Source: a virus. Taken from it: a stretch of 63,112 nucleotides of DNA. Made by a program: the position numbers and the translations under genes. Below are positions 1-63,112 of the stretch, piece after piece. The notes beneath the pieces were generated by a model. It did not search any database and was not told where the DNA came from. It was given only the letters and a program-made list of their open reading frames with translations. Positions within the stretch are counted from its first letter, which is position 1; each line of letters opens with the position of its first letter. Location of the stretch: positions 1-63,112 of the IMG/VR virus record IMGVR_UViG_3300043446_002177. One strand, written 5' to 3'.

Positions 1-296
1 CTACCTGCCATTATTTCGTTAAAATACATTTTGGCCAGCCTACGTGCTGTGCCTTTTGAGTTAGGATCGTTTTCACGATCAATCAGCAAACGATCAAGCA
101 CTAGTTCAAATGCTTCCGTTGCTTCGTTAATTAGATGTTCTTTGTCGCTTTCGTGTAGATAATCGCTGATATTATCCCCAGCCCAGAAACGTTTCCCATC
201 TCGTTTCATTTTAAAACGAAGCACATCGCTAAGGTATGCTTCTTTGTAGCCTTTTTCGCCATACATGGCATCTAGTGCTGTTTCGTTATTGGTCAA
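1..296 (-). CDS. folE: GTP cyclohydrolase I, 5' part (cut by window edge)
   Basis: Only the first 98 codons are present; the gene runs off the left edge. FolE converts GTP to dihydroneopterin triphosphate, the first step toward both folate and 7-deazaguanine (preQ0). The visible part reads as a phage FolE N-terminus: a DGKRFWAGDNIS segment, then LLIDRENDPNS and ARRLAKMYFNEIMAG, the family's RVAKMY..E..G pattern. The start is TTG at 294-296, with GGAG seven bases upstream; an in-frame ATG at 264-266 is an alternative with a poorer ribosome site. With queD, queC and the DpdA-like gene in the same window, DNA base modification is its likeliest role. The catalytic Cys/His region is outside the window. 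Confidence 0.85.
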   Translation of the reverse strand, partial: MTNNETALDAMYGEKGYKEAYLSDVLRFKMKRDGKRFWAGDNISDYLHESDKEHLINEATEAFELVLDRLLIDRENDPNSKGTARRLAKMYFNEIMAG

Positions 297-339
297 TTTA
301 TTCTCCGAGTTTTTGTCGTGGATGACATATTTTATAATC

Positions 340-1140
340 TTATTTAGGTTTTTGCAACCTCAATAGCGTATTTTTCTTAATTGCTGTCTTCAATACGTTC
401 AATTGTACACCTAATTTGCTCGATATTTTAGATAAAGCACTGGTATCTTTAGGAAAACACATTCCTCCAAATCCGTAGTAATTGTCAGGCCCTGGAACTT
501 GCAAATGACTAGATCCAATTCTCTTATCTAACATTAACGATTGAATCATATCTTGCCATTTGTAACCGTGTGCTTTTGCTAGTTCTTCCATTTCATTCAT
601 AAAAACTACTTTAGTAGCTAAGAATGAGTTAATAATATATTTGGTTAGAGCAGCTTCTCCAATTGTAGTGTATCTAACATGTTTAATAGGTTGCACACCT
701 TTTAGTATACGTTCAGCTTCTCTTTGATATGCTAATACAATTCCTCCAATAATTACATTTTCTTGATTGATAAAATCTTTTAATGCATTAGCGGCAGTCA
801 AAAACTCCGGCACGTGAACTAAATTAGGATACACAGTTTGCATTTTTTCATAAAATGCGGGCGGTGCAGTTGTTTTACTGATAATAACATTTTTAAAATC
901 TTTTAAAAGATATAATACTGCATTTAATATACTAGTATCGCATTCACCGTTTTCTTTACTTGGACTTGGTACGCAGACAAATACAGCTTCACAGTCTGCA
1001 AGATCTGCATAAGTTCCTGTACTTTTTTCTGGATCAACATCTATACAAACAACATTGAAGTCGTGATCTGCATAGGCGGTTTTTATAGCATTACCTACAA
1101 ATCCTAATCCTATAATACCAATTTTAGGCATTTCAAACAT
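340..1140 (-). CDS. UDP-glucose/GDP-mannose dehydrogenase family protein, short form
   Basis: This is an NAD-dependent nucleotide-sugar dehydrogenase-like protein of 266 residues. The N-terminal Rossmann fold shows IGIIGLGFVGNA. The central domain ends with FGGMCFPKDTSAL, which holds the catalytic Cys of the family. Usual enzymes exceed 400 residues and have a C-terminal UDP-binding domain; that domain is absent here, so substrate and activity are uncertain. The start is the ATG at 1138-1140, which overlaps the upstream stop as TAATG; a second ATG lies 9 bases further in. It could supply an oxidised sugar for the glycosyltransferases encoded in this window, but that is inference. Confidence 0.85.
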   Translation of the reverse strand: MFEMPKIGIIGLGFVGNAIKTAYADHDFNVVCIDVDPEKSTGTYADLADCEAVFVCVPSPSKENGECDTSILNAVLYLLKDFKNVIISKTTAPPAFYEKMQTVYPNLVHVPEFLTAANALKDFINQENVIIGGIVLAYQREAERILKGVQPIKHVRYTTIGEAALTKYIINSFLATKVVFMNEMEELAKAHGYKWQDMIQSLMLDKRIGSSHLQVPGPDNYYGFGGMCFPKDTSALSKISSKLGVQLNVLKTAIKKNTLLRLQKPK

Positions 1141-1337
1141 TAGGTACTGATTCCCTTGTTGTACGGTTGTTGCATTCGTTGTTTGCGGCATTCTTCTTTT
1201 ACTTCTTTAGGTATATCTGGGTGCCATTCAGCCATGCCGCAGTCGTAAAACTTAATACGTTCTTCAGGCATAGGGATAATGGCTAGTAATCCTATCCAAA
1301 ACGCTGTGGCAAGTAACGCACCAATAAAATATTTCAC
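1140..1337 (-). CDS. Small single-span membrane protein
   Basis: 65 residues. A hydrophobic segment spans about residues 3-22 (FIGALLATAFWIGLLAIIP), followed by a charged tail containing FYDCGMAEWHPDIPKEVKEEC. That tail is of a kind seen in T4-like marine phages, but no function is known to me. It overlaps its neighbours on both sides by a few bases, so it is translated as part of the leftward run. Confidence 0.7.
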   Translation of the reverse strand: MKYFIGALLATAFWIGLLAIIPMPEERIKFYDCGMAEWHPDIPKEVKEECRKQRMQQPYNKGIST

Positions 1338-1600
1338 AGTCTCTCGCTTAATAATATTCTACACAAATCTGCGTCTTTTTTATTCTTAAAAGTGAAAGTC
1401 ATATAATCTGGACAAGGTTTATAATAAAACCTATTTCCAGGTAATCCAAATACTTCTAATACTGAAGCACAACTTTCATTCCACCATTGGGATCCTTGGT
1501 TGCGCCAGTTGAGAGTTACAATGTGTTCTTTAGGTAACGGAGATCTAAACCACTCTGGTTTTCTAGTAAGATCAAACGGTTTATGTTTTTTATCTGTCAT
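1334..1600 (-). CDS. Conserved phage protein, unknown
   Basis: 88 residues from the ATG at 1598-1600, which overlaps the end of the upstream gene. A longer reading from TTG at 1630 is possible but would overlap more. The sequence is basic and aromatic (KPEWFRSPLPKEHIVTLNW, PCPDYMTFTFKN) with no signal peptide or membrane span. I do not recognise a family. The tight overlap with both neighbours supports real translation. Confidence 0.6.
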   Translation of the reverse strand: MTDKKHKPFDLTRKPEWFRSPLPKEHIVTLNWRNQGSQWWNESCASVLEVFGLPGNRFYYKPCPDYMTFTFKNKKDADLCRILLSERL

Positions 1601-1787
1601 CGTCAAAATCGACCCGTTCGTTATCTTCAATCCACTGTAGTTTAGTTAAACGTGCAATTTCATCTTTTAGCATAAGTTTACGCTTTTTCATTTCTGAAAT
1701 TTGTTCGTCAGTATAATTACCTTCGGTAATTTGCTTGTCTAATACACGATGACTTTCTTCAAGAGTTTGAATTCTGCTTCTGTACAC
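1590..1787 (-). CDS. YdcH/DUF465-like small coiled-coil protein
   Basis: 65 residues, mostly helical and charged, with the pattern L..SH..LD..I........E...KK.KL.LKDEI that marks DUF465/YdcH proteins of proteobacteria. Their function is unknown. The start is GTG at 1785-1787, preceded by AAAGGAAA. It overlaps the HIT-family gene upstream by 29 bases. A phage copy of a common proteobacterial family is a weak pointer to the host. Confidence 0.65.
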   Translation of the reverse strand: MYRSRIQTLEESHRVLDKQITEGNYTDEQISEMKKRKLMLKDEIARLTKLQWIEDNERVDFDDDR

Positions 1788-2157
1788 GATAATTTCCTTT
1801 CTCTGGTATTACATGACGCACACCGCCACGTGGATCCTCCATGTCACCTTTTCTTCTTGGAATCATATGAACATGGGAATACATCACTGTTTGTCCTGCA
1901 GCTTCTCCGACATTTTGTCCGATATTAAAAGCGTCCCAACTTTCGTCACGTACTCCAAGTTGTCCGTATTGGTACGCTGCTTTGATGCATTCAAATAGGT
2001 TTGCAAATGTGTCTTCGGTAGGCACAAATAACAAATGCCCTTGGGTAACTGGATATGCATCTTTGAAGACCCAATAATATTCTGATTTGAATTTAATGTT
2101 TTCTTCTTCCCATGGGACAAGTTTTTCATTCATAGCCCTTTCTAGTTCGGTTTTCAT
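1759..2157 (-). CDS. HIT-family nucleotide-binding protein, variant triad
   Basis: HIT proteins hydrolyse or transfer nucleotides using an H-x-H-x-H motif. This 132-residue protein has the family layout: VTQGHLLFVP in the first half, FNIGQNVGEAAGQTV before the active site, then SHVHMIPRR. The first His of the triad is replaced (QTVMYSHVH where relatives have QTVPHxHxH); the nucleophilic middle His is kept. ATG at 2155-2157 follows GAAGG. Activity may be altered or restricted to nucleotide binding. Confidence 0.85.
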   Translation of the reverse strand: MKTELERAMNEKLVPWEEENIKFKSEYYWVFKDAYPVTQGHLLFVPTEDTFANLFECIKAAYQYGQLGVRDESWDAFNIGQNVGEAAGQTVMYSHVHMIPRRKGDMEDPRGGVRHVIPEKGNYRVQKQNSNS

Positions 2158-2166
2158 AAATTACCT

Positions 2167-3246
2167 TCATTTTAAAAAAATATCATTAATTTGCCTATTA
2201 ACACGAATAAATGTTGTGCATTTACTTAATTGCTTTAGACTAGGCGCACCAACATAGGTGCAAGTACTGCGAATACCACCTAGTAAATCTAATACAGTAT
2301 CGTTAACAGACCCTTTAAACGGAATTTCTACTGTACGACCTTCGCTACTACGATAGTTGGCAACACCGCCATGATGTTTTTCCATAGCAGTATCACTGCT
2401 CATTCCGTAGAATTTAACATAATCTTTAGTGTCAACATATTGAGTACCGGTTTCATTACTTAATTCGTTTGAAACAAAACTTTTATGTATAACAGTTCCA
2501 CCACCTTCTATGTGTCCTGCAAGCATACCGCCCAGCATAACAAAATCGGCACCAGCACCAAAGGCTTTAGCAACGTCGCCAGGACAAGTGCAACCACCAT
2601 CAGCGATAATATGTCCGCCAAGGCCATGAGCAGCATCACTACATTCAATAATTGCGGAGAGTTGGGGATATCCACAACCAGTCTGAATCCTTGTAGTACA
2701 TACACTACCAGGACCAATGCCCACTTTAACGATATCAGCTCCACGTAGTATTAACTCCTGTGTCATGTCTGCGGTAACAACATTACCTGCAATAATTGTA
2801 CAATGCGGAAATGTTTCTCTAACTTTTTGAACAAAATCTCCAAATCGTTCTTGATACCCATTAGCTACATCTATGCAGATAAAATGTATCTCTGGGTAAG
2901 CATTGACAATTTGTCGCAACTGGAGAAAATCTTTATCACTGGTACCAGTGCTAACTGCAAAATATTGCCCGCCAAATTTACTTGTTAGATCAAAAAGATC
3001 ATCTTCGGCGTAGCTCTTAACTAGACAGGTAAACATCTGATGTTTATACAATGCTCGAGCCATGTCTATTGTACCTACACCGTCCATGTTTGCAGCCATA
3101 ATTGGAATACCAGTCCATGACTTCTTACTGTGTTTAAATTTATAGGTACGATTTAAATCCACTTCTTTACGGCTAGCTAATGTACTACGCTTAGGACGAA
3201 TTAATACATCCTTAAAGTCAAGTTTGATTTCGTCTTCAATTCTCAT
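2167..3246 (-). CDS. guaC: GMP reductase
   Basis: GuaC reduces GMP to IMP with NADPH, moving purines from guanine toward adenine nucleotides. The 359-residue product matches the E. coli enzyme along its whole length: [20 protein letters not shown] at the N-terminus, [10 protein letters not shown], the catalytic-Cys loop [16 protein letters not shown] and [10 protein letters not shown]. About a dozen extra residues lie before the FYGMSS segment. The start is the ATG at 3244-3246; the upstream PRTase stop overlaps it. Close similarity to an enteric enzyme suggests acquisition from a proteobacterium. With the adjacent PRTase it forms a purine-salvage pair. Confidence 0.93.
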
Positions 3247-3830
3247 TGTTCCCACCATGCTTCGTAAGGGAATTCGATCCACACATCATTTTCTGCTTTG
3301 TTAACTTCCATAGCAGAAAAGTCCATTTTTACATTACATTTACTAGCTTGGTTATCCACTAACACTGCAAACTTTACATTATTGTTCCAGACATGCTTCC
3401 AATCAGGATCGTTGGGCAAACAGCTACTAGGCCAGTCATTTATAATCCAGTTAAATGTTGCACCTGTATCATTAATGTCATCAACAATAAGAATGTTCTT
3501 AAAATTACTGCCTTCTTCTAACAATGAGCTGGCAGCATCTAAAACTGACCCAACATCGTTTTCGTCTGCTACAAATCTTTCTTGTTTGGGATAACCTAGT
3601 GCATCTTCAGCTATACCACAATCGCTAACACATTCGCCGCCGTCACGTAAACTTACTTGTAACGGTTTCATAGGAATATTAAAGTAGTGACTAATCATGA
3701 CAGCAGGAACAAGGCCGCCACGACTAATACCTACAATATAATCAGGTCTCCAACCGCTATTAGCAATATCTCTACAGAGCTTGCTAATTAATTTTTTTAA
3801 GTCTTGATCTTTAAGTATTAGTTTGTTCAT
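3243..3830 (-). CDS. Phosphoribosyltransferase (hypoxanthine/xanthine type)
   Basis: The protein has 195 residues. It shows the type I PRTase core: [14 protein letters not shown] near residue 31 and the PRPP-binding loop [14 protein letters not shown] near 113-126. The mid-region matches the bacterial xanthine or hypoxanthine-guanine PRTase type, but base specificity cannot be read from sequence alone. It would turn a salvaged purine base plus PRPP into a nucleotide. It overlaps guaC by 4 bases, so the two are probably translationally coupled. Confidence 0.85.
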
Positions 3831-4191
3831 TATTGCCCTTTAATTCTTCCCACATTCTATACTTTGATAACTCTTTAATATATGCATCGTACATTTTTTT
3901 GAGTTTAGGATATTTCTTTTCCATTATAACATCACGCTCTGGAATCATCAAGACTTTTTCTATTGTAGTTAACCGTTCTTCTAAATCTCGACCATTGTGG
4001 ATAATTTTACCTTTGACTTCTAAACTGGCAGGATCGTTAGTTACAACTACTGACGGACTAAGTTGATATCCACTAGTATTGGTCCATGTTGTTCCGTTAA
4101 TACCTGTAGTGGTTAAAAATGCTCCGCTAGGAATGCCAGTAGGAGAACTAATTTGATATGTTGGTAGATTTACGCCAGTTGAAGTAGTCAT
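3811..4191 (-). CDS. Conserved phage protein with C-terminal helical module
   Basis: 126 residues. The first half is Thr/Ser/Gly-rich and beta-like; the second half is a charged helical module, HNGRDLEERLTTIEKVL then IPERDVIMEKKYPKLKK. This architecture resembles the protein at 4611-5072 (beta-rich half followed by a helical YPGLK tail). I recognise the helical part only as a recurring module of T4-like aquatic phages. It overlaps its neighbours on both sides. A structural or assembly role is possible but unproven. Confidence 0.6.
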   Translation of the reverse strand: MTTSTGVNLPTYQISSPTGIPSGAFLTTTGINGTTWTNTSGYQLSPSVVVTNDPASLEVKGKIIHNGRDLEERLTTIEKVLMIPERDVIMEKKYPKLKKMYDAYIKELSKYRMWEELKGNNEQTNT

Positions 4192-4636
4192 TATGTTGAA
4201 CCCATTTATCTTTAACTAAGAATCCCCATTCTCGTTTGTGTGGACCTGGCATAAACAGTGTCCAACATTCAACACCGGGATCTAATTCAATTCTGTGATA
4301 ACTATTAGCACCACAGGTACGGAAACTACCAGCGCCACGCCATTTGGCAATTTCACCTATCTTTTTACCTTCCTCGTTAAATTGAGGAATCCATTCCCAA
4401 TAACCACCTTTAAGTATTAGTGTGGCATAAGGCCAGGGATGATCGTGAACGTCATCTGGATCACTCTTTAAAAATTTGTGTAAGAAAACGTTAAACGGAA
4501 ACCACTTACGATCTGTAAGAAAGATGTAGTACCGTTCTAAATAGGGTTCGCTGTCAAGCCTATCTAAAATAATACGTTTACGCCCGGTGCGTTCTAAAAG
4601 ACTAAAGAATTTATTTTTTAGGAACTGGATTATCAT
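4148..4636 (-). CDS. Cupin-fold protein
   Basis: 162 residues with a cupin metal-binding core: DVHDHPWPYATLILKGGYWEW supplies the His pair (motif given here in two halves, DVHDHPW and LILKGGYWEW), and NSYHRIELDPG supplies the second motif. Single-domain cupins bind metal and act on sugars, small acids or peptides; the substrate cannot be told. ATG at 4634-4636 follows AAAGGA. It sits beside a glycosyltransferase gene, which would fit a sugar-related role. Confidence 0.7.
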   Translation of the reverse strand: MIIQFLKNKFFSLLERTGRKRIILDRLDSEPYLERYYIFLTDRKWFPFNVFLHKFLKSDPDDVHDHPWPYATLILKGGYWEWIPQFNEEGKKIGEIAKWRGAGSFRTCGANSYHRIELDPGVECWTLFMPGPHKREWGFLVKDKWVQHNDYFNWRKSTNISN

Positions 4637-5072
4637 AGTCGTCCTTTACCATTTCATAAAACACTTTGAAGTTGTCAAAGGCAATTTTTAAACCTGGATA
4701 TTTTTTACACATATCCTCTACGCGACCTAGTGGCGGCAAACAGTCAACCCATTCTTTAGGAATATTAAACGCTGAGTAATTGTCTATGCCTGTAAGTGTT
4801 ATAGTGTCACTTGTTGATAACGTGCTAATAGTATAAGTGCCTCCGGCTCCGGCATAGGTGGTTCCGGCACTACCAGTAGGACCAAGTGTAATTGTTGGAA
4901 TTGATGTAGCATAGTTATAACTTGATCCTCCAGCTGTAATAGTTATGTCGTCGTTCATGCTGGCACCTGCACCTGCAAGATCAATAGTACATTCTTTTAT
5001 AATATCATCTAAGCTACGACCATTAATTAGTAATGGTTCTAATGAGTCCTTGGGCTGAGAAGAATCGCTCAT
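4611..5072 (-). CDS. Conserved phage protein, relative of the 3811-4191 product
   Basis: 153 residues. The N-terminal third has INGRSLDDIIKECTIDL, the middle is a Thr/Gly/Ser-rich beta region, and the C-terminus is PPLGRVEDMCKKYPGLKIA followed by FKVFYEMVKDDYDNP. The layout parallels 3811-4191 in another order. ATG at 5070-5072 has a strong GGAGG ribosome site. No enzyme motif is visible; function unknown. Confidence 0.6.
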   Translation of the reverse strand: MSDSSQPKDSLEPLLINGRSLDDIIKECTIDLAGAGASMNDDITITAGGSSYNYATSIPTITLGPTGSAGTTYAGAGGTYTISTLSTSDTITLTGIDNYSAFNIPKEWVDCLPPLGRVEDMCKKYPGLKIAFDNFKVFYEMVKDDYDNPVPKK

Positions 5073-6117
5073 GTAAATCCTCCGTTTGTTTTACTAGCAT
5101 AGGAAGTCGTGTGCGATAATTCTCCATATGCTCTATGATTGTTTTAACAAGATGTGGTCTATGTGTGTCATATGCTTCGTAACTTTCTGTCCATTCTGAA
5201 GGATATTTGAAAGTGTCATAATACATTTCTGTATACGATAGACGATTAGGTACCATAGGAATAGCATCAACAATGGCACCTTCGTAACAGCTAATACCTA
5301 GTGTTTCTTGTAAGTTAGCACTAAACACTAGTTTAGCTTCTCCTAACAAGTTATGATATTCATTTTTAGTTAACTGTTGATCCTGACAAACAACAAATTC
5401 ATATTGTGGAAGATGATGTTTAAGATCTCTAAAAATTTCTACTTGTTTTTCTGGAGCGATACGATGTGGAAACAAGATTAAATCTCGTTTAGGCATGCCC
5501 TTGTATGGAATAAGAATATCTTTGAGATATTCCATAGGCCAACCTGTACGAACTATTTTGGGAAATTTGCCCTCAAGAATTTCTTTTAGGTCTTCCTCAA
5601 TCCACGGATTTAACATTTCGTTATTAAGAAGATTTCTAAAAAACATCTCAATATGAAAGTTGGTAGCAAAGTAGTTATAATCAATTGCATGAAAGAATGA
5701 TTTTTCTGCGTGACGTACCCACGGAGCATCTCCAATCAATCGACCTAGAAAGTCTTGAGGGTCATAACTACCAGCATGCCATAGAGCGTGAATCTTGACA
5801 GGAATGCCGAGAAGCTCGCTCATGTATTTTAAGTTTATGATACCAGGATGCCAAGCATCAGTAAACAAAAAATGATCGCCAGGCTTAACTGCTCCGGATG
5901 TAAATAAACGGCCCATTCTTTCAACTTGAGCAGACTTATAGATATTAGTCCCGCCAAAATTGAGAAAGGCACCAGGAGTAGTGGCACTAGGAATATCTTC
6001 AGGACCAGAGATAACTTGAACCTCAAGTCCTGCCCTTTTAAAAATTTTGGGTACATGTTCTTTCCACTGTGCTGTATAACGAGTTTCTACAGCCTCTAAA
6101 TCAACAATATAGATCAT
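5023..6117 (-). CDS. GT-B fold glycosyltransferase
   Basis: 364 residues. The C-terminal half has the GT-B donor domain: LILFPHRIAPEKQ, then YEFVVCQD, then KLVFSANLQETLGISCYEGA, whose E-x7-E-like pattern binds the nucleotide-sugar. No signal peptide or membrane segment is seen, so it acts in the cytosol. It lies in the same leftward run as the DpdA-like gene, so a modified DNA base is a possible acceptor; a protein or glycan acceptor is equally open. It overlaps both neighbours. Confidence 0.8.
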   Translation of the reverse strand: MIYIVDLEAVETRYTAQWKEHVPKIFKRAGLEVQVISGPEDIPSATTPGAFLNFGGTNIYKSAQVERMGRLFTSGAVKPGDHFLFTDAWHPGIINLKYMSELLGIPVKIHALWHAGSYDPQDFLGRLIGDAPWVRHAEKSFFHAIDYNYFATNFHIEMFFRNLLNNEMLNPWIEEDLKEILEGKFPKIVRTGWPMEYLKDILIPYKGMPKRDLILFPHRIAPEKQVEIFRDLKHHLPQYEFVVCQDQQLTKNEYHNLLGEAKLVFSANLQETLGISCYEGAIVDAIPMVPNRLSYTEMYYDTFKYPSEWTESYEAYDTHRPHLVKTIIEHMENYRTRLPMLVKQTEDLHERFFSAQGLIRTITN

Positions 6118-6353
6118 CGTTGGTAGTTGCGATTATAGTTTCCACTGCGGTTATATTCACCGCGAGGCTTGCGTGGACGAGTACTTTGGTAATATCTGTT
6201 CCAAATGTCACTTTGTCTATTATACAAGTTGGCTTCATTAAACTCGCATAACTCAAAGCGACAAAAATCGCGGAAAGCATCAAGATCATCAAAGATCTTA
6301 ACAATGTCAGGACGAGATTCAAAATAAGCAAAGCCTTTGTAATTAGTAGCCAT
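6114..6353 (-). CDS. Small basic phage protein
   Basis: 79 residues from the ATG at 6351-6353, which has AAAAGGAAAA upstream; a longer reading into the next gene is unlikely. The first 50 residues are mixed and aromatic (NYKGFAYFESRPDIVKIFDD). The tail is rich in Arg, Asn and Tyr (RPRKPRGEYNRSGNYNRNY) and looks suited to nucleic-acid binding. Similar short proteins are common in T4-like cyanophages; function unknown. Confidence 0.6.
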   Translation of the reverse strand: MATNYKGFAYFESRPDIVKIFDDLDAFRDFCRFELCEFNEANLYNRQSDIWNRYYQSTRPRKPRGEYNRSGNYNRNYQR

Positions 6354-6369
6354 GATAGCTTTTTTCCTT

Positions 6370-6759
6370 TTAATACTTAATAAACGAACCATTTTCTCCG
6401 TCTTCGGAGACCTCAATCCAAACCTCACGGCCAGGATACTTTGTTGAAATAGTTTCAAACAAATCGTCTGAAATCATTTCGCAACTCTTATAGTTTAGCG
6501 TCAATGTGCTTTCGTTGTAAAGTTTTTCGAGCCAACGCTTAAACTGAATAAACTCAATATCACGATCATCGTGGAACACTTCAATATAAACTTTAAAATG
6601 GAAAATGTGACGATGAGGCGTACCTAAAAAACTAACATCGTATTCGTCGCCTGTGGCAAGTTTAGGATCTGTAGCCGCTGCCGGATACATATGAATACCT
6701 TCTTTGCGAAAGGTAACCCAGATCATTTTTTTAGGTCTTACATCTTGTCTAACAATCAT
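6370..6759 (-). CDS. T-fold protein, QueD/6-pyruvoyl-tetrahydropterin-synthase-like
   Basis: 129 residues. The pattern GTPHRHIFHFKVYIEVFHDDRD, then an FxxxKxWLE-type helix, then SCEMISDDLFETI and IEVSEDGENG follows the strand-helix order of the QueD superfamily: a metal-binding HxH strand, a helix pair, and a late substrate-binding Glu. It is much shorter than the clear QueD at 59510-60016 and is a separate paralogue. It sits five genes from the DpdA-like gene, so it may act on the deazaguanine precursor. The assignment rests on motif layout only. Confidence 0.5.
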   Translation of the reverse strand: MIVRQDVRPKKMIWVTFRKEGIHMYPAAATDPKLATGDEYDVSFLGTPHRHIFHFKVYIEVFHDDRDIEFIQFKRWLEKLYNESTLTLNYKSCEMISDDLFETISTKYPGREVWIEVSEDGENGSFIKY

Positions 6760-6959
6760 TTCACTAATCCTTGTGCTAGTGTTGCAATTTCTGCATCTGT
6801 CATAAAAAATTGATAAACTGAGCTAAACTCAACTTCACCATCTTTATCTTTACATTCTTGTACAAATTCAACAGCATTTAAGTCAGAAGGACTAAGGCAC
6901 TTCCAACTTTTTACTTTGAGTCTAAATGCTTGAGAATCCTTAACTACGAATTCTTTCAT
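6756..6959 (-). CDS. Small conserved protein, unknown
   Basis: 67 residues, acidic and soluble, with a beta-like first part (MKEFVVKDSQAFRLKVKSW) and a short C-terminal helix (MTDAEIATLAQGL). No recognised motif. The start overlaps the upstream stop (ATGA-type junction), so it belongs to the dpdA-linked run. Confidence 0.55.
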   Translation of the reverse strand: MKEFVVKDSQAFRLKVKSWKCLSPSDLNAVEFVQECKDKDGEVEFSSVYQFFMTDAEIATLAQGLVK

Positions 6960-7498
6960 TTGATAACCTCGTCGTTTTTATATTGTGACCAGTCTGTGAA
7001 CTTACTACGATCCATTAGTGTATGTAGACTGTGGGACCATACACCGGGATTAGTTGCCTTAAAATCTTTGTCATCAATTTTAAGCATTGTATTATAATTC
7101 CACAAACGAATGTAAGGAATTGGCACACGAATTTGCGGAATAAAATTATCACGCTCACAAAGACCACTTTCGTTAAATTCTTCAACTTGATTCATAGGAA
7201 TATCAAGTGAGCAAAGATATCCTTTTTCTAAGTAGTAATAAATCATTTCTTCCCATGCATGATGTTCTTCAGGGATAGAAGGATTGTAACTATGATTAGC
7301 ACCAAAGAAAATATGACGAATATGCTTAATTGTGTCTGTGTAAGAGTTTTGATCGTTTAAGATACTGTCAATAGCATCAGTAGGTTGTACGCCTGTAACA
7401 AACAGAGTCTTCATTCCGTAGGCAGGCGTATGCTCTACTTCATTTCCAATAAAGAATATAATGTTGTCTGCCTGACCGGTTGTATAATCACGATTCAT
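6956..7498 (-). CDS. Conserved protein linked to dpdA, unknown
   Basis: 180 residues. The N-terminus, NIIFFIGNEVEHTPAYG then TLFVTGVQ, looks like alternating strands of a nucleotide- or ligand-binding fold. The middle has IFFGANHSYNP and two Cys, and the end is aromatic. I do not recognise a family. Its position between the T-fold gene and the DpdA-like gene, with overlaps, makes a role in base modification plausible by association only. Confidence 0.6.
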   Translation of the reverse strand: MNRDYTTGQADNIIFFIGNEVEHTPAYGMKTLFVTGVQPTDAIDSILNDQNSYTDTIKHIRHIFFGANHSYNPSIPEEHHAWEEMIYYYLEKGYLCSLDIPMNQVEEFNESGLCERDNFIPQIRVPIPYIRLWNYNTMLKIDDKDFKATNPGVWSHSLHTLMDRSKFTDWSQYKNDEVIK

Positions 7499-7739
7499 TT
7501 TTGTTTTGCTCGTATTGTTTGAATAAACGGGTCACAGGTTCCATACGTTCCTGAAACACATGTGGACTAGCTTCAGCTGCCTGCTGCATATCCCAATTAC
7601 TAGGATAATGTCTAAGGCATCCGCTTGCACGTTGTCTAATAATTTTGGGAACTCTAGGAGTGACAGTACGGTCACAAAGATCCTTTAACAATTGTTCCGC
7701 CATTTTAACGGCACGATACCGTTCGTCGGGTAGTGTCAT
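7488..7739 (-). CDS. BPSL0761-family protein
   Basis: 83 residues that read closely like the BPSL0761 family of betaproteobacteria: TLPDERYRAVKMAEQLLKDL at the N-terminus, RVPKIIRQRASGCLRHYPS in the middle, and MQQAAEASPHVF near the end. The family is small, helical and of unknown function. Its presence in a T4-like phage is unusual and points to gene exchange with a proteobacterium. It is directly upstream of, and overlaps, the 180-residue gene. Confidence 0.75.
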   Translation of the reverse strand: MTLPDERYRAVKMAEQLLKDLCDRTVTPRVPKIIRQRASGCLRHYPSNWDMQQAAEASPHVFQERMEPVTRLFKQYEQNKNES

Positions 7740-9286
7740 TCTTTTACCTGTAATTCGAGCTGGTCTAATTTGGATTCTTCTTCGTCAGTGAATTCATCAC
7801 TATGTTCGGATTGTACACTATTATCATTAACTTCGTCAAATAAATTGGCAAACATAGTTGAAGCGTTTATAGTCTTTTTACCAGTAGCACCACGGGTACC
7901 AATAATGCTCATCCAAAAACGGCTGTATTCTTCTACCACGGCATCAGCAGTGCCTCTGTCGCTAGTAGCAAAAATTGCTTCAACTACATCCTTAAAGAAT
8001 AGTCTATCAAACTTTTCCTGTACTAACATAGACGGAATACTACCTAAATCATATTGTCGATTGGCTTCTTGAACGGCATTAATGTGACTCCAGACATTAT
8101 GACCCATTTGAATAGCATAGCTAAAACTATCCCAACTGGTTCGACCTTCTCTACCTATTTTATTTAGGTCGCCTGGCGCATATATGCAAATATCTTTCAT
8201 TTGAACTTGGTCGATGAGCGGGCTGGATTCAAAATTTCTGAATATTCCGTCTTGAATGACCGCGTCTTTGAAGAGCCTTGTATCGCTGGCGTATCGCTTG
8301 TCATCTGCGCTAGGAACCATTCGGTAGACCCATTTCGTTCTGTCTTGCGTCTCGGTTTGGATGTAGATCTGGCCATTTGCGGTTGCGAGGAATGGACTCG
8401 CACAATCAAACGATATTGTGAACTGGTCATTGTGATATTTCCTTACGGCACGTTGTATGTCTGTTAATAAACATGCCCATTCTAATTTACTAGTTCCTAA
8501 AAAGTGCATCCAGTCTTGTTTGCCTTTTTCTAGTAGCCCGTCAAACCGTAGTGCTACTAAACGTTTTAATGTTAGGTGTATGTCGCACATGTTTTGTCCG
8601 CCCATAGCCCAGCCGTTAAAGTGTCTGCCTGGATACTGTTTGGGGTCGCAGTATTTTTTCATACGCTGATACCAATCTTCAGCATCTGTATGATTTTCAC
8701 CCTGTAGTACATTTAAGAACTTACAATTACCGTTACGGTTATTAACAAAATAATCGTTATTAATGTAAGTTCCTTGAACTGCTTCTGCATAGGTAGTAAT
8801 ACCTGTGGCCTTTTGTCCCGCTGGGGATCTAGCTACCCAAGCTGGGATATCTAGAATCATGCCATAGTCCATAAGTGTGTCCATCCATGTTAACACTTGG
8901 CTACGTTTCTTTTGTGCTTTAGGACAATTAGGATCTTTCCAATCAGCTTCCCATACACCTTTACCAATCTGGAAACCACCTGAGTCACCTAGAACCCAAC
9001 TAGTAGCACGATTGCGATTACGGAACATGTCCTCGCTTTCGTCTTTTTTATTAAGATCTAAATTAGCATGGCCTGCAGAGTAAAGACACCAGTTGTAGTA
9101 AAATGCACCCTTATCTGGTTCTAGATAATTAAGACTTTCTACACCGTTTGTAAAACTTGCAGGGATACGTGCAGGATCTACATAGTTACCGTAGCGTTGC
9201 TTGCCTATAAACGTAGCATAAAAGCCAGACGTTGCAGGCAAGAACACTGCATAGTCTTTTTGTGTACTAGTTAAATCTCTATTCAT
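7736..9286 (-). CDS. dpdA: DpdA-like DNA guanine transglycosylase
   Basis: DpdA exchanges guanine in DNA for a 7-deazaguanine base, protecting phage DNA from restriction. The 516-residue protein carries the tRNA-guanine-transglycosylase signatures: DSGGFQ at residues 101-106, a catalytic-Asp region MILDIPAWV, VLQGENHTDAEDWY where the family has VQGG, GWAMGGQN and ISFDCASPF. It lacks the RNA-binding features of bacterial TGTs and is longer. It overlaps the sliding clamp stop as TAATG, placing modification next to replication. The stretch 8200-8450 has more GC and different codon choice than the rest, which may mark recombination. The subfamily (DpdA1, 2 or 3) is not resolved. Confidence 0.85.
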   Translation of the reverse strand: MNRDLTSTQKDYAVFLPATSGFYATFIGKQRYGNYVDPARIPASFTNGVESLNYLEPDKGAFYYNWCLYSAGHANLDLNKKDESEDMFRNRNRATSWVLGDSGGFQIGKGVWEADWKDPNCPKAQKKRSQVLTWMDTLMDYGMILDIPAWVARSPAGQKATGITTYAEAVQGTYINNDYFVNNRNGNCKFLNVLQGENHTDAEDWYQRMKKYCDPKQYPGRHFNGWAMGGQNMCDIHLTLKRLVALRFDGLLEKGKQDWMHFLGTSKLEWACLLTDIQRAVRKYHNDQFTISFDCASPFLATANGQIYIQTETQDRTKWVYRMVPSADDKRYASDTRLFKDAVIQDGIFRNFESSPLIDQVQMKDICIYAPGDLNKIGREGRTSWDSFSYAIQMGHNVWSHINAVQEANRQYDLGSIPSMLVQEKFDRLFFKDVVEAIFATSDRGTADAVVEEYSRFWMSIIGTRGATGKKTINASTMFANLFDEVNDNSVQSEHSDEFTDEEESKLDQLELQVKE

Positions 9287-10017
9287 TACTTGCTTTGTGC
9301 TGGTAAGATGTAATCGTATGTTGCTAGTCCGCTGTCAACAGTGATCATCATAGCACCTGCGTCGGCAATCTTCATAGTCTTATCACCGTCTAAGTTAAGA
9401 ATGCTCATAACTTGTGTAACAGGCCAAGCCCATGACTGCTTTAGTTTTGTTTTAACATCAGACTGGAATACAAAACTACCTGCGTGTGTGCTAGCATCAC
9501 CAAAGCTAAAGACTAAGTTTCCATTGTCTGTCTTGACCTGGAATACATTTTCTTCGCTGTGAGCAGCAGCCTGTAATTTTAGTCTGCTAACAGCAGCCAT
9601 AGTAGGTTCAAACTCTACATCCCATGTAGCACCTTTAAACTTAACAGTCTTAAGTTTTTCGTTAATGATTTCACTGTTCATAAAACGATAGTCATTAACA
9701 AAGTCACCGCCTTCATTTTCAAAGTGTAGGCTTACTGGAATTTCTTTGCCGTTGCGTTCTGCCTTGACTACTTCAATCTTAGCATTTTCTTTGTATTCTG
9801 GATTACGCAAATGTAAACTTAGTTTGTCTAAGTTGGGCATTCCAAATACACCGTCAAATTCATCAACAGGAGTTTTTGTTTTGGCATTGATAATAACTGA
9901 ACGATCTTCAGCCATTGATTCGATTACAGTTTCTTTATCATCGCCTGTAATTTTAACTAGCGGAATAATTCCTAAGCTGTGTGTATGTGTTACGATGTCG
10001 GTTAAGATGTCTTTCAT
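9286..10017 (-). CDS. 45: Sliding clamp (T4 gp45-like)
   Basis: The trimeric clamp holds gp43 on DNA and, in T4, also activates late transcription. The 243-residue length fits. Recognisable segments include IINAKTKTPVDEF, LSLHLRNPEYKENA, the central FEPTMAAVSRLKLQ, and the final MMITVDSGLATYDYILPA. ATG at 10015-10017 has AAAGGA upstream. It lies between polymerase and dpdA in the same direction. A working clamp fits the T4-type late promoters seen in this window. Confidence 0.92.
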   Translation of the reverse strand: MKDILTDIVTHTHSLGIIPLVKITGDDKETVIESMAEDRSVIINAKTKTPVDEFDGVFGMPNLDKLSLHLRNPEYKENAKIEVVKAERNGKEIPVSLHFENEGGDFVNDYRFMNSEIINEKLKTVKFKGATWDVEFEPTMAAVSRLKLQAAAHSEENVFQVKTDNGNLVFSFGDASTHAGSFVFQSDVKTKLKQSWAWPVTQVMSILNLDGDKTMKIADAGAMMITVDSGLATYDYILPAQSK

Positions 10018-10052
10018 GATTAGTCCTTTGTATTAGTATAGAGGTATTTAGG

Positions 10053-12716
10053 TTAAAAGTCAAATAATTTGTTAAAAGTATTTGTCTGTTCGGTAGATCT
10101 GATATCCCAATTTAGAACACCAATAAGGTTTTCTAGCTTGTTATCAATAATAGTAGCTTCCATTTCGTCGTGATCAAAAGGAAGATCCTTAAACCATTTA
10201 GGCAGTCTTAGTTCATCTACCGGATAAGCTACACTAGTAAATCCTAAAGGGTTATCTTTGAGTTTACAGACAATTACCTTGGCACCATCTGTAATCTGCA
10301 TTGAATATTTGTCATCGTACATTCGTTTTAAAGTATTCCAATTAATACTAGCACGAACATGTCCTGGCATATTGGCTTTACCTGCCTTTTCTTCTTTGCG
10401 CTGATATTCAGTGATGTTGTTAGCACGTTTAGGCGATCCTTTTTCCCAACCCGGTCGGGCTTTAAACTCAGTGCGGAAATTAGTAATCATGTCTAAAACA
10501 TCATTTTCTTCAGCACCAGATAGTACACGTTCAAGAACATCACTTAAAAAGTTTTGAATAAATTCTGGAGTATCACTACGCTTGAGGTCCAATCCCATAG
10601 CTTTAATTTTGCCAGGTTTACCGTCAACGTCTTGACGTTTGCCTTCTTTATCATAATAAAGAACAGCATAACGTTTTTTAGTAATAAACAAACTTTTTGA
10701 TCCAACAATTTCACGACCTGCCTTAATAACTTCACCACGAGTTTTAGGACAATGGAAAGCATCTAGCATGAACTGAGGAAATGTCGAATTAACTTCACTA
10801 GCAATTTGATCATACAGTTGTATTACTGTTTCTTTTGACCACGGGATTGCGCCCGAGTCGATATCCTTCTTAAGCGTCTTATAAGCAGAAAAATAACAGC
10901 TATCAGTATCACCGTAGATAATAGCTTTTCCAACATGGTTAAAGTCTCCTGTTATAATTTCATTTACTTTACTTGCCATGTATTTGGCAATTTGACGACC
11001 CGTAAGAGTAGTAGACTGACCAATACGCTTATCGAAAAATCTACAACCAGGGTTAAGAATAGCTCCATATAGACTGTTTAGGTTAATTTTTTTAACTAAT
11101 TGGCGTTTATCCCAATATTCTTCTTCAATTTTATTACCTGCGGCAATTGATTCTTTTAGTTTGGCCTGCATCTCCTTACGTTCAGCATACCAACGCTTTA
11201 GCAAGCCAGGAATAATACCTTCTTTTTCATAAGTAAAAATAGTGCCGTTAGCTGATAACATAAAGTGTTGATTACTTTCAAAGATCAACTTATAAACTTC
11301 AGCGGCACTTAGTATATCAACATGGCCATCTTCCCAGTCAATGGTAATTTCTGTGCCAATTTCCTGTTTCATAACAGCTTCATACTCTACACTACCAAAC
11401 ATACCTTCCCATGCTGCCGCAAAACTTTTACCTTTGGCTATTTGAGAGTCAATATATTCTTTAGTAGCAGTAGCTCGTAACTGACCAACAATAGTCTCTG
11501 GGCCCATGTTGAGCGCACGAATGGCACTAGGATACAGACTGTTAATATCTAATGATCCTATCCAGTCTTGAATACCCTCTTTAGGATACGCAACATAAGC
11601 ACCAGCGGCCTGATTATCAGCATCATCGTCACGTTTAGGTCGACTAGGAACTTGAAAGCCTCTACGGTGGCATTCATTGATAATGGCCTGCTCAGTAACA
11701 GCTACAGCACCCATTGTGGTCTGTAACAATACTGTACATTCATGTGCTAGTTTATTGCTTAGATCTAAGAACTTGAGTTTTTGATCCAGTTTATTAAGTA
11801 GAGCACAGTCTTGCCTGTTATATTCAACAAACTTGCGGAAGTCATTGTTGTAGAGTTGATCTAGTGTACCTTCGTAGACTGTTTTAGTTTCTCCAATTTC
11901 CATTTCACCTATAGCATCAAGTCGATAAGTGTGTCGTTCTTCATATGTGTACTTTCTGTAGAGCTCGAGACTGTCTAAGTGTACACGGCCATGTAGGTCA
12001 TAAGTTGTAGCAGTCTTACCAAACTTTTCATATTCACGTTTCTTAGGATATTGATCCCACAGACACAGTCTACGTGTGTCATCTTTGCTTAATACTTTAG
12101 TAATACGGTTAACAGTATAGGGCATATCAAAGCCTTCACTGTTCCAACCACTAAGGATATCAGCATCTTGAATTAAGTTTAAAAAAGTATCAAGCAAGTC
12201 TGCTTCATTGTCAAAGATATGTGTGTTAGGAAAGTCTTTGACAAGTTCTTCTGCTTCCTTTACACTCATTCCTTTTGGAGGAATAGCAAGACATACTAGC
12301 GTATCTAACCATTGTAGGTGAACAGCGATAGCAGTAATTGGCATAAATGCATCGTCCGGTGATGCATAGCCACGTTCCGGATCAAAGTCCACCTCAATAT
12401 CCCAAAAAGCTACATTAAGTTTTGGTGCTTCTGCGTTTAAGTAGTTTTCGCTTAGTGTTACAAAGATCGGATTAATGTCCGCTTCATATAATTTTTTGTT
12501 TGAGTTAATAGCCATTTCCTTGCGGAAGTCTTTGCTATTTTTACATACAACTCTTGTGAGAGGTTCACCGTAAATTGATTGGTACTTACCTCGGGGATCT
12601 GGATAGTAGAATGTGTAACGAACTGGGAATTCTTTGAATACTCTTTGTCCCTTATCGTTACGTTCAACTACCTTAACAATATCAGCGTCACGCTGAAAGA
12701 ATGCGTCTACGTACAA
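10053..12716 (-). CDS. 43: DNA polymerase, family B (T4 gp43-like)
   Basis: Replicative polymerase with 3'-5' proofreading, 887 residues, close to T4 gp43 (898). Exonuclease motifs are present: FWDIEVDF (Exo I), GWNSEGFDMPY (Exo II) and EYNRQDCALL (Exo III). Polymerase motifs are present: LDINSLYPSAIR (motif A), KKINLNSLYGA (motif B) and IYGDTDSCYFSA (motif C). The start is TTG at 12714-12716, seven bases after AGGAG. The C-terminus should carry the clamp-binding peptide. No split or intein is seen. Confidence 0.97.
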   Translation of the reverse strand: MYVDAFFQRDADIVKVVERNDKGQRVFKEFPVRYTFYYPDPRGKYQSIYGEPLTRVVCKNSKDFRKEMAINSNKKLYEADINPIFVTLSENYLNAEAPKLNVAFWDIEVDFDPERGYASPDDAFMPITAIAVHLQWLDTLVCLAIPPKGMSVKEAEELVKDFPNTHIFDNEADLLDTFLNLIQDADILSGWNSEGFDMPYTVNRITKVLSKDDTRRLCLWDQYPKKREYEKFGKTATTYDLHGRVHLDSLELYRKYTYEERHTYRLDAIGEMEIGETKTVYEGTLDQLYNNDFRKFVEYNRQDCALLNKLDQKLKFLDLSNKLAHECTVLLQTTMGAVAVTEQAIINECHRRGFQVPSRPKRDDDADNQAAGAYVAYPKEGIQDWIGSLDINSLYPSAIRALNMGPETIVGQLRATATKEYIDSQIAKGKSFAAAWEGMFGSVEYEAVMKQEIGTEITIDWEDGHVDILSAAEVYKLIFESNQHFMLSANGTIFTYEKEGIIPGLLKRWYAERKEMQAKLKESIAAGNKIEEEYWDKRQLVKKINLNSLYGAILNPGCRFFDKRIGQSTTLTGRQIAKYMASKVNEIITGDFNHVGKAIIYGDTDSCYFSAYKTLKKDIDSGAIPWSKETVIQLYDQIASEVNSTFPQFMLDAFHCPKTRGEVIKAGREIVGSKSLFITKKRYAVLYYDKEGKRQDVDGKPGKIKAMGLDLKRSDTPEFIQNFLSDVLERVLSGAEENDVLDMITNFRTEFKARPGWEKGSPKRANNITEYQRKEEKAGKANMPGHVRASINWNTLKRMYDDKYSMQITDGAKVIVCKLKDNPLGFTSVAYPVDELRLPKWFKDLPFDHDEMEATIIDNKLENLIGVLNWDIRSTEQTNTFNKLFDF

Positions 12717-12781
12717 ATTTTATCTCCTATGCAATTTATGGCTTGCAAATACCGCAGTAATCATTTGTGGCTGATTAAACC

Positions 12782-13528
12782 TTACTCACAACTATTTAGT
12801 ATTTGTTTTATAGTTTGTAAATTTTTATAAGTCAAAATGCTATCAGTCATTGAATTAATACTTTCTAAAATGGAATCAGCATTTTCAGCCCAAACGTCTT
12901 TTAACGGACATACATCTACTTTGACAAAAAATAAACTAGACACATTGTCGCCTAAAGGTTCTGTAGTTTGAGTTTCAACTCTAAAATATAAATCATCTAA
13001 CGATTTAGGCACAATGTTTGATTTTCTACTAGGATGATTACTTAGTTCTGGACTAGTTGTAATAGTCCAAACCCATCTGCGAAAACTGCTTTGGCCAGCA
13101 TCGGCCATTGTACTAGTTAACCTGTCACTGGCTTTGACCAACATATCACCGTCTGCAACAGATTTGTGTATGTTAGTTAAGCTCTGTCCAATCCTATCTG
13201 CAGGCACCCAGCTACTAGGAAAACAAAAGCATATAGCACTTAGTAATCCATTGTGCATGATTGCTATGTCTTCTTCTATTTGTAGTGCTAGTTCTACAAT
13301 GTTATCTGTTTTTTCTAATTCGCAATGAATAGATGCTTTTTGAACCAATTGATTTATAGTGCTTTCATGTGTAATAGCCCATAATTGATCGCCTAATAAC
13401 TCAAGTTCTCTTTTCTTTGCATCTAAGTATAAAGGATTAGGGTTACGATTATACATAGCACCTGCCCACCGTTGCATATTGGGCCTTGTGGTATAAGGTG
13501 TCTTAATAAAATCTAATTTATCCTGCAT
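12782..13528 (-). CDS. DUF3445 / heme-dependent oxidative N-demethylase-like protein
   Basis: 248 residues with the DUF3445 core: FCFPSSWVPADRIGQSLTNIH, where W and IG..L..IH are the family pattern, followed by RRWVWTI and a late YFRVETQT. Characterised members are the heme subunit of oxidative N-demethylases and dimethylamine monooxygenase. The usual length is somewhat over 250, so this is near full size. It overlaps speD by 11 bases. A methylated-amine or modified-base substrate is conceivable; nothing in the sequence tells which. I know of no established phage role. Confidence 0.6.
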   Translation of the reverse strand: MQDKLDFIKTPYTTRPNMQRWAGAMYNRNPNPLYLDAKKRELELLGDQLWAITHESTINQLVQKASIHCELEKTDNIVELALQIEEDIAIMHNGLLSAICFCFPSSWVPADRIGQSLTNIHKSVADGDMLVKASDRLTSTMADAGQSSFRRWVWTITTSPELSNHPSRKSNIVPKSLDDLYFRVETQTTEPLGDNVSSLFFVKVDVCPLKDVWAENADSILESINSMTDSILTYKNLQTIKQILNSCE

Positions 13529-13871
13529 GACGTGTTAGAAAGTTAACTCTAATTTTTTCTGGATCAAAATATTCACAAACTACAGATTTAGCAATTTCAA
13601 TATCAAATTCTTTACAACTAAAGACATCAAAGTAAGCAGTTCCGTCTAGTTCCATAAAGTGAGCACTAATGTTACTAGTAGTAATTAATTGTAGTAAGCT
13701 ATAACCTTGTTTAGGATCACCTGGTAGCAGATATTCAATGATGGGCTCACCGTGAGCCTGCATATCTATTCTTACCACAAGATCTTTAATAAAATTATAG
13801 ATATTTTCTTTACTATTGATATTCTTGCAACCGCTACAGTCTAGTAATAAATGATAACCCCAGAAACTCAT
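13518..13871 (-). CDS. speD: S-adenosylmethionine decarboxylase-like protein
   Basis: 117 residues matching the SpeD proteins of T4-like cyanophages: WGYHLLLDCSGC at the start, GYSLLQLITTSNISAHF in the middle, AYFDVFSCKEFD, then VNFLTRHA. SpeD makes the aminopropyl donor for spermidine, a DNA-compacting polyamine. In cellular enzymes the chain is cut at an E-S-H site to form pyruvoyl; the aligned residues here are T-S-N, so the Ser is kept but Glu and His are not. Processing may differ. ATG at 13869-13871 follows AAAGGA. Confidence 0.75.
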   Translation of the reverse strand: MSFWGYHLLLDCSGCKNINSKENIYNFIKDLVVRIDMQAHGEPIIEYLLPGDPKQGYSLLQLITTSNISAHFMELDGTAYFDVFSCKEFDIEIAKSVVCEYFDPEKIRVNFLTRHAG

Positions 13872-13872
13872 A

Positions 13873-14139
13873 TTAGTCCTTTGGCAGTCTATTTGTTACG
13901 CCCAAAATCATTTCAATCTCATTCCAATCATTTTCATGGTCTTTCCAATTGTCTTTATGGGCAATGGTAATGGCTTTGTTAATAATACTTGGTTTGATTT
14001 CCAATTCTTCGGCTACAGCTTTAACTGTTTCTTTAAGTCCTTCTTTTAAGTCCTCAATTTCACGTAAAACGGTACTACCTTCGTTGATTAATCTCTCCAA
14101 TTTGGCTTTTTCTTCGGGTCCATACATGCGTGTACTCAT
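13873..14139 (-). CDS. dsbA: DsbA-like double-stranded DNA-binding protein
   Basis: 88 residues from the ATG at 14137-14139, preceded by GAAGGAGTGTC. T4 DsbA binds DNA near late promoters. Shared features are length, charged helical make-up, and a C-terminal helix block (LKEGLKETVKAVAEELEIK then NKAITIAHKDNW) that matches the T4 RAKDELGV...LALYHKDN pattern. It is the first gene of the long leftward replication run, directly after a divergent promoter pair. Similarity is modest because the protein is short. Confidence 0.65.
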   Translation of the reverse strand: MSTRMYGPEEKAKLERLINEGSTVLREIEDLKEGLKETVKAVAEELEIKPSIINKAITIAHKDNWKDHENDWNEIEMILGVTNRLPKD

Positions 14140-14167
14140 TGACACTCCTTCAAAATTATTGTATAAT
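14139..14167 (+). promoter_or_regulatory. Consensus sigma70 promoter for the rightward zincin gene
   Basis: TTGACA (14139-14144) and TATAAT (14162-14167) are separated by exactly 17 bases. The -35 box overlaps the dsbA-like start codon. Transcription should begin near 14174 and reach the ATG at 14201. Confidence 0.8.
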
Positions 14168-14195
14168 TGTAACATACTTATTCACACAGAGTCAA
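14166..14195 (-). promoter_or_regulatory. Sigma70-type promoter for the leftward replication run
   Basis: On the minus strand, TTGACT (14190-14195) and TACAAT (14166-14171) have an 18-base spacer. The leader to the dsbA-like ATG is about 20 bases and contains GGAG. It overlaps the rightward promoter's -10 box, so the two promoters should compete. Confidence 0.6.
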
Positions 14196-14200
14196 CACTT

Positions 14201-14521
14201 ATGAAAAAAATTGCACTAATTAGTTTACTAATCTGTTCAAATGCGATAGGACAATCCTTTGAAACATGGGATAATCCTAGCAGACGATTTCCTGTTGAAA
14301 ATGCACAATTTCAGACAACAATTGTTGCTACTGATAATGTCCAAAGAATGTGCGAGAGAGAAAGTCGAAACAGGGGGTTTAGTGGCTTTAACTATGCTGT
14401 AAATAGCTGTGCATTTTGGAATGATTCTAAAACAGAATGTACTATTGTAGTACCAAAAAATACTAGTATGCACATATTAGGCCATGAATTATTACACTGT
14501 ATAAAAGGTAACTGGCATTAA
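14201..14521 (+). CDS. Secreted small zincin-like protein
   Basis: 106 residues. A signal peptide occupies about residues 1-18 (MKKIALISLLICSNAIGQS). Near the C-terminus is HILGHELLHCIKGNWH, an HExxH zinc site with a further His seven residues later. Four other Cys suggest disulfides in the periplasm. It reads opposite to its neighbours from its own perfect promoter and ends at a strong terminator, an arrangement often seen for single accessory genes. A periplasmic peptidase is the best guess; the protein is too short to be a typical metallopeptidase domain. Confidence 0.75.
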   Translation: MKKIALISLLICSNAIGQSFETWDNPSRRFPVENAQFQTTIVATDNVQRMCERESRNRGFSGFNYAVNSCAFWNDSKTECTIVVPKNTSMHILGHELLHCIKGNWH

Positions 14522-14546
14522 AAAACCGCCCTAGGGCGGTTTTTTA
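14521..14546. terminator. Bidirectional intrinsic terminator
   Basis: A perfect palindrome with an A-tract on the left, a GC stem (ACCGCC paired with GGCGGT) around CTAG, and a T-tract on the right. It separates two convergent genes that end at 14521 (+) and 14547 (-), and works in both directions. Confidence 0.92.
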
Positions 14547-16187
14547 TTATAGTCCAGATAGTTCTCGAATTCTTGTTATAAGAGCATCTTCGTATGCTGG
14601 TTGTTTTACACCACCCTGTCCTTGAGAAGCCTGTGGGTTAGCAGGACTTGCCGCCTGTCCAGCAGCTGGTGCCTTAGCGGTTGCAGTTGCTCCGCCTGGC
14701 TTATATTGATCGTCTGCTCCTGTGTAACCTGACATAGATCTTGCTCTAGTAGAATTCCACTGTAGCTTATCTTGCGGAGTCGCTGTAACTTGCCAACTTC
14801 CGCCGCCACGTCCTTGTTTGTATTCATAACGTGTTCCACCTACCCAATATGGTTTAGATTTATCAGCGGTCGGAGGAACTTGACTTGCGCCCCCAGCGGC
14901 AGGTTGAGCGGCCTGACCACCAGCTGCCGGCCTAGCACCAGCTGCCGGCTTAGATTGTGCTTGTGCTAGTTCTGCGGCAGTAGGTCCACCTTGACCTCCT
15001 CTACCCGCACCTGCTGTGCTAGGCTTAACTCCTGGAGGTAACGGAAGATTTCCACTAACTGCTTGTGGAAATTGTTTCATCGCAGCCTGAGTAGCAGGTC
15101 CCATAATACCATCTGCTTTAATTTTAGCACCGGCAGCAATTAATTTATCTTGTAGTGCTTTTACTTTTGGATCAGATGCAGCCGGTGTTTTTGCTGGTTG
15201 AGCTGCCTGACCACCACCTGCTGGGTTTCCGCCAGCAACAGTCATACCTGGCTCTGGAGCAGCACCTGGAGGTAATTGTAACGGAGCATTTGCTACGCTG
15301 TCGTATTTTTCGCCGGTTTCCGGGTTAATTCCGGGCGGGACGGCTGCGGTTGCTGCAGGTTGGGCTGCGGCAGGTTTTTTCAATGTATCAGGGCCTGCCG
15401 CCGTTGCAGCGTTTGCTGCCATAGCTTTACCCATTTCTGCATCTGCTTGATCTGCATTTGCAGCAAATTCTTTTTCTTTAGCAGCTTGTCGACCTTGCTG
15501 TGCTAACTTTTGTGTTGCGGGCTCAACAAAGTTTGGATCACCTGCTTTTACAACATTGCCGTTTTCGTCTGTGGTGTATCCAGGCATTAAATTGCCCTCA
15601 TCATCAACACTGCCTGCAGGAGTACCTGCAGGCGCAGCGGCTGGCGCTGCCGCTGGTTGAGCTGCCTGACCACCACCTGCAGGCGCAGCGGCTGGCGCTG
15701 CTGCTGGCTGAGCTGCTGGCTGAGCTGCTGGCTGAGCTGCTGGTTTTTTCTTACCACCAAACAAGCCTTTTAGTGCATCTAGATTCTTTTGTCCAGCTGC
15801 CATACGATCATTGTATGCTTTTTCTGCTGCTGCTTCCCCGGGGAATGGTTGTCCAGGAAAATTGTTATCCCACCAAATTTGGTTATCACTTCTAGTCATT
15901 ACAGGACCAGCTTCTTCAACGTCGATATTAAATTCTTTTAGTAATTCTTTGGCAATAGCACTACGCAAAACAATGCTTTCATCCATGTCTTTTTTCTTTT
16001 CTTTTTCAGCTTCTTTGTCTGCTTTGACACTTTGATGCCCTTGAACTTGAGTAGCAGGATGTTTCTTGCCACTTTTGTCTGTCCAAGTAGTTTCTTTCTT
16101 CTTAGCATCCGGACGAGACTCAGATTCTGTTAAAATCTTTTTAGATTCAATCTCGTCCATTTTTGCTATAAGTGCTTTTAAATCCAT
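14547..16187 (-). CDS. Pro/Ala-rich virion-type protein with peptidoglycan-binding domain
   Basis: 546 residues from the ATG at 16185-16187 (GGGGA upstream). The N-terminal leader is acidic and helical (MDLKALIAKMDEIESKK) and contains ILTES, an L-x-E site of the type cut by T4 prohead protease. Long Ala-Pro-Gln-Gly repeats follow. A peptidoglycan-binding type 1 domain lies at VKALQDKLIAAGAKIKADG then IMGPATQAAM. The domain mix suggests a capsid- or tail-associated protein that meets the cell wall during entry. The repeats give slippage-prone DNA at 15600-15740. A late promoter box lies at 16213. Confidence 0.75.
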   Translation of the reverse strand: MDLKALIAKMDEIESKKILTESESRPDAKKKETTWTDKSGKKHPATQVQGHQSVKADKEAEKEKKKDMDESIVLRSAIAKELLKEFNIDVEEAGPVMTRSDNQIWWDNNFPGQPFPGEAAAEKAYNDRMAAGQKNLDALKGLFGGKKKPAAQPAAQPAAQPAAAPAAAPAGGGQAAQPAAAPAAAPAGTPAGSVDDEGNLMPGYTTDENGNVVKAGDPNFVEPATQKLAQQGRQAAKEKEFAANADQADAEMGKAMAANAATAAGPDTLKKPAAAQPAATAAVPPGINPETGEKYDSVANAPLQLPPGAAPEPGMTVAGGNPAGGGQAAQPAKTPAASDPKVKALQDKLIAAGAKIKADGIMGPATQAAMKQFPQAVSGNLPLPPGVKPSTAGAGRGGQGGPTAAELAQAQSKPAAGARPAAGGQAAQPAAGGASQVPPTADKSKPYWVGGTRYEYKQGRGGGSWQVTATPQDKLQWNSTRARSMSGYTGADDQYKPGGATATAKAPAAGQAASPANPQASQGQGGVKQPAYEDALITRIRELSGL

Positions 16188-16205
16188 TTTGTATCCCCAA
16201 ATCAT

Positions 16206-16307
16206 ATTATATATTTATTCGTGCTCACTTTAGATTTACGGTAGCGAATCGTTCCTCTAGGCAGCAGCCGCCTGCACACCAAAACATAACGGTCCTAAGG
16301 TGTGTTC
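16206..16307. other. Intergenic stretch with 23S rRNA-like words and a late promoter box
   Basis: This 102-base gap contains, on the plus strand, ATAACGGTCCTAAGGT (16286-16301), a 16-base exact copy of the universally conserved 23S rRNA sequence that also forms the core of the I-CeuI homing site. It also has GGTAGCGAA (16240-16248) with TTCCT after it, and CCTGCAC (16271-16277), which in 23S rRNA follow in a different order. CACACC and GGTGTG (16275-16280 and 16299-16304) can form a stem closing over the 16-mer. On the minus strand a box ATAAATA (16213-16219) probably drives the gene ending at 14547. Confidence 0.5.
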
Positions 16308-17126
16308 TTATGCGCCCCCGCCTACTAACTTATTACGAAGGCCTTTTTGACTTTTTTCTGGTGAGCCTAATACTGTACCCTTAACATCTACTTTATCTGT
16401 ACCACGTAATTGTCCTGCAGGTCCTTTTTTCTGAACTGATTCTTTAGGAACACAATTTGGAACTGTACGTCCGCCTTTCTTTTTAGTTCCTACAGGCTTG
16501 TAACCTTTCCAGCATGGATTATCTTTAGGATCTTTAAGACCCTCTTGAGTAGCAACATCTAACATTACATACATTTTATCACCAACAGCATATGCTTTGG
16601 CGTTAATAACTTTATCACTTCGACCTATTCTTGGTCTAATGCCGTCACCATACACTCCCATTACACTATAGGTTGCACCGCCAAATTCTACAGTTCCACC
16701 GGGTGGTCGTATATTGGTAGGTGCAGGTGTTGGTTCTGGAGGATTAGGTTTGCCTGTTAGACGATTGATACTAGGATCAGGCAATGATCCATCGGCATTA
16801 GGGGTAACTCTTTCTATTACACGTTTAGCTAATTGTCCTGCACGTTCTTTATGACGTTGTTCTGCTTCTAATAATTCTTCTTGTACAGTTTTAAAATACT
16901 TACCAATCATGCTAGGTTTAGCATCTTCTTTGACATTTAATACAGGATTGGTAATTGTTTTCTTTTTAGCAGAAGTCTGCATGGCCATAGATTCAGCAGC
17001 AGTTAAACGATTAAGAGGGCCTTTGCCCTCTACAATCTGCATAAATTTTTTCATGTCATTAGAGCCTTCCGCAGGCTTCTTCGATAAAGCACCGTCAACG
17101 GCCTGTAGAATTTTCTTCATGTCCAT
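16308..17126 (-). CDS. Late virion-type protein with duplicated N-terminal leader
   Basis: 272 residues. The leader holds the same 11-residue module twice: DMKKILQAVDG at residues 2-12 and DMKKFMQIVEG at 24-34; the second gives an I-V-E/G prohead-protease-like site. The rest is basic and low in structure, with a Cys-flanked module NPCWKGYKPVGTKKKGG then VPNCVPKE that recurs in structural proteins of T4-like aquatic phages. No enzyme motif is seen. It probably travels in the capsid. ATG at 17124-17126 follows AAAGGCC. Confidence 0.65.
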   Translation of the reverse strand: MDMKKILQAVDGALSKKPAEGSNDMKKFMQIVEGKGPLNRLTAAESMAMQTSAKKKTITNPVLNVKEDAKPSMIGKYFKTVQEELLEAEQRHKERAGQLAKRVIERVTPNADGSLPDPSINRLTGKPNPPEPTPAPTNIRPPGGTVEFGGATYSVMGVYGDGIRPRIGRSDKVINAKAYAVGDKMYVMLDVATQEGLKDPKDNPCWKGYKPVGTKKKGGRTVPNCVPKESVQKKGPAGQLRGTDKVDVKGTVLGSPEKSQKGLRNKLVGGGA

Positions 17127-17128
17127 AA

Positions 17129-18373
17129 TTATTTGGCCTTTTTCTTAGCAATAGCAATAGCGGCCTGTTGTTTAGCACTGCTGGCTTCTTTTAAACGACC
17201 ATCCTTCTCTGCTGACTTTAGCATGGCTACACGATCTGAATAACCTGCAACGCCAGGCTTAATATCCTTAGCAGCTTTCTTTTCTCCTGCTGTAGGATTT
17301 TTAACATGTTTCATTGTAGTCTTTTCTTGATGACTAGCTTCATACATACTACCACATTCTTTTAGACCGTGTACTGGACATGGCTTACCCTTTGGTGTAT
17401 GATTGCATTTTCCTTCTTTGACTGGCTTTGTTGGCTCGGCTTGATTTGCCATAGCATTTGCGGCACTCGCTCTTGCAGCTCTTGCAGCCTGAGGATCGGG
17501 AACAGCAGTGTCTTCCATTTTCTTACCAAACTTTTCTCCACCTTTCATGCCCCAGGTATTACCCTTATGCTTAGGTAGCTTAATATCATTAGCTTTATCT
17601 GCTTTCTTTTCAGCAGCAGATTTTTGTTTAACTGTGCTAGGTGCTTCACCGTGCTCGTCGTCTGTATAATCTGTTCGCTTGTGTTTTACACCTGTAGCAG
17701 TTTTAGTTAGTTCGCCAGTACGTGTTTTCTTAGTGTCACCTACTTTGTCAAATTCTTCTTTGACTTTCTTACCACCTTTCTCGTCTTTACCTAAACGTCC
17801 GGCAATGACGTCACCACGTGTGACCTTATCATATGGTTTGGCATTATTTGCCAAGTTGCCGTCACCTTTTTTGCCTTCTTTCATTGCTGGATTTGTTGGA
17901 CCAGGAGTCTGTGGGCTCCAACGCTTACCTTTGTTAGGACCAGATGTTACTATAGGATACTGACCATCCTTACCCTTTGGTGGAGGTGCTGTGGCGCCGT
18001 CTGGATTCATAGGTGCCTGACCTTCATCTAATTCTTTTTCTTTTTTCTTAAGAGTTTCTTTGGCCTTCTCAGCTTGCTTTTTAGCTTCTGTTAACTTCTG
18101 CTGGAAAGCACGTCGAACGCTTTCAGAGTACATTTCGGCATTTTCTAAATGATCTCCAAATTCGCTAATCTTCATTTCGTACTCTAAATAATGATATACT
18201 GAGGCAATATAGTCAGCGGATTTAGTAATTTTAGCTTGAACCCATCCTTCTAGCTCTTGATTTTCACCAATCATCTTAAACAGTTTAAAACTGTACTGTG
18301 CTAGTTTAAAAAGGTCAGCACGAGCCATTTTGGCTTCGTGATCGTCTGGTCTGTTCATCATGTCGTCATGCAT
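17129..18373 (-). CDS. Lysine-rich phage structural or scaffold-type protein
   Basis: 414 residues. Residues about 10-90 form a helical domain (KMARADLFKLAQYSFKLFK, then EGWVQAKITKSADYI and HYLEYEMKI) known from several T4-like cyanophage proteins. After a coiled coil rich in Lys and Glu comes a long disordered Lys/Gly/Pro region with CNHTPKGKPCPVHGLKECG, a possible zinc site. Charge and disorder resemble prohead core or internal proteins. GGAG precedes the ATG; CTAAATA near 18402 may add a late start. Confidence 0.65.
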   Translation of the reverse strand: MHDDMMNRPDDHEAKMARADLFKLAQYSFKLFKMIGENQELEGWVQAKITKSADYIASVYHYLEYEMKISEFGDHLENAEMYSESVRRAFQQKLTEAKKQAEKAKETLKKKEKELDEGQAPMNPDGATAPPPKGKDGQYPIVTSGPNKGKRWSPQTPGPTNPAMKEGKKGDGNLANNAKPYDKVTRGDVIAGRLGKDEKGGKKVKEEFDKVGDTKKTRTGELTKTATGVKHKRTDYTDDEHGEAPSTVKQKSAAEKKADKANDIKLPKHKGNTWGMKGGEKFGKKMEDTAVPDPQAARAARASAANAMANQAEPTKPVKEGKCNHTPKGKPCPVHGLKECGSMYEASHQEKTTMKHVKNPTAGEKKAAKDIKPGVAGYSDRVAMLKSAEKDGRLKEASSAKQQAAIAIAKKKAK

Positions 18374-18400
18374 TTGGAAATTCTCCGGTATTCAATATAT

Positions 18401-19240
18401 TTAGCGTTTTGCAATGGTCATACCCGTAAGTAAATTACCCCCTGGAAGATCTAGGGCATTTACACTAGTGCCATCTGCTTTCTTAATCTGTTTAGCTTTT
18501 TTGTTTTTATATATAGGTCCTACGCTTACAGCAGCAGCAGTTGTGGCTCCTGCTGTAGCAGTTTCTGATAATTCTAACGGTTTATCTGCAAAGTAATGCG
18601 GGTGTTTTTTATTAAAAAATCTCATAATAACACCTGCTACTGCATGTGCTTCGTTTTCTTCAGGACTGCCTGTGTCGCCGCTATGCGGTCCTATTCTGTG
18701 ATTTATAAATTGTTTAAAATGTGTTAATTCGTGTGCCAGTGTACGTAGGATATCCAATATGTGTCTGTTTGCTATTCCTACTTCAATAATCATAGTATCG
18801 TTAATAAAACGTCCAAATGTTGGTTGATCTGAGTCGTCTACTTGCTTACTTAATTTTATACGAGGTAATTTGTCAATTTTTAATACGTGCATAGCAATGG
18901 GCAAGAAATCACGGAATGCTTTCATAATATCATGTTCGCCTATATCTTCGTTAGCTTTCTTACGACCGGCTTTCATGTTAGCCATCCAATGTGCAAGTTG
19001 CCCCCGACGCCCACCTTGTTTAGCAATTTTACGTAGGCTGCTTACGCTACCCTTTGTTGGCACGTTGTAGCGTTTGCTGTCTCCCTTGTCTTGAGGGTTT
19101 CGACCATCGGCAAAGTTTTCGTTGTGTTTTTTGCGTCCAGCACAGTGCGCCTTCTGCGAAAACCCTTTAGGGTTATTGCAGTTGATCGAGCGTTTATATT
19201 TGTCACTCCATTCTTCTGATATTAATTCACGTAACAACAT
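18401..19240 (-). CDS. Zinc metallopeptidase with capsid-targeting-like leader
   Basis: 279 residues. It starts MLLRELISEEW, the same leader as the gene at 19875-20831, with I-S-E/E as a possible prohead-protease site. Next is a Cys-containing module NCNNPKGFSQKAHCAGRKK and a Gly/Lys-rich linker. The peptidase domain has LAHELTHFKQF (HExxH) and, about 30 residues on, ENEAHAVAG, whose Glu is a likely third zinc ligand (gluzincin type). It could be packed with the genome and injected. Start overlaps the upstream stop as TAATG. Confidence 0.7.
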   Translation of the reverse strand: MLLRELISEEWSDKYKRSINCNNPKGFSQKAHCAGRKKHNENFADGRNPQDKGDSKRYNVPTKGSVSSLRKIAKQGGRRGQLAHWMANMKAGRKKANEDIGEHDIMKAFRDFLPIAMHVLKIDKLPRIKLSKQVDDSDQPTFGRFINDTMIIEVGIANRHILDILRTLAHELTHFKQFINHRIGPHSGDTGSPEENEAHAVAGVIMRFFNKKHPHYFADKPLELSETATAGATTAAAVSVGPIYKNKKAKQIKKADGTSVNALDLPGGNLLTGMTIAKR

Positions 19241-19440
19241 TATATAGGTTTCTCGCCAGTCAAGTAAGGTTTGCTAAACCATAATTTAAACCATTCTTCT
19301 GTTCCTGGTTTTATATTATGCTTCTTTTGCAATTCGCCTTTTTCGTTTCCTGTTATACTGATATTACTACCGCCGTATGGTTCTAATCCTCGAAATTCTC
19401 TAATGCCAGCTAACTTTCTAATTTGATCTAAATCATCCAT
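19240..19440 (-). CDS. Small protein with phage leader-type N-terminus
   Basis: 66 residues beginning MDDLDQIRKLAGIREF, a D.IRKLAG-type helix that I associate with short virion-related proteins of aquatic T4-like phages. The rest (EEWFKLWFSKPYL) is aromatic. No signal peptide. It overlaps dps upstream and the metallopeptidase downstream, so all three should be co-expressed. Function unknown. Confidence 0.55.
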   Translation of the reverse strand: MDDLDQIRKLAGIREFRGLEPYGGSNISITGNEKGELQKKHNIKPGTEEWFKLWFSKPYLTGEKPI

Positions 19441-19873
19441 TCTTTAAACTGGCTTTTAGCATCCAGCCGTGTTTTTGATGTGCATCGATTCGCCCAGCAA
19501 TAAAATCACTAAACCCGTATTCTTGATTAGCTTCTGATGTTTGAAATACCATCTTAAGTAATCTAATCATTTTTTCGTTATCTTGAGCTAATTCAACTAA
19601 CATTGCATCTTGACTTAATATGTTAGTTTCGTCGTCAACTTGTGTAAGCATACTAAAACGGCTAAAGCTAGCAGGAACATAAGTGCCCATTGCACGAATC
19701 TTTTCAGCAAAGTCGTCTATGCTGCCGTAGACTTCTTCGTAGATTTTACCAAATAGATCGTGATACTCTAAAAAGTCTGGACCAACAATGTTCCAGTGAA
19801 AGTTGTGTGCTTTCAAATAAAAACTAAATGTACTGGCAAATGCCACCTTAGCTGCTTTATGTAGTTCTTCCAT
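19433..19873 (-). CDS. dps: Dps/ferritin-like DNA protection protein
   Basis: Dps forms a 12-subunit shell that oxidises and stores iron with peroxide and shields DNA. The 146-residue protein has the Dps signature: KAHNFHWNIVGPDFLEYHDLF around residues 21-41 (KAHNFHWN and PDFLEYHDLF), whose His, Asp and Glu build the intersubunit ferroxidase site, then EEVYGSIDDFAEKIRAMG. It ends shortly after GRIDAHQKHGWMLKA, so there is no long DNA-binding tail. It lies inside the late, capsid-linked block. Packaging into virions or protection of DNA late in infection are both possible. Confidence 0.9.
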   Translation of the reverse strand: MEELHKAAKVAFASTFSFYLKAHNFHWNIVGPDFLEYHDLFGKIYEEVYGSIDDFAEKIRAMGTYVPASFSRFSMLTQVDDETNILSQDAMLVELAQDNEKMIRLLKMVFQTSEANQEYGFSDFIAGRIDAHQKHGWMLKASLKNG

Positions 19874-19874
19874 T

Positions 19875-20831
19875 TTATGCTAACCTAAATGCTTTTAAAT
19901 TTTTACGTGGGGTACCTTTGTTTACGTCTTTAGTAGTGTTTTGTTTTGTTATGATTCCAACACCTGCTGCTTCTTCATTTGTTGACATAGCTTCTGAACG
20001 TTTTATCAGAGCATCTAAATCTGCCAACATTTGTTTCCATTCCGGACTTTGAAATACTTGTAACGCTCTCTGCATAGTCTTTATGATATCAACTTCACCG
20101 TTTGGTGCTAACACCATTTGTTTTTTAACAGCTTCGACGTCAGGAGCACCCATGCCATTTTCAGCAGCCGCGGCATAAATTCCTTTGACATATTCTTTTG
20201 TTGGCATGGTTCCTAGATCATTTTGTTCACTGACTGGTTCTTTTGTTTTCTTTTTAGCAGCTTTAGCTTTTTCTTTTTCAGCATAAGGATTCAAATATTG
20301 TGCTACTAGATCAAAGAATGCAATGTTACCAATAGGAGTATCTGCATCAACTCCAGCAGCATCACTAAATGCATCTCTGTCTCCTGCTTGAACTGCTGCA
20401 CGTAATGCTGTTGCTGAACTTAATCGAGGGGTAGGCTGTGTATTAATGTTTTTAAAATTATAAAGACCGTGCGGCCCTTCTACGCCATTATATTGATTAA
20501 GAGCTTTTGACACCCATTCTTCGTCAGTATAAACATTTAGTACAACATCGCCATATTTTTTATAAATTTTGCTAGCCATAGTAAGCCAACTTTGCTCTGG
20601 CATAATATGTCCGCGAATCTCCGGATAGATAGCTTCCATGGCTTGTATCTTGACATCGTACGGCAATGGATCTTTTGGACCCTGTGTTGATTGGTTAGTA
20701 CCTACAAACCAAGCGTCGTTTTCGCTGGCCATTTCCCATGCCGCACGATGTCCTTTATGTGGAGGATTAAATCTTCCAAATATAATTCCTACTGTTCTAG
20801 ACTTAGCTTCAAATAGTTCTCGAAGTAGCAT
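19875..20831 (-). CDS. Cytidylyltransferase-like nucleotidyltransferase with capsid-targeting-like leader
   Basis: 318 residues. The leader MLLRELFEAKS contains L-F-E/A, a T4 prohead-protease-like site, and matches the leader of the metallopeptidase at 18401. The catalytic domain follows at once: VGIIFGRFNPPHKGH (HxGH-type motif) and, later, RLSSATALRAAV in place of the ISSTxIR motif. Phage relatives are annotated as NMN adenylyltransferase-like. A C-terminal extension is Lys-rich and helical. It may be carried in the head and act on NAD or nucleotide metabolism after entry; substrate unproven. Confidence 0.75.
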   Translation of the reverse strand: MLLRELFEAKSRTVGIIFGRFNPPHKGHRAAWEMASENDAWFVGTNQSTQGPKDPLPYDVKIQAMEAIYPEIRGHIMPEQSWLTMASKIYKKYGDVVLNVYTDEEWVSKALNQYNGVEGPHGLYNFKNINTQPTPRLSSATALRAAVQAGDRDAFSDAAGVDADTPIGNIAFFDLVAQYLNPYAEKEKAKAAKKKTKEPVSEQNDLGTMPTKEYVKGIYAAAAENGMGAPDVEAVKKQMVLAPNGEVDIIKTMQRALQVFQSPEWKQMLADLDALIKRSEAMSTNEEAAGVGIITKQNTTKDVNKGTPRKNLKAFRLA

Positions 20832-21192
20832 TTTCTTTCTCTTTTTTCTTTTCAGCCTGCTTATCTTTTTCGTCGTGATAATTTTGAAGCTCTTGATGTT
20901 GTAGCTTTTCGCAGATTTCTTGTATATCGTTTTCTTTTAATGTTTCATCTAATTCCTGTACAGGAAACTTAGATAGGTATTGTTTGTAGGCTTTTTCAAC
21001 AATGGGAACAAAAGCCTTAGGACTTACACTACGTCCACAATCACAGTGATGTTTAAATTTGTTTAAAAACGGAAAATAATCTTTACGATAAAACTCTGGA
21101 TCATTGTTCATAAAGAACATAAGATCATCATGTAGATCAAAATCTACTTCAGGTTTCTGCGGCGTATAACCAAATACTTCATAGACTTTCAT
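20809..21192 (-). CDS. Conserved phage protein, unknown
   Basis: 127 residues. The first 70 are a mixed alpha/beta domain with HHCDCGRSVSPKAFVP, a possible metal site using His and two Cys. The tail is highly charged Lys/Glu (DEKDKQAEKKKEKE) and overlaps the nucleotidyltransferase start. I do not recognise the family. Its place in the late block suggests a virion-related job. Confidence 0.6.
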   Translation of the reverse strand: MKVYEVFGYTPQKPEVDFDLHDDLMFFMNNDPEFYRKDYFPFLNKFKHHCDCGRSVSPKAFVPIVEKAYKQYLSKFPVQELDETLKENDIQEICEKLQHQELQNYHDEKDKQAEKKKEKENATSRTI

Positions 21193-21193
21193 A

Positions 21194-21640
21194 TTACCAA
21201 GCCCTACATGACCAATAACGTGCTTTCCAACGTGGACCTGGATTAGCGCAGTGATGTCTTGCTCTAAAACTTTTACGGCGTTTAGGAATGTGTTTTTTAA
21301 TGCTTAATTTTTTATCACCAAAATTTACTTTAACAATATTGCCATTGGGTTTACGTACATAAACTTTAGATTTTTTAACATCCCCGGCCATGGGCTTACC
21401 TAGCGGTACTTTGCGACCTTGATATTCTGCTTCGTCTAATCTACAGCCATACGATTCTAATATTTCTAATGCGCCAGCATCTGCTGCTAATATAACGCTG
21501 TCTTCCCAACTTTCTATAACATAAGTTTCTAAGGCAGCGTCTTCAGCTAGTTCTAGCACAAATTCATCGCCGGATTCTATCTCGTCGTTAGTAGCGGCTA
21601 ATTCAGCTTCTTCGATATATTCTAAAAGTGTTTTAGTCAT
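21194..21640 (-). CDS. Late virion-type protein with basic Cys-rich C-terminus
   Basis: 148 residues. The N-terminal half is very acidic (TLLEYIEEAELAATNDEIES) and has I-E-E/A, a prohead-protease-like site. The C-terminal half is basic, with KRRKSFRARHHCANPGPRWK then ARYWSCRAW, a C-terminal module shared by head-associated proteins of T4-like aquatic phages. Cleavage of the acidic leader would release a basic, DNA-binding mature part. It is the first gene after a terminator with an embedded late promoter box and so heads the 14.5-21.6 kb late block. Confidence 0.65.
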   Translation of the reverse strand: MTKTLLEYIEEAELAATNDEIESGDEFVLELAEDAALETYVIESWEDSVILAADAGALEILESYGCRLDEAEYQGRKVPLGKPMAGDVKKSKVYVRKPNGNIVKVNFGDKKLSIKKHIPKRRKSFRARHHCANPGPRWKARYWSCRAW

Positions 21641-21677
21641 AAAAAATCCCTCATACGATATTTATCGTAAAAGGGAT
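21641..21677 (-). terminator. Terminator containing a late promoter box
   Basis: On the minus strand, ATCCCT pairs with AGGGAT around a perfect inner palindrome (21654-21669) and is followed by TTTTT, so it would stop transcripts coming from clpA and the 213-residue gene. The palindrome contains ATAAATA (21659-21665), a T4-type late box, for the next gene at 21640. GAGGGA of the stem's 3' arm also serves as its ribosome site. Confidence 0.75.
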
Positions 21678-21698
21678 CTTTGGTTATACCTTTTTAGC

Positions 21699-22340
21699 TT
21701 AGGCTTTTACTACAGATTCTACTAGATTTATACCCTCACCAAGGAACATTTTGACCATAGTAAGCGTTTTATCGTCTTTAACGTAGAAGTAATAACCACC
21801 CCAACTAGAGTTTTTGCTAAGGTATTTGGCAGCACTTTTAGTTAATCGTACCCGATCTTCTTTACCTGCACACCAGTTGACAAAATTACTATGGTTTTGT
21901 CTAGTTCGACCCATAGTAATTTTATAAGCATAGTCTAAACTTTTAACTAGAACTTTCTTGTCATCTAATAAATTTTCACTACCGGGCTCAGGAAGGCAGA
22001 CATATTTTACAAATTCGCTGTCAATCTTAGCTAATTTTTCTACATCTGCTTCATTATTAGTGTAAAGGTTAATATACGGACTCTCTACCCTAATAATAAA
22101 GTCGTGCATAGGGTTAATAGCAACGGATAGTTTAGTAGCATAATCAATATCTGTAGTTTTAAGTTTATTAACCCAAGCATAGGTAGAATTAGCAGCACCA
22201 GCTATATTTTTTTTAATAGCTGCCTTATCTCCGCCTCTAAACCAGCTGGCTGCTTTACTAAGCAGTACAATTTTATATTTGTACTTGCCGTTAAACAGCC
22301 TAATGGTCTGTTTAGTTTGAATCGACTTGTGCAGTTTCAT
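21699..22340 (-). CDS. Conserved phage protein downstream of clpA, unknown
   Basis: 213 residues, basic, soluble, mixed alpha/beta. Visible segments are RLFNGKYKYKIVLLSKAASW near the start, INLYTNNEADVEKLAKI in the middle and GGYYFYVKDDKTLTMVKMF near the end. No known motif. It overlaps clpA by 29 bases and ends at the terminator at 21677, so it forms an operon with dnaJ and clpA. A substrate adaptor for the Clp ATPase would fit the context but has no sequence support. Confidence 0.65.
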   Translation of the reverse strand: MKLHKSIQTKQTIRLFNGKYKYKIVLLSKAASWFRGGDKAAIKKNIAGAANSTYAWVNKLKTTDIDYATKLSVAINPMHDFIIRVESPYINLYTNNEADVEKLAKIDSEFVKYVCLPEPGSENLLDDKKVLVKSLDYAYKITMGRTRQNHSNFVNWCAGKEDRVRLTKSAAKYLSKNSSWGGYYFYVKDDKTLTMVKMFLGEGINLVESVVKA

Positions 22341-24567
22341 CTACTACCTTTGGTGTTTTTGTCTTAATTTTAAAGGCAATTTTACCTTCGTTAACCAAAA
22401 TATGCAATATGCCGCCTGATTTTAGTTCTCCAAATAGTAATTCTCTAGATAAGGGACGTTTAATTTCTTTATCAATTACACGCTGTAACGGACGAGCACC
22501 CATCTTCTTATCGAACCCCCGGTCAACTAACCAGTCAATAGCTTCGTCTGAAACTTTGATTCTAATACCCTTTTCTCTGATCTGTTCTGTAAGCTCATGC
22601 ATAAACTTGCCTACAATTTTAATCATTGTTTCTTTGCTTAGTTTACCAAATGTAACAACAGCATCTAAACGGTTACGAAATTCTGGTGCAAAAAACTTTT
22701 TAAGTTCCTTATCAGTGTAATCTTTTTCTTGTGCGCCAAAACCGATAGTATTCTTTTCTGCTTCTTGTGCGCCAGCATTAGTAGTAATGATAAGAATCAA
22801 GTTGCGGCAGTCTGCAACTTTACCATTTGATCCAGTAATAAAACCATTGTCCATCATTTGCAACAGAATAGTTGAAACGTCCGGATGGCTTTTTTCAATT
22901 TCGTCTAACAGTAGTACACAGTTAGGGCTTTCTTGAATCTTAGTAATTAGCAATCCAGCATTTTCTTCAAATCCAACGTAGCCAGGGGGACTACCGATAA
23001 GTTTAGCAACTGAGTGTTTCTCTTGATATTCGCTCATGTCAAATCGAACCAATTTAACACCTAAGTGTTTGGCCAGTGCTTTAGCAGTTTCAGTCTTACC
23101 AGTACCAGTTGGGCCCATGAATACAAAGCTACCAACGGGCTTGTTTTCTGGTTTAAGGCCAGCTTGGCTTACTAGGATCTTATCTACAATTTCTGTAATA
23201 GCAGTTTCTTGACCGTAGACTTCTTTTTGTAAATTGCTTTCTAAGTTAACTAAGTTGGCACTTTCCTGTTCTGCAATTTGTTCTGCCGGCATATTGACCA
23301 TTTTGCTCAATTCAAATTGAATAGCTGATTCGTCTACAACACGCTCGTCTGCCAATTTAAGATTAAAACGTGAGCAAGCACAATCAATAAGGTCAATGGC
23401 CTTATCAGGTAACTTCTTATCTGTTTGATATTTTACTGACAGCTTGACCGCAGCCTGTATAGCATCATCCTTAATCTTAACATTATGGTGTTGCTCATAG
23501 TACTTCTTAATACCTTTAAGAATTTGAATGCTCATCTCTGCCGTAGGCTCGTCAATGGTAATGCGTTGGAAACGACGCATTAGAGCACGATCCTTTTCAA
23601 AGTGCTTACGATATTCTTCCCAGGTTGTGCTGGCAATGACTTTGATATTACCTTTGCTCAGTGCAGGTTTCATCATGTTGGCAAGGTCGTTGGCATTGTT
23701 ATTTGCTGATCCAGCACCACTGATCATGTGTGCTTCATCAATAAACAGGATAGTTTTGCCTTTCTTTTCTAGACCTTTAAGCACCATTTTAAAACGTTCT
23801 TCAAAATCTCCACGATACTTAGATCCTGCTAGCATTGAACTAATGTCTAAATTGAATACTGTATACTCTTTTAAGAAGTCTGGTACAGCACCTTTGACAA
23901 TATTAAATGCCAAACCTTCTGCAATAGCAGTTTTACCTACTCCAGGATCGCCAACAAGGATCACATTGCTCTTACTTCTGCGACCTAGGCTTAGTGCTAC
24001 ATTTTCTAATTCTTCAATACGACCAATCACAGGGTCAACCTTATTTTTCTTAACTGCTTCGTTAAGGTTAGTAGTAAATGCTCTCAATGCTCTTTCCGCC
24101 TGTCCTGGTGCTGAGTCTTCTTCGTTACCTTCTGGTACTTCTGAATTTAAATAGTCTGCAAATTTTTCTTTATCAATCTCTGCCTGCTGAATATAATAAT
24201 TGGCATAGCTACGTTTTTCAGCCATCATAGCCATAAACACATCTGTAGGTTCAATTTTTTGACGACCATTGAACAAAACTTGTGTAAAAGCACGATTAAG
24301 CACACGTTCTACTGCTTGAGTCTTACGCGGCTTGACATTTTCTTGTTCGGTAACAATTTCGTCTAGTTTATTTTTTAGATACAGTTCTAAATTCTTTTTA
24401 AGGAAGTTAGCATCTGCACCGTAGCCAGTTACGCATTTGTGAAATCCTTCTTCACAGAGCATACTGAATAATAAGTGCTCTAGTGTAAGATATTCGTGTT
24501 TTAATTTTCTTGCTACATCAATTGCTTTTTCAAAGACCTGTTGTAGGTCACTGCTAGGTTCTACCAT
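22312..24567 (-). CDS. clpA: ClpA-like AAA+ unfoldase
   Basis: ClpA unfolds proteins and feeds them to ClpP. The 751-residue length and domain order match bacterial ClpA: an N-terminal Clp repeat domain (LTLEHLLFSMLCEEGF), D1 with Walker A GDPGVGKT near 206-213 and Walker B ILFIDEAH, D2 with GPTGTGKT and LLLDEIEKSH, and the sensor segment APEFRNRLD. The loop NTIGFGAQE corresponds to the IGL/IGF ClpP-docking loop, so it should still bind a peptidase; no clpP is in the window, so the host's is likely used. It may redirect host proteolysis during infection. Confidence 0.93.
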   Translation of the reverse strand: MVEPSSDLQQVFEKAIDVARKLKHEYLTLEHLLFSMLCEEGFHKCVTGYGADANFLKKNLELYLKNKLDEIVTEQENVKPRKTQAVERVLNRAFTQVLFNGRQKIEPTDVFMAMMAEKRSYANYYIQQAEIDKEKFADYLNSEVPEGNEEDSAPGQAERALRAFTTNLNEAVKKNKVDPVIGRIEELENVALSLGRRSKSNVILVGDPGVGKTAIAEGLAFNIVKGAVPDFLKEYTVFNLDISSMLAGSKYRGDFEERFKMVLKGLEKKGKTILFIDEAHMISGAGSANNNANDLANMMKPALSKGNIKVIASTTWEEYRKHFEKDRALMRRFQRITIDEPTAEMSIQILKGIKKYYEQHHNVKIKDDAIQAAVKLSVKYQTDKKLPDKAIDLIDCACSRFNLKLADERVVDESAIQFELSKMVNMPAEQIAEQESANLVNLESNLQKEVYGQETAITEIVDKILVSQAGLKPENKPVGSFVFMGPTGTGKTETAKALAKHLGVKLVRFDMSEYQEKHSVAKLIGSPPGYVGFEENAGLLITKIQESPNCVLLLDEIEKSHPDVSTILLQMMDNGFITGSNGKVADCRNLILIITTNAGAQEAEKNTIGFGAQEKDYTDKELKKFFAPEFRNRLDAVVTFGKLSKETMIKIVGKFMHELTEQIREKGIRIKVSDEAIDWLVDRGFDKKMGARPLQRVIDKEIKRPLSRELLFGELKSGGILHILVNEGKIAFKIKTKTPKVVDETAQVDSN

Positions 24568-24578
24568 ATTGTTACCTT

Positions 24579-25427
24579 TTAACTTTTTTCTATTTTACTA
24601 TAAAGTGATTGTAATTCACTAATTAATTGAGCGTCTGTCACTGCCGGAATAACAACTTTTACACTGATAAAAAAATTACCCTGCTGTCCAGTGTTTAAAT
24701 CTTTAAACCCTTTTCCGCTAGCACAAAAATCTGTACCGTGTTCTGTTCCAGGGCGCACTGACAAGTTAAGTGTAGTTCCATCTAAACACTTTACCGTTTT
24801 CATGCAACCAGTCATAGCCTCTAGTGCAGAAATGTTCATGTATGTCCATAGGTCATTACCTCGACGCTCATATTCGGGATCGTGTTCTACTACAACTTGT
24901 ACATTTAAATTACCCCTTGGTAAGTTTGGAATTGAATCATCCCCTAAGTTGGGGTATCTAATAGTCTGTCCACTGCTAACGCCTGCTGGTATATCAACAG
25001 CTACAGTTTGACTTTTACCTGTTGGTGTATTGTATCTTGCTTCTAATTGTGTGCCAGTATAACTTTGTTTTAGTGTAATTGATACACGTATAGTTAAATC
25101 TCTATTGCGTCTTTGTTGATGATGTGGATGACCACCAAATCCAGCGAATCCTTGGCCAAAATGAAATTTAAAAATATCATTGATATCGTGGAAACCGCCG
25201 CCCATACCGGCAGTGCCGCCAAATGGATTAAATCCATTACGCTGTGCATCATATTCGGCACGTTTATTTGGATCGCCTAATGTGTCGTATGCTTGCGAAA
25301 TTTCCTGAAACTTTTTAGTATCACCACCACGATCCGGATGATTTTTCATAGCCAGTTTTCTATATGCCTTTTGAATTTCGTCGGCGCTGGCTCCTTCTGA
25401 TATTCCTAATGTTTGATAGTAATCCAT
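24579..25427 (-). CDS. dnaJ: DnaJ-type co-chaperone (class B)
   Basis: 282 residues from the ATG at 25425-25427. The J domain is complete: MDYYQTLGISEGASADEIQK, then HPDRGGDTKKF with the HPD motif that triggers DnaK, then AYDTLGDPNKRAEYD. A Gly/Phe region follows, then two C-terminal substrate domains (TIRVSITLKQSYTGT and DLWTYMNISALEA). The CxxCxGxG zinc repeats are absent, as in CbpA. It heads the operon with clpA and starts six bases after a perfect -10 box, so its mRNA should be almost leaderless. It presumably recruits host DnaK. Confidence 0.93.
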   Translation of the reverse strand: MDYYQTLGISEGASADEIQKAYRKLAMKNHPDRGGDTKKFQEISQAYDTLGDPNKRAEYDAQRNGFNPFGGTAGMGGGFHDINDIFKFHFGQGFAGFGGHPHHQQRRNRDLTIRVSITLKQSYTGTQLEARYNTPTGKSQTVAVDIPAGVSSGQTIRYPNLGDDSIPNLPRGNLNVQVVVEHDPEYERRGNDLWTYMNISALEAMTGCMKTVKCLDGTTLNLSVRPGTEHGTDFCASGKGFKDLNTGQQGNFFISVKVVIPAVTDAQLISELQSLYSKIEKS

Positions 25428-25433
25428 AGCTAC

Positions 25434-25474
25434 ATTATACAAAAAAAATAGGACTGTGTCAAGACAGTCCTATT
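25434..25474 (-). promoter_or_regulatory. Terminator with embedded consensus promoter, upstream of dnaJ
   Basis: On the minus strand an 11-bp perfect stem (25447-25457 with 25464-25474), loop CTTGAC and a T8 run form a terminator for the gene ending at 25507. The loop and stem edge give TTGACA (25457-25462); the T-run is the 17-base spacer; TATAAT follows (25434-25439). The dnaJ ATG lies six bases further. Confidence 0.9.
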
Positions 25475-25506
25475 ATTTAATTAGAAAAATAAGTTCGAAA
25501 AACTTT

Positions 25507-25707
25507 TTATTTCTTTTCTGGAACTTTTTCACCTTCTACTTTTTTGTGGACTTTAATTTTTTTACATTCTTGTATTACGGTACCGTCTGCTTTTTTAACA
25601 ACATTGCCTTTGCTATCTTTTTTATCGTTGCAAACTTCTTTAGTCTCGCCACCGGCAAATGCTGTGCCAGCTACACATAGTGCTAAAAGTGCTAATATTT
25701 TTTTCAT
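25507..25707 (-). CDS. Small secreted protein
   Basis: 66 residues. A clear signal peptide, KKILALLALCVAGTAFA, is cut at about residue 18-19. The mature part is Lys-rich, hydrophilic and has two Cys (EVCNDKKDSKG and IQECKKIKVHKK), likely a periplasmic disulfide. It lies beside the lysis genes and ends at the dnaJ-side terminator. Function unknown. Confidence 0.65.
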   Translation of the reverse strand: MKKILALLALCVAGTAFAGGETKEVCNDKKDSKGNVVKKADGTVIQECKKIKVHKKVEGEKVPEKK

Positions 25708-25718
25708 TTTAATTTCCT

Positions 25719-25775
25719 TTATTGTTTAGGGTGCTTTCCGCCACAAATTGGGCAACCTTCGTTTTCGTTTGACAT
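25719..25775 (-). CDS. Tiny CxxC-GGxH protein (18 residues)
   Basis: An 18-codon reading frame, MSNENEGCPICGGKHPKQ, with an ideal AAGGAG ribosome site eight bases before its ATG (25773-25775), fills the gap between two leftward genes. CPICGGKH looks like half of a zinc ribbon or a metal-binding knuckle. Its good ribosome site and in-line position argue for translation; its size makes chance possible. Confidence 0.5.
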   Translation of the reverse strand: MSNENEGCPICGGKHPKQ

Positions 25776-25787
25776 AATAATATCTCC

Positions 25788-26321
25788 TTATAAAACAGGC
25801 TGTGGTTCGTCAGGTACTATTTTTTTACCTGTTGCAGTTGTTGCAACTGGGCCGCCAAATCCACCTCCGAACCCCGTTGGTGCTGGTTGAGGAGCCATGC
25901 TTCCAAAGCCGCCTCCGCCAAAGCTACTTGGTGTCGAGTTTGTTGCGGGTGGACCAAACGAGCTGGTGGAACCGAATCCTCCTGCCGCCGGTTGGCCAAA
26001 TGTTGCTGTATTACTTGATGGTAAGGGTTGTAAGCCGCCATTGTTGGCTCCTCCTAATTTTTCTTGTGTGCGTCCCCATGCTGCAAGTCCTAAAACTGCA
26101 CCCATAGCAATATGGAATAAACCGGCACCTTGTAGTGTTAGGGGATTCCACTGTGTTATAGGTGCATGGTTTAATGTCTGTAGTAAACTCCATAGAATAG
26201 GGAATATAACCATGTCCATAGTACAGACAACCATGTACATCCAACCCATCATTGGACGCCATTTACTGTTCATCCAATCTTCTTTTTTCTTTTCTGATTC
26301 ACTCTTAACTTCTTCGCTCAT
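25788..26321 (-). CDS. Holin-like membrane protein (3-TM type)
   Basis: 177 residues. After a charged start (KKKEDWMNSKWRPMMGW), two or three hydrophobic spans lie at about 26-48 and 64-84 (GAGLFHIAMGAVLGLAAWG). The KWRP-plus-membrane-span layout matches the three-TM holins linked to gene transfer agents and T4-like aquatic phages. The C-terminal half is Gly/Phe/Pro-rich and disordered (FGGGFG repeats), unusual for a holin. The endolysin and spanin genes are just upstream in the same direction. It would form the inner-membrane hole that starts lysis. Confidence 0.6.
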   Translation of the reverse strand: MSEEVKSESEKKKEDWMNSKWRPMMGWMYMVVCTMDMVIFPILWSLLQTLNHAPITQWNPLTLQGAGLFHIAMGAVLGLAAWGRTQEKLGGANNGGLQPLPSSNTATFGQPAAGGFGSTSSFGPPATNSTPSSFGGGGFGSMAPQPAPTGFGGGFGGPVATTATGKKIVPDEPQPVL

Positions 26322-26339
26322 TGTTCGCTCCTAATTATT

Positions 26340-26906
26340 TTAGAACCAGAGAAATAAGCCATTCATGCTTAATACTAGTCCAATCCCTGCTACTACAAAG
26401 CTAGACCAAAACATTGGCATACTAACAGCAAGGATACTTGCAGATAGAATAACAATAGCTAATTGATATGCTGTGCTGGCATAACCAATCCATGGACTGC
26501 CTTTTTTAGCTTCTTCTCGAGCAGCTTCCATTGCTCTAGCTTTTTCGGCAATTTCTTTTTTGTCAGCATCCATACGCTCTTTTTCAGCTGCAAACTTTTC
26601 TTTTAATTTAGGGTCGGCTGTAGTTAAACTTGCAATTTCATAACTAACGCCACGACCATTTTTAGCTTGATATTGTGCCCAGGCATTATTAGCACCGAGT
26701 GTATTGTTTAATACTGTGCTAGATAATTTGCCTGCATACCAACTGTTAACTGCTAAGAAAAGAGCAAATACACTAATGACCATACCTGCTTTGTCTTTAA
26801 TTTTTGCTTCTCGTTCGCTGCGACTGCCTACTGGCGGTTTTGGCGCATCCGGGTCTTTAGGTTGTTTTGTAAACATACCTAATACTGTATCTACTAATCC
26901 TGCCAT
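26340..26906 (-). CDS. Membrane protein of the lysis region
   Basis: 188 residues with one hydrophobic span near 38-58 (AGMVISVFALFLAVNSWYAG), a charged coiled-coil segment (KLKEKFAAEKERMDADKKE), and two spans at the C-terminus (AIVILSASILAVSMPMFW, then VAGIGLVLSMNGLFLW). No family recognised. AAGGAG precedes the ATG. Its place between the spanins and the holin-like gene suggests envelope disruption or its control, but no motif proves it. Confidence 0.6.
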   Translation of the reverse strand: MAGLVDTVLGMFTKQPKDPDAPKPPVGSRSEREAKIKDKAGMVISVFALFLAVNSWYAGKLSSTVLNNTLGANNAWAQYQAKNGRGVSYEIASLTTADPKLKEKFAAEKERMDADKKEIAEKARAMEAAREEAKKGSPWIGYASTAYQLAIVILSASILAVSMPMFWSSFVVAGIGLVLSMNGLFLWF

Positions 26907-26930
26907 GTATCGCTCCTTAATATACTAGTT

Positions 26931-27218
26931 TTATTTATTGGATTTTTCGAGAATCTCTTTGTAGATAGCTTTTCGTTCTTCTGCTGCTCGAACTTCCAGC
27001 ATAAGCTCTTGTGCTACTTTTTGTGCTTTTTCTGCTGCGGCTAGTGCAGCTTGGTGTTCTTTTTCTGTAGCTTCTGCTGCTCTACGTTTTGCATCTGCTA
27101 ATTCTTTTTCTGCTTTTTCTAAATCAATGATAGCAGAATCTGCATATTTTTTTGCACCTAAAAATAATCGTTTAAGTCTTTTAGCAGCAGCTTCTTCTAA
27201 TTTTCTAAGAAAGCTCAT
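26931..27218 (-). CDS. Ala/Lys/Glu coiled-coil protein
   Basis: 95 residues from the ATG at 27216-27218, directly after the o-spanin stop (TAACATG). Almost the whole sequence is a charged coiled coil rich in Ala, Lys and Glu (KAEKELADAKRRAAEATEKE). It has no signal peptide or membrane span. A longer start would lie inside the spanin gene and is less likely. Possibly a cytoplasmic partner of the lysis membrane proteins; function unknown. Confidence 0.6.
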   Translation of the reverse strand: MSFLRKLEEAAAKRLKRLFLGAKKYADSAIIDLEKAEKELADAKRRAAEATEKEHQAALAAAEKAQKVAQELMLEVRAAEERKAIYKEILEKSNK

Positions 27219-27219
27219 G

Positions 27220-27492
27220 TTATTTCCCGTCGTGTATTTTCTTTTGACCTTGATACCAAGTAACCCAGTCGTCCACTTTTGCTTTGCAATCATAGTATTG
27301 AGCGTAGTTATCACTCACGACACTTATAATGTCACTTAGTTTAGTAGTTTTTGGGTCTACTTGTTTTAGGTCAGGACATGCTTCTAGCAGTTCCTTTGGC
27401 ACATCTGGCCATATTTGTTTTACTGGTACGGGATCTTTGCTAAAAATACAACCAGATAATAACAATGGAACTAACAATACTAGGCATCTCAT
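27220..27492 (-). CDS. Outer-membrane spanin lipoprotein (Rz1-like)
   Basis: 90 residues. The N-terminus CLVLLVPLLLSGCIF is a lipoprotein signal with lipobox LLSGC, so the mature protein starts at the Cys and should sit in the outer membrane. The mature part ends with a helical segment (YYDCKAKVDDWVTWYQGQ). It overlaps the 3' end of the two-span coiled-coil gene by 4 bases, the usual Rz/Rz1 pairing. Together they would bridge and fuse the two membranes of a Gram-negative host. Confidence 0.75.
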   Translation of the reverse strand: MRCLVLLVPLLLSGCIFSKDPVPVKQIWPDVPKELLEACPDLKQVDPKTTKLSDIISVVSDNYAQYYDCKAKVDDWVTWYQGQKKIHDGK

Positions 27493-27944
27493 TTGGCTTT
27501 CTCCGGATTGTTAGCAGCCTTGTTTAGTAATTCTACAACTTTAGGATCGATCTCGCATTTAGCATCAATAATTTTTTCAACTTCTTTGATTTCGGTTTGT
27601 ATACGATCTCGGTATTCTACACGTACTTGTGCTTTCTTTTTTCTTTCTCTATCTAAATCTTCGTTAAATTGTTGTGCCATAGCAGCTTTTCGATCTGCTT
27701 CTTCTTGTGCTAATCTCACTTTTTCTTCCCACATGGCCTGTACGCCTGCTCCGCCGTACATGAATACACAAATTAATGTTGCAATGCCGCTAACAGGTTT
27801 TAGAAATTTAGCATAAATGCCAACGCCAGGAAAGTGGCTTAAAATACCACTTGCAAGAAATACAGCAAGTCCTGCACCTGCTCCAACTAACCATAACCAG
27901 GATGGAATGTGACTTAATACTAGGTCAATCATCCAGCTATACAT
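27489..27944 (-). CDS. Inner-membrane spanin-like protein (Rz-like)
   Basis: 151 residues with two hydrophobic spans at about 15-35 and 47-67 and a long charged coiled coil at 70-125 (RLAQEEADRKAAMAQQF). The tail CEIDPKVVELLNKAANN resembles the end of Rz proteins. Classical Rz has one N-terminal anchor; two spans here is atypical and may add a holin- or anchor-type function. It sits between the endolysin and the lipoprotein, as expected for an i-spanin. Confidence 0.65.
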   Translation of the reverse strand: MYSWMIDLVLSHIPSWLWLVGAGAGLAVFLASGILSHFPGVGIYAKFLKPVSGIATLICVFMYGGAGVQAMWEEKVRLAQEEADRKAAMAQQFNEDLDRERKKKAQVRVEYRDRIQTEIKEVEKIIDAKCEIDPKVVELLNKAANNPEKAK

Positions 27945-27947
27945 TTA

Positions 27948-28577
27948 TTATCCTTGTAACACATGCAGAGCATGATTATAGTGTTTAACACGATCATCGA
28001 GCCCTAATGTGCCTCCATTGATACGTTTTGTTAGTGTTAACATGTCGCCTTTGTCTGCCCACTGGTTTAAGTTATTTGCTTCCCAGAACCAAGCAGCACT
28101 TTGTACACAACCTTCAAAAGTTGTTAAGTGTTCACTAGCTTCGTCTAGGCCAATTTCTAAACTTTGTGCATAACGTGTGTAGTTGTCTTTACCAGTTAAC
28201 TGGATAAGTCCACGACCGCAGAACTTCCATCCATCGCCACTTTCTTCTGGACCGTTGCCCATACGATTTGCGTATGCCCTGTTAGCAATCATTTCTGGCT
28301 TCTGTGCATACTGCCGAGCAATTTCAATAGTAGGAAAATAACGTGGCCAAACACGCATTAGGCTTTCTGCACGATAGTTTAAATTTTCTTTAATAGCACG
28401 ATAGCCGCCGCTCTCATGTGCAGTCTGTGCTAGGAAGGCTGCAACTCTTGGTATAGTATTGATATCATAATCTGGAAGAATTTCGCATAATGCCTCAAAC
28501 CAATGATCTGCATACGGATTTTTTCCAATGATTTGTGTAAACTTATCTTGTGTAAAATTAAATTCAAATCCAGACAT
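27948..28577 (-). CDS. GH19 endolysin (chitinase-like muramidase)
   Basis: 209 residues of glycoside hydrolase family 19. The active-site region is FLAQTAHESGGYRAIKENLNY, where HES.GG and the following NY are diagnostic, then RGLIQLTGKDNYTRYA and the C-terminal RINGGTLGLDDR. Phage members cut peptidoglycan rather than chitin. There is no signal peptide, so it needs the holin to cross the inner membrane. It is the first gene of the lysis set in reading order. Confidence 0.9.
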   Translation of the reverse strand: MSGFEFNFTQDKFTQIIGKNPYADHWFEALCEILPDYDINTIPRVAAFLAQTAHESGGYRAIKENLNYRAESLMRVWPRYFPTIEIARQYAQKPEMIANRAYANRMGNGPEESGDGWKFCGRGLIQLTGKDNYTRYAQSLEIGLDEASEHLTTFEGCVQSAAWFWEANNLNQWADKGDMLTLTKRINGGTLGLDDRVKHYNHALHVLQG

Positions 28578-28578
28578 G

Positions 28579-29313
28579 TTATATTTTCTCCAGTGCTAAT
28601 GCATAACCTTCGTTTTCAAACACGTAAGTGTTGGCTATTTTGGTAATATTATAATTGCCCAAGTATTTTGTATAAAACAATACTTCGCTAATGTCTTTGC
28701 TTTCTAACATGATAGGGCCTTGCATGTTAGCATAGATATCCTGAGTTGAGCCAAATGCTTTAATACGCATACGTAATGGTTCTGAAAACTTTCTTTTAAA
28801 AACAATGTCGTTGTCGTCAATATTAATGTTTTCTAAATAGCTACGATTAAAAAAATTACTAAAGTTATTCATGCGGCCTTCTTGTATTTTTACTTCGTAG
28901 TCTTCTTTACTATTAGGCACAACTTCATTTAAATTTTCTGCTGTAGCATCGTGGCTATCAAATCCTTTATGATATCTAAATCTAAAATTTTCAATGTCAG
29001 TTAGTTTGCTAACACCGTCGAGCATTTCAGCAATTTGTTCTCCAATGCGTTTATTACGTTCAATTTCTACAAATACTTTATATTTGCCATCTTCTAATTC
29101 GCCAGGGCTTTTGTCTGCATCAAGTACAAAATCATAACCTCGTTCTAAAAATGTTACAAGATCATCTGCAGGTTCATCACTTTCAACAGTGAAACTGACA
29201 ACTACTACATCTTTATCGGATCCCATTTTACTAGCATATGAATCTACTTCAAAGATGTCTTTGACCAACATCTTTAAATCGCCTGCTAATAATGTTTCAT
29301 TAAGCTGCTGCAT
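28579..29313 (-). CDS. Conserved T4-like phage protein, unknown
   Basis: 244 residues, acidic, soluble, mixed alpha/beta. It has MLVKDIFEVDSYASKMG near the start, KYKVFVEIERNKRIGEQIAE in the middle and a beta-rich C-terminus. It is a recurring hypothetical of T4-like aquatic phages, usually beside the next gene upstream. AGGAGG precedes the ATG at 29311-29313, inside the GC-rich end of that gene. No catalytic motif. Confidence 0.65.
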   Translation of the reverse strand: MQQLNETLLAGDLKMLVKDIFEVDSYASKMGSDKDVVVVSFTVESDEPADDLVTFLERGYDFVLDADKSPGELEDGKYKVFVEIERNKRIGEQIAEMLDGVSKLTDIENFRFRYHKGFDSHDATAENLNEVVPNSKEDYEVKIQEGRMNNFSNFFNRSYLENINIDDNDIVFKRKFSEPLRMRIKAFGSTQDIYANMQGPIMLESKDISEVLFYTKYLGNYNITKIANTYVFENEGYALALEKI

Positions 29314-29881
29314 TAGCGCCTCCTGCTGGTGCTGCTGGTGCTGCTGGTGCTGGTGCCGCAGGCGCCGCGCCTCCTCCTGCTGCTAATTGGTCTGCACCTT
29401 GTGCAGGAGCAGCATCTACACGGGCGTTTTTATTAATGCCCATGCTTTCTTTCATTTTACTCATATAGCCGTTGTAAATATCAGAAACTAATTTTTTAGG
29501 CATCGTAATTTCAACTAACCATACAGGTTTGCGATCTAGCTTACCTTTCTTAGTACCAGGACGAAAATCATCTGGACTTTTAATTTTGCGCGGTTCTAAT
29601 AAGTGTGTCTTTTCAAATCTAACTTTACAACCATAATCTAGTAAGCGTTTAGCAGCTACAGGATCTGGCATTTTTTCTCTAGGCCACATAAAACTGGCCT
29701 TAACCCAATGGCGCTCTACTACAGGACCTTCAACTAGTTCGCCATCCTGCCAGTTTTTATATACGTACATATTCATCTCATCTAAGACACGTTCCATGTC
29801 TTTTAGTGTAGATAAACTAGTATTTGAGCTGTATAAAGATTCTACGTTCTTAATGACGTCTAAAATATCACGCATTTTCAA
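29300..29881 (-). CDS. Conserved T4-like phage protein with Ala/Pro tail
   Basis: 193 residues. It opens MKMRDILDVIKNVESLY, has a central alpha/beta domain (VVERHWVKASFMWPREKMPD, then RKPVWLVEITMP), and ends with an Ala/Pro/Gly run (APAAPAPAAPAAPAGG). A late box CTAAATA lies at 29900-29906 on the minus strand, about 20 bases before the ATG. Likely virion-associated given late expression; function unknown. Confidence 0.65.
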   Translation of the reverse strand: MKMRDILDVIKNVESLYSSNTSLSTLKDMERVLDEMNMYVYKNWQDGELVEGPVVERHWVKASFMWPREKMPDPVAAKRLLDYGCKVRFEKTHLLEPRKIKSPDDFRPGTKKGKLDRKPVWLVEITMPKKLVSDIYNGYMSKMKESMGINKNARVDAAPAQGADQLAAGGGAAPAAPAPAAPAAPAGGANAAA

Positions 29882-29899
29882 TCCTGCAATTTATATACT

Positions 29900-29906
29900 T
29901 ATTTAG
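29900..29906 (-). promoter_or_regulatory. T4-type late promoter box
   Basis: CTAAATA on the minus strand, 18 bases before the ATG at 29881, with an AT-rich leader containing AGGA. Confidence 0.5.
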
Positions 29907-29959
29907 CTGGCTTGTTTTGATATCATAACAGTTTAATTTTTTTGTAAAATTGTAAATAG

Positions 29960-30026
29960 ATGTGTAGGACCTCTGTAGTTATCGGGCGGTCGCTACAAGT
30001 CCTGCTTTCATAAGTGGGAGAACTTA
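29960..30026 (+). promoter_or_regulatory. Structured phoH leader with two exclusive pairings
   Basis: AGGAC (29966-29970) can pair with GTCCT (29999-30003), enclosing a second stem TGTAG/CTACA (29974-29978 with 29993-29997) around a G-rich loop. Alternatively AAGT and the CC after it (29997-30002) can pair with the GGGAGAACTT ribosome-site region (30017-30025). The two folds share the same bases, so one exposes and the other hides the ribosome site. No known riboswitch consensus is matched. Confidence 0.45.
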
Positions 30027-30740
30027 ATGAGTAAAAGAGTGAAAAAACGCTTTACTTCTGACGTAAACGTGATTGATTTTCATACATATTTGCCTGCTAA
30101 AAAGCAGCGTGTCAATTTGTTACCTCGTAACAAGCATCAAGAAACTTATCTGTTTAAACTACATGACGAAAGTAAAAACATTGTTTTTGCTATAGGTCCT
30201 GCTGGTACAGGTAAAACTCTGCTTGCCGTACAAATGGGCATTAAGCTATTTCAGGAAGGTAAGGTTGATAGGATCATAGTTACGAGACCCGCCGTTTCAG
30301 TAGATGAGGATTTAGGATTTTTACCAGGTACGCTAAATGAAAAAATGGCACCCTGGACTAGACCTATTTTTGATGTATTAGGAGAATATTATCAACAGAA
30401 AGATATAGAGAACATGCTCTATGAGGGAGTGATAGAAATAAGCCCACTGGCCTATATGCGAGGCCGAACGTTCAAAAACGCATACGTTATTGCAGATGAG
30501 ATGCAAAACGCTACTCAGAATCAAATGAAGATGTTACTAACTCGTCTAGGAGAAAATAGCAAGATGGTTGTAACAGGAGATTTGAATCAAGCAGACAGAC
30601 TTAAAGATAACGGACTTATTGACTTTATAGAAAAGGTCAAAGGTCACAAATTAGATCATATAGATGTAGTGTACTTTGACAGTCACGACATTGAAAGACA
30701 TGAAGCCGTGAAGGAGGTCTTAGAGATATACGGCGATTAA
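30027..30740 (+). CDS. phoH: PhoH-like ATPase
   Basis: PhoH is an RNA-linked P-loop ATPase widely carried by aquatic phages. The 237-residue protein has Walker A GPAGTGKT near residues 57-64 and Walker B YVIADEMQNA, followed by LTRLGENSKMVVTGD and DLNQ, as in the C-terminal domain of E. coli PhoH. The ATG follows GGGAG. It is one of very few rightward genes, faces a leftward gene that overlaps its stop, and has an unusual structured leader. Confidence 0.95.
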   Translation: MSKRVKKRFTSDVNVIDFHTYLPAKKQRVNLLPRNKHQETYLFKLHDESKNIVFAIGPAGTGKTLLAVQMGIKLFQEGKVDRIIVTRPAVSVDEDLGFLPGTLNEKMAPWTRPIFDVLGEYYQQKDIENMLYEGVIEISPLAYMRGRTFKNAYVIADEMQNATQNQMKMLLTRLGENSKMVVTGDLNQADRLKDNGLIDFIEKVKGHKLDHIDVVYFDSHDIERHEAVKEVLEIYGD

Positions 30741-31546
30741 GATAGAGAGGGGATATAACCCCTCTCTATCATATCTGCAATATCATAACGTTTTGTTATT
30801 TCAGATATGCGTCCTCTACTGATTTCATCCCAGTTTAAATAAATTTCACTAAGATCTCTTTTTGGCATCTTTTGATTAGATAAATTAAGATGATTATTTT
30901 CTCCAAAATTTATACTGTTCTCAATCCCCCATTTTTTTATTTTTAAAAAAACAGATCCATCAAACAATTCTAAATCGTTTTCGTAATTTATATGTAGATA
31001 ACTGAGGTTTCTTGTTACAAGAGACGTATACATTTTTAAATATTGATAGTACTGTCCGCTGTGCCAATTTTCAAATTTTTTTAAATCTAAATTTATCTTA
31101 AAATTTTTTATTTTTGTACCGGTGGGGTCATCTGTTGGAATGTATATTTTTTCAATTGATGATAGTTGTTCGCTAGCATACCATGCTAGACTATTTGATC
31201 TAGTTAATATTATAAATTTATTATTTGGATTATCAAATAAAAAGTCAATGTTAGTTAAATCTGCCTGCCATTGAAATATTTTGTATACAAGATAAGAATT
31301 ACTACAAACTATGTTTGTTCGTTGATATGCTAATGGTAAATTATTTTTAAAAAAATTAGCAAATTCTTCTTTACTAGGAAGACCCTTTCCTCCACAAATA
31401 AACTGTTTTTCAAAAAAATTAAACACTGATTTGAATTGCGGTGTAAATATTTCGTAAATTACACGAGTTGATTTAAACGCTTCAAATAGTTCACATAACA
31501 AGGTACTTCCTGACCTAGGTTGAGTAAGAATAACAATGTTCTCCAT
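30737..31546 (-). CDS. Sulfotransferase-like protein
   Basis: 269 residues. The PAPS-binding 5'-phosphosulfate loop is QPRSGSTLLCELFE near residues 8-21 and the 3'-phosphate site is NKFIILTRSNSLAWYASEQL near 108-127, as in sulfotransferases. No signal peptide, so cytosolic. The DNA is clearly more AT-rich than its neighbours, which suggests recent transfer. An APS-kinase-like gene lies two genes upstream in the same direction, so donor PAPS and the transferase may be made together. The acceptor is unknown. Confidence 0.75.
   Translation of the reverse strand: MENIVILTQPRSGSTLLCELFEAFKSTRVIYEIFTPQFKSVFNFFEKQFICGGKGLPSKEEFANFFKNNLPLAYQRTNIVCSNSYLVYKIFQWQADLTNIDFLFDNPNNKFIILTRSNSLAWYASEQLSSIEKIYIPTDDPTGTKIKNFKINLDLKKFENWHSGQYYQYLKMYTSLVTRNLSYLHINYENDLELFDGSVFLKIKKWGIENSINFGENNHLNLSNQKMPKRDLSEIYLNWDEISRGRISEITKRYDIADMIERGYIPSLS
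30741..30770. terminator. Strong hairpin between convergent phoH and sulfotransferase genes
   Basis: A perfect 12-bp stem, GATAGAGAGGGG with its complement, around ATATAA, begins right after the phoH stop. It lies inside the last codons of the leftward gene. No U-run follows, so it may block exonucleases or slow polymerase rather than terminate. Confidence 0.6.
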
Positions 31547-31551
31547 TTTTC

Positions 31552-31776
31552 TTAATCTTTTGCTGTAACAATTACGGCTACCTTATCAATCCAAACTATT
31601 CGACCATAACAGGCTATATTCCATTTAGTTTGCCCATATTCTTCAGTGCATTCGGTAAATGTTTCTCCAATTATACGTACATCTGATGCAAGATGTTCAA
31701 TACCATTTTCAAATATCCGCCATACTAATCCATCTCCGGTATGCTTAGTGTTAAATCTTACATGATATTTGTTCAT
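31552..31776 (-). CDS. Small conserved protein, unknown
   Basis: 74 residues, beta-rich, with KYHVRFNTKHTGDGLVWRIF at the start and CYGRIVWIDKVAVIVTA at the end. Two Cys. It overlaps the kinase-nucleotidyltransferase gene by 4 bases and leaves a short gap to the sulfotransferase. No family recognised. Confidence 0.55.
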   Translation of the reverse strand: MNKYHVRFNTKHTGDGLVWRIFENGIEHLASDVRIIGETFTECTEEYGQTKWNIACYGRIVWIDKVAVIVTAKD

Positions 31777-32618
31777 TTAAGACCCATTGATTGACGAATT
31801 TTAGTTGCGCTAATATTGTGTGTAGCTTCGTCAAATGTTTCTTGTTCAATTTTGTAACCAACATCTCTACCATAGGTAATGTTTACAATGTTAGGTACAA
31901 CAATAATTTCGTATTGTCCTTGATATAATGTATCTAGGTCTCTACGAATAAAACTTTTTACTTGCTCGATAGCAAAAGGATTGCTACCGTTCCAACCTTG
32001 ACAATCGCGAATCATAATACACACTTGACCAGTCTTGGCAATAGCACGTTCAAATAAAGCACGATGTCCCTCATGCCATGGTTGCCAACGTCCTAGCATC
32101 TGTACAGTTTCTTTTTGCCAATCAAATTTTGGTCTGCGACGATCCTCAATAATATGTTCGCCTACAAACTCTACCCATTTTTCTGCATTTTGTTCAGTAA
32201 TTCTAAAATCATATAAATCTGGAGGAACAAATGCTTTGTTAGTATCTTCGTATCGGCCTGCATCAATAGTGTCCATCCAAATAGTCCAATCTGCTTTAAA
32301 ATTGTGGCGCATTTCTGGTAATGGGGCTACGAAATCACAGATAACATAATCTCCGTTGCAGCGTAATGAAAATTCAAACATTCTAAGGCTTTGACGAATT
32401 CTGCCTTCATTACTAAAATCCCAGTCGTTATACTTTCGACGAACATCGTCAGCATTGAACCAGTCTACCTTAGCACTCATATCTGGCGGCGCAACTTCAT
32501 AATTAGCCATTCTAGATGCACTCATTAAGGCATTTCTCTCAATCCAAGATTTTAGTCTTTCAGCAAAATAAGTTTTGCCGGATCCCGGCAACCCCATAAT
32601 AAGAATTCTTTTAGTCAT
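31773..32618 (-). CDS. Two-domain protein: APS-kinase-like P-loop plus nucleotidyltransferase
   Basis: 281 residues. The N-terminal domain has MGLPGSGKTYFAERL (Walker A) and VDWFNADDVRRKYNDWDFS, the layout of adenylylsulfate kinase, with CDFVAPLPEMR after it. The C-terminal domain is a cytidylyltransferase-like fold: GRWQPWHEGHRALF (HxGH) and ISATKIR (the ISxTxxR motif). This pairing could make PAPS from sulfate and ATP, or could act on another nucleotide; the second domain is not classical ATP sulfurylase. Position beside a sulfotransferase favours the sulfate reading. Confidence 0.7.
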   Translation of the reverse strand: MTKRILIMGLPGSGKTYFAERLKSWIERNALMSASRMANYEVAPPDMSAKVDWFNADDVRRKYNDWDFSNEGRIRQSLRMFEFSLRCNGDYVICDFVAPLPEMRHNFKADWTIWMDTIDAGRYEDTNKAFVPPDLYDFRITEQNAEKWVEFVGEHIIEDRRRPKFDWQKETVQMLGRWQPWHEGHRALFERAIAKTGQVCIMIRDCQGWNGSNPFAIEQVKSFIRRDLDTLYQGQYEIIVVPNIVNITYGRDVGYKIEQETFDEATHNISATKIRQSMGLK

Positions 32619-33123
32619 ATTTTGTTACCTCTATTCCTGATTTGGTTAAAAAATCAATACCGGCATTATCTCTATAATGTTCGCCGAAATAAACACGACG
32701 AATTCCAGATTGATATATTAATTTAGCACAATCTAGGCACGGACTATGTGTAATAAAGATGTCTGCACCTAATCCGCTGTTAGTTGACTTTGCTAATTTT
32801 GCAATGGCATTTGACTCAGCATGGAGGACTTCTGGTTTGGTTTTTAATCTGTACCTATATTCTTCTTCTGCTTCTTCGTTGTAATCTACATAGGGCCACT
32901 GTTCGTATATTTCTTCAGGATTTAGCCATCCACCTGCACCTTGATCCATCCAGTCTTTATCTTCGCAGTTGTTATCCCAGCCTGCAGGCATACCATTGTA
33001 GCCATAGCTGATAACTGTATCATCTTTGACAATTACAGCACCGACGTGTAACCGACGAGCATGACTAAGTTCTGCAGCTCTTTTAGCCCAGTCCATATAT
33101 AAATTGATATATTTTTGTTTCAT
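32611..33123 (-). CDS. dCMP deaminase
   Basis: Converts dCMP to dUMP for thymidylate synthesis. 170 residues with the zinc site HAESNAIAKLA (HAE) and SPCLDCAKLIYQ (PCxxC), and the N-terminal RRLHVGAVIVKDD. A 40-residue insert rich in acidic and aromatic residues lies between VISYGYNGMPAG and the zinc motif, as in other phage enzymes. It overlaps neighbours on both sides. Confidence 0.92.
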   Translation of the reverse strand: MKQKYINLYMDWAKRAAELSHARRLHVGAVIVKDDTVISYGYNGMPAGWDNNCEDKDWMDQGAGGWLNPEEIYEQWPYVDYNEEAEEEYRYRLKTKPEVLHAESNAIAKLAKSTNSGLGADIFITHSPCLDCAKLIYQSGIRRVYFGEHYRDNAGIDFLTKSGIEVTKYD

Positions 33124-33611
33124 TCTACAGATTCGCCCTGACTATTTACTTCAATCCATGTATAATCGCCCAGCCATTTGACACGACAAATATATTCATA
33201 TTCTACAGGTGCTCCGGTTGCCCAGTCGTTAGGGCCGTGGAGTGTTAGTCTAGTACAGTTTTTTCTGTTGTCGTAACAGAGCCAATATATTTTTCCGTGA
33301 TAAGTTTGAAAGTCGTATTTGGCCTGGTGTACCCAGTCTGTTATTTCCAGTCGACGTTTTATGCTGGCTGCTTGTTTTTGTAGCACAGCAACTAGTTCCA
33401 TAATGCGATTATATTCCTGTTGCCCGTGCATACGAGCAACATTGACCATTATGTCTTTTTGTTTTTCAACAGGTATTAGATCAAATTTAGGAGCACCGGC
33501 TTCAGTAGGATAGGGAGTAACGTTTCGATTAAAAAAGGGAATTACACTATCCCCTATACGAGCATCGAAACTGTCCTTACCTTTAGCTGAATTAGGTTTT
33601 TCTTCATCCAT
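33120..33611 (-). CDS. DUF2452-family protein
   Basis: 163 residues with the DUF2452 core: PKFDLIPVEKQKDIMVNVAR, then YNRIMELVAVLQKQAASIKR, then IYWLCYD and LGDYTWIEV. The family occurs in bacteria, eukaryotes and phages and has no known activity. It lies between gp44 and dCMP deaminase. The ATG overlaps the gp44 stop region. Confidence 0.7.
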   Translation of the reverse strand: MDEEKPNSAKGKDSFDARIGDSVIPFFNRNVTPYPTEAGAPKFDLIPVEKQKDIMVNVARMHGQQEYNRIMELVAVLQKQAASIKRRLEITDWVHQAKYDFQTYHGKIYWLCYDNRKNCTRLTLHGPNDWATGAPVEYEYICRVKWLGDYTWIEVNSQGESVE

Positions 33612-34524
33612 TAATATAACTTAGCCTGATCAATGTAGCGGCTAGATTAATCTCCGGATCCATAACTAGTGTATGATCAACTAGACCCTGTTTGATAATA
33701 AGGATAGCTTTTTCTTGCACTGCATCGTCACCAAATAGTGCAACATTGTCATACAACCAGCGATAGATATCTTCAATTTCTTCTGGGCGAACCTGTCCAC
33801 AGACCAGCTTACGTGCTTCACTAATCTTGCCTTTTTTAAACAACTCGACCATTTCAATTTTGTAATCCGATCCGCCGTCATCGGCCTTTTCGGGAGTTTG
33901 TAGCCGACCATCTAAACTGTTCATCTGCACAGTATTGATACACTTACGCAAATCTGGGTAAGTAGCTTTAACTAGCGTATCTAATGTATCAAGTTCAAAC
34001 TCAATGCCTTCTTCTACTAGAATAGTAGCTACTCGAGCAGTAAACTCTGTTTGATCAATTTTAGTAATATCAAAGCCTTGGCAACGGCTATGTATAGCAG
34101 GAATAATTTTGTTCTTATAATTACACGTTAAAATAAACCGTGCAGTTTGATGATACTCTTCCATAACACCACGCAGTGCTGCCTGCGCTTCTGGAGTCAA
34201 ATAGTCTGCTTCGTCTAACAATACAACTTTAAAATCACCAAACGGGATCATCTGTACAAAGTTAGTAATGCGTTTTTTAACTTCGTCAATACCTCGTTCT
34301 CGTGATGCATTGATTTCTAAGATGTCTAGTTCATTAACATCTAGCTCATTAAACAAAATTTTAGCCAGCGTAGTTTTACCAATACCTGCATTGCCACTAA
34401 ACAATAAATGAGGAATGCTTTTATTTTTAATCCAAGACTCTACCTGTTGACGCTGGTGCTCATCTTTGAATACATAGCCGTCAATTGTCTTAGGACGATA
34501 TTTTTCAACCCATAGTTCTTTCAT
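33604..34524 (-). CDS. 44: Clamp loader small subunit (T4 gp44-like)
   Basis: AAA+ ATPase that, with gp62, loads the gp45 clamp. 306 residues (T4 gp44 is 319). WVEKYRPKTIDGYVF at the start, Walker A FSGNAGIGKTTLA near residues 42-54, Walker B VVLLDEADYL, the arginine-finger-type SRCQGFD, and a sensor region KATYPDLRKCINTVQ are all present. No gp62 is recognised in the window. Confidence 0.95.
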   Translation of the reverse strand: MKELWVEKYRPKTIDGYVFKDEHQRQQVESWIKNKSIPHLLFSGNAGIGKTTLAKILFNELDVNELDILEINASRERGIDEVKKRITNFVQMIPFGDFKVVLLDEADYLTPEAQAALRGVMEEYHQTARFILTCNYKNKIIPAIHSRCQGFDITKIDQTEFTARVATILVEEGIEFELDTLDTLVKATYPDLRKCINTVQMNSLDGRLQTPEKADDGGSDYKIEMVELFKKGKISEARKLVCGQVRPEEIEDIYRWLYDNVALFGDDAVQEKAILIIKQGLVDHTLVMDPEINLAATLIRLSYING

Positions 34525-34751
34525 TGTGTCGCCTTAAAGTGTTCTTTAATTTTTTTAGTTATTTCTTCTGCTATACCAGCGGCACGATCTGCATCGTATG
34601 TAGTATAGATATGTTTATTATAGTTTACTGGGTCGGCGATAATTTTAAGAACATCGTCAATAATTAATTCAGCAAACTTTTCGTAATCGATTTGCTTAAC
34701 TGCATAATGGCTATAGCATTCCATTAGCATTACTTGTAATTTTTCATTCAT
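34521..34751 (-). CDS. Small acidic helical protein
   Basis: 76 residues, helical and soluble (EKFAELIIDDVLKIIADPV, then AAGIAEEITKKIKEHF). It overlaps gp44 by 4 bases and the 82-residue gene by 4 bases. Its position directly upstream of gp44 suggests a replication-linked role; it is too small and unlike gp62 to be called that. Unknown. Confidence 0.55.
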   Translation of the reverse strand: MNEKLQVMLMECYSHYAVKQIDYEKFAELIIDDVLKIIADPVNYNKHIYTTYDADRAAGIAEEITKKIKEHFKATQ

Positions 34752-34996
34752 ACTATTTCCTCTACTATTCCTAAGATTTCAGCTAGAATAAGCAACGCAC
34801 CGCAGACAACCAACGAGCCCATAATAAGGCTGGCCCCCGCCGCAATTCGTACAGCACTTTTGCAAACACTGACATAAAAATGTCCCTTGCTTGTATCTTT
34901 GGGTTGAATTTCTATCATAGGTTTATGGTGTGGACAACGTCCTTGTTGGTAGTCGCATAACGGACTATATTGTTTATGACAAAGTTGACATTTCAT
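34748..34996 (-). CDS. Cys-rich membrane protein, leaderless start
   Basis: 82 residues. The N-terminus has a zinc-ribbon-like set, MKCQLCHKQYSPLCDYQQG then RCPHHKP. The C-terminal third is a hydrophobic span of about 30 residues (ASLIMGSLVVCGALLILAEI). The ATG at 34994-34996 lies six bases after a perfect TATAAT, at the expected transcription start, so the mRNA has essentially no leader. It is the first gene of the gp44 run. Confidence 0.6.
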   Translation of the reverse strand: MKCQLCHKQYSPLCDYQQGRCPHHKPMIEIQPKDTSKGHFYVSVCKSAVRIAAGASLIMGSLVVCGALLILAEILGIVEEIV

Positions 34997-35002
34997 CTCT
35001 AC

Positions 35003-35039
35003 ATTATAGAGATTAAAAAAGGGTCTGTCAAGACCCTTT
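35003..35039 (-). promoter_or_regulatory. Terminator with embedded consensus promoter, upstream of the gp44 run
   Basis: On the minus strand a 9-bp stem (35018-35026 with 35031-35039) and T6 run terminate the MazG-like transcript. TTGACA (35026-35031) spans the loop, the T-run lies in the 17-base spacer, and TATAAT is at 35003-35008. The next ATG is six bases on. Same design as at 25434. Confidence 0.92.
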
Positions 35040-35042
35040 GGT

Positions 35043-35456
35043 TTAGAATGTACCTATATCCTGAGGGGGAGGAATATATCCATTTCCTTGTTCTGTAAAC
35101 GGTGCTAGATTTGGCGCGACCCACCCTAATGGTTTGAGGACTTTGCCGTCCTCACGTTTGCGAACCTTTCCAGTTTTGATATCAATTTTAGAAAAGTTAG
35201 TACGCATAACTTCTTTCCATGCACCTTCAGCATCGAAGCCGCCGCTGTGTATTGCACCAATAGTAACAACAAGAATATCAATTAGTGCATCAAGCTGTTC
35301 CACCCTGTCACCAGATGCTAGAGCTTGCTTAAACTCGTCATTATATTCTTCTTCAATAAGATTGCAATAAAGTTTATACTGTGTTGGGTTTAGCTCACCT
35401 ACGGTTTGATCGCAGGCTCGCATAAATTTTTCTTGATCGCGAAACGGATTTGTCAT
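35043..35456 (-). CDS. MazG-like nucleotide pyrophosphohydrolase
   Basis: 137 residues of the all-alpha NTP-pyrophosphatase group. The metal site is EEEYNDEFKQAL followed by EQLDALIDILVVTIGA (the ExxE...ExxD pattern). The C-terminal segment FSKIDIKTGKVRKREDGKVL is typical of the phage MazG-like form. It would cleave non-canonical or excess dNTPs, or alarmones as proposed for cyanophage MazG. It overlaps the gp31-like gene and ends at the terminator at 35039. Confidence 0.8.
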   Translation of the reverse strand: MTNPFRDQEKFMRACDQTVGELNPTQYKLYCNLIEEEYNDEFKQALASGDRVEQLDALIDILVVTIGAIHSGGFDAEGAWKEVMRTNFSKIDIKTGKVRKREDGKVLKPLGWVAPNLAPFTEQGNGYIPPPQDIGTF

Positions 35457-35797
35457 AGATTGTTAAAATAAATGTCTTCGGGTTTTTGGTCTGCTGTAAG
35501 TAAAACGTCGTTATTGTCAACTCTTCGAATGACAATTTCTTGTCCGTTATCTTCAATAGTCATGCCCCTAGTCCACCGACCATGATCAACATATATCCAG
35601 TCACCAACTTTGACATCTTTTTGTTCAGGCCCAATAGCCCATACACGGCCCCATCGGGGTTTAATGCCACTATCCTTGCCGTCTTGACTAGGTATGTATA
35701 ACCCTGACTTAGTTTTAACTTCATCGAATTCCATATCTGTAACTAAGATATGATCTCTAATAGCTTTAACTTGTCCTTTAACAACTCCAATTGACAT
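35453..35797 (-). CDS. 31: GroES-like co-chaperonin (T4 gp31-like)
   Basis: 114 residues. The GroES barrel is recognisable: VKAIRDHILVTDMEFDEVKT, LYIPSQDGKDSGIKPRWG (mobile-loop position), VWAIGPEQ and VGDWIYVDHGRW. In T4, gp31 replaces GroES so that GroEL can fold the major capsid protein. AAGGAG precedes the ATG. With ClpA and DnaJ it makes three host-proteostasis factors in the window. Confidence 0.8.
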   Translation of the reverse strand: MSIGVVKGQVKAIRDHILVTDMEFDEVKTKSGLYIPSQDGKDSGIKPRWGRVWAIGPEQKDVKVGDWIYVDHGRWTRGMTIEDNGQEIVIRRVDNNDVLLTADQKPEDIYFNNL

Positions 35798-35806
35798 TTT
35801 ATCTCC

Positions 35807-36022
35807 TTATTTCATGTCTGTTGCGTCTGTATGATATTCGGTGCTAGATTCTTCACGTTTACGAATAATTTTTCCGTTAGGGCCTAATTCGTCGCCTCGT
35901 GCGTTCATTCGTACATTACCCACTGCTAGAGTAGATTCATTTTTAATACGTAGCTGGTCCAGATCAATTTCTTTTCCGTTCATTGTTCTGTAGACTTTAC
36001 GTTGTGGTTCTTTCATGGCCAT
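35807..36022 (-). CDS. Conserved small T4-like phage protein
   Basis: 71 residues: VYRTMNGKEIDLDQLRIKNE, then AVGNVRMNARGDELGPNGKI and a charged end IRKREESS. It is a recurring short protein of T4-like cyanophages, disordered and basic/acidic mixed. AAGGAG precedes the ATG. Function unknown. Confidence 0.6.
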   Translation of the reverse strand: MAMKEPQRKVYRTMNGKEIDLDQLRIKNESTLAVGNVRMNARGDELGPNGKIIRKREESSTEYHTDATDMK

Positions 36023-36050
36023 AGTATTCTCCTTATGGATATAATAGTAC

Positions 36051-36551
36051 TTATCTTAGGAATTCTCTCCAGTCTAAATTATATTTTAAACTGTTAATTT
36101 TATGAATACCAATTAAGTATAGCACATAACTGGCTACTGAACTACCCCTGCCTACACCCCAAACGATACCGTTATTTCTAAGTGTATCTACAATATATTT
36201 TAGTGCAAACAGCAGTTCAAACATGCCTAATTTTACAAAAGCTTCTAATTCTTCGTCAACACGTTGTTTTTCTGCATCCGTTGTGCATTGATCATATAGC
36301 CAGGGTATAAGATTAAAATTTTTGTATTCTTCCGGTATAAACCAATTTGACTGATTAGCTTCGTCAAAAAATTCTAAATTTTCGTAAGAGTCAACCGACC
36401 TTGGAGAAATTTCGGCCTGTTTAAATAGTTTGTTAATATCTTCGCTAGGGTCTACAAAAATTTGACTAAGATATTCTGTCTGTCCTCGGTAAAACAGATT
36501 GAAAATATCTCGTTCTTGAAATATAGGATTACCAAATTGATCTGATCTCAT
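36051..36551 (-). CDS. DnaE-like (DNA polymerase III alpha) fragment protein
   Basis: 166 residues. The last 35, WGVGRGSSVASYVLYLIGI followed by LKYNLDWREFLR, match the palm-entry segment of bacterial DnaE (GPGRGSxxGSLVxYxLxIT...L.FERFL) and then stop. In DnaE the catalytic Asp residues come just after this point, so polymerase activity is not expected. The N-terminal part is helical and acidic. Its ATG lies six bases after a promoter -10 box. It may bind a host replication partner; it is probably a domain remnant put to new use. Confidence 0.65.
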   Translation of the reverse strand: MRSDQFGNPIFQERDIFNLFYRGQTEYLSQIFVDPSEDINKLFKQAEISPRSVDSYENLEFFDEANQSNWFIPEEYKNFNLIPWLYDQCTTDAEKQRVDEELEAFVKLGMFELLFALKYIVDTLRNNGIVWGVGRGSSVASYVLYLIGIHKINSLKYNLDWREFLR

Positions 36552-36557
36552 TCAACT

Positions 36558-36586
36558 ATTTTAGTTGACATTGATCAGTTTGTCAA
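36558..36586 (-). promoter_or_regulatory. Sigma70 promoter for the DnaE-like gene
   Basis: TTGACA (36581-36586), a 17-base spacer and TAAAAT (36558-36563) on the minus strand, then six bases to the ATG at 36551. The -35 box is inside the 3' end of the upstream gene. Confidence 0.8.
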
Positions 36587-36791
36587 GATCTTTATCTCTG
36601 TTTTGGTATTGTTGTTGCCACATCTTTGCTCGACGGGCTCTTAGTTCTTCATTGTACAGATCTAAGAACATGGTAATTTGATGTTGCACGCCAGGATTGC
36701 TTGCCTGCCAATATTTTCTATTCAATTCCTGTATGCGAGATTCAATTTCTGCATCTTTAAGTTTTGAAAAGTCTTCTGCTAGTGGATGCAT
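36561..36791 (-). CDS. Conserved small helical phage protein
   Basis: 76 residues: MHPLAEDFSKLKDAEIESRI, then IQELNRKYWQASNPGVQHQI and a Gln/Arg-rich helix. A known recurring hypothetical of T4-like cyanophages. No motif beyond the coiled-coil tendency. Its last codons hold the -35 box of the next gene's promoter. Confidence 0.6.
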   Translation of the reverse strand: MHPLAEDFSKLKDAEIESRIQELNRKYWQASNPGVQHQITMFLDLYNEELRARRAKMWQQQYQNRDKDLDKLINVN

Positions 36792-36800
36792 TGATTATCC

Positions 36801-37379
36801 TTACTGTGAAATTCCAGGTTGGAACGCACCAACTTTTCTTACATAAACAGTATTACCACCATTAATGGTCCAAGCTTCAATAACATAACGCTTGTCGGTA
36901 GCTGAGTCTAAACTTAAAAATCCAGTAAATGTTGAATCAACAATTACAACACCGCTAGTAGTTGCTAAGGTAATAGTTTTTGGAGTACCGTTATTAACAA
37001 TATCAACTCTAATTCTAGATTCAACACCGCTTGCAGGCCAGTTGCTAAATGTTAGAGTGTACGGGCTAACACCACCAGCTGTAACAGTTTGATAGTGTCC
37101 GTTTCTAATATCAATGAAAGTTGCGCCTGTTACTGTTCCTATTCCGTAAAAAGAATTATAAACATTACTAAACTCAGCATTTTCAATCATCTTACCGTTA
37201 AAATTATTGTCGTCGTTTAGTTTAGCAGTATTAGTTTGTAAATTGCTTATTTCACTGGCAGCAGTAGTCAATCCTAGTTTAATATAACTAAAATTGTCTC
37301 TAAATCCCTGGCTGTTATTGTCTTTACCTGCAATCGGGTAAGTTTCATCTATATTAGTGTAGTTAATTGCACTGGTCAT
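36801..37379 (-). CDS. Tail-fibre-type structural protein
   Basis: 192 residues. The N-terminal 45 (INYTNIDETYPIAGKDNNSQ, then GFRDNFSYIKLGL) is a variant of the attachment module that also begins the proteins at 41016, 47178 and 47591. The rest is beta-rich (GHYQTVTAGGVSPYTLTF). No enzyme motif. It lies in a run of adhesin genes and overlaps the 870-residue gene by 4 bases. Confidence 0.65.
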   Translation of the reverse strand: MTSAINYTNIDETYPIAGKDNNSQGFRDNFSYIKLGLTTAASEISNLQTNTAKLNDDNNFNGKMIENAEFSNVYNSFYGIGTVTGATFIDIRNGHYQTVTAGGVSPYTLTFSNWPASGVESRIRVDIVNNGTPKTITLATTSGVVIVDSTFTGFLSLDSATDKRYVIEAWTINGGNTVYVRKVGAFQPGISQ

Positions 37380-39988
37380 GTTACAGTAGTCCTATCGTTT
37401 TTAAACACTAGATATTTATCCGCTGTATAACCCTCTACAGAATCTATTATGTAGCGGTCTATCACATAGTCAATTTGTTTAAAATCAAACGCTTTATTTT
37501 TAATGTTTAGTAAAATATCGTCTGCTGTTCCTGGTTTACAAAAGCATAATGGAATTGCAGGTATAAAATCTAATTCTTGAACTTCGCCGTCTTGAATAGA
37601 TCTCATCCATAAAGGCAAATAGTGCCTATCTCTTAAACCTAAAGATTTAATTCTTTTACGCCATAAAGATATACTGTTGGGAAATTTATATACATTATAA
37701 GGATCTCCGGCAAAAACATCAGATCTATCAATAGAAACATCTAACGGGTTAGATGGTCCCCAATATTGGGTGTCTAGATTAAACGGACCATTATAATACG
37801 ATTCATCTTGGTCAACAGTAATTGGGGTAATACTGTCTGTGTTTCCAGTTTTGATAACTAAAGGCAAATAATTTTTATTGTGTTCTAAAGGATCTATAAC
37901 ATCGATGTAAATAACTTCGTATACAATTGTGTTAGTTCCGGGTATTTTAGCTTTGGCTTTTTTTACATCCCCTAAAGTAAATTTTTTCTTAGCATGATTA
38001 AGACCAATAGCACTGGCAACTTTAGAAGCTGACTGAGTTTCAATACCGCCAAACACTAACATTTTTAATTCTGTTTGCATACCAAAATTTGGATCTTCTG
38101 GTCTGTATACTGAAGTGATTGGAAATATTGTAGCATCTGTAATAAATCCTCTAAATAAATCTCTTTGGCTTTGTTTTAAGAAAGGTTTTACAGATAAGTT
38201 ACTATATAATTTATCGTTTGGTGTGCTAATATAAATTGTAAAATCTCTAGTTACCGCACTATACCCGGCAACATCTCTAGCTTCTACAGTAAATGTGTAA
38301 GAACGATCGATGGTAGTATCACTATCATCTAATATTAAATCGCTTTGGTCAAACGTAATCAAACCAGATCCCGGTGTATCTCCAAATTGATTTACTTTAC
38401 CAATTATTTCTCCGTCTAGGTTTAATGTAAGACCTGGAGGTAATTGACCTTCAGTTATGACATAAATTAATAATGAGTTAGTAAGAGTACTAGTTGCACT
38501 AACAGATAAGCTGCTAATTAAATTAGCTTCAATAAATCCTAAGTTACTATCAGTATTCCAGGTGATAATACTGTCTAAATCCCCAATGATATCAACAGTA
38601 AATGTACGTCTAGACCTAGCAGTTTCTTGTGTATCACTAAATCTTAAAGCACTGATTGTAAATTCGTAATTGAGTGTAATAGCAGGTTGGTAAGGAACTA
38701 CCCCAAACACTTCAGCAGTTCCTTGATCAAATGACATTCCAGTTGGTATAATACTATCTGTACCAAGATCGATATAAGTTTTGTTAGGAATACCAATTAA
38801 CAAATTAGGTGTAATAGTTAGTACATACTCGGTGCTGGTTACAGTTTGAACACTAACAATTTTGTAAACTTGTTCAGTAGCATTAGCTACATAATTTTGC
38901 AGACAAATTTTATGTCCTACAGTTGGCGCAGCACTTGCTGATTTAATTCTTATTTTGTTTCGGCCAATCTTATTCTCGGTTGTTAACGTTGTGTTAGCAA
39001 TACCGGATGTTTTAGGATTTACTAAGTCTAAATTGTAAACAATAGGCCCTAGCTCTAACCCGTCGTATGTATCTAATTTAAAAGTTTGATAATTGTTTGC
39101 CCGACGCACACCTAGGTTTTGAGGAGTTGTCCAGATAGGAGCGCGAACATACGTAGTATCTGCTGTAAACACAGTATTGCCTGCGCCAGCCGACAATGCT
39201 ATAGTATCTGTTCTAAAGAAGTCATCACCGACTACATAGATCTTAAATGTTCGAGATACTTCAGTATCACCATCAGTTACTATTACACGAAACTCGTAGT
39301 AACGATTTAATTTTTTTGGCAACTTTGATGGTATGCTATAGTCAAAAGTTACAGTATCAAATACATAGCTATCATATCCGTTAGTTGATCGGTAACCAAA
39401 ATCGTAGGCAATCTTATCGTATGTAGTGGTATCAAAACTACCATCGCCTACAGTTTCAGGAATAGCTAATGCAGGTTGTATCCATCCAACAATTCGACCA
39501 GTGTCTGTAAGAATTAAACCCGGAGGTAATGTTCCTCCGTTTTTAGGTATAAAAAATTTAAGTGTTTGTCCAGCAGCAGTGTCAAAGTCGATAGCACTTA
39601 GTTGAAAATCAATATAACTGTTATCTAATACATAATACTGATTTGGATTATAGACATCTAAGTCTCCAGAAGGTGTTTGCCACTGTGGCGGATCTGATCC
39701 TTCTACATTAATAAAAAATGTGCGATCTGCTATTTGATTAGCGTATTTTGCTCGAATTACAAATTCAAAAGTTGTAGGTCTTGGGACTTCGTATGCACTA
39801 CCTGTGATTTTATCTTCATTTAAATTTAAACCAGGAGGAAGTCGGCCAGATATAACTGTAAAACTTAAACTTGTGCTGTCATTAAAATTATTTTCATAAC
39901 TAACTGGTAAAGATAGGTTTACTCGAGACCTTTCTTGTATGGTCCCAAATGAATAGCCTGACTGTTCGCTCCAGATATTTAAAGCCAT
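37376..39988 (-). CDS. Ig/cadherin-like repeat structural protein
   Basis: 870 residues. At least four putative Ig-like (He_PIG type) domains are visible by the repeated signature LPPGLxL...G.I.G: SGRLPPGLNLNEDKITGSAY, NGGTLPPGLILTDTGRIVG, and EGQLPPGLTLNLDGEIIG, with FRIxVxDGD/RxFTxxI strands between. The C-terminal 230 residues differ and contain acidic loops. Such repeats are common on phage tails and baseplates and bind surface sugars. No signal peptide. Confidence 0.75.
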   Translation of the reverse strand: MALNIWSEQSGYSFGTIQERSRVNLSLPVSYENNFNDSTSLSFTVISGRLPPGLNLNEDKITGSAYEVPRPTTFEFVIRAKYANQIADRTFFINVEGSDPPQWQTPSGDLDVYNPNQYYVLDNSYIDFQLSAIDFDTAAGQTLKFFIPKNGGTLPPGLILTDTGRIVGWIQPALAIPETVGDGSFDTTTYDKIAYDFGYRSTNGYDSYVFDTVTFDYSIPSKLPKKLNRYYEFRVIVTDGDTEVSRTFKIYVVGDDFFRTDTIALSAGAGNTVFTADTTYVRAPIWTTPQNLGVRRANNYQTFKLDTYDGLELGPIVYNLDLVNPKTSGIANTTLTTENKIGRNKIRIKSASAAPTVGHKICLQNYVANATEQVYKIVSVQTVTSTEYVLTITPNLLIGIPNKTYIDLGTDSIIPTGMSFDQGTAEVFGVVPYQPAITLNYEFTISALRFSDTQETARSRRTFTVDIIGDLDSIITWNTDSNLGFIEANLISSLSVSATSTLTNSLLIYVITEGQLPPGLTLNLDGEIIGKVNQFGDTPGSGLITFDQSDLILDDSDTTIDRSYTFTVEARDVAGYSAVTRDFTIYISTPNDKLYSNLSVKPFLKQSQRDLFRGFITDATIFPITSVYRPEDPNFGMQTELKMLVFGGIETQSASKVASAIGLNHAKKKFTLGDVKKAKAKIPGTNTIVYEVIYIDVIDPLEHNKNYLPLVIKTGNTDSITPITVDQDESYYNGPFNLDTQYWGPSNPLDVSIDRSDVFAGDPYNVYKFPNSISLWRKRIKSLGLRDRHYLPLWMRSIQDGEVQELDFIPAIPLCFCKPGTADDILLNIKNKAFDFKQIDYVIDRYIIDSVEGYTADKYLVFKNDRTTVT

Positions 39989-39991
39989 ATG

Positions 39992-40999
39992 TTATACTAA
40001 ATTGACCCAAGAACCGTTTTCATAACCTTGGAACTTGCCAAGGTCTGAGTTATAAATTAACATTCCGTTAGCAACTGACATTGCATTTCTTGTTGCAGTA
40101 CTAATACCAGTTAATTGTAAACTGCTGCCAGTAACATAAACACTGCCAGCCATGACTATTCTACCAGTACCACTAGATGTTAATGTCAAGTTTGCATTTG
40201 AAGTAATAGTAGATAAACCATTTTGACTTAATCTAACATCACCAACAGTTAGAGTCGTGTCGGTAGGAATTGTAATATTTTTATTTGTTGCTAATGCACC
40301 CAATTGCCTAATTCTAAAAATACCATCCCCTGTAATTTCAGCATTTATTGCTGGAAATGCACCGTTGGCTGTTAAGAATCGTAAATTTGCTTGGACAAAA
40401 TTAGTGTTTGTATCTGCGGTAGCAGTTGATTGTATAGCACCACCTCCTAACACAGTAGTTCCGTTCCACGCACCAAATACAATATTTGCTAAACGATCTC
40501 CAGATAATACTTTAGTTTGTGCTAATGGACTTCCTCTAGATCTTAAAAAATTAAAATTTACTGCTTCTTGAGTATTATGATGTTGAGCAAATACTAAACC
40601 GTTAACTGGATTAGAACTGTATGTTCCTCTAACAATATAAAGATTCCCATCAAGTCCGCCTGGAGCATCTCCGATTACTGTTAAACCATTTGCTGGTGCT
40701 ATGTTTAAATTTCCGCTGGTGTTCGACACAACACCTGCAAGTAAAATTTTTCCAGTTCCGTTGGGATCAATTGATATATTTCCATTACTGGTTGAAGTTA
40801 TACTAAAACCGTTTACTGATAAGTTTCCTCCTAAGGTAGGACTAGTATCAGTAACGAGAGATGTTACAGGCACTCCGCCGGCAGTCGAACCGTCTCCAAC
40901 ATATACTTTTTTTGTATCAGTTGTGTAGAGCAATTCTCCCTCTGCCGGGTTTATTGTTGTTCTTAAGGAATTAACTCCTCGTCTAATTTGCAAAGCCAT
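39992..40999 (-). CDS. Tail fibre protein with Mtd-type N-terminus
   Basis: 335 residues. The N-terminus IRRGVNSLRTTINPAEGELL then KKVYVGDGSTAGG is the short receptor-protein head module found at the start of the Bordetella phage major tropism determinant and many fibres. The body is beta-rich with repeats such as ISIDPNGTGKILLAG and LTLTSSGTGRIVMAG. It ends with a small domain (GMLIYNSDLGKFQGYENGSW) common at fibre tips. AGGAG precedes the ATG. Confidence 0.75.
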   Translation of the reverse strand: MALQIRRGVNSLRTTINPAEGELLYTTDTKKVYVGDGSTAGGVPVTSLVTDTSPTLGGNLSVNGFSITSTSNGNISIDPNGTGKILLAGVVSNTSGNLNIAPANGLTVIGDAPGGLDGNLYIVRGTYSSNPVNGLVFAQHHNTQEAVNFNFLRSRGSPLAQTKVLSGDRLANIVFGAWNGTTVLGGGAIQSTATADTNTNFVQANLRFLTANGAFPAINAEITGDGIFRIRQLGALATNKNITIPTDTTLTVGDVRLSQNGLSTITSNANLTLTSSGTGRIVMAGSVYVTGSSLQLTGISTATRNAMSVANGMLIYNSDLGKFQGYENGSWVNLV

Positions 41000-41015
41000 T
41001 AATATCTCCTAAACC

Positions 41016-41603
41016 TTAAAATGATCCTAAATCTAGTGTAAATCCTTCCGGACTGGTAAAACTACCAAAATCTAATCCGCCACCACCTGTGGCAGTTACA
41101 TTTCCTGGGCGCCATAGACCTGCACTAAAAATCAAAGCCTGACCTTGTGTAGGAGCAGTTGATGCTACATTTGATAAACTGTTTAACGAATGATTTGATA
41201 AACTACTTACTTGTCCAGTTACATTACCAGTTACATTACCAGTTATATTTCCCGTTACATTTCCCGTTACATTTCCAGTTACATTGCCTGTATGAACGCC
41301 AGCAGTATTTCCAGTTACGTTTCCTATAACGTTTGCTGTTATTGTTCCAGTAGTTGCGACAGTAATAGTTGTTCCATTGCTAGTAACAGCAATATTTGTA
41401 CCGGCAGCAATACTTCTAAATTGTAAATTACCGTTAGATTTTGATGCAAATACAGGAGCACCTGCTCCTAAGTTTACACCATTGCTAGCGGTTAAGTTGT
41501 TTAAATAGTCAAAATTATCGTTAACTTTACCAAAGGCGGTGCGAAGATCATCGCCTGTCCCGTCGTTAGCATAGGTACCTAAGTTAATTGTTTGTAGTGA
41601 CAT
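41016..41603 (-). CDS. Short tail fibre with GNVT repeats
   Basis: 195 residues. The attachment module INLGTYANDGTGDDLRTAFG then KVNDNFDYLN opens the protein. The middle is a run of GNVTGN repeats (about eight), a triple-stranded fibre-like sequence. The C-terminus has LSNHSLNSLSNVASTAPTQG, a domain met at the end of phage fibre proteins. A late box (CTAAATA, 41624-41630) and GAGGG ribosome site precede the ATG. Confidence 0.75.
   Translation of the reverse strand: MSLQTINLGTYANDGTGDDLRTAFGKVNDNFDYLNNLTASNGVNLGAGAPVFASKSNGNLQFRSIAAGTNIAVTSNGTTITVATTGTITANVIGNVTGNTAGVHTGNVTGNVTGNVTGNITGNVTGNVTGQVSSLSNHSLNSLSNVASTAPTQGQALIFSAGLWRPGNVTATGGGGLDFGSFTSPEGFTLDLGSF
41206..41295. repeat. Tandem GNVTGN-coding repeat
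   Basis: A 12-base unit (CAGTTACATTAC and close variants) is repeated about seven times in the fibre gene. Perfect neighbours differ by only one or two bases, so the number of units can change by slippage and lengthen or shorten the fibre. Confidence 0.8.
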
Positions 41604-41623
41604 GTCTCACCCTCATTATAGTA

Positions 41624-41630
41624 TATTTAG
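41624..41630 (-). promoter_or_regulatory. T4-type late promoter box
   Basis: CTAAATA on the minus strand, 20 bases before the fibre gene's ATG at 41603; it overlaps the end of the desaturase gene. Confidence 0.5.
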
Positions 41631-42331
41631 TTGGTTTTGAGTTTTGCTAATCTAAGCGCCTTTAATATACGTATATAAACCCATCCTATGTCAAATTCAT
41701 ACCACTTTAAACTTAATTTTGCACTAGTGCCGTTGCCGTGATGATTGTTGTGCAGTTCTTCACCGCCTATCCATATGCCCCAGGGTAATAAATTACGGCT
41801 AGTATCCTTGACCTTGTAATTACGATATCCCCACCAGTGTGCTAGTCCGTTGATTACGCCAGCTGCCCAAATAGGAATCCACAGCATTTGTACACCCCAC
41901 ACTAATAACCCCCAAGGGCCAAAAAGAACAAGATCTATGATCAACATCAAAAGAATCCCTAGGATGGGGTGGGGTGTATAAATTCTGCGCTCTAGCCAGT
42001 CATTGGGCGTACCTATACCCAATTTCATAACTTCTGGGTCGCGTTTAGATTTAACATACAGGAAAGCACCGCCAAACAACACACGCCATATTCCGTAGAT
42101 TTTAGGACTGTGGGGATCAGCAGCCGTGTCAGCAGCCTGATGGTGCTTACGATGTACAGCTACCCATTCACGAGTATTCATGCCTGTAGTTAACCACAAC
42201 CAAAGGCGCATAGGATGACTTATAATAGGATGAAATGTTACTGAACGATGAGCCTGACTGCGATGTAAGTAAAGTGTAACACACATGATAGTTATGTGTG
42301 TCATTACTAATGTAATTAAAAATGTTATCAT
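41627..42331 (-). CDS. Fatty-acid (acyl-CoA delta-9 type) desaturase
   Basis: 234 residues, with at least three hydrophobic spans. All three His boxes of membrane desaturases are present: HRSQAH (with RSVTFH), HRKHHQAAD and HNNHHGNG, plus the HWWGYRNY segment. They bind the di-iron centre that puts a double bond into saturated chains. Bacterial SCD-type enzymes are about 280-300 residues, so this is slightly short at the N-terminus. A phage copy could tune host membrane fluidity. It starts four bases after a GTAAATA late-type box in a palindrome shared with the rightward gene. Confidence 0.88.
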   Translation of the reverse strand: MITFLITLVMTHITIMCVTLYLHRSQAHRSVTFHPIISHPMRLWLWLTTGMNTREWVAVHRKHHQAADTAADPHSPKIYGIWRVLFGGAFLYVKSKRDPEVMKLGIGTPNDWLERRIYTPHPILGILLMLIIDLVLFGPWGLLVWGVQMLWIPIWAAGVINGLAHWWGYRNYKVKDTSRNLLPWGIWIGGEELHNNHHGNGTSAKLSLKWYEFDIGWVYIRILKALRLAKLKTN

Positions 42332-42334
42332 AAT

Positions 42335-42353
42335 GTATTTACCCTATAAATAC
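42335..42353. promoter_or_regulatory. Palindromic divergent late promoter
   Basis: GTATTTA and TAAATAC form an inverted repeat around five bases. Rightward it reads TATAAATA (42345-42352), five bases before the ATG at 42358. Leftward it reads GTAAATA (42336-42342), four bases before the desaturase ATG at 42331. Confidence 0.7.
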
Positions 42354-42357
42354 TCCG

Positions 42358-42819
42358 ATGAATATACACGCAGATAAAGATTTTTGGATTAACTTAACGT
42401 GGCCTGCGGCTCCGAATAACGCAGATTACAAAGTATTTGAAAGTTTTTGCTATGGTAGAGTTTTATTGCTAGGTAGCACTAGATTGTTATTGCCGTTATG
42501 TACTGAAGCTTGGGACATAGAACCTAAATATGCTAATCCTAAAATAAAGAATAGAGATTGGTTTACATTAGTTGAACACTGGGATACAGTAATCATAGAC
42601 GGCGGGTTAGCGTTTGGAGAACAATTCTGTAAAGATCTGTTAAATGTAGTGCTACCAAACTGTGATAGATTTGTAGCCCGTGCTTTCTTAAATCCTAATT
42701 GGCCCACAAAGTATGCTGTGTACTTTCCACGCAGAGAAGAATTGACTCCTCAACCCGAAGAACACAATATTAACGAAATTTATACATTTTATATATGGAA
42801 CAACGACAAACAATCTTAG
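42358..42819 (+). CDS. Rossmann-like protein upstream of queC, unknown
   Basis: 153 residues. GRVLLLGSTRLLLPLCTEAWDIEP looks like motif I and the following acidic strand of class I methyltransferases (shown here as GRVLLLGST and TEAWDIEP), and DTVIIDGGLAFG like a later strand. The usual GxGxG is degenerate, so a true SAM-binding site is uncertain. It overlaps queC by 25 bases, so the two are co-expressed from the late promoter; a role in modifying a deazaguanine is tempting but unproven. Confidence 0.55.
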   Translation: MNIHADKDFWINLTWPAAPNNADYKVFESFCYGRVLLLGSTRLLLPLCTEAWDIEPKYANPKIKNRDWFTLVEHWDTVIIDGGLAFGEQFCKDLLNVVLPNCDRFVARAFLNPNWPTKYAVYFPRREELTPQPEEHNINEIYTFYIWNNDKQS

Positions 42820-43388
42820 CTATGTACTCGGGTGGGCTAGACAGCCTAGGTATGGTATACAAACTCTTAACCGAAGATCGGTACAAAGATTACGATGTAC
42901 ACATTCATCACGTTCATAACAAGAACGTAGAAAATAGACATGGTGCCGAAGCCATTGCTGTTGATATTGCTACAAAGGAATTAAAGAACTTGGGATTTAA
43001 GTTTGCCTACAGCGAAAGCGAAATAGGTACAGTTCCATTTGGCGATGACTTTATGTTCGATACAGACAGTATGAATTTCTTTGCTGGTTACGTTTGTAGC
43101 GTTAATCCTAACATCGTAAAAGTTGCCATGGGTATGCAGGCTAACGATGCTAATCAACGCCTAGAAGAACGACGTATCCGCGGTAATAAAATACTACAGG
43201 CATTCACTGGTGCTGAAAAAATTTACCCTGTGATGAACATGACTAAACGTGAGATATACGATATGCTACCAGAGTCATTGCGTAATATGTTTTGGAGTTG
43301 TAGACGTCCTGTGTACAGTGAAAAAAATATCGCACCTTGTGGAAAGTGCGATACTTGTATTACACTACGAGAGCAGGGTATTCGTTAA
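42795..43388 (+). CDS. queC: 7-cyano-7-deazaguanine (preQ0) synthase
   Basis: QueC turns 7-carboxy-7-deazaguanine into preQ0 with ATP and ammonia. The 197-residue protein has the PP-loop MYSGGLDSLGMVYKL at the N-terminus, VAMGMQANDAN in the middle, and the C-terminal zinc site FWSCRRP then APCGKCDTC. All four Cys are present. The start is the ATG at 42795, inside the upstream gene. It is rightward, while folE, queD and dpdA are leftward and far away, so the pathway is split over the genome. Confidence 0.93.
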   Translation: MEQRQTILAMYSGGLDSLGMVYKLLTEDRYKDYDVHIHHVHNKNVENRHGAEAIAVDIATKELKNLGFKFAYSESEIGTVPFGDDFMFDTDSMNFFAGYVCSVNPNIVKVAMGMQANDANQRLEERRIRGNKILQAFTGAEKIYPVMNMTKREIYDMLPESLRNMFWSCRRPVYSEKNIAPCGKCDTCITLREQGIR

Positions 43389-46300
43389 TCCCACGATCCG
43401 CCACTCTGTTGCCATGCACCGTCAGTGAATATCAAGGTACAGAATCCACGACTATCAAAATAACTGGCATTGGCATCATTTAATATTCTGAATGGATACA
43501 GTCCTCCGTTGGTACCGTTAAAACCTCCAACTCTGTAGTTGCCAACATCAACACTTACATTAGCAGGTGTTATGCCAGACTGCGGAACAAGATACATGAT
43601 CTGTCCTTCTACGCCATCGGCTAATGTGTAAAAACCATCAGCCAGTTTGTTGATAGATTTATTCAAATCTAATGCCATGGAATCATTTACAGAAGTCACA
43701 GTGATATTAGATGTGTTGCCAGGTGTTCCACCTAAAGAACCAGCATCCAACTGATCTATAACAGTATTAACTTCTATGTTACCTGGATAACTCACAATGG
43801 TATAGGCCGCTGTGCCACCGCTGACAACTACCGTATAAACTATGCCAACAATACTGCCTGTAAACGGACCATAAGAGCCGTCCGATAATGATACTCCGTA
43901 AGTTGAATCGCCAAGTGTAAGAGGAATGCCAGTGTTTGGAGTCGCTGTCTTGGTCACTGTGCTATTGACCACAGCACCTGGTAATGTTGTTGTACCATCT
44001 CTATCAAAATGCCATGTTAGAGTGCTGCCGTTTGCGTCATTGACGCCAATGGTAACCTTGGTATCTGCAGGTGATGGATCATTGGTGAAATCATCGGTCA
44101 TGTCATCGTAGGCACCAATCATGATGCCTGCCACTGGACCATATCCACCCTCGGGATATGTTTGACTACCACCCCACCATAGGCCAAGATATTCTGTGTC
44201 ATCTTTGGCCCACACAACACTTTCTTTGTCTCCCATGGGCTGTGGATCATTGGGCCACAGGGTGCCTATCAGTAGGTCTCCGGGGAACGTTGCTAGGCCA
44301 GTTCCACTGAAACTCCAAGTGTTTCCGCTGACAGCGATGTCTACAGTTGCTGGCGCAAATGGAGTATATGTTGGCGAACTTACTGTGAGTGGAAAGTCCA
44401 TAGACTGGTAATAACCAGTGGGCAAACCAATCCTAAAGTTTCCATCAGATAGACCAGTGTATGCTACTGTCTGTGGATCGCCGCCGCCGTTCATGGTGAT
44501 GATGTCTCCAGGAACAATGGTATTGAATGGTGCTATGTCTGGCACATCAACATACAACACATTCTGCAGATTGATTGTATCAATTAAGGCAATAGATATA
44601 GGAGGATGTCCAATCTGTGTTGTTTCTGCTGTAGAGTTCAGCGCCACGCCAAAGGCCAAGAGTAAACTGCCTGCCACGGTCAATTGACCAGCGTTGTCAA
44701 ACTTCCATTCAAATTCTTCGTTGGCACCTGTGCGTATGTAGACTTCACCGTTGTTGCCAGTGCCGTGTTTCTTACCGCCAAAGATGCGAACATCACCACC
44801 ATCACCGTTGCCACCTTCTACAGCATCACCGCCTCTGATTTCAACATAGCCACCAGTGGGACTATTGTTCCAACCTGCGGCGCTACCGCCTTCGATCTTT
44901 ACATAGCCGCCATCACTGTTTTGTCCCTGTCCACCGCGGACCTTGATGTCGCCACCCGAGCCACCGCCACCATCACTTTCGCCACCTACACCGCCCCAGA
45001 TGTAGACATCACCACCTTCGCCCGCGGTATTCTGTCCCCAGGTACCGTAGCCACGCTGTCCTTGTATGATGATGCGCTGTGCGTTAGGGTAAATTTGAGT
45101 GGAAGTAGATCCTGTGATAATGGTTTGGCCTTGATTAGTGCCCAGTTTTAATGTACTACCTTGTAAACCGTAGTTATAGTTCCAGCCTGTGCTACTAAGG
45201 TTTGGCAACTGTATGCTGCCATCAGGCATGAATTCCCAAGTCTTGTTGGTGTTGTCACCATCAGCTACAATTCTTACGCCATCTTCAGTGCCGTTGTTGC
45301 GTATCTCTACCAAGTCTTTACCACGAATACGCACATCGTCGTCGCCGTAGAGATTGATATCTCGCGATTGAACTTCAAATGATTCGTCCCTATCATTGAG
45401 GAAGAAACCCACTGTGTTTTCGCCACCCATGTAGAAACGGCTGCGGAATGTCACATAGAATCTAATTTCAGTTACTTCAGTTGGATCAGTGGCCGGAGCG
45501 TCTTCAGTATAGATATAGTTGTTGCTCCAGTTGGTGATTGTCTGTGGATCACCACCATTGATGCTCACTGTTTTTGACTGCCAACGACCAAGGTCGTTTA
45601 AGAATCTGCGGAAATCCACTTGATTGCTGTTGTTTGTATCACCGTTGTCAAACTGAATATAGCCATCATTGCCTGAAGTGACCCAGTTGGCAGTACCAGT
45701 CCAGGCCCAGGTGCCATAGTAAAAGTTATTTTTTACATCGTATCTAATCTCAGCACCATCTCCTGATTTTACTGCATTTTCAAACACATTGCCGTTGACC
45801 ACACGGAGATCGCCCAGCGTGGTTGCTGTTTTCTGTACAGATCCATCAGCAAAGGTAATGCCCAATCTGGTACCAGTTGGATCTATCTCTCTGCGAAGAT
45901 AAGCAAAACTACCACCGTTGTTTTGTCCCCAGTCAGTGAATTTCACTGTGTAGTATCTATCGTTGATGGTGTCGTGCATGAGCAGTTCAGCACCCACCAG
46001 GTGATTGCCTAGCTGTCCGTGTACAGCAGAATACAATGGTTTCCAGGTGCGTGTGGTGATATCAGTAAAGTCATCCCAGCCGTCATCATTCCACAACGTG
46101 CCTGTAGGAGTGTTGTCTGGATCCCATTCAGCATCCACTTCGCTGTTATAGATTCCACCTGCCTGGTCGCGTTTGATAGTGAGTCCTGGGCCTATTTCGT
46201 CACCTAGGTTGGTGTCGTCGGCACCACGCACAAAATAAACACCGTTGGATAAATCCAGCAGGGTACGAGTGTAGGAGAATCCTGATCTTCCATCTAAGGA

Positions 46301-47176
46301 TTGGTTAGCACCTCCACCATTGTTGGGTTGCCAAAAGTGAAATTTGATCTTGTAATATTTGTCATTGATGGTGTCGTGCATGACAAATTGTTTGTGTGTG
46401 ACCACTGATCCAATGTTTTGATCACAGGCCTCATAGAATGTTGTGTAGGTTCTTGTTTGCACATCAGTTAGATCGCCCCAGCCATCTGCATTCCACTCAG
46501 TGCCCAAAGGACTTTGGTTGCTGTTCCAGTTGGTTTCCACATTGTCTGCAGAGTTGTAGATACCGCCGTTGTTGCCACGTTTTAGAGTGAGCCCAGTGTC
46601 AATCACATCAACTGTGTTTATTTCATTATTAGGTCTTTCAAAATCAACAACTGTGCTCAACACATTGTTGTTGGTATAAGGAATAGTACCAGTAAGTTGT
46701 ACATTTGTAGCCGTGCCGTTGAATGTTCCGCCGCCTAATACTGAATTACCGTTGCTATCTTTAATATCACCACCTGCTGGTAATGAAAGGTCACCATTGG
46801 CGTCAAATACCCAAGTCTTGTTATTAGTTGATACAGTAACAGCACCATCACCGCCACTGTTATTTTGAATAGTTAGATCGCCGCCCTCTTCGGTTGTTGG
46901 TATATAAATGCTACCATCGGCATTGCCTTGTCCTGGTTGTATGTAAAGGCCATTACCTGTGCTGTTGTAGGCTGTGTCACCATTGAACGCCCACTGACCA
47001 GTATCGCCTCCACCACCTTCACTGGTTAGATAACTGAGCTGTGTCCAGGTACTGGTACCATCACCCATTTTGATTTTGTTGTTGGTAGTATCGTAGCCTG
47101 GTTCTCCCAATGCTAGTACAGGGTTTGCTGATGACCAGTTGGCCGCTGTATCTCTACGTAGTTTAATTTTTGCCAT
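43385..47176 (-). CDS. Large modular tail fibre / adhesin
   Basis: 1263 residues from the ATG at 47174-47176 (GGAG upstream). The N-terminus KIKLRRDTAANWSSANPVLA then IKMGDGTSTW is the same Mtd-type head module as at 39992. Residues about 190-440 hold a domain of roughly 115 residues twice (LKRGNNGGIYNS... and IKRDQAGGIYNS..., each with MHDTINDxYY). A Gly-rich beta repeat, GGDVYIWGG, GGYVKIEGG, GGYVEIRGG, GGDVRIFGG, follows. Base composition is clearly more GC-rich than in the flanking genes, suggesting acquisition of the body of this fibre. Confidence 0.75.
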   Translation of the reverse strand: MAKIKLRRDTAANWSSANPVLALGEPGYDTTNNKIKMGDGTSTWTQLSYLTSEGGGGDTGQWAFNGDTAYNSTGNGLYIQPGQGNADGSIYIPTTEEGGDLTIQNNSGGDGAVTVSTNNKTWVFDANGDLSLPAGGDIKDSNGNSVLGGGTFNGTATNVQLTGTIPYTNNNVLSTVVDFERPNNEINTVDVIDTGLTLKRGNNGGIYNSADNVETNWNSNQSPLGTEWNADGWGDLTDVQTRTYTTFYEACDQNIGSVVTHKQFVMHDTINDKYYKIKFHFWQPNNGGGANQSLDGRSGFSYTRTLLDLSNGVYFVRGADDTNLGDEIGPGLTIKRDQAGGIYNSEVDAEWDPDNTPTGTLWNDDGWDDFTDITTRTWKPLYSAVHGQLGNHLVGAELLMHDTINDRYYTVKFTDWGQNNGGSFAYLRREIDPTGTRLGITFADGSVQKTATTLGDLRVVNGNVFENAVKSGDGAEIRYDVKNNFYYGTWAWTGTANWVTSGNDGYIQFDNGDTNNSNQVDFRRFLNDLGRWQSKTVSINGGDPQTITNWSNNYIYTEDAPATDPTEVTEIRFYVTFRSRFYMGGENTVGFFLNDRDESFEVQSRDINLYGDDDVRIRGKDLVEIRNNGTEDGVRIVADGDNTNKTWEFMPDGSIQLPNLSSTGWNYNYGLQGSTLKLGTNQGQTIITGSTSTQIYPNAQRIIIQGQRGYGTWGQNTAGEGGDVYIWGGVGGESDGGGGSGGDIKVRGGQGQNSDGGYVKIEGGSAAGWNNSPTGGYVEIRGGDAVEGGNGDGGDVRIFGGKKHGTGNNGEVYIRTGANEEFEWKFDNAGQLTVAGSLLLAFGVALNSTAETTQIGHPPISIALIDTINLQNVLYVDVPDIAPFNTIVPGDIITMNGGGDPQTVAYTGLSDGNFRIGLPTGYYQSMDFPLTVSSPTYTPFAPATVDIAVSGNTWSFSGTGLATFPGDLLIGTLWPNDPQPMGDKESVVWAKDDTEYLGLWWGGSQTYPEGGYGPVAGIMIGAYDDMTDDFTNDPSPADTKVTIGVNDANGSTLTWHFDRDGTTTLPGAVVNSTVTKTATPNTGIPLTLGDSTYGVSLSDGSYGPFTGSIVGIVYTVVVSGGTAAYTIVSYPGNIEVNTVIDQLDAGSLGGTPGNTSNITVTSVNDSMALDLNKSINKLADGFYTLADGVEGQIMYLVPQSGITPANVSVDVGNYRVGGFNGTNGGLYPFRILNDANASYFDSRGFCTLIFTDGAWQQSGGSWD

Positions 47177-47177
47177 T

Positions 47178-47570
47178 TTATGCTCCGCCTCCGTCAACTG
47201 TTATTTCGGCTGTGTAATCCGTGGAGGCGTTACCTCCGTCTATTTCTAAAACTTGATCTCCAGTTACAGGGTCTCCGCCAACTGTGAGATTGCCACCTTC
47301 ATCTAAACTGATAGGCACATTGTTAATGTAAAGAGTGTTGAGTCCAACATATAAACTACGCCACTGCTTGGTAGGACTACCGATGTCGTAGGTACTGTCT
47401 TCTGCTGGTATCAGATTAGAATCAATGTTTAACGGATCAAATACAGTGCCATCTATACCCAATGCATTGTATAATTCAGTAAAGTTATCGTTAATCTTAC
47501 CGAAAGCCGTGCGTAAAGGGTCGCCGTTGCCCTTATCCGGCGTCCCTATGTTTACTATTTGTTTTGCCAT
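47178..47570 (-). CDS. Short tail-fibre/adaptor protein
   Basis: 130 residues. It begins with the attachment module (IVNIGTPDKGNGDPLRTAFG then KINDNFTELYNALG) and has ENSxYDIGSPTKQWRSLYVG-type strand (AEDSTYDIGSPTKQWRSLYV), a domain that often links fibre parts. It ends after an acidic beta segment. Almost the whole protein is attachment plus linker, so it may be an adaptor for the two large fibres that flank it. Confidence 0.65.
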   Translation of the reverse strand: MAKQIVNIGTPDKGNGDPLRTAFGKINDNFTELYNALGIDGTVFDPLNIDSNLIPAEDSTYDIGSPTKQWRSLYVGLNTLYINNVPISLDEGGNLTVGGDPVTGDQVLEIDGGNASTDYTAEITVDGGGA

Positions 47571-47590
47571 TTAATTCGCTCCACTTGTAT

Positions 47591-50500
47591 TTAAACTCTA
47601 CCTACGGCAATTTCAATAATGCCTGCTTCTGTATAATCTTTATCTTCTAATGCTTTGCCTATGATAGTGCCTATCTTAGGATCAATTGCTTTAGCAGCAT
47701 GTCCGACAATACCCGCAGTGGTCAACATGTCGCCTTTCTTAACACGCCCAACCACCTTACACGGTACACGACCTTGTAGTGCTACGCAACTTCTAGTACC
47801 AGATAGTTCACTGTTCATGATAAATCCTGGATTAGTTGTCACTACACCGGCTAGTCTTGTATCACCAAAAATATTTGTAGTAGTAACTTCTGCACTACCG
47901 CCAAAGATTAATACAGTACCTGGCTTGTACTCTTGATCACTACTATACCATTCTGCCAAGTCAGCAAATCTTGCTTGGGTGGCAGTACCTTGGAATAGCA
48001 CAGCATATAAATCACCTGCGGCATCTCTAGCTGCAATTGTATTGGCCTGCGCAGTTGTAGACGCTGCTCTAGCAGTCACTCCGACATACAAATTACTAGC
48101 ATTAGTTGCATCGGTTGCAGTTGTTGCACTGGTTGCAGTATTGGCGCTAGTTGCATTACCGCTTAGGTTACCACTGAACGTCACAGCAGTTAAATTACCG
48201 CTAGCATCTCGTACAGCCAAAGTATTTGCTGTTGCTGCTGTGTCAGCAGTACGGGGTGTACCGCTAACATAAACATTGGTTGCATTGGTAGCATCGGTTG
48301 CTGTACTAGCAGCCAACGAACTGCTTGGTCCTAGTGTAAACTGACCTTTTAGCGTTACCGGTGTAGTAGCTTCTGCACTACCAACTGCGCTGATTACTTC
48401 AACGCCACCTGGAGTTGTAAATTTAATTGTAGTACCACTAATACTGACAGCAGTGTTACCGCCTATTTTTAAACTGTTAACATCGATGTTACCCGAAGCA
48501 TCTGTACTAACAATACTGCTGGCAGCGCCACTAGTACTGATCTGTCTAATACCAAACGAACTAGCACCAAAACTAGCACCTTTAGTAAATGTATAACTGT
48601 AAGGTACACCTAACACTGCCGAAGCATTGAATTCATTATAGGTACCTTGCTTCAACACATTTTGTACAGTTACTTCCTGAGGAGCACTAGCACTACCACT
48701 AATGTTACCTAATACTGCACCATTGCCAACGTTTTCAATTTGTGCTTTTGTAATGCCGCCAGCCTTAACACTTACAAATCCGCTAGCTGCACTAAATGTT
48801 GCTGAATCAAAACTAGCAATACCCTTTGTGGCTGCACCGGCTGTTGCAGCCGCAGTCGCGTCTAACAGTGCCAGTTTGCTTTGTGCAATAGCTGCACTAG
48901 CGTTAACATCGGCATTAACGATTGTGCCTGCTACAATTTGTAAGTTTAACTGTGCATTGTTTAGTCCTATAACAACAGCATTAATCGAATGCAAACTACC
49001 TGCAATTGTGCTGTCTGCACTGGTTGTAAATCTTGCACGTACTATGCCTTGGAAAGTTACTTTGCCTGAGCTAGGTGCATTAACAGCTCTGCTGGTATAG
49101 CTGAATATTTCATCATCAATTTGGAAGAAACCAATTGCCGGCCATGCATTAATATTAGTGCTTGTATCTGTTATAATAATTCCGCTACTGACAAATGCCT
49201 GTGTGGTTCCTACAATAGCAGCGTCTAATGTACCGGTGTTTGTACTAGTTAATGTTGGAGATATATCACCAGCAATAGTTGCACTAACAACGCTACTATC
49301 AATACCACCGGTATAAACAACAACGTCTGCTTGAACTGGTGCTAGTGTAGCAACATCCTGCATTTCACTAAATTGATTGTATCTACCACTTTGGAAGTCA
49401 ACATAGGCTTTGTTAGCAGCATCTAAGTTGTCTGTTGGATTAGCTAAGTTCTTAACTTGGTAACCGCCCATTTGCAAGTTACCAGTCATGCCTAGTGTAC
49501 CAGTTAATGGTAAGTATCCAGGACCAATACGGTTTGGTACAGGCACTTGGCCGCCATTGTGATCTAGACCTAATCGTTTATCAATGTATGCTCTAGTTGC
49601 ACGTTCAACAGCTACCTTTTCTGTAGCGTTGGCTGTAAATGTATCGTCAGTTGAAAATTCATTTACTGTAACACCTTGTTTAAATCCTAGACCGTCTAAG
49701 TTACTTAGAGCAATACTAGCACTAAATGTAACAGTACCAGTACCCTGGTCTACTTTAAAAAACTTACCAACACGGAAAATACCGTTTTGGTCTGTGGTTA
49801 CATAAAACACACGACCTTTGTTTGTTTCAACAACTTCTTTAGTTTGGTCTGCAGACAGTGCAGGGTTACCGTAAATAGTCGACGGATAGTTACTAGTGTT
49901 AAATCCGCCAGTACCAATGTCTAAGAAGTCATGTCCTGTGGCTCGGCATGTTGAAATTTTAATTGTAATTGCACCACTTGAACCTGACGGTAAACCTGCT
50001 CTTAATGTTAAACTAGTATTACTTGGAAATGCCGCAGCAATACCACTGGCAGTTTGACTGTAATTGTTATTGTCGCTAACATCGGCAATAGTAATATAAG
50101 CTGGAATAACACCATTTACTGCTGTATAGCTTAAAATTTTATGAATTTTTCCTGCCCAGCTAAACAATAAGATTCCTGAATTAAATAAATCTCTAGTACT
50201 TTGTAGGGTTGTACCATCGAAGTCATAAATTGCAATTCTTGTGTCACCTATGGTTGCGCCCATAGTTTTGCTACCGCCTGCTACGGGATCAACTGTACTT
50301 AATTTACTATTAAAAGTAGTTGGTTTTAAATAATTGAAACTAGTATCAGCGGTTAAGATAGCTTGGTTAGAAGGCATTAAACTACCTTCTGAAGTACTAT
50401 TTCCATAAGAAATTAATCTATATGTAGTACCAGTTAAGTCATACTCTAGTGCAGTACTTGGTCTAGTTGGATTAACGTTTTCAATTCCGCTAAATCTAAA

Positions 50501-53500
50501 GTTTTGAAGTCCTCTAAAAATAATATTTTGATTATCAGACAGAGCATAAGCAAGACCACTGCTTAACCTATTATCGTTACCTGTAGAAGATAGACCTACT
50601 TGTAGTACTTCTAAACCACCAAACACTGTACCACCAGATGTATATGTGGTAAACGTTGTACTGTCGACAGCAGTTGCCAATGTGGCATCGGTATATAACT
50701 GAACAGTTGTTGTACCGTTGACTTTAATATAATATAAGCCATCAACTTGTGTCATACCACCGACGCCGCTGATGTTAATCAAATGTCCGCTTTGATAATG
50801 ATGTGCTTCTGTAAATGTTACCTGTGCAGGACTTGCTTTACTGATAGCACTTACACTATAAGTAATCTTTTCATAGAGCGTACCACCTTCGTAGGCAGTA
50901 CCTGATCCAGTTCCAACACCGCTGGCTGTAAATCTAGTGCCTGGATTACTGTTAGCAGCACCTACTAGTGTAAAGTTAGTAGTGCCAGCCGATAAAATAA
51001 TGTATTCTCTACCTACTACAAAACTACCAGCAGTTACTCCAGTATAGGCACTGGGTGCAGTAAATGTACCAGTGTATCCACTTGTATCTAAAGGTGTGCT
51101 GAATACGCCTGTGCTTGAATTATAATTTGTGTATATTTCAGCAGTATTGTATGTTAATGGTTTAACATAGTACTTACTGCCATTAAATGCAGCACTGCTA
51201 CCGTTCCAGAATACACCGGTCATTCTAATTCTATCACCAGCATAGAATTTTATACTACCAAAAATGTAACCACCAGATGTATATGTACCATATAATGAAC
51301 TGTCAACTGGACTGTTTAATGATGCATCTGCATACAGACCAAACGTAGTAGTTGAATAGCCGGTAACTTTGACATAGAATGTTGCATTGTTAATTTGAGT
51401 CATGCCGCCAACATCAGATATATTGATAATATCTCTATCAACAAATCCGTGAGCAGAAGAAGTAGTTATGACACATGGAAATGCCTTGGTGGCTCCTGTT
51501 ATAGTAAGCGGTACAGTAGCAGTCATTGGTCCTCCGCCACTATTTGTACCGACAGTAAATGCAGTTGTACTATTTTTTACTGTGCTAATACTAAATTGTG
51601 TTGCAGTAAATCCGCTCATTACATAATAAGTAGTTCCTATAACAATGTTGCTACCAGTTAATGTAGTGCCAGCAAATACAATAGGCATACCAGCATATAA
51701 TGTTGATGTGCTAGCTACTGTGATTAAATTACTACCTGTTGCTGTAACACTTAGTGAATTAAAAAATCCGCTGCTGCCTAATGTAACAACAGCAGTAGAG
51801 GCCTTACTCATACCAGTTACGCGATACTCGTATTGGCTTTGATTGATACCAGTTCGCTGTGCAGTGGTAACTTCATAACGAGCAATAGTACCGTTACCGT
51901 GATCAACTTCCATTTCACTTACACGGTCTGGAATAAAGCTATATCTCTTAATGTAAAGTATTAAATCTGCCGATTTACTTGTATTACTGTAATCTCCGTA
52001 TCTATAGACTTTGGCAGTCTGTGTCATATTGTTAAACAGTGTAACAGCATCTGGAAGTTCAGTTGGATCTGAGCCGTCCGCTTTTAAACCATATATACCG
52101 TTGGCATTAGAACCTGCAACACTTCGGACCTGGCCGCCTTTGCTGGCATAATATGCTGTATAGCAGTAGTAGGTAAATGTTGAAACTTGTTCTGTTAGAC
52201 CAGCATTGTGCGCTACAATACCGTAACCTAAATCGTTAACCTGAGTGTAATCGTTGGCCAACATGCTACGATTGCCTGGAGTTTCTAAAATAATATCTAA
52301 ATTACCGCCACTCCACGGTGTACTTGGATTTAGGTTTAAGGTAGCTATGCCAGAAATAGAATTCCAACTGGCAACGTTATCGACTTGATATCTGAAACCG
52401 TTATAGTAAAAAGAAGTAGGAGCAATAGGCCTACGTTTAGTCAGTCCTGATACTGTTAATAATAATCCTGCCCCGGCAGTTGCGGTAATTGTAGCAGTTA
52501 ATCTACCAGAGAAACCGTCAATAAACATACCGCCACCAAAGTTCTGTTGGTTCTTACTGCCCATGAAAGATGCACTTTCTTGTACATATGGACTCTTGCT
52601 ACCAATTGAACCACTTGGATCTAACACACACATGAATCCGCCGTGTCCTTGACCAGTGATATTACTGATACGAACTGCATCATTAAACATGAATGCATCT
52701 AAATCTTTGTTATTCTTTGGCGGGTTGTAAGCTGGATCAAATGCAAATGCTACAGTTCCAACTAGGTTGGCTACAAGAGTTGGTGTTGGAGTTTCGGTCG
52801 TTATTGTAGTATTAATAACTTGATTAACAGTTCCACGCTTAGGTGGTGTTGTTAGTGCTGTTAATAGAGTATTGGTAATAACTTTTTGTGCTACAGTATT
52901 AATATAGTTAATACCTGCAATACACTGTACGCTATTAACTATACTACTGCTATTGTAAAAAGATAATGCAGCATTGACTACAGCAGCTTTGCCCCCAGTT
53001 TTTAAGTCGCTTATAATTGCATCTACAATAATACCTGTGTCTCGCAACGATTTAGATTGATTAAAAACATAAGAAGGATAAGTTGCAATAATATATGCTA
53101 ATACTTCAGCTTTGATAAACTCTTTGTTTTGTTCAATTAACTTAGCTGCATTTACATAGCTGCCAGCATTAGAATAACTAGTGCCAACGTTCATTGTAGT
53201 AGCAGGATTCTTTAGATAATGATAGCCATATTCTGGAGAGTCGTAAGGGCCAAAGGCACTGATTAGATTGCTTAGACCATTTGTAATAACACTACTAACA
53301 GCAGTGAGTAAAGAACTGGCTTTAGTCTTTGCTGTACTTTCAGTAAATCCTGGATTAATTCTAGCAGTACCAGAACCTGAACCAGTACCAGTAGCAGTAA
53401 AGCTAACACCAATAGTGTTAGAAGCAGCACCAATTGCAGTAAAACTTGTAGTACCAACAAATGTAATTGTATAGCGTTGTCCAACAACAAAACTACCTGC

Positions 53501-56188
53501 ACTAGTTGTACTTTGAGTAACAGTAGCTTGTAGTGGTGTGTAAGCAGCACCAGATAGGATATAGTTGTAAACTATGTCATTTAATTTTGTAATAGCAGCA
53601 CTGGTCTGTGCCTCCTGTCCAGATATTTTACTAACTACACCGTTATAGTATAATGAAGCAGCATAATAGCTCTTAGCATTACCACCGTATTTAATATCAT
53701 TAATTAGTGCATCAATGATGTAACCAACGTCTCGAGCACACTTAGTTGAGTTATATGTAAAGCCAGTAGTAAACGGAGCAATGTTTCCGGATACCTGAGC
53801 AGCAATCCATGCAATAATTTCTTTTTGTAAAAATGCTTTATCAGCAGTTAGTGCAGCAATGGTATAAGGATTTGAAGTTGTTTTTAATTCTAGGCCGTCA
53901 AAGTTATTGTCTCTGTAGAAGTAAGTTTGAATCCATGGGCTTTGGCTAGCACGGTCTCGAGGTCTGACAATACATCTGCGAAAATCGTTGCCTCTGATAG
54001 TTACGTTAGCTGGAACCCTAATAGGATAATCTTCATAGTAGACACCAGACTCAACGTGAATGGTAACTTGAATAGCGTTGTTTGCTTCGGCAAATTCTAG
54101 TTCTTCGTTGACGTCAAAATTTTGAGGAGTTAGTAAATTAATTAGAATAGTATCGTTAGTGGCACCATTACTGTAACTGGTAATTTTGCCTACAGCGCCT
54201 GTTCTAAGACCTCTAATTAATTTTCCGGGAATAATATCAACATTACCAGCCTGTCCTTGATCTACAAACCCTGCACTACCGTTACTTACAAGAACTTGTA
54301 TTTGACCTGTACCGTAATCAATTGCAGGAGCAGCACTAGTTCCGTTTTGTACAATGTTAATCACAATATCAAAGTTAGTGGCCACAAGACTGGTCATTAA
54401 TCCGCTAACTACAGCCGGATCTGTTTGTCTAGTATAAACGCTTTGATAACTTACCACAGGATTAACTTTGTTTAACACACGATCTGCTAGATACTTGGCA
54501 TAAACAATACCGGCTACAGTTTCTAATTGCTGTGTACCGCTGGCAATTTTTGCACTGGCATTTTTGTAATAGCTCTTACCAGCATTTACACTTTGCCAGT
54601 TACCATTAACTAAGGTGTCAATAATAATAGCATCAATAATTAGACCGACGTCTCTAGAGCATGTTTCTGCATTATAATTTAAATCTGGGTAGGTTGCGTT
54701 GATATACCCAATTGTTTCTGCTCTAATATACTCTCTGTTAAGATTTAACAGTGTTTGAACAGCAGTATATCCAGTACCACCTGTAAATGTGACACTGGTA
54801 GTTTGACTAGTGTACTTTACATTGCTTAATGTATAGGTAATTTTTTGTCTATAAGGACCTGGTTCTAGTGCATTTAGATCTAATATTTGTTCTGCTTTAT
54901 AACATGCAGCCCCAACGGTTGCATAGGCGTAAGCATAGGCGCTGCCTTCCTTTCCTGGAGGTGTATTTGTTTGATTGTCGTCACCGCTATTGGCAACAAA
55001 CAAGTTTACCTGACTAGCAAAGCTACTGTTATCAACATAATATTTGGTCGCTGCCTGCAAATCATCATCACCGTTTGGGGTTCCTGAACCAGCTAATGCA
55101 CCGGGATGGTCGTTTAAAATTAATGGACCAGTCATAGTATCGCCTTGACGACGTACTACACTCTTACGTGGAAGTGCTTCGTTGCTAAGATAATTACCTG
55201 CTAAATTGGTATTTAGATAAGCATCGGTTAGTGTTTGTGTTCCTGTACCACCTGCTGGGAATATTTTGTTAGTTCCGGCTTTTGCATCGTTAGATGTGTA
55301 ATGCATACTAACATAATTTGCATCTACATATTTTAAATGATAAACAGGTTGTACTACACCAGTACCGGTACCAGCACCGGTAGCACTAAACACAGTGCCT
55401 ACAGAATTTTCGTTAGCACCAATAAGAGTAAAGTCTGTAGTACCTAATGAGTAAATCTTATAAGATCTGCCAACAGTTAATGATCCTGCTACTTTAGTTT
55501 CTTCTAAGTTAGTAGCATTAGTACCAGTGGAATTGTATGTAAATGCAATACCGTCGGAGCCACTATCAAAACCGTGACCTGGTAAATTTGCATTATTATT
55601 TCCACTGTAGCCTACAATGGTTCTTGTATACTGGGCCTGACTCGATGGCTCGTCTCGAACACGCAATTGGCCACTGGTTCCAGAACCGCCAGTACTTTGA
55701 ATATATCTACGGTCAGCATAGCCTTTAGTGATTACTAAGTCGTCGATTGTAGCAGTAACACCGGTTGGTCCCCATACTGCATTAAATGTTGAAACAGCAC
55801 TAGCACTAGGCTCTGCAATTTTAGCAATAGGTAATGTGTTAGCATTCAACGGTGCGCCGAGACTAGGTCTAGGATCTGAGCTAAGACTACTAGAAGTATT
55901 GTTAATAACAACTTGTGTTTCACTGGTATTATCGATAGTAATACCAGATCCAGCAACTAGATTTTTAGCTAAAACACTATCTCCCGCTGCATTAACTACA
56001 AAGATTTGATTTGGATCGTAGGTGTTAGGAAAATCATCTAAATTAGTACTTTTAATTAGATCTTCACCAGCACCAAATACTGCATAAAGATCTCTAAAAT
56101 TTTCGTTTACTTTTCTAAATGCTTCGCGAATACTATCGCCTGTACCGTCGTTACCGGTTACCCCAATTTCAATATTTTGTCTTGCCAT
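47591..56188 (-). CDS. Giant tail fibre / adhesin (2865 residues)
   Basis: The longest gene in the window. The N-terminal attachment module is IEIGVTGNDGTGDSIREAFR then KVNENFRDLY. A helical domain occurs three times (CSRDVGLIIDAIIID, CARDVGYIIDALIND, LRDTGIIVDAIISD). A 45-residue beta module occurs three times (VGRSYKIYSLGTTDFTLIGA, VGQRYTITFVGTTSFTAIGA, VGREYIILSAGTTNFTLVGA). A VGGMTQ domain occurs twice. A pectate-lyase-like segment (VRVPANVTIRGNDF-type) suggests a beta-helix. The C-terminus, DLAEWYSSDQEYKPGTVLIF to EIAVGRV, is a conserved end of phage fibres. It should contact the host surface. Confidence 0.8.
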   Translation of the reverse strand: MARQNIEIGVTGNDGTGDSIREAFRKVNENFRDLYAVFGAGEDLIKSTNLDDFPNTYDPNQIFVVNAAGDSVLAKNLVAGSGITIDNTSETQVVINNTSSSLSSDPRPSLGAPLNANTLPIAKIAEPSASAVSTFNAVWGPTGVTATIDDLVITKGYADRRYIQSTGGSGTSGQLRVRDEPSSQAQYTRTIVGYSGNNNANLPGHGFDSGSDGIAFTYNSTGTNATNLEETKVAGSLTVGRSYKIYSLGTTDFTLIGANENSVGTVFSATGAGTGTGVVQPVYHLKYVDANYVSMHYTSNDAKAGTNKIFPAGGTGTQTLTDAYLNTNLAGNYLSNEALPRKSVVRRQGDTMTGPLILNDHPGALAGSGTPNGDDDLQAATKYYVDNSSFASQVNLFVANSGDDNQTNTPPGKEGSAYAYAYATVGAACYKAEQILDLNALEPGPYRQKITYTLSNVKYTSQTTSVTFTGGTGYTAVQTLLNLNREYIRAETIGYINATYPDLNYNAETCSRDVGLIIDAIIIDTLVNGNWQSVNAGKSYYKNASAKIASGTQQLETVAGIVYAKYLADRVLNKVNPVVSYQSVYTRQTDPAVVSGLMTSLVATNFDIVINIVQNGTSAAPAIDYGTGQIQVLVSNGSAGFVDQGQAGNVDIIPGKLIRGLRTGAVGKITSYSNGATNDTILINLLTPQNFDVNEELEFAEANNAIQVTIHVESGVYYEDYPIRVPANVTIRGNDFRRCIVRPRDRASQSPWIQTYFYRDNNFDGLELKTTSNPYTIAALTADKAFLQKEIIAWIAAQVSGNIAPFTTGFTYNSTKCARDVGYIIDALINDIKYGGNAKSYYAASLYYNGVVSKISGQEAQTSAAITKLNDIVYNYILSGAAYTPLQATVTQSTTSAGSFVVGQRYTITFVGTTSFTAIGAASNTIGVSFTATGTGSGSGTARINPGFTESTAKTKASSLLTAVSSVITNGLSNLISAFGPYDSPEYGYHYLKNPATTMNVGTSYSNAGSYVNAAKLIEQNKEFIKAEVLAYIIATYPSYVFNQSKSLRDTGIIVDAIISDLKTGGKAAVVNAALSFYNSSSIVNSVQCIAGINYINTVAQKVITNTLLTALTTPPKRGTVNQVINTTITTETPTPTLVANLVGTVAFAFDPAYNPPKNNKDLDAFMFNDAVRISNITGQGHGGFMCVLDPSGSIGSKSPYVQESASFMGSKNQQNFGGGMFIDGFSGRLTATITATAGAGLLLTVSGLTKRRPIAPTSFYYNGFRYQVDNVASWNSISGIATLNLNPSTPWSGGNLDIILETPGNRSMLANDYTQVNDLGYGIVAHNAGLTEQVSTFTYYCYTAYYASKGGQVRSVAGSNANGIYGLKADGSDPTELPDAVTLFNNMTQTAKVYRYGDYSNTSKSADLILYIKRYSFIPDRVSEMEVDHGNGTIARYEVTTAQRTGINQSQYEYRVTGMSKASTAVVTLGSSGFFNSLSVTATGSNLITVASTSTLYAGMPIVFAGTTLTGSNIVIGTTYYVMSGFTATQFSISTVKNSTTAFTVGTNSGGGPMTATVPLTITGATKAFPCVITTSSAHGFVDRDIINISDVGGMTQINNATFYVKVTGYSTTTFGLYADASLNSPVDSSLYGTYTSGGYIFGSIKFYAGDRIRMTGVFWNGSSAAFNGSKYYVKPLTYNTAEIYTNYNSSTGVFSTPLDTSGYTGTFTAPSAYTGVTAGSFVVGREYIILSAGTTNFTLVGAANSNPGTRFTASGVGTGSGTAYEGGTLYEKITYSVSAISKASPAQVTFTEAHHYQSGHLINISGVGGMTQVDGLYYIKVNGTTTVQLYTDATLATAVDSTTFTTYTSGGTVFGGLEVLQVGLSSTGNDNRLSSGLAYALSDNQNIIFRGLQNFRFSGIENVNPTRPSTALEYDLTGTTYRLISYGNSTSEGSLMPSNQAILTADTSFNYLKPTTFNSKLSTVDPVAGGSKTMGATIGDTRIAIYDFDGTTLQSTRDLFNSGILLFSWAGKIHKILSYTAVNGVIPAYITIADVSDNNNYSQTASGIAAAFPSNTSLTLRAGLPSGSSGAITIKISTCRATGHDFLDIGTGGFNTSNYPSTIYGNPALSADQTKEVVETNKGRVFYVTTDQNGIFRVGKFFKVDQGTGTVTFSASIALSNLDGLGFKQGVTVNEFSTDDTFTANATEKVAVERATRAYIDKRLGLDHNGGQVPVPNRIGPGYLPLTGTLGMTGNLQMGGYQVKNLANPTDNLDAANKAYVDFQSGRYNQFSEMQDVATLAPVQADVVVYTGGIDSSVVSATIAGDISPTLTSTNTGTLDAAIVGTTQAFVSSGIIITDTSTNINAWPAIGFFQIDDEIFSYTSRAVNAPSSGKVTFQGIVRARFTTSADSTIAGSLHSINAVVIGLNNAQLNLQIVAGTIVNADVNASAAIAQSKLALLDATAAATAGAATKGIASFDSATFSAASGFVSVKAGGITKAQIENVGNGAVLGNISGSASAPQEVTVQNVLKQGTYNEFNASAVLGVPYSYTFTKGASFGASSFGIRQISTSGAASSIVSTDASGNIDVNSLKIGGNTAVSISGTTIKFTTPGGVEVISAVGSAEATTPVTLKGQFTLGPSSSLAASTATDATNATNVYVSGTPRTADTAATANTLAVRDASGNLTAVTFSGNLSGNATSANTATSATTATDATNASNLYVGVTARAASTTAQANTIAARDAAGDLYAVLFQGTATQARFADLAEWYSSDQEYKPGTVLIFGGSAEVTTTNIFGDTRLAGVVTTNPGFIMNSELSGTRSCVALQGRVPCKVVGRVKKGDMLTTAGIVGHAAKAIDPKIGTIIGKALEDKDYTEAGIIEIAVGRV

Positions 56189-56190
56189 TC

Positions 56191-56544
56191 TTATACCTCT
56201 AAGTGATCAAAGTAGTCATCTGCTACTGAAAAACTACTACCGCAACCGCAGGTTGTTTCTGCATTAGGATTTTTAATTGTAAAACTACTGCCCATTAGGT
56301 CGTCTTTATAGTCTATTTCTGCGCCTTGTAAATACTGCATACTCATAGCATCTACTAGCACACGACTGTTGCCTATGGGGATTTCAAAGTCGTCTTCGTT
56401 TTTTTCTTCTTCAAAAGTAAATCCATAACTCATTCCACTACATCCGCCACCTTGAACAAAAGTTCTTAAACAGAGTTTGGGGTTATTTTCTTCAGCTAGA
56501 AGATCTAATATCTTTTCTTTAGCTGATTCGGAGATAGTTAACAT
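56191..56544 (-). CDS. erpA: A-type iron-sulfur carrier (ErpA/IscA-like)
   Basis: 117 residues. The three conserved Cys are present: [13 protein letters not shown] and TTCGCGSSF. Together with [20 protein letters not shown] and [19 protein letters not shown] they match ErpA/HesB proteins full length. These carry Fe-S clusters to target enzymes. A phage copy may keep host photosynthetic or respiratory Fe-S enzymes, or the phage's own, working. AAAGGA precedes the ATG and a GTAAATA late box lies at 56564-56570. Confidence 0.92.
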
Positions 56545-56563
56545 AGAAATCCTTTTAATAAGG

Positions 56564-56570
56564 TATTTAC
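56564..56570 (-). promoter_or_regulatory. T4-type late promoter box for the ErpA-like gene
   Basis: GTAAATA on the minus strand, 19 bases before the ATG at 56544, with a normal AAAGGA ribosome site between. Confidence 0.5.
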
Positions 56571-56592
56571 CTAAAGATTTTATAACCTTAAT

Positions 56593-56599
56593 GTAAATA
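56593..56599 (+). promoter_or_regulatory. Late promoter box five bases from an ATG
   Basis: GTAAATA on the plus strand, then five bases and the ATG at 56605. No ribosome site can fit, so the transcript should be leaderless or start at the second ATG (56611). Confidence 0.5.
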
Positions 56600-56604
56600 G
56601 TTTT

Positions 56605-56892
56605 ATGTATATGGGTTACGAAACTATCAAGACAGTCTATACTAGACCTAGTAAACTAGGACGTACTCACGAATATGTTAGAGAACAAACGGTAGTTTTG
56701 TTTAGATGTGATAATTGCGGAGAAGCATTTAGCAGACCTAAAGGATCAATGAGTCCAAAGAGATTAAGTAACAATTATTTTCACTGCTGTTCTCACTGCA
56801 ATCCTAAAAAATTTGCCCAAAAAAAAGGCGCCGAGCGGCGCACTATTTGGGATAAAACTGTTAACAGCGATTTAGATATCAGCCGACTCTAG
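56605..56892 (+). CDS. Small zinc-finger protein
   Basis: 95 residues. A zinc site is formed by [12 protein letters not shown] and [13 protein letters not shown]. Between them is [13 protein letters not shown], basic. Similar short proteins occur in T4-like cyanophages; they resemble the metal-binding half of HNH-type endonucleases, but no nuclease motif is complete. Two ATGs (56605 and 56611) are possible starts. Its 3' end overlaps the convergent sodB-like gene by 14 bases. Confidence 0.65.
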
Positions 56893-57430
56893 ACTCAATA
56901 ACTGACCAATCTATAATACGCCAAATATTTTTAAGATATCCTTTCTTGTCTGCTTGATAATCTAATGCCCAGGCATGTTCCCACCAATCGATTAGCAATA
57001 GTATGTCCTTGCGTATTTGGTGATTTTTAATAGTTTTAATTTCACCCTTGTAACTAAGGTAAACCCAGCCACTACCTTGTATAGCCATAGCAGTTTTTTC
57101 AAACTCTTGCTTCATATTATCGAAGCTTTTGAATTTAGTTTCTATAAGCTCTAGAGTTTTGCCCGTTGGGTTATTTGTACCCACAGGTTCTTTAAATTGT
57201 GTAAAGAAAATGTCGTGTAGGAATGCGCCTGCTTCGTTAAATTCGGGATCGCCCTCGCCTTCGTTATAGCGTTCTACATAAGTTTTGTATAGTTTGCCAT
57301 AGTGATAGTTAATAGTATCTTCACTCATTACGGGATCTAGTGCATCCTTTTTGTAAGACAATTTAGTGTGCTCTAGTTTTTTACTAGAAACAGTTTCATT
57401 TAATACACTTTTTATAAAATTATATGGCAT
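56879..57430 (-). CDS. sod: Iron/manganese superoxide dismutase
   Basis: 183 residues. Metal ligands are in place: His in INYHYGKLYKTYV, His in FLHDIFF, Asp and His in DWWEHAWALDY. The usual gate His of the YGKHH motif is replaced (YGKLYK), and the Gln found at the Fe-SOD position before the second ligand is Gly (AGAFLH), as in Mn enzymes. So a Mn or cambialistic form is likelier. It starts five bases after a CTAAATA late box. It would remove superoxide late in infection. SOD genes are rare in myophages. Confidence 0.9.
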   Translation of the reverse strand: MPYNFIKSVLNETVSSKKLEHTKLSYKKDALDPVMSEDTINYHYGKLYKTYVERYNEGEGDPEFNEAGAFLHDIFFTQFKEPVGTNNPTGKTLELIETKFKSFDNMKQEFEKTAMAIQGSGWVYLSYKGEIKTIKNHQIRKDILLLIDWWEHAWALDYQADKKGYLKNIWRIIDWSVIESRVG

Positions 57431-57435
57431 GTTTA

Positions 57436-57452
57436 TATTTAGCTTATAAATA
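57436..57452. promoter_or_regulatory. Divergent late promoters between sod and the 90-residue gene
   Basis: Leftward CTAAATA (57436-57442) lies five bases before the sod ATG. Rightward TATAAATA (57445-57452), the exact T4 late consensus, lies 22 bases before the ATG at 57475 with AAGGAGG between. Confidence 0.8.
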
Positions 57453-57474
57453 ATTACCTAAGGAGGAACATATT

Positions 57475-57747
57475 ATGTTCAAAACAATTAAAGAATTTTT
57501 GTTTGGTAAATTACCCGAACAAAAAGCATCAGAGGCACCATACAAAGTTGAGGCACCTGCACCCGTAGCAGTTCCAGAGTCTATTCCAGCACCTGCTGTA
57601 GTTGAGGTCGCACCAACTTCTGCACCAGAACCAGCAGTTGAATCAAAGCCCGCTGCTACAAAAGCCAAGAAAAAACCCGCTGCCAAAAAGCCAGCGGGTG
57701 AAAAAAAGCCTCGTACGCCTCGTAAGCCTAAATCACAAAAGGCTTAA
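57475..57747 (+). CDS. Pro/Ala/Lys-rich small basic protein
   Basis: 90 residues. A short amphipathic start (MFKTIKEFLFGKLPEQ) is followed by Ala/Pro/Val-rich spacer and a Lys-rich tail (ATKAKKKPAAKKPAGEKKPR) like the tail of histone H1-type proteins. It has an ideal AAGGAGG site and an exact late promoter, so it should be abundant late in infection. DNA binding or compaction in the head is plausible. Its last 15 bases overlap uvsE. Confidence 0.6.
   Translation: MFKTIKEFLFGKLPEQKASEAPYKVEAPAPVAVPESIPAPAVVEVAPTSAPEPAVESKPAATKAKKKPAAKKPAGEKKPRTPRKPKSQKA
57670..57699 (-). terminator. Terminator for uvsE transcripts inside the opposite gene
   Basis: On the minus strand ACCCGCTG pairs with CAGCGGGT (57675-57682 with 57692-57699) and is followed by TTTTTT. 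It stops leftward transcripts after the uvsE stop while being read as Lys/Pro codons on the plus strand. Confidence 0.8.
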
Positions 57748-58776
57748 ATCTTTTGCCTGCTGATGCAAAGCAAAGCTGGCTAGGTTCTTACCTTTAGACT
57801 CGCACATAATATCGTGTGTTTCTAAAAACTGTAGAGCCCACTCATTAACTGCGGTGTTCCAATAGAAATCACTATGGGCCCGCAGTTTTTGTTTTTTGTG
57901 TCCAGACTCTAGTAGACTAGTATAGTCTGGAATTACACCAGTGTCGTGACCCACGAGATAATCTTCACGGCTGACAGAATAGTGGCAAACAGGGCGAACC
58001 CCGCGCCAAGACTGAACCACAGCTTGGACGCGAGGGTCCACGGTGGTAATGTACTCTCCCGTCTTACACCAATGATGATGAATATCGAGTACGATAGGAA
58101 CGAGATCAACCAACTTAATGCAATCATCTAACCCCCAGGCGTTTTCTTCGTTTTCGATTGTAATTGTGTTACGGGCTTCTGGACTGAGTCTCTTATAGGC
58201 GAGTCTAATACCTTCTGGACCGGCTCTACCCGAGATGTGGACGTTGATTTTAAAGTCCTGAAATTGTTTACCAAAACCCATCCAGCTGGCCATAGTTGCA
58301 TGATATTCAAATTCCTCAATAGATCGGTTTACAATATCAGGGTCAGCAGATGCCAACACGCAAAACTGACCAGGATGGAAACTAAGGCGAACACAATTCT
58401 GGCGAGCCAAATCTCCCACTGCTCTGAAATATCGCTCTGCGTAATCTCTGACATCGGGTAGTCTATAGAACCACGACCAGCTAGGCTCAGTGAACACAGG
58501 AAGGATATCGCTACTGAGTCGTACCATTCTAAGATTTTCATCTAATGCACCTACCTTTTCAACTAGCAAGCGAGTAGACTCAATGTTACCTTTCATAAGG
58601 TCCCATAGCTTTTCGGCAGCTACATCCTTGCTCTGTCTATTTAACCATGCAACGGTAGTAGTACCAGTATTATATTTTTTACAATCATCTTTGGGTTTAA
58701 TGCCATCAACTTGCCGCGGCTCGTCGATCCATTTACAAGCAAAACCAATATGCTTAGTGTGTGAAAAGTGTGTCAT
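57733..58776 (-). CDS. uvsE: UV damage endonuclease UvsE/UvdE
   Basis: UVDE cuts DNA 5' of UV dimers and starts repair. The 347-residue protein has the TIM-barrel signatures: VRLSFHPGQFCVLASAD, INVHISGRAGPE, ITIENEENAWGLDD and VPIVLDIHHHWC, whose Glu, His and Asp hold the metals, and VCHYSVSR. It covers the usual length. The ATG is five bases after a perfect -10 box. With dps and sod it completes a damage-protection set fitting sunlit water. Confidence 0.93.
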   Translation of the reverse strand: MTHFSHTKHIGFACKWIDEPRQVDGIKPKDDCKKYNTGTTTVAWLNRQSKDVAAEKLWDLMKGNIESTRLLVEKVGALDENLRMVRLSSDILPVFTEPSWSWFYRLPDVRDYAERYFRAVGDLARQNCVRLSFHPGQFCVLASADPDIVNRSIEEFEYHATMASWMGFGKQFQDFKINVHISGRAGPEGIRLAYKRLSPEARNTITIENEENAWGLDDCIKLVDLVPIVLDIHHHWCKTGEYITTVDPRVQAVVQSWRGVRPVCHYSVSREDYLVGHDTGVIPDYTSLLESGHKKQKLRAHSDFYWNTAVNEWALQFLETHDIMCESKGKNLASFALHQQAKDLSLL

Positions 58777-58781
58777 AGTTT

Positions 58782-58810
58782 ATTATAACAGGTCTTATAG
58801 ACCGTGTCAA
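58782..58810 (-). promoter_or_regulatory. Consensus promoter five bases from uvsE
   Basis: TTGACA (58805-58810), 17 bases, TATAAT (58782-58787) on the minus strand, then five bases to the uvsE ATG. A short inverted repeat (GGTCT/AGACC) fills the spacer, a possible operator. Confidence 0.88.
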
Positions 58811-58814
58811 TGAG

Positions 58815-59510
58815 TTAACGCCAGTTTTGAACAATGATAGGATCTTCTACTCTACTAGGTTTTGGATCACCGTGGAATACTAATATTGATGTTTTTGGAT
58901 TTATTTCTGGATTAGCTCTATCTTTAAATATTCTTTCATGGCCTAAACGAACTACATCGTTTCGATCACGAACTTCCCATTTATAACTCATGATAATTTC
59001 ATAAGGCCAGTAGGCAAAGTTTTCGGTTATCTGTTCGTAGATCCAATCTTGGTCACCATGATAACGTCCAGTTTGTGCTAGATTTTCTCTAAGATTATTC
59101 CAAACATATTGAAATTGTCCTTTTTGAAATCTAAACACACTGCTGTTAAACTTATTCCAGTTTTCTACGCTGGATCGATTAAAGTCTTTAATGATACAAA
59201 ACTTATTAGGCTCATAGTCCCATAATAGATCAAAGTTGCGAATAATAACTATGTCCAAATCCATAAACAGTATAGTACCATCTAAAGGTAATTCGTTGCT
59301 AAACACCCAAGGTTTAAACCACCAACCTTGTAAGTGATAATTTGGTATAGGTATAATTGTAATAGCAGGATCTAATCCTGCAGGATCTTCCGTTATACAG
59401 GCAAAACCAAAAGGAACTAGACTGTTCCTTTTGGTCATGTTATACAGTTTGTTGACATAGTCAGAGCTGTACTTTGGCCCGTGTTTAAGACAAACAATCC
59501 AACGATTCAT
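58815..59510 (-). CDS. GT-A type glycosyltransferase
   Basis: 231 residues. WIVCLKHGPKYSSDYVNKLY opens a nucleotide-sugar-binding fold and ILFMDLDIVIIRN carries the DxD metal site of GT-A enzymes. GDQDWIYEQ is a later acceptor-side motif seen in phage members. No signal peptide. It overlaps queD as TAATG, so sugar transfer to a modified base is one option; a virion glycan is another. Confidence 0.75.
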   Translation of the reverse strand: MNRWIVCLKHGPKYSSDYVNKLYNMTKRNSLVPFGFACITEDPAGLDPAITIIPIPNYHLQGWWFKPWVFSNELPLDGTILFMDLDIVIIRNFDLLWDYEPNKFCIIKDFNRSSVENWNKFNSSVFRFQKGQFQYVWNNLRENLAQTGRYHGDQDWIYEQITENFAYWPYEIIMSYKWEVRDRNDVVRLGHERIFKDRANPEINPKTSILVFHGDPKPSRVEDPIIVQNWR

Positions 59511-60016
59511 TATGCAAACAGATCTTCATTCCATTCACGATGGCCTTCACGGAAAGCCATGTTGCTTTGTGTTTCTCTAACTTCAACGCGGTAGCACCAT
59601 AACCGAGCTGCCTCGCCTGGTCCCCACATTTCTGGAATATATACGCCGTTTACGTATTTGTACAGCATATCGCTAAGGCCTTCGCATCCTAGTTTAGGTA
59701 ACACTACAATCTTAGCCATATTTTTTTCTTGTAACAACTTAAATGTAGCCATTTCTGGATCATCAGCTGCTACAATAAGTGTGTGGTCAAATTGATCTTC
59801 TAAAACTTTTTTGAGTTCTTTTAGTCCACCATAGTCAGCTGCCCAGTTGCGAACATCTAAATCATTAGTACCAAAATAAAACTTCATTGAGAAACTGTAA
59901 CCATGAATTAGATTACAGTGACTGTCAGCTCGCCATTGCCTATAAGCGCAGGGAAAAGCGTCGTGATATTCTTTTGTTGATGTGTACTTGTAAAGTACGG
60001 GTTGTAGATTTGCCAT
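59510..60016 (-). CDS. queD: 6-carboxy-tetrahydropterin synthase (QueD)
   Basis: QueD turns dihydroneopterin triphosphate, the FolE product, into 6-carboxytetrahydropterin. 168 residues from the ATG at 60014-60016, seven bases after AAGGAG. FPCAYRQWRADSHCNLIHGY carries the Cys and His set, DYGGLKELKKVLEDQFDHTL the helix and HxxL of the family, and VEVRETQSN the substrate Glu. An in-frame ATG at 60055 would add 13 residues but has no ribosome site. It has its own promoter and a structured leader. Confidence 0.9.
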   Translation of the reverse strand: MANLQPVLYKYTSTKEYHDAFPCAYRQWRADSHCNLIHGYSFSMKFYFGTNDLDVRNWAADYGGLKELKKVLEDQFDHTLIVAADDPEMATFKLLQEKNMAKIVVLPKLGCEGLSDMLYKYVNGVYIPEMWGPGEAARLWCYRVEVRETQSNMAFREGHREWNEDLFA

Positions 60017-60055
60017 CTCTAGTCTCCTTGTAAAAAGTAGCAAGTTTGATGACAT

Positions 60056-60093
60056 GCAGAATATTTAAAGAGGGGTGAATGCCTAAGACCTCT
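60056..60093 (-). promoter_or_regulatory. Candidate preQ1-I-like riboswitch in the queD leader
   Basis: The transcript should begin with AGAGG (60089-60093), a 15-base loop ending CACC, CCTCT (60069-60073) and then an A/U-rich tail. This is the order of the preQ1 class I fold (GAGG stem, CA-rich loop end, CCUCU, A-rich tail). Loop bases GCA can pair with a TGC in the tail as the pseudoknot. The loop core differs from the consensus UUCUAGC, so the match is partial. Confidence 0.3.
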
Positions 60094-60100
60094 ATATGTA

Positions 60101-60128
60101 ATTATACAGAAATATATTTAATTGTCAA
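60101..60128 (-). promoter_or_regulatory. Sigma70 promoter for queD and the GT-A gene
   Basis: TTGACA (60123-60128), a 16-base spacer and TATAAT (60101-60106) on the minus strand; start near 60094, leader about 80 bases. It overlaps the 3' end of the upstream gene. Confidence 0.8.
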
Positions 60129-60686
60129 GTTATTGATAGCCAGCCAGCTATCTGGAATTCGCCAATTGGCCTGTTGGTGTTGTATAAAATTGATATTGTG
60201 ATAATGCCTAAATGTTTTTTCTAATTGGTATATCCAAAACTCTGGACTAACAGCATTTGATCCGTTAGCGGCATAATTTGCAGTGCCTTTATACAAATTA
60301 TTAACTGTTCCGTTATCGTCCCAAAGATCAAAACCTAATAAATGTATTTCTTTAGGATTGTAACTAGCAGCCAGTATAACTGCTAACGGTCCACTGTTCC
60401 AGTGAAACGGATCATCTGCTTTTGCAGTGCCTTTGAATGGAAGATCAGGTAAAATACGCACTCGCCGACTAGTATACCTATCAGCCCAGTCTGGCCTAGT
60501 GTAGACTATTTTATCTTTGTGTTGTTCGTTGCTGAGTATTTCGTTGACCATACGCATGTCAACAGCTACAAATTCTGTACACGAACTATCTCTATGTACA
60601 GCATTACAACCTATAGTGTGATCACGTATTTGATTAACAGCAAAGCCTGCACGACTTTGGCCGTTACCTATAACCCAAATGTTCAC
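60102..60686 (-). CDS. DUF115/sialyltransferase-fold-like protein
   Basis: 194 residues. IWVIGNGQSRAGF then TIGCNAVHRD, and later WNSGPLAVILAASYNPKEIH and LLGFDLWDDNG, follow the pattern of GT42 sialyltransferases and DUF115 proteins (GNGxSL, CN, SG...A...G...I.L.G.D). It could transfer a sugar or a related group. The start is GTG at 60684-60686, overlapping the upstream stop as GTGA. With the GT-A and GT-B genes it gives three glycan-type enzymes. Confidence 0.6.
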   Translation of the reverse strand: MNIWVIGNGQSRAGFAVNQIRDHTIGCNAVHRDSSCTEFVAVDMRMVNEILSNEQHKDKIVYTRPDWADRYTSRRVRILPDLPFKGTAKADDPFHWNSGPLAVILAASYNPKEIHLLGFDLWDDNGTVNNLYKGTANYAANGSNAVSPEFWIYQLEKTFRHYHNINFIQHQQANWRIPDSWLAINNLTIKYISV

Positions 60687-62023
60687 TGTGTAGCAATTTG
60701 TCCAAATGGTAACCAGTGGCCGGGTGAGCCTTCAACTACACAGACCCAACCGATGAAATCAGAACCTTTAGGGTCGCTGTTCCATACAATGTCTCCGCGT
60801 TTGAAACTACCTTCCGTAGGAATACCTGCGCCAACTGCAAACTTTCTATTTTGGAAACTGATAGCACCATTGACTGCTAGGCTAACTCCGTCTGGAGCAC
60901 TGGCTTGGCCAACTAACAGGTTACCGTAAACACTAACGGATCTATTAGTATTTGTACTATTACCAATTACAATACTTTCACCAATGGTTAATTCTTTAGT
61001 TTGACCAGTTCTAATATCAAATTCATTAGAAAACTCAATACGATTTTCTTCTAATGCGCTACGGCCTAATTCAATTCTACTTGTGTGTAGTGTTCGTGTA
61101 ACGGCAGCATCGCCTGCTACTTGTAATTCTGTTAAAATACCTAGTTTGGTTAAGCTACTTTCTACAACACTGCTGCCTAGACTATGTTGACTAAGAACAA
61201 CTTGCCCGTCAATAGAGAAATATTTTTCTTTAGATAAATCAATAATTTCAGTTGACCAAAGTCTATCTGGATTTGGTTGGTATGTAAACTGATTATTAGG
61301 ACCGACCTTACCAGCCCACATTAATCCTTTTCCGTATTTAAGACTAGTGTCTGTTTCTTTAAACACAACAGGACTAGAGCGTTCTGTGATTATTTCTTCA
61401 GCGTATAGTTTACCATGTACTACAACATCGCCATTAGTTGCTACAGTGATTCTAACTGTATTGTCTGTAATAATATCTAAACTATCACTGCTATGAGTAC
61501 CAATCATAGCATAACCGTTTTTATTACTGCCTAAAACTAGTTCAACATTGTTTTCTACAATACCTAGCGCACCCGCTGGAGAATCTGTATTAATACCTAC
61601 ACGATTCAATTCACTGGCTGCATAAAAGAAACCACCTAATACTGTTGGCCCGTCTACGTCAAGGCTTCGTAGTGTGCCTACTTGTTTAAGATTACTTTTG
61701 GTAACTGTATTGCCTAGTTCTGTAAAACTTAAAACTGTAGCTCTATTAATTTTATATTCTTGTTCTTCTGCTAGATCAATGCTAAGGTCTGTCCATAGGC
61801 TAGCATCTTTGTAAACTAGACTTTTAGATCTGCGATTGTCAGTCCATCTTACGCCTTTATTTTCCAGGTCTGCAAAATTGCCTGCAACAAAGGCTAGTTG
61901 ACTTTTAGGTTCTACTGTATCAACAGTGATCCGTCCATTGGTAACAACTAGTGATTCTTTAGTGGCAAGGTCGGTAATACCTTGGGTGCTGAATTTTAGC
62001 GGTTCGAATACGTTTAAGGCCAT
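60683..62023 (-). CDS. Tail-fibre-like structural protein
   Basis: 446 residues, beta-rich with two clear internal copies of one domain: RSKSLVYKDASLWTDLSIDL with EQEYKINRATVLSFTELGNT, and LMWAGKVGPNNQ... with KEKYFSIDGQVVLSQHSLGS. The C-terminal part (LLVGQASAPDGVSLAVNGAI then FAVGAGIPTEGSFKRGDIVW) is typical of fibre tips. A late box lies at 62044-62050, followed by a short hairpin and the ATG. Confidence 0.7.
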   Translation of the reverse strand: MALNVFEPLKFSTQGITDLATKESLVVTNGRITVDTVEPKSQLAFVAGNFADLENKGVRWTDNRRSKSLVYKDASLWTDLSIDLAEEQEYKINRATVLSFTELGNTVTKSNLKQVGTLRSLDVDGPTVLGGFFYAASELNRVGINTDSPAGALGIVENNVELVLGSNKNGYAMIGTHSSDSLDIITDNTVRITVATNGDVVVHGKLYAEEIITERSSPVVFKETDTSLKYGKGLMWAGKVGPNNQFTYQPNPDRLWSTEIIDLSKEKYFSIDGQVVLSQHSLGSSVVESSLTKLGILTELQVAGDAAVTRTLHTSRIELGRSALEENRIEFSNEFDIRTGQTKELTIGESIVIGNSTNTNRSVSVYGNLLVGQASAPDGVSLAVNGAISFQNRKFAVGAGIPTEGSFKRGDIVWNSDPKGSDFIGWVCVVEGSPGHWLPFGQIATQ

Positions 62024-62043
62024 AGAAAATACTCTCTTTTGAG

Positions 62044-62050
62044 TATTTAT
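62044..62050 (-). promoter_or_regulatory. T4-type late promoter box
   Basis: ATAAATA on the minus strand, 20 bases before the ATG at 62023. Between them AATACTC and GAGTATT form a hairpin that starts within the box. Confidence 0.6.
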
Positions 62051-62067
62051 CTACGGCCCTGTACATA

Positions 62068-63105
62068 TTATGCTACTTTAAGTAGAATAGTTTCTTCGTT
62101 GATACGACCATTCATACGTGTATCTGTAGCATTGATTTCGTCTAAAAACTTACGCAATGCTACTTTACCAGCAGATTTAAACTCTTTAAGTTTTTCTTCT
62201 GGCTTTCGTAGTGTTTTGCAAATACTTTGAGTTTCGCTAAACCCAGTAATGGTAGTACCTTTAACACCAAGATCTTTGTAATCTTCAGCCACGTACTTTC
62301 CAAGTTTACGTGTTTTAGTATTGTAAACCCACAATTCTTTAGAACCAATAATATCAGCAGGATTAATACTAACTAACTTAAGAGGTTCGTTAGTTTTCAT
62401 GTATTTGAGTTTACTAACAACCTTATCTTTGCTAACAGCTTTGACTTTACGTGGCTTCTTGTTAACCTTAGCTTCTTGCATCAGCATGTTGCAAGCTGAT
62501 TCAATTTCCTGCAAGAATGCAATAAAGTTCTTAATCTGCTTACGGCTACGGTGTTTGTATCCTTCACGCAACTGTTCATCGGCATTACCACTAGCCAATT
62601 CTAAAAGTTCAGCAAGGTCGCGACCGTAGAAGTCACGAATAATACGTGCATGAGCTGCTTTAGCACCCTTGCCTTTGAGCAAGTTAAGAATTTTAAATTG
62701 CTTTGGGTCAAAGTTTTCTGGATCAAGTTGATAGCTTTCGTAAGCGTCTTCTAACTCTTCTGTCATACCAAACGCCGCATCGCGAACACGTTCTTGAATA
62801 CTAGGAGTATAAACTGCCGGTTTTTCTACTTTAGGTGCGTCTTCATCTTCTTCACGGTCGCTAGCACCTTCATTCATAACTTTGTTGATTTCGTTACGCA
62901 ACCATGTGCCAGTATCTCGACCGTTATTAAATCCTTCGTGAACTTCAGGCATGCCTCGAACCAAACAGGCTGCAACACCAACCATAGTTCCTTGAAAGTA
63001 TTTGTCTTTGGTTTTACGGATAGCTTTGATGTCAACCTTGTCGTAGCCTTGGGTGTGCATCCACTCAACTACTTTAACCTTAAGATCCTTTACAGTAGAT
63101 TCCAT
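62068..63105 (-). CDS. Basic helical phage protein, unknown
   Basis: 345 residues, rich in Lys and Glu, helical throughout. Visible segments are KVKVVEWMHTQGYDKVDIKA near the start, ILNLLKGKGAKAAHARIIRD in the middle, a basic patch NKKPRKVKAVSKDKVVSK near 225, and RMNGRINEETILLKVA at the end. It has no catalytic motif and no membrane span. The basic centre hints at nucleic-acid binding. The start at 63105 is seven bases from the window edge, so a longer N-terminus or different start cannot be excluded. Confidence 0.65.
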   Translation of the reverse strand: MESTVKDLKVKVVEWMHTQGYDKVDIKAIRKTKDKYFQGTMVGVAACLVRGMPEVHEGFNNGRDTGTWLRNEINKVMNEGASDREEDEDAPKVEKPAVYTPSIQERVRDAAFGMTEELEDAYESYQLDPENFDPKQFKILNLLKGKGAKAAHARIIRDFYGRDLAELLELASGNADEQLREGYKHRSRKQIKNFIAFLQEIESACNMLMQEAKVNKKPRKVKAVSKDKVVSKLKYMKTNEPLKLVSINPADIIGSKELWVYNTKTRKLGKYVAEDYKDLGVKGTTITGFSETQSICKTLRKPEEKLKEFKSAGKVALRKFLDEINATDTRMNGRINEETILLKVA

Positions 63106-63112
63106 ACGGTAA

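Follow-up and report, generated by a model that had tools for sequence, protein, structure and literature searches.

The window (the whole stretch of 63 112 nt that was analysed) is a 63-kb virus contig encoding a T4-type DNA polymerase (phrog_262) and a gp44-type clamp loader (phrog_168) as well as, according to profile searches, a ClpB-like ATPase, DnaJ and a Cpn10-like protein. The nearest named polymerases were those of Sinorhizobium phage Phosso (50%) and Agrobacterium phage Atu_ph07 (46%), followed by polymerases of jumbo phages of the GAP32/121Q kind; we characterize the group to which the phage belongs as aquatic T4-related phages.

The dnaJ gene of the window (24579..25427, minus strand; Pfam domains DnaJ and DnaJ_C) is followed by the gene of the ClpB-like ATPase (22312-24567, profile matches) and preceded by a gene for a small Lys/Cys-rich protein (25507..25707, minus strand) that ends in ...KVHKKVEGEKVPEKK and has a counterpart before dnaJ in most relatives. 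Searches of Pfam and PHROG gave no match for this small protein; its N-terminus, judged by eye, is signal-like, and it is a neighbour of dnaJ even in distant phages. In Phosso and Atu_ph07 dnaJ is also located near a Clp ATPase gene, and there it begins almost immediately past the gene before it, leaving no room for an intergenic module.

Upstream of dnaJ the minus strand from 25474 to 25425 reads AATAGGACTGT-CTTGAC-ACAGTCCTATT, TTTTTT, G, TATAAT, GTAGCT, ATG; all the elements listed in the original prediction (11-bp stem, loop CTTGAC, T-run, TATAAT, six bases and ATG) are thus in place. We assign 25447..25474 to a terminator hairpin with a 6-nt loop, after which six more T follow (25441-25446). 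The RNA folds with -14.7 kcal/mol (z -5.2), better than all 200 shuffles, and the arms covary in relatives. The sequence has what is expected of a rho-independent terminator: a G+C-containing hairpin, an immediate T-run and a stop codon close upstream. The combined promoter and hairpin scan placed a promoter with 12 of 12 consensus positions in the same stretch. Its -35 hexamer TTGACA (25457..25462) extends from the hairpin loop into the 3′ arm, of which it takes the first base, just as had been proposed, and its -10 hexamer is TATAAT (25434..25439). The spacer between them (25440..25456) has the predicted 17 bases; it is made not of the T-run alone, as first thought, but of the 3′ stem arm, the T-run and a G (CAGTCCTATTTTTTTTG). 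Promoters were scored against the E. coli sigma70 consensus, which may not be that of the host. The ATG of dnaJ (25425..25427) begins 6 nt past the -10 hexamer, at the expected transcription start, and this start codon is fixed by conservation of the DnaJ N-terminus, MDYYQTLG being common to the window and its relatives. A search of the 63-kb record for TTGACA-N15..19-TATAAT-N6-ATG gave two matches only, the modules at 25425 and 34994, while the reversed pattern gave none in the same record; a nucleotide search with the module region as query returned no match in the phage collection.

The second module, at 35039-34994, has a 9-bp stem, the loop TGAC, a 12/12 promoter with spacer 17, N6 and ATG, so that the same design does recur at 35003 as claimed. 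Its putative terminator hairpin AAAGGGTCT-TGAC-AGACCCTTT with the T-run occupies 35018..35039 (minus strand), and the RNA (-11.8 kcal/mol, z -3.0) again folds better than all 200 shuffles; TTGACA lies at 35026..35031 and TATAAT at 35003..35008. The hairpin comes directly after the stop codon of a MazG-like pyrophosphohydrolase gene (35043..35456, minus strand), and 6 nt past the -10 hexamer begins an ORF of 82 aa (34748..34996, minus strand) for which a search found no family match. The product of this ORF starts with MKCQLCHKQYSPLCDYQQGRCPHHKPMIEIQPKDTSKGHFYVS, and its counterparts in L164 and L196 start at MEIQPKDTS(R/K)GHFYVS; by this comparison the window carries a leaderless form with an extra Cys/His-rich (zinc-finger-like) N-terminus.

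Two more promoters of the window lead directly into a start codon. One, TTGACA-N17-TAAAAT-N6-ATG (36549..36586, minus strand), has no terminator-type hairpin and precedes an ORF of a DNA polymerase-type PHROG (36051-36551); similar leaderless promoters and N-termini are found in three related contigs (G005, G008 and G011). The other, TTGACA-N17-TATAAT-N5-ATG (58774..58810, minus strand), leads an endonuclease-type ORF (57733-58776), and its spacer is an imperfect palindrome (ACGGTCTataAGACCTGT). In total, four of the seven promoters of the window that match 11 or 12 of the 12 consensus positions are leaderless, with starts at 25427, 34996, 36551 and 58776.

We consider, with a probability of about 0.8, that the two modules are composite elements in which an intrinsic terminator and a sigma70-type promoter would together insulate the next gene, often with a leaderless start, and which, like the promoter-early stem-loops (PeSLs) of T4-type phages, would be located at gene-shuffling borders. 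RNA polymerase coming from the upstream gene would transcribe both arms and the T-run and terminate within what is, in the DNA, the spacer of the promoter. Host-type RNA polymerase would then bind the same DNA, with the -35 hexamer in the hairpin loop and the -10 hexamer past the T-run, and, judging from the spacing, would begin transcription at the A of the ATG. Having neither the hairpin nor a 5′ leader, the new message would be translated as a leaderless mRNA. It is reasonable to hold, as was originally argued, that the use of the hairpin in RNA and the use of the promoter in duplex DNA do not clash. The terminator-promoter and the leaderless start would be two separable features coinciding at these modules, with the composite placed where downstream genes are swapped, as PeSL cassettes are.

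Comparison of the dnaJ junction among relatives revealed two overlapping layouts. In type A, with the -35 hexamer in the hairpin, the geometry is conserved, which the original prediction had called for: there are nine such junctions (window included), all with spacer 17. In type B the terminator hairpin has the -10 hexamer in its loop; it is present at eight junctions, again all with spacer 17, and its T-run extends close to the ATG of dnaJ, located 19-27 nt past the -10. A weaker case is L152, with a 3/6 match at -35 and no T-run. Type B was first judged by eye; a script then assigned nine loci, the weak L152 among them, and missed L138 and L139, which have mismatched stems. Since the expected start of transcription in type B falls inside the 3′ arm, a message begun at this promoter would lack the 5′ arm, and the terminator would therefore spare it. 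The loci L123-L125 have another upstream gene and no hairpin, and keep TATAAT-N6-ATG before dnaJ. The leaderless start of dnaJ is kept at 50-63% protein identity. On the DnaJ tree the layouts are clustered, with about three changes each; each layout may have had a single origin.

One could suppose that what we see is a plain tandem of terminator and promoter squeezed together by genome compaction, without functional coupling. The relative L126 speaks in favor: its hairpin at the dnaJ junction stands apart from the leaderless promoter that comes after it. Both functions could work independently; on the other hand, the overlap is found again in a second layout and with unrelated arm sequences. 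We regard this explanation as rather unlikely, although it is largely compatible with the composite terminator-promoter proposed above.

A second alternative is that the palindrome overlying the -35 hexamer is no terminator at all and would serve as an operator bound by a protein. Overlap with -35 is usual for a repressor site, and palindromes in promoter spacers with no T-run do occur in relatives and in RB49. To assess the pairing itself, we took from public viral contigs a set of 230 distinct promoters with a T-run. Among the matches listed, 57 had a hairpin covering the -35, while joining the upstream arm of one site with the downstream arm of another gave a mean of 5.2 and a maximum of 13 over 100 rounds. 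The 57 hairpins carry 52 different arm pairs; it is therefore the pairing that is kept and not the sequence, unlike what an operator for one protein would show. Furthermore, the 3′ arm leads into a T-run, and where the hairpin has shifted with respect to the promoter, as it has at the dnaJ junction, a T-run still comes after it. In our opinion an operator is improbable. As for the composite design, type-A hairpins with a T-run occurred eight times in 14 contigs (the window and 13 related contigs), while shuffled versions with intact hexamers gave 0.05. A scan for the complete design found at least 112 distinct sites; a hairpin was present in 25, of which 21 open an ORF of 50 or more codons (the two of the window included).

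To locate translation starts with respect to promoters, we used these 14 contigs, with 191 promoters of at least 11/12 matches, and recorded ATG-led ORFs of 50 or more codons. Offsets 5, 6 and 7 after the -10 hexamer hold 6, 17 and 3 ORFs, with a background of ∼1 per offset; there are nearly none at offsets 9-16, and ORFs come back at 17-36, a distance that would fit leaders of the Shine-Dalgarno type. Several relatives have common ancestry, so these counts are not independent events. In a stricter set, made of contigs picked by protein homology only (the window and two contigs found by promoter pattern were left out), offset 6 holds 13 ATG-led ORFs where 0.88 would be expected (P about 1e-11); one ORF is at 9-16 and 65 are at 17-35; at offsets 5-7 the start codons were ATG in 19 cases, GTG in none and TTG in one. 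In viral contigs at large, among the matches listed, the ATG after N6 opens an ORF of 60 or more codons in 63% of cases, and that after N8-N16 in 25%. The N6 counts in the set of 230 promoters are inflated by the search pattern of the complete design and were kept out of this argument. Promoters with the -35 in a hairpin are leaderless more frequently than others (4/10 versus 15/158, Fisher P 0.016), in a small sample that includes the dnaJ relatives. The window's modules have what is characteristic of leaderless genes: ATG at the expected +1 after the -10 hexamer, no Shine-Dalgarno leader, and AUG rather than GUG or UUG. Comparison with relatives thus favors the original claims that the ATG is at the expected +1 and that no ribosome-binding leader precedes it, and leaderless starts appear to be real in this phage group. 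In RB49 only 1 of 72 promoters is leaderless, and in 121Q 1 of 118; the habit is therefore specific to the lineage.

The promoter could be real and its message still have a leader, if transcription started farther upstream or if translation used an internal or coupled site. A transcription start can indeed shift by a few bases. Still, starts that pile up 5-7 nt past the -10, nearly disappear at 9-16 and are almost all ATG, along with the DnaJ N-terminus fixing the start codon, leave this account little chance. Finally, 9/12 promoter matches are near the shuffled expectation in AT-rich phages, but the idea that the terminator alone is functional and that hexamers and N6-ATG arose by chance is hardly credible: a 12/12 promoter with spacer 17 lies in each of the two terminators, ATG starts peak at offset 6, and spacer-17 promoters are kept in two layouts across the dnaJ family.

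At the 35003 junction the exact cassette AAAGGGTCTTGACAGACCCTTT stands directly after the stop codon of one and the same gene (MazG-like in the window, and ending in ...EDGKVLKPxGWxPPELAPFVSK in most relatives) and is followed by seven different downstream genes. Some begin 6 nt past the -10 (MKCQLCHK in the window, MGFKKNW, MKIGFTCSTFDL and MTNLYSDF), others 18-21 nt past it after an AGGA-type leader (MWRVRYY, MEIQPKD and MLFALG). The same hairpin-promoter is combined with a Shine-Dalgarno-type leader at seven loci (L158, L159, L162, L164, L193, L195 and L196). With a constant cassette and varied next genes, the terminator-promoter belongs to the junction, and each downstream gene brings a leader or none. 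Gene order at this junction is that of a gene-shuffling border: a constant flank and an exchanged neighbour. The idea of one module fusing terminator, promoter and start codon thus stands in part: the fusion of terminator and promoter is backed by comparison, while the module is divisible, as the hairpin-promoter and the leaderless start each vary without the other. We also considered the hairpin and the leaderless start as one inherited unit and rejected it, as relatives keep either feature alone (L123-L125 the start, the L158-type loci the hairpin).

The PeSL cassettes of T4-type phages were reportedly treated by Arbiol in 2010 and Comeau in 2014. As cited in PMC4503421, PeSLs occur in T4-type phages RB49/phi1, PST and nt-1 and mediate gene shuffling. 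Like the element considered here, PeSLs combine a sigma70-like promoter with an intergenic stem-loop at the borders of exchanged genes in the T4 superfamily. The window's modules have this composition, an intergenic sigma70-like promoter with a stem-loop terminator. In RB49, presumably the PeSL type phage, our scan detected ten spacer-palindrome promoters, one with -10 in the loop and none with -35 in the hairpin; the layout differs from that of the window, where the hairpin holds the -35 and starts are often leaderless, while in RB49 nearly all starts have leaders. Palindromes of this kind (17 bp, e.g. TTGACAGGACCTTCGGGTCCTGTTATAAT), with Shine-Dalgarno-type leaders and no T-run, were also seen in related contigs G012, G007, G011 and G005; these may be operators, cruciforms or terminators. 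In T4 and nt-1, taken as positive controls, the strict test found no overlap of promoter and hairpin.

Escherichia phage 121Q is closer in layout. Each of two scans found three sites with -35 in the hairpin, and there was one clear case of -10 in the loop (98698, 102122, 110561 and 238009; 52055). As in the window and its relatives, either a hairpin encloses the -35 and precedes a T-run and the -10, or the -10 is in the loop; unlike those of the window, the 121Q overlaps are followed by a leader wherever a gene start could be assigned, and none is leaderless. At 52055-52110 of this culturable phage (KM507819, the record of L414) a 16-pair stem surrounds TATAAT and is followed by TTTTTAATG. Among bacteria, the -10 box of TA-led genes closely precedes the ORF, with little or no 5′ UTR (PMC3160421), and in Deinococcus the -10 motif is located a few bases before the ATG (PMC12340547). 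Those genes are cellular, while here a full -35/-10 consensus is within a phage terminator. Translation of leaderless mRNAs is spared by kasugamycin (PMC5230787). In the literature on leaderless phage early promoters and on terminator-promoter overlaps we found no paper on this design. The composite terminator-promoter is a known idea, from PeSLs; the combination of a -35 in the hairpin with a frequent leaderless start is new.

One could speculate, at somewhat less than even odds, that such a junction is a plug-in border, where any gene arriving with its ATG 6 nt past the -10 would become both insulated and leaderless. The terminator would be placed either before the start or, with the -10 in its loop, astride it, so as to stop transcripts born upstream but not those that begin at the promoter; lineages would have swapped these layouts at the same junction.

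These observations make a case, based on sequence, for systematic leaderless expression in T4-related phages. They indicate that a terminator and a promoter can occupy one stretch of ∼40 bp and that their arrangement can vary at a given gene junction. The form with -10 in the loop predicts a terminator that would act only on transcripts born upstream, and the pattern of constant upstream and variable downstream genes ties the cassettes to gene turnover.
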